A DNA stretch of 64,000 nucleotides from Chrysoporthe austroafricana. Taxonomy: Eukaryota > Ascomycota > Sordariomycetes > Diaporthales > Cryphonectriaceae. Location of the stretch: the NCBI GenBank assembly GCA_001051155.2, contig JYIP02000010.1:682001-746000 (forward strand). Reading direction: 5' to 3'. Numbering within the stretch: position 1 is the stretch's first letter; every line of letters begins with the position of its first letter. Shown here in pieces: positions 1 to 64,000 of this stretch. Under the pieces are notes generated by a model, which had not been told where the DNA came from, searched no databases, and saw nothing but the letters and a program-made list of their open reading frames with translations. A program made the position numbers and the translations under genes.

Positions 1-979
1 CTCATTTCCTCGCGGCCCCATCGTCATCGGGACCCGAACCAACACTTCGAACCAACACTCCCTCACGAAAGGAAGGTGTCGAGCGTCGACACCAACTTAG
101 AAAAGAAAAAAAAACAGCCCGCAGGATCTCGCCATGGCTTACTCAATCAGCCGTGCTTCCAATCTCGGTTTCACCGCGGCGACCGCGACATCGCGGGCGG
201 ATTCCTCTTGGCTGCGCGGGGGGCCCCTGGTCTAGAACCATCCGATGTCTGCGCCTTGCTGCAAGGCTGCACCGCGCGGCGAGTGGTCCGTTCTGAAACA
301 TCTGCCCCAGGACGTGATCATAGCAGGGCAGCCGCCCTCGTCCAGCAGTACTGGGCAGGGCCCCCTGCGCAGGCGCCGCGAAACATCTCGTCGCAGCTTT
401 CCGCCGCCGACACGCGCCCTCTCCCAAGACTTCATGCGCAGGGACCACCACGAGCCCGTCCGCAGAAGCGGGACCCCTTACCACTCAAAATACCCGAAAC
501 ACCCACTGAACACGTGAGACTTGCAGGAACTTAAAAATGAATACGACCTAGAGAAGTCAAAGTCTCGCCGTCCGAAGAAATTGACAGTCGCAGTAGCATT
601 AGTTACGACGACCTTGGGTCCGAAGCATGTTGCCCGAGGGCGAGAACCCCGACTATTGAGACGAGTCGCTGGAGCGATTCAGCCATCAGCACGACACCTT
701 TGCTTCCAGACGTTCGCCTGGCAGATAGCCGGTGGCTTGACGAGTGCGGTGCGGACGGCGAGGACAAGACCTGTGGTGCTAGACGAAGGGTACGTTGCGT
801 CGCTGAAAGGGGATTGTGTGTGCCTTGGCTCGGCTAGACAACGCCGCAAGAGTCACCATAAGGGGTGGGCTGACCGGTGGGAAAGGACGGTTGGCGAGGC
901 TCGGGTTGACATACCCGGTACCAAAAAGTTGTTCAGCTTGGTTGATGCGACGGAGAACCACAGCGGCGGGTACCCCTAG
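1..979. other. left-edge region with no resolvable gene
   Basis: No complete gene could be modelled here. The sequence lies directly upstream of the NACHT-like open frame that opens at base 980, so it may hold its missing 5' exons or their decayed remains. At about 769-786 one forward frame reads VVLDE, which resembles a Walker B strand, but the available donor just after it (GTACGT at 790) does not restore the frame at 980. I saw no P-loop (GxxxxGKS/T) in any forward frame. Other open frames here lack recognisable motifs. Confidence 0.4.
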
Positions 980-2398
980 GAGTTACGGTGGTGTCTGGAC
1001 CAGCTCGCGCAGTGGGGTGATTTCAGGGTGGGCATCACAGCTCCGGAGCTCTCGACAAATATGGCCAACGGAGACGGCAGCATCTCCGCAAGGACGAGGT
1101 CTGGGTTCAGCAGCGGCGGTCTACTACCTATTACGATACCTGAGTACAGCGCCGACGAGATCAAAGTGTATATCGACACGCGTCTTGCTGCGGACGTGGA
1201 CGAGCGCGATGCGATCGCGGCGAAGCTGGCCGACAAATCCGGCGGCGTGCAGCTGTGGGCAGAGATGGTGACGGCCATCGTTAACGAGGCGAGCGAGGGC
1301 GGTATCTCCGGAGAGGTCATCATGGGCATGCTGGACGACATCGCACCGACGGAGCATGCAAAACTGGATGACCTGTATGCCTGGAAGCTGAGTCGCTTAA
1401 GCCCTGCGGAGCGAGCGCAGGCGCTGACGATGATGCAGTGGGTTATATTGGCACCCGAGCCATTACGACTCAACGACCTGCGCGTTGCGCTGAGACTGAC
1501 GCTCTCGACGTGCCGGCTTGAGGGACAAAGAGAATGGGACCTGGACTCGGTTCTCGACATCGAGCCGCCCATGTCATTCGAGGCCCTCAAGGCCTCGGCA
1601 AGTGATGAGCTAGGAGCGGACATCCCGATGGATTCACCCGTGCTGTTTTGGAGATGGACACAGCAGGTTTCACAGGGCCTGCTGAAGTTGGAGTCTGCAG
1701 GCGGCCCGGGCAACAGGATGTCGACCGAGCCGCTGGGTCTGAAGCGTCTTCGACCCGCTCACGAATCTGTGCTGCAATTCTTCCGGAAGGGCAGAGGGTT
1801 CCAGTCGCTCTTAACTTTGCCAGGTGAGCAGCAAGCAAGGCTGCCCTCGACGGAAAGTTTCATCGACAACAGCTACTACAACCTCCTGCATGCGTGTCTG
1901 GGCTATCTTAACATGACAGAGCTCGACCATTTAGGCCTGGAAGAGGAGCTCGCGAGCCCGACACCAAGTGACGTCCTGACACCTGAAGAGAAGAGCAGGA
2001 GGCGGCAACAAGTTGAAGACCGGAGGAAGATGGCCATGTCGTCCTACCCGTTCCTACGATACGTAGCCGACAATCTCGTGTTCCACCTGCTGGGCCCAAG
2101 GCACTTCAGGTACTTTCTGCCACAAGGAGAGCTCCTCCGGCTATTCACAGCCAACAGGTGTCGAATATGGCGAAGGTGGACGCTTCTCCTGGGATTCAGC
2201 ATCAACGACGCCGACCCCAACGCCATACTCAGCAAAGCGAGCCAGGACGCGACCAAGAGGTGGCTGAACCCAGTATACGGGGCCAAGTACAGACTGATGA
2301 GGGTTCTTCGGAAGGTGTGGAAGACGGCAATAGAGCAGCAGAAGGACGGTGGCTTGTCCGGGCAAGTAGTCGAGGATGCTCACCCTGATGGGGGATGA
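980..2398 (+). CDS. NACHT/STAND-type protein, C-terminal half (5' end unresolved)
   Basis: The frame is open from 980, directly after a TAG that could be an intron acceptor, to the stop at 2396-2398 (about 472 codons). It matches the part of fungal NACHT proteins after the nucleotide-binding core. There is an EIKVYIDTRL segment, then SGGVQLWAEMV, then LDDLYAWKLSRL, and a winged-helix stretch MMQWVILAPEPLRLNDLRVAL. A conserved AHESVLQFF segment and NLLHACLGYLNMTEL follow. These proteins are intracellular switch receptors in non-self recognition. The P-loop is not visible upstream and no repeat domain follows the stop. The locus is therefore either a gene with unrecognised 5' exons or a truncated remnant. 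The start is not an ATG, so the 5' boundary given is only where the frame opens. Confidence 0.55.
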   Translation, partial: ELRWCLDQLAQWGDFRVGITAPELSTNMANGDGSISARTRSGFSSGGLLPITIPEYSADEIKVYIDTRLAADVDERDAIAAKLADKSGGVQLWAEMVTAIVNEASEGGISGEVIMGMLDDIAPTEHAKLDDLYAWKLSRLSPAERAQALTMMQWVILAPEPLRLNDLRVALRLTLSTCRLEGQREWDLDSVLDIEPPMSFEALKASASDELGADIPMDSPVLFWRWTQQVSQGLLKLESAGGPGNRMSTEPLGLKRLRPAHESVLQFFRKGRGFQSLLTLPGEQQARLPSTESFIDNSYYNLLHACLGYLNMTELDHLGLEEELASPTPSDVLTPEEKSRRRQQVEDRRKMAMSSYPFLRYVADNLVFHLLGPRHFRYFLPQGELLRLFTANRCRIWRRWTLLLGFSINDADPNAILSKASQDATKRWLNPVYGAKYRLMRVLRKVWKTAIEQQKDGGLSGQVVEDAHPDGG

Positions 2399-3133
2399 CA
2401 CAACGAAGCTCCTGCGAGTCCCCGGTCGAATCGACTCCGTCTCCAGGTTTCCGAAGTACTGCTGCTCCGAGGGCGCTGCCTGAGGCGCAAGAGGTGGGCT
2501 GGGAGGCCCAAAACTGTTCAGAAAGGCGATGTGTGGGCCACGGCTGTCCAGAGACTGTGCACACCATGGCCATCGTGTATATCCGAGAGCTGCATGTAAA
2601 TAGACGCTAATCGGAAAATAGAAAGCCGCAAGGCGGTTGAAACGATATTAACCAGTGTTCACTCATGCTCTGTGATGGCCAAGGTGCCAGCCTCACTAAG
2701 CCCACTCAAAGACCCTCGGCACACTTGCGTGTAGTCGTTCCATGGGTGGAGCATCCTGATGGGGAGCTTTTGATCTGCATTCAGGACATCGTTATGTCTA
2801 AAACGTGGACGCTGAATAAGTTGAGGGCGGTCAAGACCTGCCGTCATATTTGGACAGGAGAAGAGGTTGAGATGCACTTGATATCCTAGGCGCCTGTCTA
2901 GCAGCTGCGGGCAGCCGGCTGCCACTTCTAGCCTAAAATAGGTGGACCAGAACGGCAGGCGGTGGCATTTGCACTGTATGACATCGTTGGGTCGTCTCCA
3001 GATTCTGCCGTTTATTTTTCGACGATTTTCTACTTCAGGAGGGCGACATGCCAAAATGTGCCTGTGCCCTTCTCCCATACTTCCTTGACACACTCCCATC
3101 CCTTCCTCTACTCAGAGCGATTATCCTGCCTTC
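2399..3133. other. intergenic, no gene seen
   Basis: This gap holds the 3' flank of the NACHT-like frame and the promoter of the Mtf1-like gene. Short open frames occur on both strands but none shows a family motif or splice support. The last 100 bases before the ATG at 3134 are pyrimidine-rich (CCCTTCTCCC, CTTCCTCTACTC), typical of a fungal core promoter and 5' UTR. Confidence 0.5.
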
Positions 3134-5305
3134 ATGTTCAATCTAGCTCGTGGCTATGAACGAGCTCTTCTCTCCTGCCCTTGGCGGCCTTCGGCCTGTC
3201 TGAACACCATCTCGACAGCGACAGCGACGGCGCTCGTGAGTCGTACCCAAACCCGCCGATGGGCTACGGCCAGAACCACATCAAAACAAAATGAGAACGA
3301 AGCGAGCGCCAGTTCCAGCGCCAGTTCCAGCTCCGGTCTGCATCTTGCCGCCGTACATCCCCTAGCCGAGAAGCTCCACGACACCGGGACATGGACGACC
3401 CCTGCCCGGAAGGGGAAGGCAGGAAGGCCGAGAAAGAAGCCTACAAAAACAACGCGGGCAAAGGCTCTCCCAGGATTAGGCGAGGCGCCCAAGAAGAAAG
3501 GGAGGCCGCGGAAGTCTGACGTTCAAGCACGCGAGGAGAAGCTCAAAGGCGACAGCCCAGGGACAGCGAATCAGGAGGAGGCGGCGACGACTTCGGGCGA
3601 TAGGTCGAGGATCAACATCGTCAGCGAAGACCTTGTCAAGGATATCACCTCCTACCTCGAACCCACCCTCCGCAGACACAAGGGGTGCGACCTGATCTCC
3701 ATCTATCCAGGTGCTGGTCTTTGGGATACAGCCCTCCATGATGCCGTTCAGCCGCGGTCCCACCTACTCCTCGAGCCGGAGGAAGCTTTATACCGACCCT
3801 TCCTCAAACCACTCCTCAGAAAGAAAGGCGTCCGGCTCGTGGCCAAGTCCGGCATCGTCTGGGACGAGCTGAACAAGGTCCTGACGCCCGAGAGCTTCCC
3901 AAACCAGGTCGAGGTCAGCCAGAGTCCGGACATACCGCCTCCACGCAACGACACCCTGCTCGTCACCATGAACCTCTCCATGTTTCCCAAAAGGAGATAT
4001 GGTGTGTTCGACTCCGTCTCTCGCCTGGTAATGTACCAGCTGCTACAGAGCTTGCGCACGTCAACCCTCTTTCAGAAGTACGGCCAGGTGCGCATGTTGG
4101 TCTGGATCCCCGATGACGAGAAGTCCCAACTCGTGCCTCGCACCACGACGAACAGAAATAGGCTAGCGATCCAGGGCGAGCTTACTACCGAGTACGTTGC
4201 TGAGGTCTGCTGCACTGATCAGGCCCTGGAATTGGATGGGCCAGTTAAGAGGTACGACCGGGTCCGGAATGGTCAGGTAGACCTCGAGAGTGCGAGACAG
4301 GCCATGGTCAGGATGCGCGAAGGCGGCTTTAAGACGCCGCCAGGACGCAAGACGCACATCATGAAGCTGCTTGAGGAGCTTAGTCTCCCCCTGGACGAGC
4401 CCATCTCCCTGACGGAGATCAGGACCACACGGGACAAGACCACCGCAGCGGAACACCGGAAGCTAATGGAGCTGCAAGAAAGCGGCAAAATAGAGCCTGG
4501 CAGCCCGCAAGCAGTGAGGCTCAGGCGGCTTAACCATTACCACTCTAGGCAGGACAGGGAGGTGGTGAGGATCTTCGAATGGGTCCACCAACACGACCAG
4601 ATCATGGAAGCCTTTGCCGAGGCGGCGCGGGCGAGCACACCAGAGGCGCGCGAAGAACGCCTCGCCACGGCCAGGAAGATGGAACAAGAATTCGACGAGG
4701 GCCTCGAGAGGCTGTCCGTCCAGATGCACGGCTACGTCTGCCTCGCCCGCGACCAGCTGCACCTCATACGGCAGCCCCCGGAGCTCGGCAACATCCTGAG
4801 CTGGGACCGCCGCCCGTGGGAGCCCCTGACGGTCAGCGCGACCGACTTCTACCCCAACATCCCGTGCGCGCTGCTCGACATCCAGCCCAAGGCGCCCAGC
4901 CCGCTCCTCCGCGCCGCGGGGCCGGGCAGCAGCAACTCGGGCGACATCTTCGACCTGGTGCTCGGTACGCTCCTGTGGACGCGCAGCGCGACGCTGCGCA
5001 AGCAGATCGACCAGGTGTGGCCGGGGACGAGCGACGGGATCCTGGACAAGATCCCGTCGCTGGTGGACCCGGCCAAGGGGGGCATCCCGATGAAGGGCTC
5101 GATGGCGATCACGGTGCGCGTGCTGAACCAGGTGCAGCTGCTGGACCTCCTGGACGCGTTCATGAAGTGGCCGTTCAGGCCGTCGTACGCCGAGCTGGTG
5201 GGCCGGCTAGCGGACGAGCGGACGATAGGGGAGGACGTGCTGGCGTACACGGAGGACGAGGCCGGCGGGGGTGTGATGGGCAATGCAGCGGCCGATGGCT
5301 TTTAA
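3134..5305 (+). CDS. mtf1: mitochondrial transcription factor 1-like (rRNA adenine dimethylase fold) with AT-hooks
   Basis: Single-exon gene, 723 aa. The N-terminus (MFNLARGYERALL, then RTQTRRWATARTT) is Arg/Ser/Thr-rich with few acids, as in a mitochondrial presequence. Residues 56-67 are Ser-rich. Two AT-hook-like cores follow, GRPRKK at 97-102 and GRPRK at 123-127. From about residue 160 the protein resembles the KsgA/TFB family. RINIVSEDLVKDI opens the domain, and LISIYPGAGLWDTAL is the SAM-fold motif I region, followed by HLLLEPE. In fungi this family gives Mtf1, the promoter-melting factor for mitochondrial RNA polymerase. By inference it acts in the mitochondrial matrix. The protein is about twice the length of yeast Mtf1 (around 340 aa), with the AT-hook extension and a long C-terminal half. 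An rRNA methyltransferase is the alternative, but the motif I loop does not look like a preserved catalytic GxGxG. Confidence 0.75.
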   Translation: MFNLARGYERALLSCPWRPSACLNTISTATATALVSRTQTRRWATARTTSKQNENEASASSSASSSSGLHLAAVHPLAEKLHDTGTWTTPARKGKAGRPRKKPTKTTRAKALPGLGEAPKKKGRPRKSDVQAREEKLKGDSPGTANQEEAATTSGDRSRINIVSEDLVKDITSYLEPTLRRHKGCDLISIYPGAGLWDTALHDAVQPRSHLLLEPEEALYRPFLKPLLRKKGVRLVAKSGIVWDELNKVLTPESFPNQVEVSQSPDIPPPRNDTLLVTMNLSMFPKRRYGVFDSVSRLVMYQLLQSLRTSTLFQKYGQVRMLVWIPDDEKSQLVPRTTTNRNRLAIQGELTTEYVAEVCCTDQALELDGPVKRYDRVRNGQVDLESARQAMVRMREGGFKTPPGRKTHIMKLLEELSLPLDEPISLTEIRTTRDKTTAAEHRKLMELQESGKIEPGSPQAVRLRRLNHYHSRQDREVVRIFEWVHQHDQIMEAFAEAARASTPEAREERLATARKMEQEFDEGLERLSVQMHGYVCLARDQLHLIRQPPELGNILSWDRRPWEPLTVSATDFYPNIPCALLDIQPKAPSPLLRAAGPGSSNSGDIFDLVLGTLLWTRSATLRKQIDQVWPGTSDGILDKIPSLVDPAKGGIPMKGSMAITVRVLNQVQLLDLLDAFMKWPFRPSYAELVGRLADERTIGEDVLAYTEDEAGGGVMGNAAADGF

Positions 5306-7538
5306 GGCGTGTGTGCGTCTACGGCATCGAGCGAGGACGTTGCGGGGGCGAGATGGTCTTGCATGTAGAAAGCCTAGAAAACCTCTCCAGCCATCACGGT
5401 ATCACCTTTTCGACCCTGCTGTCTCTGTCTAAAATTCCATCTTACTAAGACTGACGGTGTTTGGGTCCATGAGGAGACCTTGGCCGTCTAGTGCCATCGT
5501 ACCATTCATTGCCTGCTTCGACCCCCCCCCCATTCCTCCTTTTTTTTTTCTCTCTCTTTTTTGGCCTTCTTCTCTCTCTTCCTGTATTTTCCCTCTCGAT
5601 CGAAATTCGTACACTGTAGGTACGACCCAGGAGGGGCCATGCGTGGAAAGGGGATGATGGGCCGTGCGGCTTCTATAATAAGAGCTGGACGTCGACGCTC
5701 TCGGGCCTCCAGGCCGCTCGCTAGTGCCAAGCCGGGCCGCCGGGAAGAAGATCGTCAGGGCGTCGAAGCTTGTCTTGCAGGCCCTCCACTCTGCCCTTGT
5801 CTCATTCTTTATAGAAATACGTGCATACATATAGGCGTCCACTTTTATATTTTTTTTTCCCGTGAATTCCTGTTTTTTATATATGAGTCTATAATTTGGG
5901 AGGGGGAGAGAGAGAGAGAAAGAGGGGGTTGGCCGGAAAGACACAGTCTCTTGCATCGCGAAGAAGCATCAGCCGGCAGCAGCTTGCACTGAGATCGATC
6001 TCGAGAGGAGGAATCAGGACGGCGTCAGGTGACAGTGTCCACTGCGCGCGTCGGAAAGAAAAGGATGGATACAATGCTGACTGCAGACGTGCCGGGCAGA
6101 GAGGATCCCGATCGTCCCTGACTCGGGGCCCGTCTCGCAAGGCTGACGAGATGCTCTGCGGGTCCCCGTGCCTGGATTGTGAGTACGTGCTCGATTGCAT
6201 CTCCGCTCCTGGGGAATCGCGCAGCGGGGGGGAGATGAGCGCATGTGTCCATACGAAGCAGCCGGGGTACATCTATTTTAGCCCACGTCGTATTAGCCTG
6301 ATATCCGGCTTGAGCAGTGTGGTGTGGAGGACACATCCCGCAGACTGCTGGTGTGTAATATAACGGTTCGCAGCAGTGCAGTGGCCAACGGCGACAGCTC
6401 GACACGCCCCCGCCCCCAACCAGCCCCTGGCTCCTCCTGCGCGGTCAGTATCTCCAGCGTGCTAGCCCAGGTACATCCAGACCGGCAACGGGAGTGGCTT
6501 GGATCGGCACTCTACCGTTCTGTCCTGAAGGTTTCAGAGCCACGCGGTTCAACGTCCATCCTCGAGCCGCTGGTGCGTTGAGCTCAGACAGTCTCAGAAA
6601 GCGGGGCGCTGGTTGGCGGGCAGTAGGCATAGCGGTGCTGCTGCGCATGCTAGGCCCTAGAGGGCAGAGAGGGCTACTGAGTAAGTGCTGGCGAGGGGCG
6701 GTCCAGGGAGCCAGGGGTACCCAGGCCAGCCCGTGCTCGCTTGATGCAGCGTATCCAGTAGTGCCCCAGTAGGCGCTGGGGGGACACGAGCAAGCTCCCG
6801 CGTGGCTAGCCCGCGGCCCTGAAGCAAAAACCTGGAAGCCACTGGCTTGGCTGCAGGTGCCCAGGCTGCCAGGCAGTGAGTGCCCAGGGTTTCGACCTTC
6901 GACGGTGGGGTGGGGCTGCAGGTGGGTTCTAGAATGGCTGAGCGGTCCAGGGTCGACCCCAGCGAGGCCCCGTAAGTGTATGCACCGTAGCGTGCCTCGC
7001 AGGGTAGCGAGCCTGCGAGCCTGCAAGCCAGGCCCAAACTGGAGGCCGTGAGGACTGAGTAAGACCGCGCATCAGCCTCCTCGACTCGCCTGGCTCCACT
7101 GCCCGCTGCCCACGCTGACGAGCGAGCTCTGGTCCTGCCAGCACATGCGATCTCTCTCTCTCCCTCTCTCCCTCCGTGACGAGAGCACAGGTCGCCGGGC
7201 AGTCTAATCATTCTTTTTTTTCTCCAACAGATCCTATCCTTTCCCCGCCGCTACGCCGGCAATCCTACGACGAACCCAGCCTAGCCCCGAAAGAGAGAGA
7301 GAGACGCGCGACCTGTCGTCTCACGACCCGGGCTTCTTTCTGGCGCTGACGCTGACGCTGGCGCTGACTGCGACGACGACGACACCGACGACGACGACGA
7401 GGCCGACCAGCCCTCGCTCTCGGGCCTATCGAGCTACTCAGACCTGTCACTTCCTATTAACGCCGCGGTCCTCGCCTCCTGCCCACCTACCGACCAGGCC
7501 AGGCAGTCCTGCCCTCCACCTCGACTGAGCATGTTCCC
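5306..7538. other. long intergenic region with polypyrimidine/polypurine tracts
   Basis: No coding gene is supported. The region starts with a C10 run (5522-5531) and a CT-rich tract to about 5600. A GA-rich tract lies at about 5896-5930, and a GC-rich stretch with overlapping open frames on both strands covers 6400-7200. A TC-rich microsatellite is near 7150-7180. Bases 7340-7410 carry GAC/CTG-type trinucleotide repeats that can be read as an Asp/Ala-rich frame, but no ATG lies in that frame. The end of the region is probably the 5' UTR of the GT90 gene. Confidence 0.45.
7203..7230 (+). promoter_or_regulatory. probable 5' UTR intron acceptor upstream of GT90
   Basis: A CTAAT branch-like sequence is followed by a run of T and C and then CAACAG, a strong fungal 3' splice site. 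It lies about 310 bases before the GT90 start codon. Frames downstream of it close before the ATG at 7539, so it most likely ends a 5' UTR intron. The matching donor was not identified with confidence; GTAAGT near 6680 is a candidate. Confidence 0.35.
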
Positions 7539-9711
7539 ATGCGCTGGGTAAGCGTGATCCCGCACAAGATGCGCTCGCCGGCGTTCCCTCCGAGGCGGCC
7601 CTCCGCCCTCCTGCGCTACCTGATACCAGCCCTCTTCATCATCACCGTCTTCTACTACCTCAGGCCCGCCCGCGAGTACCCCGCCGCCCAGAGGCCCCAG
7701 GCCAACCTCGCGAACCCGAGACCCGCGGTGCAGGCCAGCAAGCCCGACCTCGACGACAACGGTCAGCTCAAGCAGCAGAGCCCCGCCGGCAAGACTGGCG
7801 AGACCCCCTCCGAGTACACTGCCAAGCAGCAGCATGAGGTCAACCAGCCCACGCTGCCCCAGCAGGAGCCCCTGGCCGACTCCTCGGGGGCCAGGCCGGG
7901 CGACGCCAAGCCCGGCGCCGGCAGCCCCGAGGCGCCCACGCAGGCGACCGGCAAGGGCAGCCACCCCATCGACCGTCTCATCGACACCGCGCAGAAGCAG
8001 TTCCAGGACATGCTCGCAGAGGAGTCGCACTCCCTCGCGGAGGCCGCCGCCGCCTACCGCAAGAAGCGGGGGCGGCACCCCCCGCCGGGCTTCGACCAGT
8101 GGTACAAGTACGCGCAGGAGCGCAACGCGGTCATGGTCGAGTCGTTCTGGGACCAGATCTATCACGACCTGGAGCCGTTCTGGGCGCTGCCGGCGGGCGA
8201 GATCCGCAGGGGCGCCTGGGACTACGAGATGACCATCAACGTGCGGGCGGGCGTGGCCACGGCGCAGAGCGACTGGTTCTGGACGCAGATCTGGCTGAGC
8301 CTCATCCAGACCATCCAGCACCTGCTGCCCGACATGGATATCGCGCTCAACGCCATGGACGAGCCGCGGCTGGTCGTGCCCTGGGAGAAGATGAACGAGT
8401 ACATGAACAAGGCGAGCGCGGCGAGGGGCATGGTGCCAGCCAAGGACGCCATCAACGAGTTCGAGAAGCTGGCCCCGCCGGGCCAGGGCCCCGACCGCAA
8501 TGTGCCGCTGCCGGAGAAGGACTGGGAGGGGACAAGTGAGTGATGCATCACCCCTCGTGATGATGGGAGTGGAATGAGTGACTAACCAACAAACGCTGGC
8601 AGAGCCCTACTGGAAGGTAGCACAGCGAGGGTGCGCGCCCGACAGCGCCACCCGGAACGCAGAGAACATGACCGACTTCGACCACGCCCCGATCTTCACG
8701 CACGCGTTCGCGGAGCCGCACATGTACAAGGGCTTCGTGTCGAATTACACGCTGTCGACCAGCATCTGCCACCAGCCGGACCTGCAGGGCCTCAACGGCA
8801 TGTTCATCGAGCCGCTGACGGTGTCGGCGACGCGGACGCTGTTCCCGATGTTCGGCGGGTCGAAGCTGTCGGTGAACAACGAGATCCTCCTGCCGGCGCC
8901 GATGTACTGGAACGAGGAGGAGCGGTTCACGGCGGGCGGTGACACGGGGGTGGACTGGCCGCTCAAGATGGACGGGGTGGTGTGGCGCGGGGTGGCGACG
9001 GGGGGCAAGAACCGGCCGGGCAACTGGAAGGCGTTCCAGCGGCACCGGTTCGTGGCGATGAACAACGCGACCAAGATCGAGCGGGCGGAGGACTGGACGG
9101 AGAAGCCGGTCAACTTCGAGCTGCCGTCGGCGGCGTACGACCTGGCGGCGCAGCGGCCGGTGGCGGCGGGCAGCCCACGGACGCGGCTGGGCGAGTGGGT
9201 GGGCGGGTGGTCGGACGTGGCGTTCGTGGACCTGATGTGCGAGGAGGAGGAGCCGGGGGGCCAGTGCCACTACACGTCGCCGCACTTCAGCGTGCAGGAG
9301 GGGATCCGGCTGGCGGACCAGTTCGACTGGAAGTACCTGCCGGACATCGACGGCAACTCGTTCTCGGGGCGGTACCTGGGGTTCCTGCGGTCGACGAGCC
9401 TGCCGGTCAAGGCGACGGTGTACCGGGAGTGGCACGACGCGCGGCTGGTGGCGTGGAAGCACTTCGTGCCGATGGACAACCGGTACGGCGACTGGTTCGG
9501 CATCATGGAGTACTTCCTGGGGTACGGCACCGAGCGGCCGGCGCACGACGCGGCGGCGGAGCGGATCGCGAGCGATGGCAAGGCGTGGGCGGAGAGGGTG
9601 TTGCGGCGCGAGGACATGCAGATCTACGTGCTGCGGCTGCTGCTCGAGTACGCGCGGGTGAGCGACGAGAGGAGGGAGAAGATGGGGTGGGTGGGCGACC
9701 TGACTGGATAG
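7539..9711 (+). CDS. glycosyltransferase family 90 (CAP10-like), type II membrane protein
   Basis: Two exons, 7539-8535 and 8603-9711. The 67-nt intron has GTGAGT, a CTAAC branch site and a CAG acceptor, giving 701 aa. Residues 24-41 (ALLRYLIPALFIITVFYY) form one N-terminal membrane anchor, so the enzyme is probably Golgi-resident with a luminal catalytic domain. A Pro/Gln/Ala-rich stalk follows to about residue 145. The GT90 domain then includes PYWKVAQRGC at the exon junction and VAFVDLMC. Near residue 580 it has the diagnostic DIDGNSFSGRYLGFL, followed by SLPVKATVYREWHD and HFVPMDNRYGDW. GT90 enzymes include cryptococcal CAP10 and xylosyl- or glucosyltransferases; the donor sugar cannot be told here. 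A Met 11 codons downstream is an alternative start that also keeps the anchor. Third-position GC is extreme, which creates long spurious antisense frames. Confidence 0.88.
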
Positions 9712-9917
9712 CCTGTAGCTGGGCCGTCGGTCGGTCGGTCGGCCGGCCGCCGTCAGGAGCTCTGGCGCGGGGTGGAGGCCGGAAGGGGGAAAGGGGATAG
9801 GCGCCGCCTGTCTGTCTACGCATCCGGAACAAAGGGATGGGATGGACGGCCTCCCTTCGCTCGCGCGCAGCCTTGCGGTGATGCCGGTCGTGTGTGATGT
9901 ACGAGGGGTTCACAATC

Positions 9918-9974
9918 AACAACAACAACTACTACTACTACTACTACTGCTAAGCAAGCGAGCGAGCGAGCGAG
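9918..9974 (+). repeat. compound microsatellite (AAC)n (TAC)n (AGCG)n
   Basis: Three adjacent short tandem repeats: about four AAC units, about six TAC units, then about five AGCG units. They lie in the 3' flank of the GT90 gene, between it and the arginase promoter, and no coding frame uses them. Confidence 0.8.
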
Positions 9975-11107
9975 CTGGGTTATCGAAAGGGTTTACGGTG
10001 TTCAGGGCGCTGGGCATCATCCATTTTCTTTTCTTTTTGGGAAATCTCGTGGGATGGGCTAGGAGGGAGGGAGGGAGGTAACCGGGTTGGGCGCGTCGTC
10101 ATCATTCCTCGACTGTTGTTTATCGTTCTAGCCCGGACGGTGATCTCTGAGGCAAACCAGGATGGGAGGGGGGAAAAGGGCAGAGTCTGCTGCTCGCGGG
10201 CACTTTTTCACATGCACAACAGCACCGTGCGCATGGTTTTTTTCCGTTTCTTCTTCTCCCTGGTGAGGTGGTATAGTAGCCTCCCCGCGTCGAGACGGTA
10301 GATAGGGGATTATAATGTATCATTATTCATCAGCTCGTCTGCCGTCTCTGTCTCTCTTCTGTAAGATACAGGACAGGCCCACTTCCTATCCCTCACCCAT
10401 CTACTATAGTACTTACTTAGTACGAGACCCCAAGATGCACACCAACGAACGCCCTCTCGGCCGAGCCAGGACCGACACCGGCTGGCGGCTGGCGGCGGCT
10501 CTGGGGGGTGCGTGTCACGGCGTGTGTCTGACTAGCAGCTCACAGTAAGCCCCAGCACCAGCCAGGGGAGCGCCGTCCATCCCCTCTAACACGAAGCCCG
10601 CAGAGCACGGCGGAGGCGTGTTAGGGGAGGTGGGCCCTCCCTCGCCTCGGCCAGCTGGGCTCCAGCCCAGCTGCGACCTCCCCAGCCTGGCCCTACGCCG
10701 CGCCGCCGCCGGCACTCGGCCGGAAGAGAACAAGTCGATCCCAACACATCCAACACATCCACGCATCCCATTATCCCACGGGGGGCCCCCCTCCCCACCT
10801 CCTACCGACCGCGGCCGTGGCCCTGCGCGTGTGGGCCCCCTAGGCGCCCCGGCGAAGCGGGCCCCCTCGACCGTTAAGCGCAGGTGATGGCTATTCCTGC
10901 TTTTAGGGGAAGGAAAACACCATGGCGAAAATCATCAACCTGGCCGCCCAGCCCCCCCCCGCCCCCCTTCCCTCTCCCCCCCAGCCGGCCGCTCTGCGGT
11001 GCGGTGCAGGGCACGCGCGGTTTTGTTGGTGTAATTATGTGTTATTCTTACGGCATAGCGCTGAGGAGCGACGAGGCGGAGGCCCAGTCCTGATACCCAC
11101 GCGGGCT

Positions 11108-11115
11108 TATTTAAA
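11108..11115 (+). promoter_or_regulatory. TATA-like element upstream of arginase
   Basis: TATTTAAA about 615 bases before the arginase ATG. If it is the TATA box, the transcript has a leader of more than 550 nt that could contain an intron; CAG acceptors occur in the interval. This is a motif call only, with no transcript support. Confidence 0.25.
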
Positions 11116-11731
11116 GGGAGGAGAGGGAACGGACGGGAGGGTCTGGTCTGGTTCTCGTGAGCTTCTCTTTCTTCCCTCTCTGTCCTCTCGTCCCAGGTCG
11201 ACTCTGTGTGTGCGCGCGTGTGTGTGTCGTGTCTTACTCAGGACACATAAGTTGACAACACCACATCCACTTTCACAGGCCAGAAGCTCCAGGACAACGC
11301 AAAGCTGTCTTGCTCCCTCTGCCTGCCGCTACCCGCCCGCGTCACACACTGCGACTAACGTCATACTACGCAGACCATCGCTGCGCTGGCGTTTTTGGGC
11401 AACGGGACGGCACATCCGAGGAGAACCTTTTTTTTTCCTACACACCGTCACCGCCGCCGGCCTGACTGACTGACTGATTGAATTGAGCTCAGCTCAGCTG
11501 AACGCAGAGACGTGGGATCGGGCTAGTTGCTAGGGGTCTCGGGGGATACTCTAGGAGGGAGGGTTTTCTTTATACTTTTTTTTTCCTCCTCTTCTTCTTC
11601 TACCGACTTCGATCTCGTCTCTTCCTCCGCCTCTCTCTCCTCCCCTACAGAGTGCTACCGCATTCGGCACCTCGGCATCTAGTGTCAGGAGGACAAAGCG
11701 AAAAGGGTGGGAAACAAAACAGACCAACACG

Positions 11732-13067
11732 ATGACGCCGCCCACCCTCGAGGACAGGACCGTCCCCTCCGACGACACCAACGGCAGCAAGAAGCGCAAG
11801 GCCAGCATCTCGCAGCACGCCTACGGCCACTACAGCAAGGGCATGAACACGAGCATGGTCCAGTCCCGCTTCCTCTCCAACCCGGAGGACCTCGGCGTCG
11901 TCGCCGTCGGCTTCTCGGGCGGCCAGGTACGCTATGCCCTCACCACTCTGCTCGGTCCTCTCTCTCCCTGCCTCCCTCCCTCCCTTCCTACACACCTCTC
12001 TGGCCCTGGAGACAGGAAGAAGGAGAAAGGAGACTGACCTGTGCTTCCTGCATCAGTGCAAGCCCGGCGTCGACGCCGCGCCCTCCGCCCTGATCGAGTC
12101 CGGCCTCCTCACCCAGCTCCGCGACGAGCTCGGCTACCGCCTGCACGGCGACGACACCGTCCACCTGTACACGGACCTGGTGCCCGCGGCCGGCGGCGAC
12201 CCGCCCTACCGCGGCATGAAGAACCCACGCGCCGTGTCGGCCGTGACGCGGCGCATCGCGGACCAGGTCTACAGCCACGCCAGCCTCGGCCGCCTCGTGC
12301 TGACCCTCGGCGGCGACCACTCCATCGCCATCGGCACCGTCGGCGGCACCGCCCGCGCCGTCCGCGAGCGCCTCGGCCGCGAGGTCGCCGTCATCTGGGT
12401 CGACGCCCACGCCGACATCAACACCCCCGAGACCAGCGGCAGCGGCAACGTCCACGGCATGCCCGTCGCCTTCCTCACCGGCCTCGCCCGCGAGGACCGC
12501 GAGGAGTACTTCGGCTGGCTGCAGGAGGAGAACAGGCTGTCGCTGCGCAAGCTCGTCTACATCGGCCTGCGCGACGTCGACCCCGGCGAGAAGCGCATCC
12601 TGCGCGAGCACGGCATCAAGGCCTTCAGCATGTTCGACATCGACCGGTACGTAATAGGTGCACCAGCCCCGCCCCCCCCCCCCCCCCCCCCCCCCCCCCC
12701 CACAAAAAAAAAAAAAGAAAAGAAAAAGAGGTTGCTGACAGAATACAACAGCCACGGCATAGGCCGCGTCATGGAGATGGCCCTCGCCCACATCGGCAGC
12801 GACACGCCTATCCACCTGTCCTTCGACGTCGACGCCCTCGACCCCATGTGGGCCCCCTCTACCGGCACCCCCGTCCGCGGCGGCCTGACCCTCCGCGAGG
12901 GCGACTACATCGCCGAGTGCGTCCACGAGACCGGCAACCTCGTCGCCATGGACCTCGTCGAGGTCAACCCCAAGCTCGTCGCCGGCGAGAACGACCCCGG
13001 CGCCAGCGAGACCGTCCGCGCCGGGTGCAGTCTCGTGCGGTGCGCGCTGGGGGAGAGCCTGCTGTAG
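11732..13067 (+). CDS. arginase
   Basis: Three exons, 11732-11926, 12057-12646 and 12752-13067, encode 366 aa. Arginase hydrolyses L-arginine to ornithine and urea and opens arginine catabolism. The Mn-binding residues of the ureohydrolase fold are all present: H153 in GGDHS, D181/H183/D185 in DAHAD, and D287/D289 in DVDALDP. SGNVHGMP and E in VEVNP are also present. Intron 1 (GTACGC..CAG, 130 nt) and intron 2 (GTACGT..CAG, 105 nt) were placed where the protein joins as SGGQ-CKPGVD and DIDR-HGIGR, the expected contiguous arginase sequence. The N-terminal 40 residues are longer and more polar than in short arginases and do not look like a clear presequence. Intron 2 contains C30 and an A-rich stretch and happens to be open in frame. 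The 3' end converges on the HET gene with about 145 bases between stops. Confidence 0.93.
12672..12701 (+). repeat. poly-C run (C30) inside arginase intron 2
   Basis: Thirty consecutive C residues followed by CA and an A-rich stretch, entirely within intron 2 (12647-12751). The homopolymer length is likely to vary between strains and is prone to sequencing error. If left unspliced it would read as poly-proline followed by poly-lysine. Confidence 0.9.
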
Positions 13068-13211
13068 GATGGAGGAGCAGGAGGATGGAGGATATCGAGA
13101 CCGGGGGGAGGATGGGCAGCATGAGAGATGGCGGGGTAGAAGCGCATCTGTTCTTTGGGCTTGGCCAGAGTTCTATCTTCTAAAAGTCCTTCTCCTCCAA
13201 GCCTTCGTTTC

Positions 13212-15311
13212 TTATGTATGTTTTGTTCGTGCAAACGAAGATCCTGCGCACAAGCCCATCTCCATAAAACCGGATATCTCCGCGTGCAATATTTTAGCTA
13301 TATCTGAGCCATCCCGGCACCGATCGAGAAGAATTTGAAAACCCACCATAACGAGACAATCCTTCTTGTCCAGGAAGACCTCAAACCAACCGTAGAAGCT
13401 GTCATCAATTCTCCCTCGTGTGTCCCATATCCCCTGACCTACAATCTCGAACACGTCGGCACGGGGTGACACAGGAAGAGGTATCACTCTGAAAACAAGC
13501 ATGACTTCATAACAAGTATAAGGCATAGTCTTGGAGAAAACACAGAAATCTCCGTCCTGTGCTGCCTTGGGTAGGAGTACTCCTCCCTGGCCTCCATCGT
13601 CGTAATACTCTTCCGAAGTGGAACGGTCCAAAAACTGGCGGACTCTGACCGATGCATGCTTTTCGAGATACCAGCGTCCATCGGGGCTTTTTCTGAGGCG
13701 ATCACCAAGGAATTCCAAACCAAAGCCATGGCGTGCCCTTCGGACTATTTCCAGGTCCGGAGCAGCTGATGCCAATTCCCTGCGTTGCTCGATCGCCCTA
13801 CTGAGTCCGGGGAGGAGTTCTGCTCCCTTTGCTGTGGTGGCCGTTTCCCCGGTGTACAACTCCAAAATCCTCCCGACCTTCTCTGTTACGCGGTACCATG
13901 ATGTATGATAATAACCATTTATCTCGTCGATCTTCTCCAAGATCTCCGCAGCCAGCTCGAAACCACTCTTTTCGTAGTCGGCCACGAGTGGTGCTTGTCC
14001 CTCCCAGTCGACCATCGCGAGAATTCCGAAACACTTATCTCTTGGGTGTCGACATCGTAATCCTCTGTCTTGAACAAACTGAAGCAGATCGTACAGTGCC
14101 TTTCTGTTTTTTCCAGACGACGCGCCCACGCGCAAAAGGTCTGAGGAGCCCGGGATGCCGGCCGCTAGTTCACGGGCCACGATGTGTTGAAGTTTCCCGC
14201 GCTCGGCCTGTAATTTCCCGCGGTAGACTCGTAACTTCTTGTATACGAGGTGCGAAATATCCGAATGGCGCCCTGAACAGTAGTTATTCTCGATATAACC
14301 AAGAAGCCATACGATCCTAGCGGCGACTAGTAATCCCAATTTCTTAACCGCCGTGTGCAAGCTTTTCGTACTCCAGTTCGTAGGTGACTGGTCGTTCACA
14401 ACACAGAACTTATTATTGTGCATCCAAGTATGTAATGCGGTGTTCATAGCCTGTAATCCGTTGTGCCCGGGCCGTAAAATGTGGTCTGCGGCATCTCTGA
14501 TCAAGTGCATGAGTTGGTAATTTCTTAAACATGCCTCGGGCCTGACGCTACGTTCCGCCTCGACCAGTCCATCCAATGATTCGACAGAGACATAGCTATT
14601 ACCGCAGCAGAAAGTGATCTGTTTGCCGAGATACAGCTCCTGGTATATCCAAAGTCGTGTGAAATATGGCCGTCTCAAGAATACTTTGAACGGCTCGCGG
14701 AGGCGGAATATCCCCGACTCTAGGTGCGGCGCGTTCATGAAACATTGGAATTTTGTAGAAATTCTGACATGGTTGGTGTCTTCTCTGCTCTCGCGTTGGG
14801 AAAGTCCAGATATAGATATTAGGAATTCTTCATTGTCGCGGATAAACCGGAAAAGCGCTGCACTGTCGTCGGCATGCTTCCCAACACACGCAAGTACACG
14901 CTCGGCGTCTCCATAGGTCTCGCCCATAAAGGACACCTGGTGTCCTTTCTCTGCCGGATTGCTCTGATCTATACATACGGAGTCGATCCAGTACCAGGCA
15001 TCCTTGTTGTAGTGCAGCGCCTGCCTCAGCGCGACCGCGCAGTTTTCAGTGACTACTAGCACCTGCTTGTTGACCAGGATTGGCGTCAATCGGTTTGGAT
15101 CTCCCCATGTATACGAGATGGCGGTATAAGGGGGCATGTCGGCTTCTCTCCGATACCAGGTCACCAGCTTGAACTGCAATGTAGCTGCATGCGCTCCGAG
15201 GACCGGATCCTTGGAGAGCTTGAGCAGCCTGATCTGCTTGGCCTCTCCAACTAAGAGAGAATCATACTGGAGCGGAGTAAGGGAGGTAGAAACGTCTTCG
15301 CTGCCTTCCAT
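13212..15311 (-). CDS. heterokaryon incompatibility (HET) domain protein
   Basis: Single-exon gene, 699 aa, starting MEGSEDVSTSL. The HET domain occupies about residues 55-215. It shows the three classic blocks: PYTAISYTWGDP, then WYWIDSVCIDQSNPAEKGHQV-like block 2 (WIDSVCIDQSN), then YGDAERVLACVG. Upstream is the usual IRLLKL lead-in. The remaining 480 residues are poorly conserved, except for a block near RHPRDKCFGILAM, which corresponds to the commonly seen RxxTDPRDKVYALLGL motif. HET proteins trigger cell death or growth arrest after non-self recognition. They are often, but not always, paired with NACHT or other partners. The gene is on the opposite strand to arginase and converges on it. 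No intron is needed. Confidence 0.9.
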   Translation of the reverse strand: MEGSEDVSTSLTPLQYDSLLVGEAKQIRLLKLSKDPVLGAHAATLQFKLVTWYRREADMPPYTAISYTWGDPNRLTPILVNKQVLVVTENCAVALRQALHYNKDAWYWIDSVCIDQSNPAEKGHQVSFMGETYGDAERVLACVGKHADDSAALFRFIRDNEEFLISISGLSQRESREDTNHVRISTKFQCFMNAPHLESGIFRLREPFKVFLRRPYFTRLWIYQELYLGKQITFCCGNSYVSVESLDGLVEAERSVRPEACLRNYQLMHLIRDAADHILRPGHNGLQAMNTALHTWMHNNKFCVVNDQSPTNWSTKSLHTAVKKLGLLVAARIVWLLGYIENNYCSGRHSDISHLVYKKLRVYRGKLQAERGKLQHIVARELAAGIPGSSDLLRVGASSGKNRKALYDLLQFVQDRGLRCRHPRDKCFGILAMVDWEGQAPLVADYEKSGFELAAEILEKIDEINGYYHTSWYRVTEKVGRILELYTGETATTAKGAELLPGLSRAIEQRRELASAAPDLEIVRRARHGFGLEFLGDRLRKSPDGRWYLEKHASVRVRQFLDRSTSEEYYDDGGQGGVLLPKAAQDGDFCVFSKTMPYTCYEVMLVFRVIPLPVSPRADVFEIVGQGIWDTRGRIDDSFYGWFEVFLDKKDCLVMVGFQILLDRCRDGSDIAKILHAEISGFMEMGLCAGSSFARTKHT

Positions 15312-16802
15312 GGTTGATTCGACCAGATAGAATAGGTGGCCTGGATGTGCTGCGTGGAAAGTTCAAGCGATACGTAGGTAGTAAGGCATCGGGCTCTGGA
15401 GGTGGGTAGGGAAGAACAGGACAACCGAGGGAGGTTGGTCGCGGTATACATAGACCGGTACATTAAATAGAATTGCAGCCCAAACGGCTTCTATGTTTGT
15501 GCTCGCTGACAAGTCAGGCTGCAGGTTGGCCTCCAGACAGGCTGACAGAGCCTTTCCCGGAAAAAAAAAAATAAAAAAGAAAAGAAAAAAAGAAAAAGAA
15601 TCGCTGAGGCTCGTCGCATTTTTTACACTTAATTACTATGCGGCCTACGGCAACTATTTGTGGAGGCCTGCTGCGCAGATCCCGACCCTATGAGTGACAG
15701 TTGATAGCAAGCTCAAGGGCTTGGGATGCTACGATGTCCGCCTCGATCTCATTACTAGGCCTTGACTTGCGTCCAGTGTCGTATTAGAAAGGGATTAGTG
15801 AATGGAGTTACCAGATCAAGCCTAATTCTGGAGAGAGTCCACAAATGATAGGGTGAGACAGATAGTCCCGTGTTCGTTTTTAATGTCGTGTTACCACACT
15901 GGTTCCCTCAATAAACTAAGCTGGAAGTTTCCGGCCAAGGGCTACTGCAGCAACTTGCCTCGAGTACCAGCTGCCTCTCAAAATTGGGCGAGCACTGCCA
16001 TTTCTTTGCTCCGCCTGCCGTAGTCGGTACGTATTAATACTTGGTGGCAGTCTAGTTAGCTATTGTGTCAAAAGTAGCAAGAGATGAGGAGGCTTGCACT
16101 GAATTTATACAGCATAAGGTCAGTTGCTTGCTCATAACGAACGTCGTCGCGAGACGTTTGTTGCTCATAGAAAATTATTCCAACAGATTTCGGCCGCAGT
16201 CATTACGGGTCTAGAGACTACGTAGATACTAACTATATATGACTTCTCTTCGGTTGTAACTTTCAGCCTATACCGACTTACCATTTAGCGTGTTTTTATC
16301 TTTCCTCAGGCCCCTTGAATCGATAGGAACTCCTTCGTATGGATCTGGGTGAAGCAGGTCATCTCAACAGCGCGAAATCATGGAGCCCGAGGAGGAAAAG
16401 AGAGGGAAGATACGGATAGAGGTATTAACATCCTAGAATACTCCCTTGGCTGATTTTGGCTTCTTTCATCCGGCGCACCTCCTCCCTTGCCCCATTTCCA
16501 GAATCAAGTTTGCTCCCGACGAGTAGCTCCGTAATAAAGACGTAAAGTTGAAAGCCCATTATAGGTCTGGGATTTCCACATGCGGCTCGTCCTTTGTTGT
16601 CTCCTGTCGATACTCGCACGCTCGACTATTGCGGCCGATATCAAGCCACGCCTCTTTGTCTCCTTGTGGACCGAGCTATCACAATAGCACAAGGCTCGGT
16701 TCCCATCTCGACAAGATGGGATCGCACCTTCGTTGACAGAGTCCTAATCCCGACCCTCAGACTCGAAAGGTAGATGTCCTACTTTTTCGCCACAGCCTTT
16801 GG
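15312..16802. other. intergenic, AT-richer, no gene seen
   Basis: The gap separates the HET gene start (minus strand) from the kinase-like gene (plus strand), so it contains both promoters. An A-rich tract at about 15559-15600 is the only simple-sequence feature. Composition drops toward AT between 15,700 and 16,400, with no frame long enough or motif-bearing enough to call. A possible relic cannot be excluded. Confidence 0.4.
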
Positions 16803-19154
16803 ATGAGAGACGTCGCCAGGATGGGAGACTCAGACGCAACTGCCGACGTGGACACCATCGATGCCACGTTCGCCGCCATTAAGTCGATGCAGAACGCGGC
16901 CCTGGAGAGCGTCCGAGACGCGAATGCCCGCCAGCGCCTCCGCGACGGGCTTGCCGCCGCGGCACGGCGGCCACCACCGCAGCAGCAGCAGCCATCCAGT
17001 AGCGACGATACGCTCCCTGCGACGAGCCGGGGCAGCGCCGCCTCCCGGCCGGACGGCACACCGCCGCATCACGCCCAGCCAGCGGCAGACGATGCGCCCG
17101 CGCCGGTCCAGCACAGATACATCACGCTGAATAGGGCCTTCCTCACGCCGGATAGGGAATTCTGGTCGGCGGCGCAGCTCCTGTACCACAAGCGGGCGAT
17201 CGTCGACAAGTTCGACCACTGGTGGCAGGGGCTCTCGAGCGTGCTGGCGTGGGACGAGGATGCCCGGAATATGGAGATCAGGAGAATCCGGATCCCGCCG
17301 CGCGCGGGCGCATGGCCGGGCCACCCCCGCCCTCCGAGGGAGCGGCCGGGCCTGGCGAACGAGAGGATCTTGCCGGCGCCCAAGGGGGTGCGAGCCGCGA
17401 TCGGGCGGCGTATAGGGAGGGGGCTGCTGGGCGCGAGGGAAGATAGGAGATTGACCGCGGGCCGGCTCATGGATACGCTGAGGAGCGAGTTCAGACCTGC
17501 GGGCTGGAAGTTCAGGAGGCTGCTGGGGATGGGCGGGTTTGGAGCCGTGTTTCTCTTCCAGATGGTCGGCGCGGGAGGAGACAAGATACCGGTCGTGGTG
17601 AAGGGGTCGCTGAGGGAGGGGGACGAGGGCGAGCGGAATCAGGAAACGGAGATGGAGAATCTTGTGGTGAGTGCCTCCGGGTAGTATCCATCGCGGACAT
17701 CTTTAGTATCATAGGGATTCAGATGGAGTGGGCGGATACTGCTGGACTCTGGCTATGCTAACACCCAGCCCAGAGGATGGCAGGAGGAGCACACTTCCTA
17801 CAGAGAGTCATCCTGCAGAGCCTCCCGCTCCCACGCCCACGGAGGAAGCGCAACGCGCTCTCCAGGCTCACATCAGCCCTGTCGAACCTGGTCGCCAGCC
17901 AGCCAGCCCAGCCCGTGATGGTCCACCCAAACGTCGGTGGAGCGGACGTGGGCGCCATCTTCCAGGACGCCATGGACGCAGCCCCGGTCCTCCCACCGCC
18001 GCCACAGCCCGTGCGCTCGGCGCCTGGGTATACGGACGCGGAGGTCGAGGCGATCCAGCAGGCGAGGAGGCGCCTCGACCACCGGCGCGACCTCATCCTC
18101 CTCGAGAACATGCCCCGCGGCAGCGTGCACGACCTCGTGAGGAAGCTGGTCCGCGCGCGGCAGCAGCTGTCGGACAGGATGCTGTGGCTGGTCTTCGAGT
18201 GTCTCTACAAGAGCTGCGTCGGCATGGCCTTCCCCGCGCACTTCTGGGAGACGGGCAAGAGCCCGTGGGACGAGCAGATGTGCGAGCGAGACGAGAGGGT
18301 GCCCAGTGACTTCCGTGATGATTCACAGCTCCCGACCGCGCCCATGATCCACTTCGATCTCGACCCACACAACGGTACGTATGCGTGACCCTGGCGGACG
18401 GACTGGAAGGGTGTGGAGATGGTCGGGCCTGCGCTGACGTCGTCCCAGTCTTGATCGGCCACTTTGGACTGCCTGGGAGTGATCACGACCAGGTGCCCAT
18501 CGTCAAGGTTGCCGACCCAGGCCTCTCAGCCGTCTGGAGTCCGCATGTGCGCAACGACGAGTAAGTTAGGGTCATCACCACCAAGGCCTCTCCCTCCCCC
18601 TCCCCCCTTCATCCTGTATCCGCAGCCTGCTCACGCGCGTGCGCTCTCGCAGATTCAAGCTGTGGGCCTGGCGCACCGTCGGCAAGTGCAACTTCTACAC
18701 GCCGGAGCAGTTCACGCGCGAGTGGGACTACGAGGCCAGCGCGGACCTCGCATCACTGCAGCGGGCGCGGACGGCGGGCAACTACCACTGGTGGACGAAC
18801 CTGTACCAGGTCGGCTGGGTCATGTGGACGCTCGTCACGCACTGCCACCCGCCCGTGCCCCCGGAGGCGCGCCCGTACAGCTACGAGTCCGAGGACCCGG
18901 ACGACCTGCCGGGGACGCCCATGCGCGGCTGGACGCACGGCGCCGACCTGTTCGCCGACGACAGGTATGCGCACCGCGACGCCATGCTGCGGCTGTACAT
19001 CCAGCGGTGTCTCGACCACGACCCGGCGCGCAGGCCCAAGCTGGGCTGGCTCGAGCGCACCATAGAGTACAACGTCAGCCGGGCGGACCTCAGGGCTGCC
19101 GAGCCCGACGAGCAGCTGAGGGCGGCGGCGCAGAAGATCTTTGGGGAGCCTTAG
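16803..19154 (+). CDS. protein-kinase-like protein with DPG in place of DFG
   Basis: Four exons, 16803-17666, 17774-18374, 18449-18560 and 18653-19154, encode 692 aa. Introns of 107, 74 and 92 nt have GTGAGT, GTACGT and GTAAGT donors and CAG acceptors. Residues 1-235 are low-complexity, then globular (REFWSAAQLLYHKR). The kinase fold begins with the glycine loop LGMGGFGAVF (G242) and the VVVK lysine K267. The catalytic loop is HFDLDPHN, with D483 and N488, and the metal-binding motif is DPG (D511) instead of DFG. Lys, both Asp and Asn are kept, so activity is possible. An unusually long insert lies between the N- and C-lobes. The C-lobe ends with VGWVMWTLVTH, then a CLDHDPARRPK motif as in subdomain XI. 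This style of kinase is expanded in filamentous fungi and its substrate is unknown. Exon junctions restore contiguous motifs, notably HN|VLIGHFG. Confidence 0.8.
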
Positions 19155-19689
19155 CCTGGGCTCAGGGGGGACGAGGTGGCCGTCGTCGTGGAGGAGGAGG
19201 AGGATGCGTTGTGAGCGACGAGTGAACAAGGCAGCCGAGCATTCGAGATCAGGAGACAACGTCTGCTGCAGCGTCCTTTGCGCTGGGTGTCTTGACGATG
19301 TCTGCTACGTCAAGCTCATCTCCTCTGATCATTGTCGAGCGAACATAGTGACCTGGTCGTTGGGCGGCTGCGTATAGTCCACTAGGCCTCTCATAGTGGG
19401 CTGCGAGGAGACCACAGGTGCTGCTGGCGCTCGCGAGACGCGCACAATAGCGGCATCTTCATGAGCACACCCTCCCAAGAGGCCACAGACATAATGGCTT
19501 TGGGATGCCGTGCGAGTATGTAAACGCATATCTGCACCCCGCATGGCCCTCGAGAAGGCTCCGCGGCGTCACGTGTCAAAGGCTGCAGCCCAACCCCTCC
19601 GCTCAGATCAATAACTCGACGCCCAGGCTGGCAAAGAGGGTGGGCAGGAAACCAGCGTCGTCCAGCCCTTCTAGTCCTGCATCGACATC
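19155..19689. other. intergenic between kinase-like and RBR genes
   Basis: A 535-base gap between two genes on the same strand, holding the kinase terminator region and the RBR promoter. No open frame here carries a recognisable motif. An additional 5' exon of the RBR gene is possible but was not detected. Confidence 0.5.
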
Positions 19690-22265
19690 ATGGAGAAGAG
19701 AGCCAGCCTCCAGCCAGAGACGGGCCAGCGTCGGCGCGACTCGCGATCGAGTATACCTTGTCAGTTCTTCCTCCAGGGCCGCTGCCGCAAAGGCGCCAGC
19801 TGCCCCTATTCGCACGCAGAGGGAGAGCAGCAGGCGGTAGCAGCCAGCCCAGGTCCTCCCAGTACTGGCCGAATCGCCGGCGATGTTACGACGCGCGTGG
19901 ACTCGCGGTCCCAGATTCCTTGTCGGTTCTTCCTACGCGGGGGCTGCGCGACGGGCGAGAAGTGTCCGTTTGCGCACATCGCTCCTAAGGACGTGACAGA
20001 GACCGAGGTAGAGGCTGAGGTAAATTCAATCATACTCTCGCATGCTACAGTGCAGGAGAACCGTCCATGTCGTGTGTACGGCTGCTCACTCGTGGGCAGG
20101 AAGGCGCAGCGAGGCCGGAGAGCTGGCGCCGCGAGCTGCGAGGCGCCTTGGTCAGCTTCGGCGACGGGGCTGTCGTGACCAAGGTGAGCTTCCCATCCGA
20201 CTTCTCCGCCGTCCGCATCAGCGGCCTGCCTCAGGATGCGACAACAGCCTCCGTGACCGAGCTCCTCGCCTCCCTTGGCTTCACCGTGTCCTTAGACTGC
20301 GTTCGCCTCGCGCCAGCTGCGGACAACGCCTGTCGTGCCGCTGTCGTGAGAGTCGAGGACCCCCAGTTCGCCAGGCGTGTTCTGCCGGCACTTAAAGGCC
20401 GTGACGCCCTCGAAGCAGTTCCGATCAGCACGGCGATGCCCCAGGCGGGGAACTACCGTCGCGTCGACGCGAAGAAGGTCCACTGCTCGTGGCACAAGCC
20501 GTCCAGGTCCGCCTGGCTGAACTTTGGCAGCGGAGACATCGCGGCCAAGGTCAGCTCGAGGTTCTCGGACGGCGTCTACAAGGTCCTCGGCCAGAGCGTG
20601 AAGTGTGAGGGGCATTCACGCGGCGGGGGCTACTACAACCCGATGGCCTGGACCGTCAGACTCTCAGATGTCCCAGCATCCGCTAGGAAGGAGGATATCA
20701 CGCGTAGCATCCCCGCCGGGCTGCGCCCCAGGCACGTCGAGCTGAGCCCCACGAGCTATGAGGCCGACCTGCCGACGGCCAATGCGATGGTCGAGTCGCT
20801 GCTGTTGCAAGCCGGGCCGCTAGAGAGCTGGGAGGGGGCCACGGACACAGCTGGGAAGCGCTTCAAGGCTAGAGTTCGCTTCATGGACGACGCCGACGCG
20901 AGACAGGCGGCCAAGCTGTTCGACGGCCGGCCTCTGCCCTTCCACGACAGAGGCAAGCTCACAGTGCAGCTCATCCACTCGGCAAGGCTCAAGATCTCGG
21001 CCCGCGTCTATAACGCCGTCGAGAACGAGATCTCTGGTCACGAGCGGGACTGGGGCTCCCAGCACTTGCGCTACGCGGCGTACCCTCCTTTCCAGGGCTT
21101 CAGGGTCCTCAAAGTCGAGGGGGAGGTTAGCAAGGATGTCGCTAACGCTAAGGCGACCATGGAGAAGATTATCGGCGGAGAGGTGGTGACAGAGGGCGGA
21201 GAGGCCGTATGGGCATCTTCTTTCGCCACGAACGGCCGTGCTCGCCAGAGGATGAAGCAGCTCGAGCGCGACCTCGGGATCGTTATCATCCGGGACAACC
21301 GCAGATCTCAGCTCCGCCTCGTAGGCCCTCCGCAGCGGTTCGAGGAGGCCCGGCGTGCGCTCATCGAACTCGCCAAGGAAGACGTATCCTCGGTCTTCGC
21401 GATCGAGCTCGACGCCCAGAAGATCTCGTGGGCATTCAGGGGTGGCTACCGCGCCGTCGCCGCCGCCATCGGCGACGACAAAGTCACACTGGACATCGTC
21501 TCCCACCCTCGGCGCATCCTCGTCGCGGGGTCCGAGGCGGATTTCAACACGGCGCGCGAGATCCTCGAGGGCGGGGGGAGGCCGTCCAGCGCAGAAGCCA
21601 GCTCGGCGAGCGACTGCGCCATCTGCTGGACCGAGGCCGAGAACCCGGTGCACATGCCGTGCGAGCACGTCTACTGCGCCGACTGTCTGGAGCACCTCTG
21701 TTTAGCCGGTGCCGGCTCTGGCATCCGCTGCCAGGGCGCCGCTGGCGGGTGCGGCGTGCTGCTCCCGCTGGCCGAGCTCCAGGCGCACCTCTCGTCGGCC
21801 GCCATCGAGGACCTTCTCGAGGCCGCCTTCACGGCCCACGTGGCCCGCCCCCTCAATGGCCTCCGGTACTGCCCTACCCCGGACTGCGGGCAGATCTACC
21901 ACGCGGCGGACCCGGCCGTCGGCGGTGGCGGCGGCCAGAACCCCGTGTTCACGTGCCCCGTGTGCCTCGCCGTCGTGTGCACGGCCTGCCACGTCTCGCA
22001 CGAGGGCCTGACGTGCGCCGAGCATCGCGACAACGCCTCCGGCGGCCACGAGGCCTTGAAGAAGACGAAGAAGGAGCTCGGCATCAAGGACTGCCCCAAG
22101 TGCGGCACCATGATCGAGAAGACGTTTGGCTGCAACCATATGACCTGTTCGGTCTGCGGGACGCATATCTGCTGGGTGTGCATGAAGACGTTCCCGAAGG
22201 GGGGCCCTGTGTACGAACATATGAACAAGGTACACGGAAATATAGGTATGGGGGACTGGATTTGA
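19690..22265 (+). CDS. RBR E3 ubiquitin ligase with two CCCH zinc fingers
   Basis: Two exons, 19690-20019 and 20100-22265, encode 831 aa. The 80-nt intron (GTAAAT..GGGCAG) is phase 0. It joins the CCCH half to the downstream frame, whereas without it both halves end prematurely. Two CCCH fingers have C-x7-C-x5-C-x3-H spacing at C24-H42 and C78-H96, usually RNA-binding. The middle has tandem RRM/KH-like repeats (VRISGLPQDAT; WTVRLSDVPASA). The C-terminus is a RING1-IBR-RING2 module. RING1 begins CAICW at C616, the IBR has CPVCLAVVCTACHVSHEG, and RING2 begins CPKC at C775. C788, in the FGCNHM motif, matches the catalytic cysteine that accepts ubiquitin in HHARI and parkin. The protein resembles the fungal CCCH-RRM-RBR group, with possible roles in RNA-coupled ubiquitination. 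The start could lie further upstream. Confidence 0.87.
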
Positions 22266-22888
22266 TTTGAGGGACTGCCATGCTTTGACTTGGTGCAGGT
22301 TGAGGATAGCAAGACGGCATGTTTACCATTCAACAGTTGTATGTAGGGCCAACAATTCCAAGAGTCTCTTACGATTTGGTAAGGGTGAACTTGCTTTCTC
22401 AATTCGAAGTAGCCTAGAGCTAGCCTGAGGTACTGGATGCTACTCATTCGAAATGTATGGAGATTTGCTAAGGATATGACTTTGCGCATGCTGTTCCCCT
22501 ATGCACTCATAGCCAGATATCTTGTCCCAACACAATTTAGGGTTAGAGGTATAGCCAACTATTGAGAGTCGTATAAAGAGAAGCAAGCACCCGAGTATTG
22601 TTTTACGTACTTGTTTGCGTGCACATTCTTTGATAAAAAGGAACGAAAAAAAGGAAAAAAAACTTACCGTGGCGGAGGAAGTACTGTGCTAAGACCAGAG
22701 AAGGCGCTGAGACAGTGAGAGGTGATTTACTAGGACCAGGAAAATCTAGATAGAAGCCTTCAAGACAGCAGCCATCGCAGAGTGAATGTCGAACCACCCC
22801 TTGCACAGCAACTCCAGCGCCCGTTCCCGACACTTCGCCGGACGCCCGTACTGGCGTCGTACGCAAGCCGCGCAGGCAGCTCGCCCGG
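22266..22888. other. intergenic, convergent 3' flanks
   Basis: A 623-base gap between the RBR stop (plus) and the P-type ATPase stop (minus), both 3' ends. It is AT-richer than the flanking genes, with an A-rich tract near 22635-22660 that may serve 3' end formation. No gene is supported. Confidence 0.5.
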
Positions 22889-25800
22889 TCAGATCCTGGA
22901 CCATCGCAGCAGCACGGCCGCAGCGATGACAGGCAGGACGCTGACGAGCTCGCCCAGGCCGGCGAACCCGGGCGGGATCCTCGCGTCGACAAATGCGCCG
23001 GCGGCGAGCAGGATGGCGAGCACGTTGTAGAGGAAGCTCCAGCCGAAGTTGAAGGCGACCCTGCGCATCGACTTCCTGCTGACGGTGATGGCGGTGATGA
23101 TCCCCCCGAGGGCCGGACGCATGAGGATGACGTCGGCCGCCGACTGGGCGACGTCGGTGCCCCCTTCGTTTATGTGCACGCCGATCGTAGCCTGGGCTAG
23201 CGCGACCGCGTCGTTAGTCCCGTCGCCGCAGAAGATGACGACGGGCTTCTCGGCTTTCCTCCCCTTGGCGGTGTGATCCGGTGACACAGGGCCGTCGAGG
23301 AGGTCTTGGATGTACGCCTGCTTGTCTGCGGGCGTGCAGCGAGAGCGGACGTGTGTCTCGGCAATGTTCAGCCGGGTTGCGACGGAGCGCACGGGGCCGT
23401 CATCATCACCCGAGATGATGTGGACCGATATGCCGCGATCGAGTAAGCTCTGGACCGTAGGCGTGGCGTCGAGCCGGACTGAGTCTGCGAGACCGAAGAT
23501 CGCGGCCACGGAGCCAGCGATCGTGAAGCAGAAGGCTGTGTGCCCCTGTGACAGGGCCGATCGCACGACCGCATCAGAGGTAAGATTGAGCCAGCGGGCG
23601 TTGCCTCCCCGAAGGGTCAAGCCGGAGCTCTTCGCAGTGCCCTCGACACCCTTTCCTGTCAGGGTCTTCGGGTCGGACACCGGTGAAGGTGTCACGCCCT
23701 GCGCTTTGAGGTGCCTGGCCACAGCGGCGGAGACAGGATGCTTGATGCTCCCCACTAGGCCAAGGAGCAGCGCCTGGGTCGCGGTCTGGTCGCCGCCGCC
23801 GTACCATTCCTGGGCCACAGTTAGCTTGCCCTCGGTGATGGTGCCGGTCTTGTCGAAGACCACATGCGACGTCTTGTAGGCGACCTCGATGCACGCTGCC
23901 GATTTGAAGATCACGCCTCGCTCAGCGGCAACACCGCTGGCGATTACGATGACCATCGGGACTGCGAGTCCGATCGCACAGGGACAAGACACAATCAGGA
24001 CCGTGATAGCGTAGGTAATGGCTTGAATCGCAGCTTCGCCTCCAGACTGCCCACGAACTTTAATACCGACAGCGACCCAGGTGCAGAACGTAAGAATTGT
24101 AATGGCTATGACAACCGGAACAAAGTAGCTCGCGACAAGATGTGCGGTGTCTTGGATCTTTGGCTTCGACAACTTCGCTTCGTCAGCCATGCTGGCAATA
24201 GTGCTGATGGTATTGTCGCTGGGAACCCGTGTCAAGCGCACGTACAGGACGCCCGAACCGTTGACTGAGCCAGCGATCACCGGAGACTTGACGTGCTTCT
24301 CGACTAGCGTGGACTCTCCCGTGATCATCGACTCGTCCACTTCAGATGAGCCAGAAATCACCGTGCCGTCGGTGGGGATCCGCGAATCGGGGTCAACTTT
24401 GAAGACATCCCCATACTGAAGGAGGCGGGCATCGATCTCGGTCTCGCCGTCGTCGGTCACCAGACATGCAGTCGTGGCCTGAAGAGACCGAATGGAGATG
24501 GACTCTACGGCCATCTGGCGTGCTAATGCACTCAGGTAACGGCCCATCATGATGAGGGTGACTAAGAGGGTACTGGTCTGGAAGAACTCGCCCGTGGACA
24601 GCTGCCGGCCTGAGACCGTATAGCCGAAGGAGACGACCGAGAAGATGTAAGCCGTGCTGGTGCTCAGCACAACAAGCAGGTCCATCTCGATCACCCTTGA
24701 GAAGATGAGAGCCTTTAAGGCCTTTGGATAGAACGGGCCAGCGATAATGAACTGAACGAGGGTGGCGAGGGCGAACGACGCGGAACCATACACGATGTGG
24801 CGCTCGGGAAGCGGAGCCCAGGCCATGACCAGAACCGGGATGGTGAGGCATGCAGAGAGTAAGGTCATGTAACCAACGTGACGGACATGCTTGCTGCCGG
24901 CTTCGAGTGTCAGGTCGGGGCGCAGGGGAGCGAGATGGACTGGGCCGTCGCTCCAGCCGCCGTTAATGAGATCCCTAGCTCCTATGATCTTGGCATCATA
25001 GCTGACGTTGACGGTCTTCGTGTCCACGATCCTCACATCAGTAACGCCCTCCGGCCAGGGTTGGGTAATAAAGGCGGCGGTGTCGCCGTCTGGAGCAATG
25101 AGATCGATGTTCGAGCCTCGATTTGTGACCCTCTCGCACTTGAATTCGGTCGTCCGCTCGAGATACCTCATGACCTTCACCACAGAGGCAGTACCGACCA
25201 GGTCGAACTCGGCGCGAGACAGAACTAGGCTTGTCTTCAGACCTTTAACTGATGGGTGGGTGCCGAGAGTTCGAGCGAGCTTCGTCTCGCAGCCGGTGCA
25301 TGTCATCCCAGAGATGCTGAGGACGACATGCTCCTTCTCGTCGCAGGATAGTCTCTTCTCAAGGTCGGTATCATGCGCAACATCGGCAGAGACTACTATT
25401 GACTGCTGGACGGGACCGCCGCCTTGCTCCTCAGCGCAGCAGGAATCGGCACGAGGGCCTGCCCTGCTCGCAGGCCGACACCTACCCTCGATCCCCTCGC
25501 CACTACAGCATCCCTTCTTGGGGCCTGTGCGCTTCTTCTCAGAGCAACAGGCCGTGTCCGTGAGGCTGCTGGCGCAGAACGAGCTGACAGAGGCACGCGA
25601 CGGCGACAATCCCTCCTTGGGACGGCGGCGAGCGCTCCCGGCGGATGAGCGGCGCCGGGGGCTGCAGCAAGACTCCTGCCCGAGGGCGACCAGCGCACGA
25701 CAGATACAGCCGAGGGCCTCAAGTCTCCAAGCGTACGTCTTGTGCGTCTCGCGAACGTGATGGGCGCACGGCTTGCCGTCGCTGCCTCGGCCGCAGCCGG

Positions 25801-26248
25801 TCAGGGCAGACTCACGGTGTCTGCATTCGCGCAGCGCGAGGCGGTCGAGGCAGGACTGGTCGCAGCATGGAGCGGCCTTGCCATCGCAGCAACTAGGTGT
25901 AGGTGTGTCATCCAGGCCCGGCGGCGCCGGTGTAGAACAGCAGCCCTTATTGCAGCTAGGCCCCACGGCGCCGGCAGCGCGGTCGTTGTCGTCGTCATCG
26001 ACGAGACCTGCGTCATCCTTAATCTCGCACCTGGCGCTGTCCTGTGGCTCCTCGTCCAGTCCATCGCAGCACGCGTCCTGGAGAGGGGTCAAGGCCCTCA
26101 AGGGCGGTGGGTCGTCCTCGCCGGTCAGCTGGTGGCGCGCAGGCCCGGCGTCCTGATCCTCGTGCGTCTGGGTCTGAGTGGGGGATGCTGGAGTTCCTTT
26201 GGGCGAGGCTACCGCAGGCGGCCCGCAACAGCCCGAGTCGCAAGTCAT
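22889..26248 (-). CDS. P1B-type heavy-metal (Cu/Cd) transporting ATPase, PCA1-like, with Cys-rich N-terminus
   Basis: Single exon, 1119 aa from ATG at 26248. The frame stays open 84 codons further upstream with another ATG at 26500, but the Cys-pair region MTCDSGCC fits a true N-terminus better. The first 300 residues hold about nine CC or CCx pairs, as in PCA1-type pumps. One HMA domain follows, with GMTCTGC (C317-x2-C320). The pump core has TGES in the actuator domain and the CPC transport motif in SCPCAIGLAVP (about C755). The phosphorylated Asp is in DKTGT (about D799), followed by IKHP as the His-Pro motif and GDGTNDAVALA. About eight membrane helices are expected, and the substrate is a soft metal such as Cu(I) or Cd(II). 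It is likely at the plasma or vacuolar membrane. Its 5' end is head-to-tail with the CHAT gene. A decayed paralogue lies at 34.6 kb. Confidence 0.92.
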   Translation of the reverse strand: MTCDSGCCGPPAVASPKGTPASPTQTQTHEDQDAGPARHQLTGEDDPPPLRALTPLQDACCDGLDEEPQDSARCEIKDDAGLVDDDDNDRAAGAVGPSCNKGCCSTPAPPGLDDTPTPSCCDGKAAPCCDQSCLDRLALRECRHRESALTGCGRGSDGKPCAHHVRETHKTYAWRLEALGCICRALVALGQESCCSPRRRSSAGSARRRPKEGLSPSRASVSSFCASSLTDTACCSEKKRTGPKKGCCSGEGIEGRCRPASRAGPRADSCCAEEQGGGPVQQSIVVSADVAHDTDLEKRLSCDEKEHVVLSISGMTCTGCETKLARTLGTHPSVKGLKTSLVLSRAEFDLVGTASVVKVMRYLERTTEFKCERVTNRGSNIDLIAPDGDTAAFITQPWPEGVTDVRIVDTKTVNVSYDAKIIGARDLINGGWSDGPVHLAPLRPDLTLEAGSKHVRHVGYMTLLSACLTIPVLVMAWAPLPERHIVYGSASFALATLVQFIIAGPFYPKALKALIFSRVIEMDLLVVLSTSTAYIFSVVSFGYTVSGRQLSTGEFFQTSTLLVTLIMMGRYLSALARQMAVESISIRSLQATTACLVTDDGETEIDARLLQYGDVFKVDPDSRIPTDGTVISGSSEVDESMITGESTLVEKHVKSPVIAGSVNGSGVLYVRLTRVPSDNTISTIASMADEAKLSKPKIQDTAHLVASYFVPVVIAITILTFCTWVAVGIKVRGQSGGEAAIQAITYAITVLIVSCPCAIGLAVPMVIVIASGVAAERGVIFKSAACIEVAYKTSHVVFDKTGTITEGKLTVAQEWYGGGDQTATQALLLGLVGSIKHPVSAAVARHLKAQGVTPSPVSDPKTLTGKGVEGTAKSSGLTLRGGNARWLNLTSDAVVRSALSQGHTAFCFTIAGSVAAIFGLADSVRLDATPTVQSLLDRGISVHIISGDDDGPVRSVATRLNIAETHVRSRCTPADKQAYIQDLLDGPVSPDHTAKGRKAEKPVVIFCGDGTNDAVALAQATIGVHINEGGTDVAQSAADVILMRPALGGIITAITVSRKSMRRVAFNFGWSFLYNVLAILLAAGAFVDARIPPGFAGLGELVSVLPVIAAAVLLRWSRI

Positions 26249-26895
26249 GATGGACGATTGTGCAGGTATACAGATTCTGGACGGCTGAGTTGATAGACAG
26301 TCTTTGGTGTCGAGATAGGCGGTCAAGGACAAAAATCGGAGAAGGTGGTGGTGGTGACTGCAGCGATGTGACTTCGAGCCCACAACTGCTGCATGGACCC
26401 CGCCGAGGCTCGTTCCAGCAGAAGTGAGTCGCGCGGAGGCGCTTAAAAACTGCTCGGTAAATCTTAGAACAGTATTGTCAGGTAGTGGCGTGGCTCGCAT
26501 ACTTTCTAGTTGGTCGAGTCCTTGGGGAAATGCTGTATTTGACCTGTAAGAAATTCAATATCTTTTTGGTGTTGCTGTTTTCTTTTTCCGGGCGCGACTC
26601 TGTCTTCTCAAGACCAGAAGTGATTACTATCAGATCGCCTCTTGACGACCGATTCCTTTATAAATCAGCCAGATTCCCGGTTCCTGCTATCTTGTCTACG
26701 GGATCATCGGCTACGGCTGTTATTGAATTAAAACCTCAAGCTTATAGTCAAGGGTTTAAAGTTTAGTAAAGAAACGTCTTTCAACGCTCTACCCTTCTTC
26801 TAGTACGCATACGGATACACATATGCATATGTATATGTCCATAGTGGCATCTGTGCTTGTCATCATTGCAATTGTAGTTTGAGGCCCGCTAACTA
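26249..26895. other. intergenic/5' region of P-type ATPase
   Basis: Holds the ATPase promoter and 5' UTR and the 3' end of the CHAT gene; both genes are on the minus strand. The part nearest the ATPase remains open in its frame (26249-26500) and may be translated if the upstream ATG at 26500 is used. The rest is AT-rich with no gene signal. Confidence 0.45.
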
Positions 26896-29800
26896 TTAAC
26901 AGAAGCCCAGGTGTATATAGGACATCCAGGAGTACGAGAGACTCTCTGCTGGTCGCCCTCCCGAGCTCACGTCTCTCTTGAAAACAAGTCCCCTGCCTGT
27001 GCCCGCCGTCCTGGTACCTCTCATCTTGCGTAACGACCGGTGCAGCGCCATAGAGACCGACTCCTTCGTTAGCCTGGACCTGATGATGTGCTCGTAGAGC
27101 CCGTGGGCGACCTCGGCGGAATCTCTGTCTCCGACCTTCCACAGCGCCGCGACGACATTCTGGAAGCCGGCCGCGAGGAACGATGCCGCCAGGTGGATAC
27201 CCTCGTCCACGAGCCTATCCACCATCGTGCTGCCCGTCAGGCACGCTGAGAGATAGGCGAGCAGCGGCGGGTCGAGGCTGAACTTGAGGTCGACGAGATT
27301 CCCCACCGAGACGGGGCCGTCTGCGACCTCGAGCGCGCTCTTCATCGGATCGGTCGGGTCGGATCGGCCGTGGCCAGCAAAGTGGAAGACGTCGCAGTGC
27401 TGGAGCTCGCCGACCAGGTAGGCGCTCGAGGGAGAGTCGACCTCGTTGATGCAGACGTGCGGCTGCAGCTGCCTGCCCACGGCCTTGGCCTCCTCGCGGG
27501 CGTGGAGCAGGCGTGGCATCTTGGGCGTGCGGGTCATGCTGGCGATGAGAGCACGCCGGCTGCTCATGGCCCCGCGCCTCGACGGCCTGCCCTCGTTCTC
27601 GGCGGCGAACTGCAGGAACTTGATGGACGGGCTGTACGAGGAGATGACCCGGTCCAGGGTCGTCCTCTTCGAGCCGTCGTTGTGGTATCCCGCCGCGTGG
27701 AGCGGCAGCTGGGACAGCGGCCCTGTCGGCACCCAGCACACTCGCGGCCATCTGTCGTCCTCCTCCTCCGATGGCGTTGCGGTCATGTCGAGATGCTCCA
27801 GGATTGGACCCACCACGACGTCCCACAGCCATTCGAGTTCGTCGTGGATATCGAACGGGACGGGCCTCAGGGCGATCTTCTCTGCAAACCGGGCCGCCGC
27901 TTGTTGGAACGATGCGCCGTTCACCTCCAGCCCCGGTAATGCGAGGGAGGTCACTGCGTCTTTCCGCACTATGAAGGCGTGTGACTGGAAAGAAACGTTG
28001 ATCACGACGATCGCGCTTGTCCGCTTGTCGGCCAGCAGCGCCTGAGGATCTGCGTGGCTCAGGAAGTCTTTCGTCTGGTCGTCTTTCCGTATCTCGTTGA
28101 TGAGGGAGGTGAGGTCACTCTCGACCCTGCGCCGCTGGGACAGGCTCATGCCACTCTCTGTCGCCTGCATGGTATGCCTCGGCTGCAGCCAGCCGTCGTC
28201 GAGGGCGCGGTAGAGATCCTCCACCTTGTCAGCGAGGTCGGTCCGCACAGAACGCAGGCGCTGGATGTCGACGCGTCGCTCGAAGCGGCTGCCCGAGATG
28301 AGGCAGCGACCCTGCTCGAGGAGCTGCAGAGCGTCGTGGCAGCTTCGTCCAGCTGCCAGCGCCGCGGCGGCGGCCTCCCTGGCGAGCCCCGGGAACTGCA
28401 GCAGGGCGTGCTGCTGATCGCCCTGGTCTAGACTTCCAGAGACGAGAGTGGGAAGGTGTTGAACCGCTGCGGCAGTCGCCTCGTAGACTTTGCCCCAGTT
28501 GCTCTCCGTGGACGCGATCTGGCCGAGGGACAGGGCTATCTTGATTCGGTCCGTGAGTAGGCACTTGTCTGCCGCCATCATCTGCTCGAGCACCTCCTTC
28601 GCGCGCGCCCGATCGCCATATCGTTCCACACCCCGTTTCTTGCCGTTTCGATACCTGGTCTCCAGCGCATCAGCGAGTGTGAGCGCCACCTTCGACCTCT
28701 CCGGGTGGTCTGGGGCTGCCTGCGCTACCTTGAACGCAGCCTCGGCAAGCCTGATAGCCTCTCCGATGATATCGTCTCCCTCTACCTCGGACGGGACTGA
28801 ACCTTGGGCACGCCCGAGCTCAGTAGATGCCTTGAGCCAGACCGAGAGGTTAGAAAGCGCCCAGAAGTTGTCGTGCTGTATCTCTAGCGACTGCCGGCCG
28901 CACTTGATAGCGGCCTCGAGATCCTCCGTCGCATGCTGGTCGCACCGCTCCCACCTAGTCCCGTACAGTATTCCCAGGTTCGAGTAGGCAATAGCTTTCC
29001 GGTCCTTTCGAAATGTACACTCAACCGATTTCTTACCGCACTCGATGGCCGTGTCGAGATCGGATTTTTGACCCCGCCGGTCGAATGCCGTCGACAGCGT
29101 AAGTGACTTGGCTTGCATGAACGTACCGTATTCAACGTTTTCTGTTGATATCCCTTCAATCGCCTCATCGGCAAAGGCCAAGGCCCGGTCAAGATCGTCG
29201 AGAGCCCCCGTAGCGCGATATCGAGTCCTAGTGGCGTGGCACAATGTGCAGAGTAGGTTGGCCCTGATGGCCCAGCTCTGAGCCGCACGGGCTTGCGGGA
29301 GCACGTCCTCAGCCTTCTCTGTGGCGCTGCGGAGGTCATCCGGATTTCCATCTAGCTCATATCGTTCGAGGAGTCTGTTGCATAGGTTGGTGACGTACTG
29401 GATCCGCATTGGATGGCCAGCGGACGTCTCGACGAGCTGATCCATCAGCCTCAAGGACTCGTCCAGGCTCTCTCTGTGGCGCGTGCGCTCGAAGTGCCAC
29501 AAGAGACGAACGCTGTAGCAGTTGATGATGTTGGACCAGTTCCCCTGGTCTTCGATGGCCAGGGGGTGGTGAGCCGCCCTCCTGTTGTACTCGAGGGCCT
29601 CGTTGAGATCCTCGATGTTGTTGGTCCGTTCGTACCAGCTGCCGAGTGTATTGCCAAGGTTGCACTGCCTTGCCGGCTTCATGCGGTCGTCAGCGCCTGT
29701 GAGCCGCTCTACTTCCCGCTTGAGCTCGATAGACTGAGCAAGATACTCGCCGTCCTGGGTCGCCTCGTACATGAGGGTTAGGCTCGTCGCCAAGCCCGTT

Positions 29801-30300
29801 TTGAGAGAGAGGCTGTGCCCAGGGTCTTCTGGGTAGTCGGCGATCGCTCCCCTTCCCAACTGGATGGCCTCCTTGAGGCTTTCTATCTTGCTGCTGGTCT
29901 CGTAGCTCGTCCTGAGCAGAGCAGACAGCCCATTTATTATGGATGATCTGTGGATATCTTCACGTGGCACAATGCGCACCGCTTCTCTGCTCAAGTTCAC
30001 CGCGTTGTTTAGATCGAGTGGGTCCTGGTGTAGGCGATATCGTTCTAATAAGCGCCGAGACAGTGCGTCGAGAATCTTGTGCCGCATAGGATGGCTTTTG
30101 GAGGCCCTTCTATACGCCTCTTCGCAGTGCGAGACCGCGGATTGCAGGTCCTGCTCCCTGCCTGTCTTTTGGTACTTCCTGCTCTGCTCTATCCCATACT
30201 GGGCGAGACCCAAGGCGTACTCGTCCGGTTCTTGATATTGCACTTCCTGAGGCGGCTCCGGGGCTTGCACAGCTGTGGACTCAGGGTTCATGTCGGCCAT
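26896..30300 (-). CDS. TPR-CHAT protease (caspase-like CHAT domain)
   Basis: Single exon, 1134 aa, starting MADMNPESTAV. Residues about 25-560 are repeated helical units with recurring motifs such as RLLERY, DLNNAVNLSREAV, LGNTLGSWYERTN and DLDRALAFADEA. These are the degenerate tetratricopeptide repeats that fungal CHAT proteins use as sensors. The C-terminal 300 residues are a CHAT domain, a clan CD cysteine-protease fold related to separase and caspases. The catalytic pair is visible: H977 in HFAGHG and C1020 in YLSACLTG, followed by LAASFLAAGFQNVVAALWKVGD. The reading frame is intact. It starts 638 bases from the divergent caspase gene at 30939, so the two may share a promoter. In bacteria and fungi such proteases cleave pore-forming effectors. 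Its own target is inferred only from the neighbouring gasdermin-like gene. Confidence 0.9.
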   Translation of the reverse strand: MADMNPESTAVQAPEPPQEVQYQEPDEYALGLAQYGIEQSRKYQKTGREQDLQSAVSHCEEAYRRASKSHPMRHKILDALSRRLLERYRLHQDPLDLNNAVNLSREAVRIVPREDIHRSSIINGLSALLRTSYETSSKIESLKEAIQLGRGAIADYPEDPGHSLSLKTGLATSLTLMYEATQDGEYLAQSIELKREVERLTGADDRMKPARQCNLGNTLGSWYERTNNIEDLNEALEYNRRAAHHPLAIEDQGNWSNIINCYSVRLLWHFERTRHRESLDESLRLMDQLVETSAGHPMRIQYVTNLCNRLLERYELDGNPDDLRSATEKAEDVLPQARAAQSWAIRANLLCTLCHATRTRYRATGALDDLDRALAFADEAIEGISTENVEYGTFMQAKSLTLSTAFDRRGQKSDLDTAIECGKKSVECTFRKDRKAIAYSNLGILYGTRWERCDQHATEDLEAAIKCGRQSLEIQHDNFWALSNLSVWLKASTELGRAQGSVPSEVEGDDIIGEAIRLAEAAFKVAQAAPDHPERSKVALTLADALETRYRNGKKRGVERYGDRARAKEVLEQMMAADKCLLTDRIKIALSLGQIASTESNWGKVYEATAAAVQHLPTLVSGSLDQGDQQHALLQFPGLAREAAAAALAAGRSCHDALQLLEQGRCLISGSRFERRVDIQRLRSVRTDLADKVEDLYRALDDGWLQPRHTMQATESGMSLSQRRRVESDLTSLINEIRKDDQTKDFLSHADPQALLADKRTSAIVVINVSFQSHAFIVRKDAVTSLALPGLEVNGASFQQAAARFAEKIALRPVPFDIHDELEWLWDVVVGPILEHLDMTATPSEEEDDRWPRVCWVPTGPLSQLPLHAAGYHNDGSKRTTLDRVISSYSPSIKFLQFAAENEGRPSRRGAMSSRRALIASMTRTPKMPRLLHAREEAKAVGRQLQPHVCINEVDSPSSAYLVGELQHCDVFHFAGHGRSDPTDPMKSALEVADGPVSVGNLVDLKFSLDPPLLAYLSACLTGSTMVDRLVDEGIHLAASFLAAGFQNVVAALWKVGDRDSAEVAHGLYEHIIRSRLTKESVSMALHRSLRKMRGTRTAGTGRGLVFKRDVSSGGRPAESLSYSWMSYIHLGFC

Positions 30301-30938
30301 TGGTATTGAAGAGGACTAATGTAACGTCCAGAAGTTGCCTCCGCGCTGGCTAGAGTAGCTTGATCACGACGCGGCCAAATAAGTACAAGACCAGCTGGGT
30401 TACTTCTTATGCAAAAGCCTCTAAGGCGGCCCCACAGAGCGCAAAGCCGCTGATAAGCTCAAAGTCGACCGCAAAGCACAGCAAGTGGCGTCTTGAATGG
30501 GAAGCAAGTCCTCGTACTGGGCAGATCCGAGGGATCCGAAGAGTCATCCTGACAAGGAGGAACGTTATTTACCAATAGGTTAACGAGACCTCTGAGAGCT
30601 CGGGACTTGACAGGCCTGCCCGCCCAATGGTTTCACTGTGGCTAGCCCACCCCTCCCTCAGCTTGGCTGGAAAAGCTTGTTTATACGCTGTATGATAAGC
30701 CAGCTTCACATGTACTGCTGCCTAAGGCTGCGGTTGTCTTCGAATCGCGGACTTAGGATATGAAAGCTGAAACAGCATTCCCGGAGGCGGGGTGATTTGT
30801 CGACTGAGACTTGCATCGCATGCAGCGCCAGCCTCCCAGTAGCTCTCCTGGTTGTGAAAAGAGCAAAGCCCATGCGTCAAATTATCGCACTCGTATGAGA
30901 ACTCTGTTTGAGGTCGTTATTATCTTTGTCGTTTCACA
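30301..30938. promoter_or_regulatory. bidirectional promoter region between CHAT and caspase genes
   Basis: A 638-base region between two divergent start codons, with no convincing gene of its own. It contains mixed AT-rich patches (about 30680-30780) and G/C clusters. The shared upstream region would allow co-regulation of the two proteases. No specific operator motif was identified. Confidence 0.5.
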
Positions 30939-33149
30939 ATGTCGTCTGGTCCGGCGACCCCCGGCCAGAAGCGCTTCTTCATCCTGATCGGAGTGGGCTA
31001 CTACTCGCAAGGGCACAAGCTTCGCACCGATGGAGGTAAATTGTGCAAGCTCCGAAGCCTCAGGGGTGCAGTACAGGATGTAGAGAGCGTTTACCGTCAT
31101 ATTCAAAAAGATCCCCAACTGCGAGACTCAACGGTGTTCAAGCTCACGTCGACGAGGTCTAGGGGAATTGGAAGGGAGACCGTGGAGTGTAGTTACCAGC
31201 TACCGACACGCGACAACATCCTATCCGTGTTCGAAAAAGTGGGAAAGTTAGTGAAGGAGGCCGGTGGTGGCATAGTCCATGTGCATTTTTCCTGCCACGG
31301 TGTGCGGCTTGCGACCGAGTACCCACACCTGAAGCCCGGCGGCATCGACGAGGCGATCGCACCCTACGACGCGTCCAAGACTGGACAGACACTTCGGGAT
31401 GTGGAGCTGAACGTCCTGATCTGGGGGCTGACCCAGAACGGCGCGCAGGTCTCGGTTGTCTTCGACTGCTGCCATGCCGGCAGCATCTCGAGGGGCGACT
31501 CGGACGACAGCGGCTCGGACGAAAGTGACTTGGAAGAAAGCGACTCCGATAGATCAGAGCCGGACGAGGCCTTAGGCTGGGAATCGGACCTGGACATCGG
31601 TGGACAGACGAGTGGAGAGGAGCGCGGAGTAGGCGAGGAGATCGGTGGCTTCAGCCGTGGCGACGCTCGAAGAGATGCCTGTCTCACTCCGGACGGCGAA
31701 GAGCTTGCCCAGACCTTGAAGGACGCGTGGGCCAGGAACAAAAAGACCTGGATGCTACCAATCAATTACGACATGTTTGGGAGCTGCTGTGAGGACGAGA
31801 AATCTTACGAGACTGTTGTGAGAGACGAAGAAGGCAAAGAAGTGTTCTGCGGGGTGTATACACACACGCTGCTTATGGCTCTCGAGGAAGCCCGTACCAA
31901 CCCGCACGCGCCAGTCCACGGCCACATTCACGACAGGATCCTCGCGACCTTCATAAGCGAGGAGCGAAAGAGGCAGACTCCTATATTTGTCGGAAACAGA
32001 AAGCGGCAATGGCTACAGCCGACGGAGGGCAAACATATTCAGTCGCTCTCGGTTATCAAGGTCGAGCGAAACGGGCTCATCCTGTCCGAGGGACAGATCC
32101 AAGGGGTGACGAGAGGGTCAATCTATGCCATCGTTCCGTGGGACCAGGCCGACCTCCTTGGAATATCCATGCGCCCATCGGTTAAGGTTACAGTCGTGTG
32201 CGCGGCGCAGTCACGCGCGGAATGGGTGGGCGAGCCATCCGTCGACGTCAAAGCGGGATACAAGGCCATTCTCGTAAAGCACAAGCTTGAGAACATCCGC
32301 ATTCAGCTCACACGCGCGCCTTGCCCCGAGTCTGCGGCTGAGATTGACGAGCTCGCTCGCGAGGGAGACGAAGATGACTCGGGAATGGTGGAAATCGTCG
32401 AGGATGGAGGACAGGGCACCAAGGCTCTCTACTGTGTCCGGGGGGAGCGCGACAAAGGTTTGCGGCTCGTGAAGAGCGACGGCAAGTTGGTTCCTCGTTT
32501 CCCGACAAGCTGGCATCCAGACGTCTTCTACGAATACCTGTTGCATCTGGCCAAATTTGAAACACTCAGAAAACTCTTCAATCCCTTTCCGTCAGAGGGG
32601 GTGCGTGGCTGCGTGGATTTTCAGATCAACGGGGAGGATATCGGGAGCCGTTGCGTCTGGGACGGGACCCCGGTCGAGAGCAAGGCTTGTCTAGACCTTT
32701 ATGTCGGCGACGCTTCTCTTGTGATCCGCAATAAAAGGAACAGCCCCATACGCATCGCAGTGTTCTTCTTCAGCCCCTTGTGGGCAGTACAAAGATGCTA
32801 TCTCGGTCCAGATAACGATGCGTTCGATACCCTTGGGCCCAATGAAGAGAAGAAGACGACCGTGGAGGTAGAGCATCTGCCAGACGGGTGGGATGAGTCT
32901 ATTGATCATGTCGACTACATCAAGTTCTTCATCTTCGACACGTCTCTGTCTGTCACATCGCTCAGATCGCTGGAGATGGACCCGCTGGACGAGAGGAGCC
33001 TGGAGAACGGCCGGGGAGAGAGCGATCTCGACGACATCTTGGAGGCGTTTGGCGCGGAGGATCGAGGTATTAGGCGCAAGCAAGACACGATAGCTGGCAC
33101 GTCTCCATGGATCACGTCAACATTTCGACTACGCACCAGGGCTAAGTAA
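30939..33149 (+). CDS. caspase-domain (peptidase C14) protein
   Basis: Single exon, 736 aa. The caspase p20-like half runs from KRFFILIGVGYY to about residue 185. The catalytic His is in HFSCHG (H120) and the catalytic Cys in FDCCHAGS (C178). Next comes an acidic, Ser/Asp/Glu-rich insert (about residues 185-245), where caspases have the interdomain linker, then a p10-like region (WMLPINYDMFGSC, FCGVYTHTLLMALEE). Residues 340-735 form beta-rich C-terminal domains (INGEDIGSRCVWDG; VDYIKFFIFDTS), a type seen in other fungal caspase-like proteins. It differs from type I metacaspases in lacking a Pro/Gln-rich prodomain. The gene is divergent from TPR-CHAT and tail-to-tail with the gasdermin-like gene (133 bases between stops), suggesting a role in regulated cell death. 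The catalytic dyad is intact. Confidence 0.88.
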   Translation: MSSGPATPGQKRFFILIGVGYYSQGHKLRTDGGKLCKLRSLRGAVQDVESVYRHIQKDPQLRDSTVFKLTSTRSRGIGRETVECSYQLPTRDNILSVFEKVGKLVKEAGGGIVHVHFSCHGVRLATEYPHLKPGGIDEAIAPYDASKTGQTLRDVELNVLIWGLTQNGAQVSVVFDCCHAGSISRGDSDDSGSDESDLEESDSDRSEPDEALGWESDLDIGGQTSGEERGVGEEIGGFSRGDARRDACLTPDGEELAQTLKDAWARNKKTWMLPINYDMFGSCCEDEKSYETVVRDEEGKEVFCGVYTHTLLMALEEARTNPHAPVHGHIHDRILATFISEERKRQTPIFVGNRKRQWLQPTEGKHIQSLSVIKVERNGLILSEGQIQGVTRGSIYAIVPWDQADLLGISMRPSVKVTVVCAAQSRAEWVGEPSVDVKAGYKAILVKHKLENIRIQLTRAPCPESAAEIDELAREGDEDDSGMVEIVEDGGQGTKALYCVRGERDKGLRLVKSDGKLVPRFPTSWHPDVFYEYLLHLAKFETLRKLFNPFPSEGVRGCVDFQINGEDIGSRCVWDGTPVESKACLDLYVGDASLVIRNKRNSPIRIAVFFFSPLWAVQRCYLGPDNDAFDTLGPNEEKKTTVEVEHLPDGWDESIDHVDYIKFFIFDTSLSVTSLRSLEMDPLDERSLENGRGESDLDDILEAFGAEDRGIRRKQDTIAGTSPWITSTFRLRTRAK

Positions 33150-33282
33150 GTCCGCCGAGGACTTGGGGGTTGCAGATGAAGAAGACATGGCAAAGCGATG
33201 GAATAGACATCGATAGAACAGTTATCTCATAATAACAGACTGCTTTCTCATCTATCCAGCCTATCTTGATCATGTAGAACGC

Positions 33283-34245
33283 TCAGAAAATGTGCCATAG
33301 TTCACCGTCGTTGTCCAGCCTAAAATCCTCGTAGTCAGCAAAGTCGCCTAGGTCGTCAGACTCGACATGCCCGCCAACCTGAGCCCTAAGGGTGACAAAA
33401 TCCGCATCTTCCTCTTCGCTCTCGTACTCGTCCTCATCCTCTCGATATCCAGGCTCCCCAAGACCGTCCTCGCTAGAGCTTTTAACGTCGGATTGCTCTC
33501 CTCGGCTTCCAAGATACGCCTTCCACTGTGCGCCCTCCTTCAGGGTGGGAGTCTTCTGGGAAGGCCCCCGGAACCATGAGAAACCCACCTGCCGGTACTG
33601 CACGGCGAAGATGTTCTCTCCGGGGAATGAGAGCGTGCTCGTCGCGCGGTTCTCGTTGCCGCGAGTCACTGCCAGCTCCGAGTCGAGGGCGCCCTCGAGC
33701 CCACCCAGCGTGGGCACGGCCCCATGTGTGGCCGCCAGCACCACGACGGACCCAGGCAGCTTGAGTATCGGCCTCCCGGCAAGCTTGTTTCCCCGGCGCA
33801 GTGTGACGCGGGCGTTCGTGAGCGTGATCACGCCCGTGGCCATGAAGACCTTCCGCCGGTCGCGCCACCGGCGTTCCAGCAGTTCGCGCACCGCGCGCAG
33901 CCTGCACGCCTCGCCGAAATAGCGTGTCGAGTTCGAGAGCGTCCGCGTCGTGACGAGCTCGGCATCAATCTTGTCCACCGCATCTCTCTCCACGGACAAG
34001 GTCGAACCTAGGACGGCCGTGAGAGCTAGAGACAGGCCCCAGGACTCGGCTGTCGCGGCGTCGTGCTGGAGCGCCTTTGCTTGGGTCTCCGTGCTCACCA
34101 GCTCGGGCCCGTCCGGACGCTCGTCCGACCGGAACGTGTCTTCGTAGTCGAATTCCGGGTTCGATATGTCCCCTACCAGTCGCCCGAGAGACACTGCCGA
34201 CACTGGTAGGAGGGTGGTTGAGACCCACTTGGCCTCCAACTGCAT
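33283..34245 (-). CDS. fungal gasdermin-like candidate with acidic C-terminal tail
   Basis: Single exon, 320 aa. The domain is assigned by pattern, not by search. Residues 9-40 (STTLLPVSAVSLGRLVGDI, then NPEFDYED) resemble the opening of fungal gasdermin-like proteins of the RCD-1/HET-Q1 type. ESWGLSLALTAVLGSTL (68-83) and VFMATGVITLTNARV (133-147) follow. FPGENIFAVQYRQVGFSWF (207-225) corresponds to a conserved strand in that family. Alternating hydrophobic stretches suit a beta-rich pore-forming fold. Residues 250-315 form an acidic tail (DEDEYESEEEDAD and DDLGDFADYEDF) that could act as the inhibitory or docking segment, removed by a protease. Family members form plasma-membrane pores after cleavage. 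The adjacent caspase and nearby CHAT genes fit that role. The alternative is an unrelated lineage-specific protein of unknown function. Confidence 0.6.
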   Translation of the reverse strand: MQLEAKWVSTTLLPVSAVSLGRLVGDISNPEFDYEDTFRSDERPDGPELVSTETQAKALQHDAATAESWGLSLALTAVLGSTLSVERDAVDKIDAELVTTRTLSNSTRYFGEACRLRAVRELLERRWRDRRKVFMATGVITLTNARVTLRRGNKLAGRPILKLPGSVVVLAATHGAVPTLGGLEGALDSELAVTRGNENRATSTLSFPGENIFAVQYRQVGFSWFRGPSQKTPTLKEGAQWKAYLGSRGEQSDVKSSSEDGLGEPGYREDEDEYESEEEDADFVTLRAQVGGHVESDDLGDFADYEDFRLDNDGELWHIF

Positions 34246-35576
34246 GGTTTCTTATTGCAGTTACGAAACCTTTGCGAGAGTGCGGAATGGGGAGTGGCGA
34301 GGGTTCTGAAATTCAGTTCTTCTGGGAACTTTAGGGAGCAATTGCAGGTCTGTATTATTATACTTGATTATGAAGTGATTACCGCTGCACTTCGCCTCGT
34401 CTTCTGCATGGCCACGTTACAGTGAAGCGACCCAGCGCCGCCGCACGCGCTCGGTGACTTATTACTTCCCCGCTCACTACGGTATGCTGTATGTAGATTG
34501 CGAACTGCACAGCCATCCATCACTCATGCCACGCTCTGATGGGTTTATCTTCCCAACCTTCAATTTACGCCCTTAGCCGTATGTTGAGAAGTCGTGGTAA
34601 GTCAACGATTTTGAAGACATGCCTAAGGTGAATGTGCCGGGCATCGATCTCGCCGTCGTCCGTAACTAGGGATACATAAGACTGGGGTCTGGAGAGAGCG
34701 AATGGCGATGGACTGGCTCTACGATTTTCGGGTGGCGAAGCTAGACATCACAGGTGGTTTGCGCGCCGGCACTTCTCTAGCAGGCTCGAGCTATTGGGCG
34801 GATGCTGTGGTTAATCTACGAGATATTTCTTTCCTTTGGTAGTGGATGCAGAGCACGAACCCGCAAGCTCTCGAGTCACTAATTTGCTTACTTTCAGGTC
34901 GTCTCTCGAATAATGGTCCTACTATAAGTCAGCCAGGTCCTCTACTTCTACTTTATTACTCACAGAATCCTGGCTACGGTGCTCTGTCTGGCATGTCTCT
35001 TACCAAACCGATGTCTGAATAGCTGACCGCTGCGAGATATCCCCTCAAGCAATAATTAATCAAGTGGTACGTAGTAAGTACCTGGCGCCGGTTCTATCGC
35101 GCTACACGCCATTATTAATAGTCACTTTTATGAACAGGGAAGCATGAACATTCGTGATTGGAAGGTGTCGTTCCCTGCTTGTACTGTGCGCCTCAGAAGG
35201 CCTGTAGTATAGGCCAGCGGCGTGTCACATCCGTGATACCCGTCCTTCATGATGTTCTAGCCTGAATACCAGCAAATCATCCCATCTATAGGGCTGTAAG
35301 GAGGACATAACCTAATTGTGACCCTATGACCCCGACAGTTCCGTAGTTCCAAGTCTCTCAGCTGACCGCACATGTGATCTAGAACCTCAGCAGTCTCGAG
35401 GACACACGCCTGGCGTCCTTCTTCTGCCGCTCTTATCTTGCTACAGCATCTGAGGCTGCCTGAATCGGATTCCATCTACGATCCAAGGCCCCACATTCGC
35501 AGGCGGTAATCCATAAAATGGCAATTTTTGGCGTCATGAACAATGACTCGTTCCAGGTGGAATGTGCCGTACCACC
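34246..35576. other. AT-rich gap containing an ATPase relic
   Basis: Apart from the P-type ATPase relic listed separately, no gene is supported between 34246 and 35576. Composition is AT-rich with frequent stops in all frames, and several short direct or palindromic AT stretches occur (about 35030-35110). Confidence 0.5.
34599..34775 (-). pseudogene. decayed fragment of a P1B-type heavy-metal ATPase
   Basis: This 175-base stretch is similar in sequence to the intact ATPase gene at about 24389-24545, in the same orientation. Shared blocks include TTGAAGACAT, CGGGCATCGATCTC, GCCGTCGTC and CGAATGG-GATGGAC. On the minus strand one frame reads SIAIRSLQ and another VTDDGEIDAR, then HVFKIVD. These correspond to SISIRSLQ, VTDDGETEIDAR and DVFKVD in the intact pump. 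The two halves are in different frames, so there is at least one frameshift, plus a 6-base deletion. Flanking sequence on either side is not recognisable. It is a separate diverged paralogue rather than a recent exact copy, because differences are spread over all types of substitution. Confidence 0.82.
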
Positions 35577-36320
35577 TCACTTTGTAGCGGTACCAGGCGC
35601 CCACATGAGCCAACCAAGGAGGCTGCCTCGGCCTTGCTGGTGGACCTCGCCAGCTGAAGCCATACTGTCGGGAGCACGCTGCGCATTCTCCTCTTTCAGC
35701 GCTCCCTGTTGGCTCTGCGCCTCGTCCTCAACCTTGGCGTGCTTCCTAGCTCCGCGGTCTCGCTTCATCCCGTCGTAAATGAGCAGCGCGGCAATGGCCA
35801 CTGTGATGATCCCCGGCCAGACCATGGGAAAGTCGAACAGCCGATACCAACCCCGGTCGGGCTTATCACGAGCCTGCTTCAGCAGGGCGATCTCCTCCCT
35901 CACGGCCTCCAGCTGAGCGGCCATCGCCTTGATCGCCTTGGCCTGTCTGTACGGGTCCGCGAGGTCCAGAGAGTCCTGGAAGTCTGCGGCGGCCTCGGCG
36001 GCCTCGCGGGCAGCAGCTGCCTCATAGGCCTCCTCGGCGAGGCAGTCTGCGTCCTCGGCCTCGCGTGCTGCGTGGCTGGACGCGCCCGGTGCGGGAGCGA
36101 AGGGGTCGACCTCGCTGGAACGGATGAGGTGGATGTTGGCTGAGTATTCGGTTCGGGGGAGGCCCCGCTCTCTGGACAGGTACTGCGACTCGCGGGAGCC
36201 GGCCAGACCGCCCAGGTTGAAGAGGACGTTGCGGGAGGGCGGCGTGGTGTGGAATCGGCGTGGGGAGGGGCTGGAGCGTATCACTCCGCACGAGCGGAGG
36301 GCGGTGGGCAGTCGAGGCAT
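35577..36320 (-). CDS. predicted mitochondrial coiled-coil single-pass membrane protein
   Basis: Single exon, 247 aa, not recognised as a named family. The N-terminus (MPRLPTALRSCGVIRSS, then RRFHTTPPSRNV) is rich in Arg/Ser/Thr with the RxFHT(T/S) pattern common at fungal mitochondrial presequence cleavage sites. Residues 82-150 are Ala/Glu-rich and should form coiled coil. One transmembrane helix lies at about 166-184 (MVWPGIITVAIAALLIYDG), then a basic KRDRGARKH stretch and a low-complexity tail. The layout is typical of inner-membrane assembly or structural factors, but no function is inferred. Very even GC-rich codon use across the frame supports it as a real gene. Confidence 0.7.
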   Translation of the reverse strand: MPRLPTALRSCGVIRSSPSPRRFHTTPPSRNVLFNLGGLAGSRESQYLSRERGLPRTEYSANIHLIRSSEVDPFAPAPGASSHAAREAEDADCLAEEAYEAAAAREAAEAAADFQDSLDLADPYRQAKAIKAMAAQLEAVREEIALLKQARDKPDRGWYRLFDFPMVWPGIITVAIAALLIYDGMKRDRGARKHAKVEDEAQSQQGALKEENAQRAPDSMASAGEVHQQGRGSLLGWLMWAPGTATK

Positions 36321-38563
36321 GGTGAAGGCGAGAGCACGTGAGTTCTCGTGGTCCGAGGGGTGGTAATTATGAAGGCATCGAGGATTGGTGGTGGCGGCGT
36401 CGCTGGCGTCGCTGTTCCGGTAGTCGTCGTCGAGAGGAGAACATCAGGTGGAGTTCACATCGAAAGGTGAAGCTGATGATCATTATGGATACTGAACGCG
36501 GGGTACTTTTAGGCTTTGGAGAAACAACCCCGCGACGCTGCATTCTAAACTCAGCAGGTAGTATTCAAGAGACCAGATTACCTAATCTCCTGTATACTAT
36601 TCTGGTCTTTTCATGGTCCTTCGCCTTCATTCACATGACAAAGTCTGGGTGGACCAGCATGTGGACAAGGCTGAACGCCACTTTGCTCGGCATAATGTCT
36701 GTGCTTTGCCCTGTCAACCTTCCTATATGTCATAATGACAACCTTGGAAACGAGAATGAGCATAGTAATCTGATGACGATAACCGTAATAACCTTGTGGT
36801 TCATTCAGCTCAAATTGCGATTGTTCCTCTGACTGACCATAAGAGCTATTGCCCGGCTATCAGCTCCATATTTCATCCCGACCACCCCAGGACTTATTAT
36901 ATGTGCAGGCATAGAATGCCCTCTGAGAGCAATTAGAGATGCAGGGGTATCTAGAGAACAATGAATCTATAATTAATTACCGTGCATTCTCAGTCATGTG
37001 GACTTCGCTCTCCTGTCCTGCGCGCAGTCTACTATTGAGCCTTGTCCTCACAGCAGATAACAACACAGTCGCACAAATACAGGATGCCGGGTTTGTCTTT
37101 GGTAGTACCCACAGTATTATGTATTCGGACTGCGATGACACTATTGTAGAGCCTGCTCCGGCACATGAGCCGGTCTATCGACGTAGTCATACTGCTGCCA
37201 TCAGGAGATCACCAACAGTCAACCACAGGAGGACAAGGAGGCTCTGTCCGACCACCTAGGACCGCACCAGCACATACAACTAAGTAATACGCTGGCTGGC
37301 TATGTACTCAGCAGCCGACATAAGGGGCACGAACATGTGCAAACGGCTTATCACTCCAGGTCAGCTATAGGGTTACTGCCGTGAATTTAGAGACCACGCC
37401 TAACATTGAGAGGCACAGATTGCAGGCGTAAACAGAGCAGAGCAGTAGACTCTTGGATGTCAAGCGGGAAGTAGGAGCATAAGATACTGTGGTAACAATG
37501 CTGAAGGGAAGATAGCACTGTCTTGTGATTATAGTACGGTGTTGATAAGTGGATCATGAAGGCGTAAAAGTTAGTCCCGTTTCGCGGCTCCGTGAGCATC
37601 CGTATGACTCCGCTCTCAAATGTCGTCCCTGCCAAGTCCGCAGTGCGGCAGATGTCAAGCACATGTCAACTAAGGTTCGAACTAAGAGAACAATAGCATT
37701 GTCTAACATAAGCGGTGTGGAGATCATCACGCTTTCGTGGCGTGCGGTCGATAAGGACCTTGCCAAGCGCGAATCCCTCTAGAGTGCAAATTCGAGACCC
37801 GCCTTGCTGACGTATACTATGTACGCCCGCCCTCTCCAAAGGTGATTGTGGTCTCTGAACCCGCTTTTTGTGGCCTTATGATGAGCGACATCCCTTGGCA
37901 AGCACTAGGTCAACTGCAACGAAAGCCTCATCATCGACCTCTGGAGTTTGGTACGTCGAAACGAAACAATCTCGCTTGCCACAGACTGTTGTGCGACGCA
38001 TTTGGAGATGATCAGCAGTATGGGATCTGACAGTGGGGTTCAATAGTGGCCTGAGAAGTGGACACGGATCAAGGAGTCGGGAGGATGAGCTGTGGGAGTT
38101 GTGAAAGGCGATGCTGAAGCGCCCGAGTCGTAGGAAGGAGATTCGGGATTGGGACAGTTGGTACGGACGCGGCGATACGAGAACAAATATCGAGCCAATA
38201 CTCGATATAAAAAAAATCTTTACTAATGACGAGGATGAGGCTAATAAATCTCGGTTGCTACCTAGGTTTTCGATATGCTCGGGCGAACGGAACAGGATAT
38301 GTAGTAGGCGTTTCAGCTGATGGTCTGGGGCTACCACTTGCGCGATCAAAGCGTTGGGAAGAGCTGTTAGGAAGCGACAAAAGTGTTACAGTTTCACAGC
38401 CACATGAGATCGCGATAACATCACAACGCAGGAGTCAATTACTGGCGCCTAGCTAGTCACAGTCCGTGAGCAGATGTATTATTTCTACACCCTTGCCGTC
38501 TATAATCGCTAGAACGAAGTAATGCACGCCTCCTCCCTCGCCTCGTTCACGTGTGTAGCATGA
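36321..38563. other. 2.2-kb AT-rich gene-poor region
   Basis: No gene is supported. The region is AT-rich with TA-rich words and stops scattered over all frames, unlike the flanking genes. The first 100 bases may hold the promoter of the mitochondrial protein gene. Some short frames are open between 37400 and 38350, mostly on the minus strand, but they show no motif and no splice support. Decayed transposon or repeat-induced point mutation (RIP)-affected DNA is possible. Confidence 0.4.
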
Positions 38564-39583
38564 TCAAGCCTGTCCGGCCATGAACTCCATGGCACGCCGC
38601 AGAACCTCGTCCTCGGCTGGGTAATCCGGGCCCCTGATGGTCTCTGCCGCGGGCAGCAGAAGGCTCTCGTCAATCTCCTTGTACTTCCCAGTCTGCATCT
38701 GGATAGCCTGGCCGTTCCGCGCGGTATCAGCCATCAGCAGGACCGCAGCGCGAGCGACGGTAGACCCAGGCTGAATCGCGACGCCGATCTTGGCAAAGGT
38801 CTCCTTCAGGCCGGGCAGGACGCTGCTGTCCGTCCACGACGGGCAGACCGTGTTGACGCGGATGGGCAGATTGGCGGCGCCGAGAAGCGGGTGGAGGCCA
38901 CGCGCAAAACCCAGCACGCCGTGCTTAGCCGTCGCTGAACCGTGCGCATTAGCATAACAATAGATCGGCAATATTGGGCAGGATGATATCCTTCGAAAGC
39001 TGGGGTTAAGATTTACCATAGTCCACGGCGCGGCACCGCTGGATGCCCATGGTCGAAGCGTTGATGACAATACTGCCGCCCTGGGGCTGCTGACGCATGT
39101 AGTGGATGGCGAGGGTGGCGGTGTTCATGACGCCCTTGAGGTTGACGTCGAGGAGCTCATACGAGGGCTCCTTGAGGTCGCCATTCGCATCAAGCTCGGT
39201 GGCCAGGTAGTCGGCCCGGGGACCAAGACCGGCGTTGGCGAAGACGTGGTCGACCTTCCCGTAGACCTCCTTCGTCTTCTTAAACAGGGCGTTGAGTTGG
39301 GCCCAGTTGGCGACATCGGTCTTCACGAAGGTGAAGGAGCCCGCGGGTAGTTCGGCAGGTGGAGCCACATCACCGTTGACGACAGATGCTCCGAGCGAGA
39401 GCAGCAGCTGGACAGTGGCGAGACCAATTCCAGACGAGCCTCCTATTCCAACCCAGTGACAGGTCACACCCGTCAGATCGATTTCCTTTCCTGTAAATTA
39501 CCAAGAGCATCCATACCCGTGACAATGACAACCTTGCCCTTCAGACCATTCAAGTCTTCCTCTTTGATGTAAAGTTCAGCCAT
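38564..39583 (-). CDS. short-chain dehydrogenase/reductase (SDR)
   Basis: Three exons on the minus strand, 39583-39517, 39442-39017 and 38934-38564, encode 287 aa. Introns of 74 and 82 nt have GTATGG..TAG and GTAAAT..CAG ends; the second has a TGCTAATG branch site. The exon joins rebuild two SDR motifs exactly. TGGSSGIG (residues 22-29) is the NAD(P)-binding glycine motif, split by intron 1. YATAK (Y164-x3-K168) is the catalytic pair, split by intron 2. The catalytic serine region is INASTMG (S152), and FANAGLG is the NAG motif. An Asp after the second strand (NGDV) suggests NAD(H) preference, as in classical SDRs. The substrate cannot be told; polyol, steroid and secondary-metabolite roles are all possible. 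No biosynthetic core enzyme lies nearby. Confidence 0.9.
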
Positions 39584-40898
39584 TTTGGGAACTTGTTGGG
39601 ATCGGTTTCAAAGTCGTACGTGCAAAAGAGGCAGTAACAGGAAATCATTCCATGGCACGCCCGCTGCAGGTAGCCCCTTAATATCCCAGTCTTGTGGCCG
39701 ACGGGACAACTCCAGGGGCTTATGGACCATGACATCGAGAATGGAGCCATCTTGAGGCCCCCCTGCCAACTTGCTCCCGATCCACCAAGATGCTGGCATA
39801 TGGATCGATACCCACACCATTGTTCAAAAGTTCTCCGCAGAAGCCATACTGTACTACCTAGCACTAAGATGCTCGCAAAGACAGTTCTAAAGTAGCCCTG
39901 AGCTGGTTCTCGACCTCAGACGCCCGCTCATCTCTTCCCATGTGTTGCCGTTCGTATCTACCGAGGCACTGACAAGCACAGGGCCGGCTAAGAATAACCT
40001 CTGTCGCTCAGCGCGGCCCAAGGTGGAGGGTTGCTACCCAGCATGTCGACAAGCTCGGGTGACCCGTAAAATACAACGGTCCCAGGATAGGGCATGTTCA
40101 GTACGGTGGCACGTGTGGGTAGCAGTCACCAACTCCAAAGCATCTGCCGAAGAGCGCTAAGTGGGTCGACACTCATGAAATCGGTTCGATCTGCCAATGT
40201 GCTAACGGGCTTGTTTCTTTCGTCCCAGGGTTACACATCCACCACTGAGACGGGGGCACGGCGGGTTGCGCAAATCATTCAACGGACGCTTTCCTGCTGT
40301 GGAGAGGCACGAAGGGTGCCCACTTGGGTGCGGCACTCCTTTCCCTCTCTCGCCAGTCGAGAACGCGTGAGTGTTGATCAGGCCTCGGCTGAGGGGGCCA
40401 TCACACAGCTCGAGAGGCTCGTCTCTTCCGCCGGGCCGAGCTCGACTCTCGACCTTGTTACCTGGAGGGCTGAGATTCCTTATTTCGAGGTCATGTCTGC
40501 CCCGGAGCCAGATTTGCGTCATCGACCCCGTCCTTCGCACGCTGCATCACCCAGTAGTACCGTACTTTGGTAGGATCGCCTCGGTAAGGGGATCGGGTCT
40601 ACCCTAGTGCAAAATTTCCAGTATTTGAGTTGCTGCCCAGCTGTGGTGCCTTGCGCTACGTATGCTGGGGCCCCTTTAGTATGGGGACCACCGGGATGCT
40701 AATCCATACCCATACTTGCCCCTAGCGTTCAGGGCGTACCTGAGCCAACCCTGGGGAGGCCAGGGAAGGCTGCTGTTTATATGTAGATTTCTCCGCTATG
40801 TCAAGTCGCCGTATGGTCTTATTTTTTCTTCTTGGGCTTGCAGTTTTGATGTTGAGGACTTCTCCGAGAAGGCCACTCACTTGGTGATTCGAACCGCC
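39584..40898. other. divergent intergenic region, no gene seen
   Basis: Separates the SDR start (minus) from the rhodopsin-domain gene start (plus) and holds both promoters. GC-rich open frames on both strands between 40090 and 40600 lack motifs. The frame of the rhodopsin-domain gene remains open about 180 bases upstream of its ATG. Confidence 0.45.
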
Positions 40899-42290
40899 AT
40901 GGTTGTGCCAGCAGGTATTGGTGTGCCGCTCCTCCGGGTCTCGATCTTCTTCATCGTCTCGACGTGGATGACTGTCATCGCACGTCTATGGGTGCGAAGA
41001 TGGTTGAGGCCTGAGGCCATGGGCCTGGATGACATGATGATGGCCATGGGCCTTGTAAGTGACATAGCCTCTTTTGGACGTAACAACCCGTCCCCCGTCC
41101 TTGAATGACGACGTTCTTACGCGCGATGGCGGCCATTGCAGATTCTTTATACCGTCACGTGTTCTCTGGTCATCGCATGCTGCTTCTGTGGAGCTGGGCA
41201 GCTGTCGAAATACCTCACGACGGCAGATATCATGCAGGGGACGAAGGTGCGTACAGGATGAGGATATCCCAGTCTAGTCCTAGACAGTCCCAGGCTGATG
41301 CCGTCCAAGATCTTTTTCGTCGCCGAGTTCTTCTATAGCGGCTGCACCGCCCTGATCAAGAGCAGCATCTGCATCTGCCTGATCCGCGTGGCCGACGGGC
41401 GCCGTCGGTTCGCGTGGACTCTCTGGGGCCTCGTCGCGTTGCAGTTTATTGCGGCCATAGTATTCTGGTCTGGCGTTGCCAACATCTGCCACCCAATAAC
41501 GACTCTGTGGGGCGAAACAAGCTACGGGACTTGCGATTCTAAGCTGAACAGCAGCGTCAGCTTCCTCTTCTCGGCTATCTCTATATTGACGGACTTTTCC
41601 TTGGCTATCCTCCCTGCGATCCTGATCTGGCCTATACAGATGAAACTACGCCTCAAAATTTCTGTGGCTATCATTCTAGGGTTTGCCGCCTTGTGAGTAG
41701 TACCTATACAGAACCTCCTGCCCGCCTCCCTTAGATCCCACTCGATTTATCCTTTTCTTCTTTTTCTTTTTTGTTTGTTCCCCTTTACTGATAATTTCCT
41801 TCCCAGCGCGAGCTGTGCCACTATCATTCGGCTCAGGTACCTGACCTTATACGACGACCAATCCGAGTTCATGTACAGCGCCGGCCCGATTGGGCTGTGG
41901 TCCGTCATAGAAGAGGGTATCAGTATCATTGCCGGATCTATGCCCGCACTCCGCCCTCTGCTTAGCCTGCCCATATTCGGCGGTACTCGTGACGGTAGTA
42001 AGGATGCCTCTCAGAGAAGCGGGCACTCGCGTCCATGGGCGCCGAGCCGGAGGAATACGGATGATGAGCTTGCAAGAGGCGTGAAGATGGAGACCTTTGT
42101 GTCAAGCGGCACCAACAATACCGCCAACAACAAGATCAGGGTCTCAAAGGATGGCGACAGCGACGGCGAGAGCCAGACTCACATCCTCAAAGAGACGCAC
42201 GTGACGGTTTCGAGCGAGCATATGTGTGCATCAGGGACCGAAGAGTGGACGAAGCGGCGGGTGAACGGCTGGGATCGCCAGGGATCATGA
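40899..42290 (+). CDS. rhodopsin-domain integral membrane protein (fungal PTH11/SAT4-like)
   Basis: Four exons, 40899-41054, 41142-41246, 41310-41692 and 41807-42290, encode 375 aa. Introns 1 (87 nt) and 3 (114 nt) have GTAAGT/GTGAGT donors and CAG acceptors. Intron 2 (63 nt, GTGCGT) needs an AAG acceptor to stay in frame, which joins IMQGTK to IFFVAEFFY as in the family. Successive hydrophobic segments suggest about seven helices: VSIFFIVSTWMTVIARL, VTCSLVIACCFC, ALIKSSICICL, LVALQFIAAIVFW, FLFSAISILTDFSLAILPAI, and ISVAIILGFAAL. The GLDDMMMAMG motif after helix 1 is typical. No CFEM domain is present. The C-terminal tail is hydrophilic and ends with ILKETHVTVSSEH, as in other members. Such proteins are putative receptors or sensors at the plasma membrane and the ligand is unknown. 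Confidence 0.82.
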
Positions 42291-42796
42291 GCTCTCTCGG
42301 GGGGGGGGGGGGCATAATGGTCTATGTGTCGCGGTGTCTAGCCCGTGGGGCAACCGGCTGCCACCAGAGGTCTCCAGCGCCGGATCGGCAGATGGACTGC
42401 GGGCTGGACCTGTGAGCAGGAAGACCCCCGTGGTGTCAATCGTAGGTCAAGTCCGGGCGTTTCCCCGGCGCCGGCGCCATGAGGACACGGACTCTGCCGA
42501 ACCCACCGTCGGCGGCTCGGTCCCGGTGCATGAGGTCATACACCTGACTTCGCCCATTATGACGACACTCTGATGCTGCGTATCGCCGCGGGAATCATGA
42601 CATAGGTGTTGATCTTGTAGATTTCATGACCGACCAGCGTTGTACATTAATAATAGAAAGCGATTCGTTTTGCGAACCTTCAACATCAACACCAAGAGCA
42701 AGAGAGGATCACTTCTACCCTACATCTTTCGGTCCTCCACCCCATTCTGTCCCCGTGAGACTATTGTTCAGTTACTCCACTAGAGTCTCCTTGAGA
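42291..42796. other. intergenic with a G14 run
   Basis: Runs from the rhodopsin-domain stop to the PMI start. It begins with G14 at 42299-42312. A 79-codon frame (42334-42573) ending in VPVHEVIHLTSP resembles the tails of rhodopsin-domain proteins. It might be an alternative last exon, but no matching splice pair was settled. The last 170 bases are the PMI promoter and leader. Confidence 0.45.
42299..42312 (+). repeat. poly-G run (G14)
   Basis: Fourteen consecutive G residues just 3' of the rhodopsin-domain gene stop codon. Length may vary between strains or be misassembled. Confidence 0.85.
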
Positions 42797-44077
42797 ATGG
42801 CACCCCAGCGCGTATTTCAGCTAAGCGGCACGTGCAATAGCTACCCATGGGGGAAGCAAGGGCAGCAGTCGCTGGCTGCGCAGCTGTGTGCGAGGACGCC
42901 CGGGACAGACTTCAAGATCGAAGACGACAAAACGTACTCTGAGATGTGGTTTGGTGACTACCCAGACTTTCCAGCCAAAGTCCTGGAGACCGGAGAGCCG
43001 CTCGCAGATGTCCTCAAGAAGGATCAGGAGATCCTCCTGGGAAAAAAGGTCGTGGAGAGGTTCGACGCACAGCTGCCTTTTCTCCCAAAGGTAAAGAGGA
43101 ACCCGAAGTCGCTGTCGAGGGCCATTCGCTAACGAGATAATCAGATCCTCTCAATAGCGAAAGCCCTCCCCCTGCAAATACATCCCAACAAAGACCTAGC
43201 AACCAAGCTGCACCAGAAAGACCCGGAGCAGTTCTCCGACCCCAACCACAAGCCCGAGATCGCCGTTGCCCTCTCCAAGTTCGAGGTCTTCGCAGGCTTC
43301 AAGCCCCTCTCGGAGGTGCAGCCCATCTTCAGCCTCCCCGCGCTCACGCCCTACTTCCCCAGCTCGCCCACCGAGCGGTGGACCAGCGACACCCTGCGTG
43401 AGGTGACGCGGAACCTGCTTAAGGCCGACGGCGCCACAGTCAGGACCATCGAGAGGGACCTGCTCGCCACGCCGCGCGAGGAGCTGAGCGGGGTCGGCGC
43501 GGAGCACGTCGCCGACCTCCTCCCGCGGCTGCAGGGCCAATACGGGCCCGGCGACGCCGGGAGCGTCGTCGCGCTGACGTGCATGAACTTTATGACGTTC
43601 GAGCCCCTCGACGCCATCTACATCCCCGCGGACGGCATCCACGCGTACCTGTCCGGCAACATCGTCGAGTGCATGGCGCGGTCGAACAACGTGCTCAACG
43701 CGGGCTTCTGCCCGGCGGCAGACAGGAACAACGTCGACATGTTTTCGGACACGCTGAGCTTCAAGACGCACAGCAAGGAGGATGTGATCCTACGGAGCCA
43801 GAGGAGCGAGAGGAGCACGACGGGCAAGACGGTCGTGTATAAGCCGCCGATGAGTGAATTTGACATGCTCTTGGCCGGCTTGAGGGCGGGTGAGAGTGAT
43901 GAGATCAAGGCAGGGGGCGGACCCGGGGTGATGATTGTCACGCAAGGTACAGGAAAGATGACTGCGGATGGGCAGGACTTCGAATTGAAGGAGGGCTATA
44001 TTTATTATGTGGCACCGGGCGTGGACGTCCAATGGGAGACAGAAAGCGGGATGCAGATTTTCGAGGCTGTCGTGTAG
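42797..44077 (+). CDS. mannose-6-phosphate isomerase (type I)
   Basis: Two exons, 42797-43090 and 43145-44077, encode 408 aa. The 54-nt intron has GTAAAG, a GCTAACG branch site and ATCAG. The enzyme is zinc-dependent and interconverts fructose-6-phosphate and mannose-6-phosphate. It supplies mannose for GDP-mannose, protein glycosylation and the cell wall, in the cytosol. Zinc ligands of the cupin site are in place: Q109 and H111 in QIHPNK, E136 in HKPEIA, and H264 in DGIHAYLSG. The next stretch, VECMARSNNVLNAGF, is the type I PMI signature. The N-terminal GTCNSYPWGKQG block is also typical. Length is within the family norm (about 420-440 aa in yeasts). It is the housekeeping member of this interval and shows no abnormality. 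Confidence 0.95.
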
Positions 44078-44895
44078 AATGTGTGGGATGATGCGATTTC
44101 TGCATGGAGAAAGTTCTAATACCTAGATACAGAGTACGATGAGTACTCTCTGTGAAGGACTGGTTGCTCTAGTATTAATTATCCAGCTGTATGCATAATA
44201 TGCTCTTCCTCTGGGCTCAAACGAAGTTCATCTCAATCACTCACCACGACACACATGTCTGGGCTGTATACCAAATATAATCTGTTGGGTGCGTGTATAT
44301 TATATAAGGACAACTCCGACCCACGCTTTTTTTTCAATACTCACAATTAAAGCTCTTTTTTTTCTTGATTGGTCCCATAGCCAAATACGAAGCATCTGGT
44401 ATAAGCCAATTTGTTCAGACTACTTTCGGACTGAAATAAATAATTATTGGAAACTTCTCCTTCGGCATCTGCCCAATTTTTCTCCTCATGCGCTGCAGCT
44501 AAACGCTTCTGTCTCTTTCCCTTCCTATACCTAGCTAAAACACGCCCGTCTCTTAGAAAGCTCAACTTCTTAATACACCAACATCACTATACACCACCAT
44601 TTACAAGGAGTGTAAGCAGGAAAAACAGCTTCTGGAGGGGGAGGGTTTGGTAGTGCAGAGCCTTCCGGGTTAGGGTCTCTTCCCTCCTACGACACCTCAT
44701 TGGGTGCTTTGTTTCAGGCTCCCTTAGTCAGGACGACCCACCGCAGATCGATCACGCCATCGCCCCAGTGTGGCTTACAAAAAATGATGTCTTTTGTAGT
44801 TGTTTAAATCTTACAAATCCTGATAGAGGCCTAGAATCAGTCCTCCGTCCGCCCACTGCACCAAACTCCTCGTCCCAACTCCCTGGTGTCTCACG
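44078..44895. other. intergenic, SQR upstream region
   Basis: No gene is supported. AT-rich sequence follows PMI, then a TATA-like element near 44301. Mixed CT-rich sequence leads into the SQR start codon. A long 5' leader with an intron is possible. Confidence 0.45.
44301..44307 (+). promoter_or_regulatory. TATA-like element upstream of SQR
   Basis: TATATAA on the plus strand about 590 bases upstream of the sulfide:quinone oxidoreductase ATG, the nearest good TATA match on this strand. The distance implies a long leader, so the assignment is weak. Confidence 0.25.
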
Positions 44896-46399
44896 ATGGC
44901 GGCTGCATTCGGAGCAGCAGCCTCCCGCGCCTCCACCAGAGCCTTGCAGAGGCGGCTACCCCTGACGGCCTCCTCCCTCCGATCATACGCCACCGTCAAC
45001 GCGATATCACCAAAGCCTCACCACCGCGTGGTGATCGTTGGGGGCGGCACGGCAGGGGTCACGGTCGCCGCGCAGCTGCTGCGGACCAAGGAGTTTCAGA
45101 AAGATGAGATCGCCATCCTGGACCCGGCCAAGGACCACCACTACCAGCCCGGATGGACCCTTGTCGGCTCGGGCCTCAAGCCACTGAGCGACATGAGCCG
45201 GCCTCTGTCCAGCATCATCCCCGAGAACGTCCCGCACTATCCCCTGCAGGTGGCCAAGTTCGATCCGGAGAACAACGAGCTCAAGACCTCGGACGGTGTC
45301 GAGGTCTCGTACGAGTACCTGGTGGTGGCCCCCGGCCTGGAGGTCAACTTTGCGGGCGTCAAGGGACTGCCCGAGGCCCTGCAGGACCCGGGCAGCAGCG
45401 TGAGCTCCATCTACTCGGACAAGACGGTCGAGCAGGTCTGGAAGAACATCCAGGCGTTCAAGAAGGGGACGGCCGTCTTCACGCAGCCCGCCGGCGTCAT
45501 CAAGTGTGCTGGCGCCCCACAGAAGATCATGTGGATGGCCCTGTCTCAGTGGGAGAAGGACGGCGTGAGGAAGGAGATCCTGCCGTTCTTCGCCACAGGT
45601 GCTCCGGGTACGCCCCATCGACCCCCTTGCTTCTTGTGTGGAGAGGCACTGACCGTGGTGCAGCAATGTTCGCCGTGCCGAAATACTCCAAGGCACTTGA
45701 GGAGCTGCGTGTGCAGCGCAAGGTGGAGGGTCTGTTCCAGCACAACCTGATCGGGGTTGATGTGAAGACTAAGACTGCCACGTTCAAGAACTTGGGCGAT
45801 AACGGCAAAGAGGTCCAGAAGGAGTTCGGTTTCCTGCATGTGGTTCCTCCCCAAAAGCCCTGGGATTGGGTTGCCAAGTCACCTCTGGGTAAGAATGCCA
45901 CCCTCCAGGACCTAAATTTGGGATCGGACCGGATGCTGACTCCTCATGACCTGTAGCCGACGCTGCTGGCTGGGTTGATGTGGACAAGACCACCACCCAA
46001 CACACCAAGTACTCCAACGTGTTCTCCATAGGCGACGCCTCCTCTCTCCCCAACTCCAAGACTGCCGCCGCCATCTCATCGCAGGCTCCGGTTCTGGTGG
46101 AGAACCTGCTCGCCGCCATCCGTGGCAAGGAGCTCAAGGCTGGCTACACCGGCTACGCTTCGTGCCCCCTGCTGACCGGCCACAACGAGCTGATGCTGTG
46201 CGAGTTCAAGTACGGAGGCGTGCCTGACGAGACGTTCGCCAAGGTGCCTGGTATTGGCAGCCAAGATGTGCCCCGGCGGGCTTTCTACCACCTGAAGAAG
46301 GATTTCTTCCCCAGGGTGTACTGGGGCAGCTTCGTAAAGGGTACGTGGTATGGCCCAAGGAGCTGGTTCAAGCCGGACGTCACAAAGTCTTCGGCATAG
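44896..46399 (+). CDS. sulfide:quinone oxidoreductase, mitochondrial
   Basis: Three exons, 44896-45607, 45664-45888 and 45957-46399, encode 459 aa. Introns of 56 and 68 nt have GTACGC..CAG and GTAAGA..TAG ends. Joins are GAP-AMFAVPKYS and KSPL-ADAAGW. The enzyme oxidises sulfide and passes electrons to ubiquinone at the mitochondrial inner membrane; fission yeast Hmt2 is the fungal reference. The presequence (MAAAFGAAASRASTRALQRR to LRSYATV) is followed by the FAD-binding motif VVIVGGGTAGVT (about 45-56). YQPGWTLVGSG is a family hallmark. ERQ-type cysteines are seen in VIKCAGAP and YASCPLLTG. A second FAD motif is NVFSIGDASSLPNSKTAAAI. The protein belongs to the eukaryotic SQR type (SQRDL/HMT2). 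It lies 3' of PMI on the same strand and no functional link between the two is evident. Confidence 0.93.
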
Positions 46400-47147
46400 G
46401 CTGCCTATGATCTAGCGGATGGGGCTGTGGCGGGATTTGGAAAACTTCCAGAGCGTTACTCAACTAGACAGCAATTACCTGCATCGTTCAATTTCTTTTG
46501 TTCAGTAGACGGAAGGGAGGCTTGGAAAAGGAGGCCCTTGACTAGGATACAAAATTTCAGAGGGATCGCAAAAGATGTCGCTAGGAATGCTAATAGCTTT
46601 TTTGAAGTTTCGTCCTGTCCATGGTGTCTACGTTCAAGTTTATTTCCTAATCTCATGTATCATCTCATACTATCCAGTATCAAGCCGTCTTTCTTTGCTG
46701 TTTCTTTATTATCGCTGCCATGCTCTGCACACTGAAGAGGCATGCCCAAGCATAGGTTGAAGACTTCATCACGCCAGACTTCACCTCTTAATAGGTATCT
46801 ATCACATGAGTCAATCTTTCGAAACCGATGGCCCATCTCAAAGTAGATACTGTAGTGCTATCGTTCTAGTCTCTTTCATATGCCGAAATGCGTAGGCAAT
46901 GATATTTGAACATCCGAGACCGGGGATAGTCCAGTTTAGCCGGGGCTCATCGTGCATTGCAAGTAGAGAAGTCAACGTTGTTCGGAAAACCCATCGCAGT
47001 TTACATGAACGAAAAACGCCTTCGGCCCGAGCTACGAAGCCTGGAGACATCCGGCGTAAGAACTATCATCGACCTAGCGCTGTCCCCAACCGCCGTTGGC
47101 AATGACAACGCTGCAGCTTTTTATAAAATAGAGTGGGTTTTTTTTTC

Positions 47148-47188
<41 letters not shown>

Positions 47189-48749
47189 CGCACTGAAATT
47201 TCCATATCATTAGCTTCGGACAGATGAAGTCTCGAAGTAAGCCACCGACGAATTATTACACCCTTTGCCGTTCGCCTTAGTATCGCAATCATCCTGACCG
47301 GCTGCATTCTAACACAACAGACATACGAAAACCTCATTGGAAGTAATCTACAGTTTACTGCCCTATGATCGACTACGAACTATTGTGGTTGTCATGTACA
47401 CGCTTTCCTTTTTATACCTCCAGGAGAAATGGTGGATGAAAAGCTTGGCTGGAGACGGATAGCACCTTCTAACGGAACGAAGCAAAGCATAAACAATCAT
47501 CTGAAGAGCATGGAAGTCGCGCCCATCAGTATTTACGCAATACCACAAGTGGGAGTACTTAGTTGCATCATAGATACTGCTCCAGATGATATTAACATTT
47601 TGTCGGTGTCTGGTCATCAGATGGGCTGCGTGGCCCCGGAAGAGCCCGACGCATCATCTTGTGCGTTGATCGACCTTGAGGCCGCATAGGCCATCCCTGA
47701 ACATGGAAGTTGATTACCTTTTTCACACAGGTCGAGCGTAGCACATCGCGAGATTACTTCTATGATATCATTATTGAAGTGCCCAATTACCCTCCTCGCA
47801 AGCTAGTAGTGTTGTGATTCAATAAGGATGCACCAATAGTAGCGGCAGAGACCGAGGCTGTAATGATCTAGGGACTACTAGTATATGTCAGGTCGTCCCA
47901 TCGACAGTAGCGGCGCCCTAGCGCAATCTTTTGAGCATGCTTACCAGGTGCAAGGGTATCTGTGCAGATATAAAGTTAATATGTCATTACGGCAAACGGC
48001 ATTCAGACTCACAAGGTTACAAGGCCGACGAAGAAAATAAAAGGTGTTGTGCGATCAACATGGCTAAGGACTATCTCATGCAGTATAACAAGAACAATAA
48101 ACGGTTAACGCTGACTTATAGATTAACCACAAGTTATACTCAATTTGCAATACACCTTAGCCATCCACACGACGGACAGGCTCTGACCTGAGAGCCTTGA
48201 CATGATCGTCGTAGTGGACATTAAAATTATTTGAAAGTTCTATAGAGACGCAAGCACCAACCAAATCAAGACAGATCGCCCTTAGCTAGAGATCTTGATT
48301 GCACGATCCGCCACAGATGAAGATAGTCTATATAGTGCCTCCTAGTTTGAAAGCTAGCTCAATGTCTATGTAGACGTGTGCCGCTCAGCATCTTTCACTT
48401 TCAGAGTCTTGCATGAAGAACTCATTCACAAGTCACTGCCATACGTATTTGGCTTCACACTAGGATCGGTTCGCGTTCATAGATACTCTTATGATGGCTT
48501 CACTGTCAATTCCTTCTAATGAATTTAGATCAACTTAGACTGGATTCCAACATAAAATCAAGTCATGTCCCATCCTACAATGATCCTCTCGAGGGGATTC
48601 TTCACGCACCATTCCTGCTTGGATCACCGTTCTGCATACCTGACAGCCACTTCGAGTATCCTTCACGGTGAACATCCCACATCCACTTTCTTAATCCTCC
48701 TTTCCACCCAATCTTTTTTCTGTCCAGCCATCACCTACAGACAGTCGGT
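46400..48749. other. 2.35-kb AT-rich gene-poor region
   Basis: No gene is supported. It contains an (ATT)n microsatellite at 47151-47188 and AT-rich sequence with frequent stops. A few frames of 60-90 codons (for example 47429-47689 and 47931-48191) show no motif and unconvincing codon use. The final 200 bases are the promoter of the gene starting at 48750. Confidence 0.45.
47151..47188 (+). repeat. (ATT)n microsatellite
   Basis: About 12.7 perfect ATT units following a T9 run, in gene-poor AT-rich DNA. Confidence 0.95.
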
Positions 48750-49825
48750 ATGGCTCCCTCCAGAAGGCGACAAGACTCTGAGCCGCCAGCCAAGCGGCAG
48801 AAAACCTCTGGGCCCGACATGATGCCCACCCCAGAGTCCGATTGCCCCGAGCTCCCGGATGCCATCGACGCCGCCTCACACGAGAAGCGAGGCGCCTCCT
48901 CCACGGCCTCCTCGCCCACCCTCGACGTCCACCAACACGGGCCCTGGGCACTGGCCGAAACGCACCGCTCAAAGCATGTGCCGTTTCCGGTCGGTGGCCC
49001 CCTTGTCCCCCTGGAGATGAGACTTACGGTCTCTGAGGACCCCCTCGGATATGGGAGCCGCATCAACTACCGCGGTGACCTGTTCCTGACGTTGCCTCAG
49101 GGGGTGTTTGATATCGGCCACATAGACGGCTGGCTGCTGCGGAAATCGACCCCTTCGCAGCAGGATTCAAGCACCCCTCTCTGGGTCTCAGAGTGGTTGC
49201 AGGGCCCCATGTCCAGGTACAAGCACCATGACCAGGACATGGCACAGGCGCTGCGATCGCTGTACGGGAAGAAGGGGCAGCCTGGGAAGCTCGACGTATC
49301 GGGCCCTGGCTATGAAGACGCCGTTTTCTTCATAGAAATGATTCATATCGAAGAAGATGATGAAGCCACCGGGATCAAGGTATGTCGTAACCAAAACATT
49401 TTCAGAGCTTCCAAGAAAACGTTGCCTCGCTAACATGTCTTTAGTTTGCTGGAAACAAGCTTCTGAAGCACGTGTTTGGTCTTTACTACGCGTGCTTCGC
49501 CGACCAGCGAATCCCAGAGGAGTGTCGGCCCAGTGGGCCCCCGTTTGTCATCCTAGAGCCGGCGCTTCCTGAGGATGACGAGATCGCTCGGGCTTGGTGG
49601 AGCGTAAAACCCAAGCCCAGTGAAGACATTGCCATGCAGGCCCGGGAGAAGGAGATCGCTGATACGCTGAGAGCAGTCTATACCTCAGCGTCCATCGGCT
49701 ATCAAGTCCTCGTTGAAGATGCCCTGGTTCGTTCTCCAGGAGGATGGACGGTCCACACCATCCTGGGCCTTCAGGTATCGGTGGAGACGATGAGCCACCA
49801 CCTGTTAAAGACCCAGGCAGTGTGA
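48750..49825 (+). CDS. hypothetical protein, nuclear-type N-terminus
   Basis: Two exons, 48750-49379 and 49445-49825, encode 336 aa. The 65-nt intron has GTATGT, a CGCTAACA branch site and TTTAG. I do not recognise the family. The N-terminus MAPSRRRQDSEPPAKRQKT resembles a bipartite nuclear localisation signal. A Ser/Pro-rich disordered stretch follows to about residue 65. The rest is globular, with hydrophobic beta-like segments (LVPLEMRLTVSEDP; GDLFLTLPQGVFDIGHIDGWLL; DAVFFIEMIHIEEDD). After the intron comes GNKLLKHVFGLYYACFA, then an acidic/aromatic segment and a C-terminal region TLRAVYTSASIGYQVLVEDALV. The intron join is clean and codon use is GC-rich in both exons, supporting a real gene. 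It is possibly lineage-restricted. Confidence 0.65.
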
Positions 49826-50945
49826 AAGGGCATCTTCTCGGACCGACGGCGATCTCCTTCATTGAGCTTCGAGACTAGCTTGCGGGATCACATGGGGTAT
49901 ATGGGGGCGATGTAAGCTGTTTGTGTGGGCTGGTCTGTTGGTTATGTGTAGCTTGTTGTACTTCATTGAAATCATGGGTTTCGTGCTTTCATGTTTTGAA
50001 GTGACATTTTGAACAACAACTCGGGCATAGACTTTTAGCTTAGGAGTTTTGGATTAGAAGGAGAATGTTACAAAAATTGCACTCGAAGTGCTTCATCACC
50101 CGCTCCGTTACAATGCATGTTCGATGATATTACTCCCGCTTCATAAGTGTGGACCTCGCACAGCAACTGCCAGAGCAATCAGTAAAGGCCCTCCGTCACT
50201 GTGCACTTTTAGAGGTACGTCCTGGAGAGTCATGAGTGCCAATGACCAATTCTAGCGCACAGAGTTCAACTGTCTCAACTTTCGCTCGCGGCTCTACAGC
50301 TGAAGTGATTAGTTAGTTGCTGTGTGACGCGTTATACTAATTATGTAGCACATTCAAAGCGGTTGATCAGCCGTCAGCAGTAACGATTTGACGGAAATGG
50401 TACACGGTAGCACCTCAACTGTGCAGGCCCGCCTTGGAGCTGGTAATCACAAGGATCGTCCACATAGTTGCACCACGGTAGAAGAGCGTGTCTCCAACTA
50501 TATAGCATGTCGGTGTACTTCAGTAGGGAAGTCATGTTCTCTGGAGTTGTAGCATTATCGGCGCCTCGGTAGTCATTTCATCAGTTAATCATCGACTGCT
50601 TCTTTTCACGAATCTGGCAGGCGAGTCTGTCACGCGTGTTCAACAGAATCATAGAGTCGTATGGCCATTCTAGTATATAACGGCAGAAAGCTGGGCGGAA
50701 AAGAAGGTAACACTTGCACCAACAGCGCTATCCTCGCAGAACAGGAGGCAGCACCACACCAAAACAAAATCACATCGCCACCTTTGATACTGCACAGCCC
50801 ATATTCGACAACGCGGGAGCCTCGCAAATACCGGGACCAAGAAAGATCACTGCTACGAGACGACTTATTGACCCACCCCGGACCTCTTCACGCAGCTCAC
50901 TCTTAGCGTATAGGTTATTAGGAGAACCGGGACTCGGAGCGAAAC
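49826..50945. other. intergenic, AT-rich, no gene seen
   Basis: A gap between two same-strand hypothetical genes. AT-rich and stop-rich; a TATA-like motif at 50684 precedes the next gene. Frames upstream of 50946 that overlap its leader have no motif. Confidence 0.45.
50684..50690 (+). promoter_or_regulatory. TATA-like element
   Basis: TATATAA about 256 bases upstream of the start codon at 50946, at a spacing consistent with a TATA box plus a 5' leader of around 220 nt. Confidence 0.35.
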
Positions 50946-51966
50946 ATGTCGCACTATGCGAGCTCTAAGTCTCACGGGTCCAGATCTAAGGGCGAATCAT
51001 CCTCCAAGGGCAAAAGCTCCTCGCGCTCAGCTCTCTATCGAAGCGTCACAGACCTTGACCTGACGGAGTTGGCGAAAAACAGAGAGCTGGACGCGCTGCT
51101 TGAAGATCTCAGCCACGAAGCTTACGAGTTGAGGGCGATGTGGGTCTGTTTCAAGGAGGGCACCGAGGGCTACACGAACCTTCCCACCTTGAAGTTCGAC
51201 TTTAGGAACCGAGTGGGCGCTCTGAGGGGTGCAGAGATAGAGGTTGTAGACAATCCTCATGCGTACCCCTACCCCCACGAGGGCCAGTACTACCAGCCCG
51301 CCCAAATGATTTTGTGGCTGGTCAGCCTGCAGGGACCATCGGAAGCAGCCGTGCAGAGTTTTCGGCTCGAGGATCACTTCTCGAGCTTCGCTGCTGAGGG
51401 CAGCAGCACCGCCCCCGGCGACAGGGTCTACAGCCGCAGGCACAGGCGTGGGATGTCTCGCATTGTCACGACGCTAGGCCAGATCCTCAGGTCTCTCGTA
51501 GACTATGGGCTCCACGCTTTTGGCTTCCCGAGCACCACCATCGGCGACCAAGACTGTTACGTTGGCTCCCGAGACTGGATGTCAGTATAACCTGCCCATA
51601 CCCCGCGCGTCGCGGCGGCTTTCCTTGAGCACTGCGCTAACCTGTGCCCCTTTCCCCCGAAACAGTACGCAAGCCATCTGCCTCCTTGATCAGGTCGACG
51701 GTATGCATCGCATCACGAGTCGGATCATGGAGGCAGAGCCGCCGCTGGTGAGAGAGGTGGAGGTCTGGAATAGTAACCGACAGATCTGGGAGAGGGAACG
51801 CCAGCGGCTCCAAGCCCAGACCATATACCACGCGCTTGGGTACTACTATCCGGTAGACGGTGGGCACCCGAGACGCACGCCGGTCCACGTAGGCCACTTT
51901 TTTGGTGCGTGGGTCCGACAGATGCCGACTGAAGATAGCATACCGTACTCGTGGGATTTGATGTGA
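50946..51966 (+). CDS. hypothetical protein with Ser/Lys-rich N-terminus
   Basis: Two exons, 50946-51580 and 51666-51966, encode 311 aa. The 85-nt intron has donor GTCAGT (C at +3 is uncommon), a GCTAACC branch site and acceptor AAACAG. The phase-2 join gives DWI-TQAICLLDQVDG. The first 30 residues are Ser/Lys/Gly-rich and disordered. Then VTDLDLTELAKNRELDALLEDL is helical. A mixed alpha/beta region with AQMILWLVSLQGP and SRRHRRGMSRIVTTLGQILRSLVDYGL follows. The last exon is helical and charged (WNSNRQIWERERQRLQAQTIYHALGYYY). The family is not recognised, and no signal peptide or membrane helix is seen. It has a similar size and exon layout to the previous gene, but I see no convincing sequence similarity between them. 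Confidence 0.62.
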
Positions 51967-52925
51967 TGTCTGTCAAGGTCTACAGCGACTTGTGGCCCTT
52001 TTCGACAGCCTTGGGTGGACTCGCCGGTTTTTGGGGTGTCTACAGGAAGCTGTGAATGCGGTGAGAGCTGACCTAGCATATCTTTCAGGACAATTGTTTT
52101 TGGAGAGACTCTTTTGACGGAATTGCAACAGCCTAGTCTTTGACCGAATCTGGGACTCTATCTACCTTGTATTCTCGCTGGCTGATTGGTATCGGCTTGG
52201 TCTTCTATCCTCCAGTCATGCTCCGGTGGCACTCATCGCTCATCGTCACCATCGGACGAGTCTAACTGTAGCTGCTTCGTGCGACACCTTTCTATAGCCC
52301 ACACTCCCCATCGTCAGTTATCTCGTCGTTGCTGAGGAATAGGCAGGTTATTGCACACGAGAGGGCCTGCATCTTGGCATGATCTTGTTTAATACACCCC
52401 ATCCCCCAAAGTCTATAGAATAAGAGCGAGAGGTGATAGAACGAGGACACAGCAAGGGTAGACCGGCTGACCTCGTCAATGCGTTGTGGTTTCTCCTCCA
52501 AAATGCAGTGGACAAGAGATGCACTTTGAGATGAGAGCCAGATACATCTAGTCGGGGATACCGAGACCGACGCAGCAGTAAGGGTCATAATAGTGGGCAT
52601 AATTTGTCGGCCTGAGATATTGAGCAGCTAACGAGTGTTTGTCAACTGGGTGGAGAGCCACCAACAGGCTCCTACAATACCTAAGTTTCTATTTCGAGAG
52701 GATAGTCTGCCCTAAGTGCTAATGCCTGACGAATTGGTGGCAGCGTTCGCGACTGGCCCTTCATTCCCGCGTTCTATCCTGCGATACGTCGGCAATACCG
52801 TCGAATGTGAATCCGATGCCAACACGAATCTATTTCCCATCGCACCACCGTTGCCATTATCACCGCTCTGTGCCCAAGTTTCAATCCCTAATCCAGGCAC
52901 AAATCTCCGTTTTCAACTTTCAAAC
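51967..52925. other. intergenic, convergent 3' flanks
   Basis: Lies between a plus-strand and a minus-strand stop codon. Mixed composition with AT-rich patches and no gene supported. Two frames of 80-100 codons (52292-52600 minus, 52716-52970 plus) have no motif. Confidence 0.45.
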
Positions 52926-53684
52926 CTAGACGTAGTAGTCCTTCGGATTCAAAGTGTACATGTTCTTTAGTTCGGAAACGTGAGGGTTGGTACCGCTGGA
53001 CATGCCGTTGTCGCAAGACTCTGCAATTAGTAACAGCGGTTGGAGCCTGTGTACCTCATACCTGGTGTCGTCCGAGCGCAAAATGGAGCGGAGGGTGAAG
53101 TCGCTCAAGAAGCGTTGGGGTAGAATCCGGATTGTACTCTCCCATTCATAGGGATCATGGTCGATTTCCCGTCCGACAACAAGAAGAAAGTCAATGACTA
53201 GATTGCGGAGGGGTTCCGCCGGATTGCCGCGGTCGGTGTACCATCCCCCGTCCCACAGCATGTTGACAGCACCAGAGAACATCGATGTATCCTGAGCGAC
53301 GGTCGAATACAGGTCGTCCTTGAGTTTTGGGACGACGATGTCGACGACGTGATTTTGCAGGGCCGGTGCGCGGACGTGGTAGGCGAAAAACCACAGATCA
53401 AAGAGCCTGCAGGCTGTCAAGGTCCACTTGTCATCAGAAGAGTATGAATAATCACATTCGTCCTTGGTCTCGATAACGTCGTCGTAGACCCATCTGAGGA
53501 AGAGGGCGAAGGTGGTATCAGAGACGTTGTTGTGTGTCAGCTGCTTGGTCTGGGTTTCTCCAGAGCCGCCGGTCAATACAGTGCGGTAGTAATCTGACTT
53601 GTCGGTGAGGGTGTGGATATGGAGGAGGAATGTCTTGCCGCTGGTGATGGTAATTTGGACCATTCCCTCTGGTGACCTGGTCAT
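52926..53684 (-). CDS. BTB/POZ domain protein
   Basis: Single exon, 252 aa. The N-terminal 110 residues follow the BTB fold. VQITITSGKTFLLHIHTLTDKSDYYRTVLTGG corresponds to the first strands with the LxxxSxYFxxxL-type motif (kept below in shorter form as LTDKSDYYRTVL). FALFLRWVYDDVI is the later helix and strand, and LTACRLFDLWFFAYHV the closing helices. Fungal proteins of this size that carry only BTB are numerous and usually of unknown function. BTB mediates dimerisation and can recruit Cullin-3. The C-terminal half (VVDIVVPKLKDDLYS to SILRSDDTRYEVHRL) is helical and typical for this fungal group. The start codon is followed at once by the fold, so a longer N-terminus is unlikely. Confidence 0.8.
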   Translation of the reverse strand: MTRSPEGMVQITITSGKTFLLHIHTLTDKSDYYRTVLTGGSGETQTKQLTHNNVSDTTFALFLRWVYDDVIETKDECDYSYSSDDKWTLTACRLFDLWFFAYHVRAPALQNHVVDIVVPKLKDDLYSTVAQDTSMFSGAVNMLWDGGWYTDRGNPAEPLRNLVIDFLLVVGREIDHDPYEWESTIRILPQRFLSDFTLRSILRSDDTRYEVHRLQPLLLIAESCDNGMSSGTNPHVSELKNMYTLNPKDYYV

Positions 53685-54919
53685 GGTGAGTGACTACCTA
53701 AGCATCACAGCTGGATTTGACATACTGGAAACGACTGAGAATCGTCTTCAATCTCTCCGGCATGTATTCCTCCTCCTTGATAGATTTCTTCCTATTGATC
53801 CGCCTTCTCTTCGAAACGGGCGTGTCTGAGGTCACGTGTGAGCACTAAGAAACAGCTGCCGAAGGACCGCGATTGACAAAGACGCGGGCAGTGGTGGCAG
53901 GACAATCCAAAGGAAGGTCAGAGGAAGAGGATGAGCACGTACCTGAGTCAAACATTGTCGCGAAAAAGCGTTTTGTTTGTTACGGCAGATGCTGCAGTTG
54001 TGGTCGTGGTCTTTTCTGTGGCTTCTTATCGATCAGTCTCGGGCTTTTGTGGGAGGGAGCCAGCCGCGAGATGAGCCAAGACGTTCAGCCTGGTTCTGGT
54101 CAGTTGGATCAAGCCAGCCTGAAGCAGTTGTGAGAAAAGTTGGGGAGAAGAGGGAGCCGTGTGGAGAAGAAAAGCAGCTGAGCTTCAGGGAGGAGGCTGC
54201 CTGCCCAAGGTTGGCGGCCAATGAAAGATCAGCCTCAGCGGTTTCGCGCTGGGGGCCTTAGTCAGCTCTTTCAGCCTTCCCGCTTCTCCTCAGGATGGCT
54301 TTCAGGCCTACCAACAATGAAATTTTAGATCTTAATAGGCTGGCGAGACCTGGACTAGATAGATGCCAACAAGCCTGCTGCCCTGTTGCATTGCTGACTG
54401 AAGTAGCTTTTCCTGCGTTGCTGGTGGAGGGAGCCTTGCGCGGCCACTGTTGACAAGAGGCCTGCTTGGGAGAGAAAGGCCAGCGGGGCGACATGGGTAC
54501 CCCTGCACGGCTGCTGATAGCGTCGCAGGCAGGCAACGTACCACAGCACTATCACCTACAAACGCTCTGGTTGCAGCACTAGCAGGGGACAGAAAAGCCT
54601 CTGATGAATCTAATGTACAATTTCTCATGAATAGTAAAAGTTGCCTATCTGAACCCATACTGATGGCCTTCCAGGTCTCTCATCGTTCCTCATGCTTCAG
54701 ACATCACAAGGTACATCGCAGCATCGTGAGTTCGGATGATGATGGTGTCGCGCACGACCCCACCGAAATGGCCGCGACAGTTCCTCTGCAAAAAATGAAA
54801 TAAAAACACAGTCAGCGTCCACGCCTAGACGTCGCAAAGAGCGTAGGTGGCACAGTTCTCGTTAGATTGACCGCTCGTCGCCATCACTCCATGTGCGGTA
54901 GTCAATCCGTATGTAGTCC
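53685..54919. other. intergenic, possible degraded repeat
   Basis: No gene is supported. The part from 54020 to 54560 has higher GC than the surroundings and contains overlapping short open frames on both strands without motifs. It may be a degenerate repeat or transposon remnant, but no terminal repeats or transposase motifs were seen. Confidence 0.35.
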
Positions 54920-56450
54920 TCACTCATCGTTGCCCTCCTTGACAGAGCGCAGATACCCTAGTAGGGCATCCATGTTGACAATGTCCTTCGCTACAACATA
55001 CCACATCGATTTCCGATCTAGGAGCAGGTGGCCTAGCTCCTGCAGGGCCTGTTCCTCCTCGCTGTCGGAGGCCCACATGGAGTCCTCCTCTTGGTCGCAC
55101 GGGGAGGCTTGCACAGCAGCAGCCTTGGTGTCGACATCGCGCTGGTCGGGTGAGGCATCCGGGGCCTTGTCATCGGCAGCCTCGTCCTGGAGCATTCCAT
55201 CGCCGGGCTCCTCTTGGGCGATCTGCGTGGCATGCGTCAGCTTGGATGGAGTGCACGCAGGCAGGTGACAGCGAGAAAACGTACCTCATCGGCACCCTTC
55301 TGCGCGGAAGGGCCAGGGTCGCCGGTCTCCCCGCCTTGCGAAACAGATTGCTGGGCACTGGCCTCCACGGCGGCGGCGCGACTGCGAGGATTGTAGGCCG
55401 GGAGCGGGCGCGCACGTTGGTGCTGGATCGGGCGGAGAGGGTTGTCACCGGGACGGCGCCTCAGCTTCTGGCGAACACCCGCAGTCTTGGAGCCCTGCTG
55501 CGCCATCGCGGGGGAGCGCTTAGGGGGAGGAGACGGCGGCAGCGGTGTTGGGGTCACCCAACGCGACAGTTCCTGGGAGATCTCCCGACAAACACGCCGG
55601 GACTCCGACTCGGCCCTTCGGCAGACTGAAGCCATGTCATCTGCTCGCGAGAGGGGCACTGATCAGCTTGGACGTTTGCGATTGGAAAAGTGGGGGTGGG
55701 AGGATTCCTTGACATACCCGCCAGGATCGCCAACACATCTTCAGCACTCTGATCACCTGGGATCGTCAGAGCCGTGTAGTAGCTCTCAACTTCCGAGAGT
55801 GGCTGGTATAGCTCCGAAGGCAGCACCATGACCATGAGTTCGCCCTTTCTCTCTGGTATCTTGGTTGCGTGCCACATCATAGTCGCAAGACGAGTTCCCC
55901 ATTCGTACTGGTCAGCGATGCTGCAGATCTCATCGACTAGCTCATGATGCATCAGGCGACCGTGCTCTGGATCGAAGATGGAGATCAGGAGATCCAGGCT
56001 CTGGTACATGACTTTCTGGGGAGTCGTCAAGTCGTCTGAGAGTTCCGGATTGCGAATGACATGTCTCTGACGTCGCTGGCGCATGGTGTTCATCATCTCC
56101 TTCACATCGTCGGGAGTCATGGCAGTATCCTTCAAACCCATGTCCTCGAGGATGACCTGGTATATCATCGTCTGTTGCAGCTTGTGGAGGGCTTTCTCCT
56201 CGTTGATGAATTCACTGTAGTGGAGCTCGTACACACACATAGCCAGCAGACCTTTCTCGAAGTGTGTCTGCAAGTCATCCTTACCAGTGGTAGTGCTAAA
56301 AGGGTGCTCGTTCTCAACGAGAGCGCGAACTACCTTCAGGCAGGCCTCGCTCGGTGTAAGGTCGTCTGCTATATGGCTGAGCTTCAGGAACGACGCGAAG
56401 CTCTCGAGAGGCAGCTCCTGGCCGTCGGACGATGTGAATTCTGTAGTCAT
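54920..56450 (-). CDS. hypothetical protein, three exons
   Basis: Three exons on the minus strand, 56450-55718, 55658-55285 and 55222-54920, encode 469 aa. Introns of 59 and 62 nt have GTATGT..CAG and GTACGT..CAG ends. Joins are ILA-V-PLSRADD and GADE-IAQEEPGDG. The family is not recognised. Residues 1-245 are mostly helical and globular (LESFASFLKLSHIADDL, HKLQQTMIYQVILEDMGLK, YQSLDLLISIFDPEHG). The middle exon is Pro/Arg/Ser-rich and probably disordered, with basic stretches (RQKLRRRPGDNPLRP) that could be nuclear targeting or nucleic-acid binding. The last exon is acidic, with a short helical C-terminus (DALLGYLRSVKE). Clean splice phases and conserved-looking codon use support the model; the last two exons are less certain. 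Confidence 0.6.
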
Positions 56451-57352
56451 CGTGACTTGATGTTCTTGGTGTTGAGGTAGAAAGTCAGGTTAGGCCGTGG
56501 CATCAAGCTCAGGTAGGTTCCAAGTCCTAACAAGTCAAATCGAGCGGACTGTGGGTTATATGTTGTTGGTGGGGCGAAGAAAGGGTGAACGATCAGACGC
56601 GTCGGGGCGTGAAAGAATAATAGCTGACTTTTGGACCGTGGGCGCGTTTTAAATTCACTCGTAGGTTGATATTTTCGCTCACTTCAGCATCTAGGCAGCA
56701 CGGCTTTACAAGCCACCGAACCCTGAGGAAGGGCTTAGTTCTCGATTTCTATACCTTTGAAAGATCCTTTCAGTCTTGATTCTGCCAGTAGGTATTCCTG
56801 CCACTGCAAGCAAGGCCGATGCCGAAGAGCCTGGCATGAAATGCGCCGTGACCAGCGACCACGACCTCCTAAAATGCCTAGATGCTCACTATTAATTCAT
56901 ATTTTTATCATCTTACTGGCAGCATCTTCGCAACCGACCAATGTCTGAACGGCGTCAGCCCGCCAAGGCTAGTAATAATTGACTGACAACTATCTCTCCA
57001 CCTCGCTCATTCCGATGCACACTTGAAAGGTTGTAGATTGATTAAATTAGCACAGCAGTTATATACAAGTCAAATAGATCACCGACACCAGACTCTGCCG
57101 GTGTGCTGCCTAGCTAGACCGTTGATCCCCAAGCAGAAGTGAGCCTATATTCCCTAACGCCAGGACGTTATGTGTCTTTAAGATTGAATTGATGCTGTGG
57201 ATTCTATTTCCAGGAAGGGCTTGTGCCTAAGTCCTCGGCCCTGATCACGACAGCTGTTGAAGTGAAGTGAAGCTGGCGCGTTTCGACAATAGCTCTCTTA
57301 GATTCTTAGAACGTAGTGACGTCAACTTGAGATGACCTGTGCGCTCATCAAG

Positions 57353-57370
57353 CAAACAAACAAACAAACA
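57353..57370 (+). repeat. (AAAC)n microsatellite
   Basis: About four and a half AAAC units in an A-rich stretch of gene-poor DNA. Confidence 0.8.
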
Positions 57371-58029
57371 GAGAAAGATAAAAAGAAGAAAATAAAGAAA
57401 ATGGAAACCAGGCAATTGAACTTTGATCAATTATGATATTGAGAGAATTGGGTGGTCGTGGGGGTGGCGATGAACCAGTTCGTTGTCCTGTTGGTCTCGA
57501 TTGAAGTGGGTGGGTGGGCTGCTGCCTCTGTGGCACGTGCTTGATAAGCGCGCTAAGCAGCAGGTCTGTCACCCAAGCCGCACGCCGAGGTCAGTTTGGC
57601 AGAGCTGTCCTTTGCACGGTTTACAGAGTGCGTGTCCGGTTGAATAGCGGTCGGGAGCGGGAGGTCGCTGGTTCAATCGATTCATACGGTCAACTTTTCA
57701 GCCCTTTTCCTCCGTGGATCTCACAAAGCAACCCTGATATTCGTCCCATCGTGGACCTCCTTTGACAGCGCGTCAAGCTAGAGAACCACACATGGAGGCA
57801 AGGGCTGGGTTCGACAGCTGTGCCAGTTGATCTCGCCCGATGCATGTAGCAACGTTATATCACTATGCAGCACAGGACTTAACAGGTCTCACGCTAGGTC
57901 GGTTGGTCATGAACAAGGCTACCAACTCCTCCCCGTCCTAGTAAAGCACGATCAGGACTCTTCCTCCCTGGTCGTCCTAAACTGCCTTTCTCTCTCTTCA
58001 TTACCATCATCATCTTCCGTACCCGGGTA

Positions 58030-58140
58030 CAATCATTGTTTTTTCTTTCTTTCTTTATTGCCTCTATTTTCTTTCTGCCCTTGTCCCCCCCCCCCCGTTC
58101 TTACTTTTCTCTTTTTGCGTCTCCTTTCTTTTTTTTGCTG
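58030..58140 (+). repeat. polypyrimidine tract with C12
   Basis: About 110 bases almost entirely C and T, including TTTC repeats and a run of twelve C at 58085-58096. Similar in character to the tract at 5520-5600. Confidence 0.75.
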
Positions 58141-59739
58141 CATAGGACGCCCGCAGCCCAGCGTCCATATGGAAATTATGGCTACAGAACATCTGGCTTC
58201 GAGTCGTCCTTGATTTCTGCCTAAGAGTCTCATATCCTGCTACACCATGGCTAACCTGACTGGACGAGGCAGCTAGCGTGATAAGCGTATGCGAGGAACC
58301 AACTTCACCCACCGGCAGCCTCTCCGCCGCGAAGGCGTCGACGATCGTCGAGTATATTACGTAATCAACAGGGTGTACCTATTGCCGCTTGGCCGCCTGG
58401 CCTTCATACCTGTAATATTATTTCTTCCCTTCTCTTCTTCAGACAACAGCCACTCAACTGACTGCACTTCATCTCGAAACCAGCTGTTTCCCTGATCAAG
58501 AAAGCACGAACGAAGCCCACCAGGCCCGACCTCAATGGCATCCCACACCGAAACAAAGCGCTGAGGGCATTCTGCCACCTGGTCGACGAGAAGAGACGCG
58601 GCGGCAGCCGGTATCATATCATCAGGTTGGGGGGGGGTGCCCAGCCAGGATAGAAGAAGCCATGCGAAGCGCCTGAGGGGCCTGCTCTCAAAGCCGACTA
58701 GCCTCGCAGCTAGGTCTGGCTTCACGAGGAAGCGCAAGGAGTCCTCCACCGCCGATCATATCGCAACTGAGCTCTGAAGAGGCACGGCAGCGAGGCGATC
58801 TGGACGCTGGCCCGAGACAGCCGGAGGGATGCTGATCGAGGACAGAAACTAGGTGTGGCGGAGGGCGCCAGTCGCTCGAATCGGATCCTTCAAAGGTGTA
58901 CAGGCGCGAGGGCGAGATACTGCGGCTCTTCTTTGCCGACCGGGGTAGGGAGGGCTGCGTGATGCTCATGTGCACCGTATAATTATAGAGGATAACACAG
59001 GACGGCAAGGCATTCTGCGACGGAGATTAATTACGCGTCTGAGGGCCGCAGCCCGGTCTGCTTGCTCTAGGAAATGTAACGGGCTTCGGGGGGAACATTG
59101 GCATCGTGTCTTCGGCATCGGCCAGACCAGAGTGTGCGGCATGGGGAATGACGTTTTTCGCCCTAGAAGGTTCATTGGGAGATAGCCATCCCCCGCACCA
59201 GTGCACTGGTCGCTATGGCGATCCAACGGCACCGCAACCTCATCCGGCATGTTGGCCCGGTTGATATGCCGGCTTGTTGACGGCAGGATCCGCCGCTATT
59301 GGGCTTCAAGATAAGAATGGCGTCGTTGTTTGCCTGCTTGACGCGGATGGTAGCAGAGAGGCCAAGCTGCGTGTGCGTCCTCGGGGCGTGAGCGAGGCGA
59401 TAGCGAGCTGGTCTTGTTGCTTCACCGCAGAACGGTCCCTGCCCGCCTCAACGCCGGCCAGGGGTGGGATCGTCTCCACATCTGCCCGGAACGACTCCAG
59501 GATTATCAGCAACGTTACCTTACCTGCATCGCAATGCGGAGTCGGCCCGGGATGCCCTCACCTGCGGAGTGACGCCTATCGCACCAGGGCAGGCGTTGTA
59601 GCCAGTATCGCGCCCGTGCCTGTCCGGATAAATTGCAGCTGTGTCCCGCGCAGCAACCGTCGCAGCGCCCATCATGAGCGACCTTGCAACGCAGGGCCAA
59701 GTGGTACTGTCGTGGTTGTCGGACAAGACGGGGCTCGCG

Positions 59740-61951
59740 ATGAAGTTCCTCGCCCTCAAGACGGGCCTTCTGGGCCTGTCGGCGACCTGTAGGTAGCCCC
59801 TGGCCCCTTCTGCACCGGCGGCGTCACGGCTGACCACTCTTCATAGCTCTGGTTGTCGGCGACCTCCTCGGTATACCGACCCTGCCGTACAAGGCCTCGA
59901 ATGGATCTTACGCTTTGTCAAATATCCAGACCATCGTGGTCGACACCCAATATGCCTCCGCGGTGGACGACTCTATGGATACGCTGATCCCGCCGACGTT
60001 ATTCGCGTTCGCGACGACCTTCGCCGAGGACCTGAGCAGCATCTTCAACATCAACACCACAGTCACAAACGGGACGAGCAGCACGGCCGGCGATGTCTTC
60101 TTGACCCTTGGGGATCCCAGCAGGTACCTCAACGCCTCAGGGGAGCAGTCGTCAGAGGGTTACACCCTCTCCGTCACCGCGGACGAGATCACCATCACCG
60201 GGGCGAGCCCCCTCGGCGCATGGTGGGGGACGCGAACCGTCCTGCAACAAGCCGCCTTGAACGATGGGGCCGTCCCAGCTGGCACGGGCGACGACACCCC
60301 CGGCTGGGCGACGCGCGGGATGATGCTCGACGCCGGGCGGCACTTCTACCCCAAGGAGTTTATGACGGAAATGTGCTCGTATATGTCCTTTTTCAAGCAG
60401 AACACCTTCCACCTGCACCTCAGCGACAACCTCTACAATAACGTCGACATTTATACCCGCGAGCGCTCCCTGAGCCTCTACGCCCGCTTCCGGCTCTGGT
60501 CTGACTCCGAAGCCCTCGCAGGTCTTAACAAGTACAAGAACGAATCTTACACCCGCGAGGATTTCGACGAGATCCAGTCGTCCTGCGCCGCCCGCGGCGT
60601 GACTATCATCCCGGAGATCGAGGCGCCAGGCCACGCCCTGGTGATTGTGCAGTGGAAGCCCGAGCTCGGGTATTCGAGCGACCTGAGCTTGCTGAACATC
60701 AGCCACCCCGACACCATACCGACGATGGAGACGATCTGGGGCGAGTTCCTACCGTGGTTCCACACCAAGGTTGTGTCCATCGGCGCAGACGAGTACACGG
60801 GCCCGTCGACGGATTACAATACGTTCGTCAACGCTATGGCGGGCTACATCGGGGCGACGTCGGGCAAGTGGATCCGCATCTGGGGGACGTTCCCGCCGAT
60901 CTACAACGGAACGTATGAGAATATTTACCAGAACGTCTCGATCCAGCATTGGGAGTATTTCGAAGACAACCCTTATTACGACTATATCCTCAATAATTAC
61001 TCGGTGGTTAACTCGAACGACGACTTCTATATCGTCAATAAGTGGGCGCCGCCCGGCGGTTATCTGAATCATATTAACCTGACCAAGACTTTCCACGGTA
61101 CGCCGCCCAACGGCACGTATTGGCGGCCTTACGTCTTCGACCAGAGCAACGCTACCGACAACCCGCCCGAGTCGAATCCGTACGTGCTGGGCTCCATCGT
61201 CCCGCTGTGGAACGACTACGGCGCGAACGCATCTGTGTACTCCGAGGCCTACTACGCCTGGCGGCCCGGCATTCCGGCGCTGGCCGACAAGCAGTGGGGA
61301 GGGAACCTGTCGACGGCGGACTTCGACGCGATCTTCGAGACGCTGCATGCGGCCGTGCCCGGCCAGAACCTCGACCGCGCCATCAGTTCCGCCTCCGACG
61401 TCATCTTTAACTACACCCTGGCGGCCAACGGGACCTTCGCCGACGCCTCTCCGAACGGCTTCGGCGTCGAGACGGACTGCGCCGCCGCGGCCAGCGGCGC
61501 GCTCGAGCTCACCCCCTCGTGCTCCGTCACGACCCCCCACTCGTCCAAGGGCCGCAACTACACCCTCACGCTCGCGGGGCTCACCGTCGCGGGCCTCAGC
61601 GCGCCGACCAACGCGACCCTCGTCGCCGGCGCCGACTCGACGCTGATGCTCACACCAAACATCACCTTCCTCGCGGGCGGGAACTACTTCCGCCTCAACG
61701 CGACGGTGCCGCTGAACGAGACGGTCGACCTGGCCATCGTCGCGCGCGGCAACAGGACGTTCGCGTCCGTGACGTCCGCGGCGCGCGGCCTGCTGGTGGA
61801 CGAGGAGGAGTTCCTGACCGAGATGGGCATCAACGGGGAGTACTTCCACTGGGCGGAGATAGCCTTCGAGGCGCCACTCACGACGATCGGGGGCGCGGGG
61901 AGCGGCTGGAGCGGGAGCCTGAGCGGGTTCAGCCTGACCTCTGTGGCATGA
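59740..61951 (+). CDS. secreted GH20 beta-N-acetylhexosaminidase
   Basis: Two exons, 59740-59788 and 59847-61951, encode 717 aa. The 58-nt intron (GTAGGT, CTGAC branch site, CATAG) splits the signal peptide. Exon 1 gives MKFLALKTGLLGLSAT and continues SLVVG, a plausible secretion signal followed by PYKASNGSYAL. Glycoside hydrolase family 20 enzymes release terminal N-acetylhexosamine from chito-oligomers and glycans. They use substrate-assisted catalysis with a neighbouring Asp-Glu pair, here D331-E332 in IGADEYTG. Other family marks are GWATRGMMLDAGRHFYP, FHLHLSDN and IIPEIEAPGHA. Many NxS/T sequons are present, fitting a secreted glycoprotein. The C-terminal 200 residues (from about 500) are Ala/Thr-rich and beta-like, beyond the TIM barrel, and are not recognised. 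Convergent with the MBL gene, 138 bases apart. Confidence 0.93.
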
Positions 61952-62089
61952 AGTGGATCTCTTCGCGTGTACGTAGTGGTATAGTTATTTAGAACAGCAA
62001 CATGCCAGGATAACCTCTCTAGTGACTGACTTCTGCTCACCCCTGGCAAGGCGGGCTGTCCTCTCATCCCCCGCCGCCTCCCTCCTCCC

Positions 62090-63245
62090 TCACTCCAGCG
62101 TGTACGTCGTCCCACAAAACGACGGCGCAACCACCGCCGGCATGGCCTGCTCACACATGGCCTTGAACCTCCAGCCCGTGCAGTGGCCCGGCATCAGCAC
62201 TCTGGGCTGCAGCACCCGGAGGTCCTCTAGCGAGCGGGCCAGCTTCTCTGGCTGGTTGTCCGCTAGGTGAAACCCGCCGACTACGGCGTGCAGGGGCGCG
62301 CCCGGGCCGCCCAGCTCGACGGCGTGGCTGCACACGTTGATGACGCCGGCGTGGCTGCAGCCGGTGAACACGACGAGGCCCCGGCCCCGGAGGCGGCATA
62401 CGACGAGGCGCTCGTCGGCGATCGCCTCGTCGGGCTCCCACGCGTCGGCCGACGGGACGAAACGCACGCCGCCGCGGATGCCCACCTCGTAGGTCGTCCG
62501 GCGCGGGATGGCGCCCGATGAGAGAAAGAACCCGTCCAGCACGGTATGCGCGTCGGCGTGCGCGCAGACAGCGGCCCCCGCCGCGACGAGCTCCGCGGGC
62601 GCCGGGTCGGCCTCCAGGCTCACGACCGCGCCTGCCGGCGTCCGCAGGCCCCGGTACGCCGGCCGGTCCGGGTGCACGTCCACGGGGAGGGCGGGCGCCG
62701 CGGGGTCACGGCGCCGGCGGGCAGCGCTGATCAGCCGGACGGCCTCAGGCAGCCCGCCCGAGTGGTCGCGGTGCCAGTGCGAGAGGTGGACGTGCTCGAC
62801 GGCGGCGAGGTCGGCGCGGAGGCGGGCGGCGTTACGGGCCCAGGCAGACCCCTCGGGCCCGGCGTCGAAGAGGAGGGTGTGCTTCTGCTCGCCCCTCGTG
62901 GCGGTCTATATATACAGGGCAGGCAGTTAGCAGGGAGCGAGTGAGCGCGCCTGGGGGGCCCTCCCGCCTCCTCCCGCCGGGGAGAAGGGGAAGGGAGAGG
63001 GTTATGGTGGAGCGCACGATCAGGAGCGACAGCCCGTGGGCGGCGCAGCAGATGTTTGCCATCGCTATCTCGCCCACCGCGCCGCCCCTGCTCTCGCCGG
63101 CGGGGAGCGGGTCGACGGGCTGCCCCTGCAGCAGGCCGGCGTACTGCACGGCGGGGTTGCCGCTGGGCGAGATGGGGTCGACCTCGTTGTCGACGATGAC
63201 CGTAATCTCGATCCTGTCGACCTCAACCAGGCCGTGGGATGCCAT
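62090..63245 (-). CDS. metallo-beta-lactamase-fold hydrolase
   Basis: Two exons on the minus strand, 63245-63018 and 62905-62090, encode 347 aa. The 112-nt intron has GTGCGC, a TGCTAACT branch site and ATATAG. The join HGLSLLI-TATRGEQKHTLLFDAGPEG is the continuous strand pair expected in this family. The zinc-binding motif is SHWHRDHSGG, with H119, H121, D123 and H124. Later ligands are visible in FTGCSHAGVINV and MPGHCTGW. The N-terminus VDRIEITVIVDNEVD and the overall layout match the group annotated as dihydropterin-ribofuranosylaminobenzene phosphate synthase-like or simply MBL-fold hydrolases; the substrate in fungi is unknown. No signal peptide, so probably cytosolic. The start is the first ATG after a stretch with no other Met. 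Confidence 0.87.
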
Positions 63246-64000
63246 CTCTGGGCGCACGGCTGCCCGCTCGGCCTCGTTCCTCGGCGAGCCGGTGGGAAAG
63301 GCTGGGAGGGCGGGCGTGGGTGGGCGTAGGAGACGAGACGAGACAATGACGGTCCGAAATATTACGGGCTGGCTGTGTTGCTTCAGGAGCGCCAGATGAG
63401 TCCTATACACCACCTACACCTAGGCACAAGTTACCATGTTACTCTGGTTGAGTAGGTGTCAGCATTTCCGCCGTCAAACGAAGGGTTGGTAATACGCTTG
63501 CATCCCGATCGGCCGGATCATTTAACGGCCGAGGTTGAGGTACTTACGGCAGCGCTGTGACCTTGGTTGCGCAGTAGATAATACTACTACTACTAATAAT
63601 AATATACTGCTTCGCATCTGGAAATTCTCGAGCTCTTCCCACAGCTACGCGTCTTGGCCAGTTTCGCCCTGATTGTTTCGCGCATGCAGAGGAGCTCTTC
63701 CACGGCACTGGTTAGGCTGTTTATGATTATCCGCACGGCCTTCGATGGCTTTGGTCTTAACTTTCTTTTCCCAACACAACGGAAGCGCACAGGATCTGGC
63801 GCCAGGAAGAGAGGACAGGTTATGAGATACTATGATGAGATTTCTCAGGCTTAAGAAGTTAGTTGAAGCGAGGATGCGGTAATGTAGATTCTGGGCTGGC
63901 TACGGTGTCGCTGTAGTGGATGATTGCGTAGATTCAGGGTAAAACCGAGGCAGCATTCGATATCGGGGCGCTGCTCCCGACCATGCCTCCCACCACCACC
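63246..64000. other. right-edge region, no gene seen
   Basis: Contains the promoter of the MBL gene and a short TAC/TAA-rich repeat near 63580-63605. Frames near 63600-63850 are short and motif-free. A gene starting beyond the window cannot be judged. Confidence 0.45.

Follow-up and report, generated by a model that had tools for sequence, protein, structure and literature searches.

Background

Fungal gasdermin genes are reported to lie near protease genes in about 80% of cases, mostly near those of S8 proteases, and 17-19% of them are reported to lie near CHAT genes (surveys PMC10989679, PMC10197012). In the HET-Q1/HET-Q2 system, HET-Q2 is described as removing the C-terminal extension of HET-Q1 (PMC12881547, PMC10989679), which loses about 40 C-terminal residues through cleavage at F238 (PMC10989679). 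The location of a gasdermin gene beside a TPR-CHAT gene is likewise already published: in P. anserina a TPR-CHAT protein encoded in a two-gene cluster is reported to activate the gasdermin (PMC12881547). CHAT proteins also appear in other contexts, since SAVED-CHAT immunity is described as acting through a proteolysis cascade (PMC11229360) and the CHAT gene hetB as being involved in incompatibility of A. fumigatus (PMC11138114). Among the questions that reviews present as open are the substrates of fungal death proteases and the regulation of protease-bearing gasdermin activators (PMC13304501, PMC12881547).

The locus described here lies in a 64,000-nucleotide stretch of DNA (C2:682001-746000, hereafter the window) of the 48-Mb Chrysoporthe austroafricana genome, which is assembled in 22 contigs. 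It combines a gasdermin-like gene with a TPR-CHAT-type gene and, additionally, with a gene for a metacaspase-like protease.

Organization of the locus

A sequence-only reading of the window had proposed a candidate cell-death module, in which intact CHAT and caspase genes diverge from a shared region and a gasdermin-like gene converges on the caspase gene. The ORF coordinates (Table 1) bear out this arrangement, including the 638 bases from which the two protease genes diverge and the 133 bases that separate the caspase gene from the convergent 320-aa gene. The proposed catalytic residues also fall within the right motifs (H977 and C1020 within FAGHG and SACLTG of the CHAT protein, H120 and C178 within SCHG and DCCHAG of the caspase), and the acidic tail ascribed to the 320-aa protein is indeed present over its last 90 residues. 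The divergent region may possibly serve as a shared promoter. The presence of a protease gene nearby, a common but not universal feature of fungal gasdermins, is seen here twice, with the caspase ORF at 133 bases and the CHAT gene at about 3 kb. A heavy-metal P-type ATPase gene, recognized by eye, adjoins the trio at 22889-26500.

Table 1. Coordinates of the gene trio and of genes related to the third gene of locus A (positions without a contig prefix are those of the window)
Feature	Position	Strand	Evidence
TPR-CHAT-type protease gene, 1134 aa	26896..30300	-	ORF; PF12770 (CHAT), E 2e-31
Divergent region between CHAT and caspase genes, 638 bases	30301..30938	.	ORF coordinates
Metacaspase-like protease gene, 736 aa	30939..33149	+	ORF; PF00656 (Peptidase_C14), E 7.4e-9
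Gasdermin-like gene, 320 aa	33283..34245	-	hhalign, shuffle control, Foldseek on low-confidence model
Parts of the 320-aa protein: pore-forming-type domain, about residues 1-230; acidic tail, about residues 231-320			
Acidic C-terminal tail of the 320-aa protein, residues 231-320	33286..33555	-	net charge -19
Relatives of the 340-aa protein of locus A	C1:4856612, C22:1611892, C2:472268, C16:4634809, C12:5087025		

Codon usage marks the 320-aa ORF as a genuine gene. With a model trained on four neighbouring genes, its frame scored +0.246 bits per codon, compared with +0.21 to +0.36 for the training genes themselves, -0.38 to +0.08 for the other five frames and -0.12 to -0.20 for the flanking intergenic DNA.

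The 320-aa protein as a probable remote gasdermin

Homology supports the placement of the 320-aa protein as a remote member of the fungal gasdermins of the HET-Q1/RCD-1 type. The gasdermin-like patterns noted in the sequence-only reading are backed by profile tests and, more weakly, by a fold search with a low-confidence model. The starting point was a 278-aa protein (L040:4927-5760), found adjoining an S8 gene, with matches to RCD-1-1 of Neurospora (1.6e-6) and to 9uv9, the pore chain of HET-Q1 (0.001). Used as a query, it retrieved three more gasdermin-like paralogues from the same genome (E 1.9e-9, 7.4e-7 and 1.1); the last of these matches is no accident, since the protein concerned shares 34% identity with HET-Q1 across 223 residues (7.7e-34). 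A profile of these four paralogues, built without the 320-aa protein, recovered HET-Q1 at 2.9e-27 and RCD-1-1 at 1.6e-12.

When this profile was compared with the 535 six-frame window ORFs of at least 60 aa, the 320-aa protein ranked first (E 0.0063), and inclusion of HET-Q1 in the profile gave it an E value of 3.8e-4. Residues 10-231 were aligned in order with the four paralogues by hhalign (E 1.4e-4, at a probability of only 52%). Against a local hhalign score of 42.5 (probability 76%), 200 shuffles reached at most 27.4 (mean 14.3, s.d. 2.6), and the remaining 100 window ORFs of at least 150 aa no more than 22.0; with HET-Q1 in the profile, the score was 41.9, and the best of 150 shuffles reached 28.2. 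Pairwise comparison gave E 8e-4 to the L040 paralogue and 0.046 to HET-Q1. In window searches with single paralogues, the 320-aa protein came first once (E 0.15) and second once (0.4), and was not among the best four ORFs in the two others.

Searches of Pfam, PADLOC, NCBIfam and PHROGs assigned no family to the 320-aa protein, a single-sequence search of the PDB returned unrelated chains only (best E 0.27), and the viral and genome contig collections contained no relative; a weak match was observed in the genome at C6:94780 (E 2.19). Nothing was retrieved from the genome with Pfam's gasdermin model, a negative that carries little weight, because five gasdermin-like genes were found there by other means. 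Single-sequence AlphaFold prediction was useless (pLDDT 42.0) and was discarded. With a five-sequence model, itself of low confidence, the top 19 Foldseek rows were all gasdermins, which gives a weak indication of a gasdermin fold.

Three of the four paralogues are likewise acidic beyond residue 230 (net charge -7, -17 and -13), while the fourth (L044) carries +4 in the part read, and its gene model may be incomplete. Within the tail of the window protein, K231, K236, K242, R248, K255 and R268 are candidate cleavage sites.

The two proteases

The CHAT domain occupies approximately residues 821-1132 of the 1134-aa protein and is preceded by a repeat-like region. TPR_12 scored 25.1 bits in this protein, below the cut-off of 30.1, and a profile of five CHAT proteins of the genome touched designed TPR chains at weak E values (0.023-0.051). 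The same profile matched Csx29 at 8.6e-8, and the window protein alone matched the NCBIfam Csx29 model at 2.1e-17 (63.2 bits, the model cut-off being 300 bits). The catalytic His and Cys are aligned in all five CHAT paralogues.

The caspase domain (approximately residues 12-352) includes a long acidic linker (about residues 183-270); judged by sequence, its fold is closest to metacaspases (C14B), with the His/Cys dyad present, and a profile of the five caspases described below had metacaspase-9 as its best match (2.1e-21). H120, C178, D47 and D176 are invariant across the five (for locus E, in the first ORF only). On the basis of metacaspase structures, D47 and D176 would presumably line the S1 pocket. 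The five caspases also resemble one another across some 350 aa at the C-terminus (model positions 20-362 of 375 matched; 18.5 bits, whereas the best of 500 shuffles reached 4.3), a region for which Pfam gave no match in the window protein.

A recurrent CHAT-caspase pair

Genome searches with the caspase and with the CHAT protein as queries fell side by side at further loci; these searches scored the best candidates only, and the locus counts are therefore lower bounds. PF12770 yielded nine rows: five full-domain loci (W, the window, and A, B, C and E), three remnant rows and one weak match. A caspase gene adjoins the CHAT gene at each of the five full, undegraded CHAT loci, at a distance of 484-2501 bases, for which a random-placement estimate is approximately 4e-15, assuming even spacing and independence. 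The ratio becomes 5/6 if the weak match at C17:3073261 is counted.

That match (C17:3073261-3073536; 26 bits, cut-off 24) is situated inside a 2154-aa ORF, perhaps a separase, and no caspase match was found near it. Degraded CHAT copies with stops occur at C21:1990745-1991604 (two rows) and C20:4149304-4149711, with no caspase in the 18 kb around each of these two remnants. Caspase matches without a neighbouring CHAT gene occur at no fewer than three other loci. The W and E caspases, absent from the Pfam caspase search listing, were counted from other searches. At W, B and C the CHAT and caspase genes are each a single ORF; the A CHAT gene and both E genes are split, presumably by introns, and the E CHAT match crosses stops.

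Identity to the window proteins amounts to 23-31% for CHAT and 22-26% for the caspases, so the pair is old and not a product of recent duplication. Trees of the five CHAT proteins and the five caspases agree on the grouping of B with E alone; A joins W in one tree and B+E in the other.

The recurrence of the pair at four further loci in the same genome shows that the clustering exceeds chance. The earlier suggestion of a single effector flanked by two proteases of clan CD calls for correction: both proteases are there, but it is the pair that forms the unit, and the effector varies. At the four non-window pair loci the neighbouring gene encodes no recognized gasdermin, and a gasdermin-like gene adjoins the pair in one case among the loci found in this genome.

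The variable third gene and S8 proteases

The neighbour of the pair is the gasdermin-like gene at W, a gene for a 340-aa protein at A, and a DUF6594 gene (PF20237, 1.4e-16 to 1.9e-18) at B, C and E, where it lies 1.2-1.7 kb from the caspase gene. The three DUF6594 matches consist of exon-like pieces, some crossing stops, and each protein contains strongly hydrophobic 19-residue segments (mean 2.7-3.5). The genome contains at least 12 DUF6594 loci (21 rows merged), three of them at the pair (chance estimate 4e-7) and nine away from CHAT, caspase and S8 proteases.

The 340-aa gene of locus A (L028:3949-4968) is located 0.6 kb from the CHAT gene and its product has an acidic tail. No match to this protein was found in Pfam (two members scanned), NCBIfam, PHROGs or the PDB, and BLAST revealed no similarity between it and the 320-aa protein. 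The genome yielded at least five relatives (Table 1), with E values from 2.9e-27 to 9.7e-4; an S8 protease match occurs 0.8-3.5 kb from each of these five. The L039 relative is without an acidic tail (charge 0); about 2 kb from this 340-aa-family/S8 pair there is an ORF that by eye resembles a HET-domain protein (L039:3-1460, minus strand).

The other four gasdermin-like genes found in the genome each have an S8 match at a distance of 0.6-1.9 kb; three were found through homology, while that of L040 was found through its S8 gene and is no test of S8 adjacency. This S8 gene (L040:2290-3384) has an upstream DUF7580 stretch (1.9e-8), and the ORF adjoining the L045 gasdermin-like gene encodes ankyrin repeats (6.3e-19). 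At least 19 S8 loci were counted (22 rows merged), ten of them with no known gasdermin-like or 340-aa gene nearby; at one of these ten (L041) neither effector gene was seen by eye. The S8 (PF00082) match nearest to the window trio is 67 kb away. Two families thus each have one member at the CHAT-caspase pair and relatives at S8 genes, and it appears that the pair replaces S8 in both. The scheme is not uniform, given the untailed L039 protein, the nine DUF6594 loci elsewhere and the ten S8 loci with neither effector known close by.

Candidate death modules are concentrated in a segment of about 264 kb (C2:452372-716245), where the window trio is joined by one DUF6594 locus, one S8 pair with a 340-aa-family gene and two with gasdermin-like genes. 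A copper-ATPase gene adjoins both the window trio and locus A; its membership in the module was considered and dismissed, as the two proteins share 31% identity over 667 residues and by eye seem to belong to different subfamilies.

Discussion

The likeliest mechanism, to which we assign a probability of about 0.45, is that the gene trio encodes a cell-death module under protease control, operating as a relay from CHAT to caspase to gasdermin. The TPR-CHAT protein would act as the sensor protease and initiator which, once set off by a trigger, would activate the neighbouring metacaspase-like protease; this in turn would remove the acidic tail of the gasdermin by cutting after a basic residue at about 231-268, and the released N-terminal domain would form membrane pores, leading to cell death. 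We infer the trigger, the order and site of cleavage, pore formation and cell death from gene arrangement and homology. This reading gives CHAT the initiating role and leaves contact with the effector to the caspase, because the pair is constant and the effector variable, with S8 in that place elsewhere; since the other gasdermin-like genes and the relatives of the 340-aa gene adjoin S8 genes, the pair would stand in for a single activating protease. The conservation of the CHAT and caspase dyads at all five loci, together with the invariance of D47 and D176, supports the relay. SAVED-CHAT immunity provides a precedent, the next step of its cascade being a caspase. Against the relay count the limited agreement of the CHAT and caspase trees, on B+E alone, and the single occurrence in this genome of a gasdermin-like gene at the pair.

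A strong rival, which may hold although we rate it as doubtful, is that TPR-CHAT cuts the gasdermin directly and that the caspase has another task, as a second effector, as an amplifier, or by activating or clearing CHAT. The P. anserina two-gene cluster, in which TPR-CHAT activation is reported (PMC12881547), counts against the need for a second protease, and the reported frequency of CHAT genes near fungal gasdermin genes points the same way (PMC10989679, PMC10197012). However, the caspase gene is kept at five of five full CHAT genes beside three kinds of neighbour, which ties it to the CHAT unit rather than to any single effector. An inhibitory role of the caspase, as a brake or decoy that is itself the substrate of CHAT and whose cleavage lifts inhibition of the effector, is improbable: its long acidic linker and the common C-terminal region would suit such a role, but the invariant His, Cys and two acidic residues are what a working protease would show. 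Least probable of all is a chance neighbourhood: convergent ends 133 bases apart can be incidental and a gasdermin-like gene adjoins the pair once in this genome, yet the idea that it is a chance neighbour, with the pair working on something else, sits badly with the protease genes beside the other four gasdermin-like genes (one of them found by looking there) and with the protease proximity reported in the surveys of fungal gasdermins (PMC10989679, PMC10197012).

Extending the relay from CHAT to caspase beyond the window, we tentatively propose, at somewhat less than even odds, that it constitutes a plug-in unit. This unit would fire interchangeable membrane killers: besides a gasdermin, these would be membrane proteins of the DUF6594 family and a new family, with members of about 340 aa, for which S8 proteases do the firing elsewhere. 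The gene trio and the recurring pair together suggest a swappable self-destruct switch. In the parts of the fungal gasdermin literature covered, which lie outside the primary survey of Clave et al. 2022 (doi 10.1073/pnas.2109418119), no separate metacaspase-like gene is described as constantly accompanying CHAT, and no exchange of effectors at a CHAT-caspase pair was found; literature searches returned no paper on DUF6594 and none on a fungal CHAT and metacaspase gene cluster in incompatibility. The dedicated second protease and the effector exchange are therefore provisionally regarded as novel. The occurrence of the caspase with CHAT at five loci, once at a gasdermin-like gene, defines a concrete and testable protease-substrate pair. 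Moreover, the exchange of activators (S8 or CHAT with caspase) points to DUF6594 and the 340-aa family as two candidate families of executioners for genome mining.

Comparison with known systems

The locus resembles SAVED-CHAT of type III CRISPR systems, as described, in the CHAT protease that is proposed to head a proteolytic cascade; it differs in the repeat-type N-terminus and the gasdermin-like effector, and neither a SAVED nor a CRISPR component was seen. With Csx29 of Craspase it has in common a CHAT domain behind a repeat-like region and the match of the five-CHAT profile, although the window protein scores far under the cut-off of the Csx29 model. Its gasdermin-like protein with a short C-terminal extension and proposed protease control recalls HET-Q1/HET-Q2 as reported, but two cysteine proteases replace the S8 partner, and the tail is longer (about 90 versus about 40 residues) and acidic. 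Closest in gene content are the fungal two-gene clusters, in which TPR-CHAT likewise adjoins the gasdermin gene; unlike these, the window contains an extra metacaspase-like gene, which is also found at the four other full CHAT loci, where the pair is accompanied by another effector candidate.
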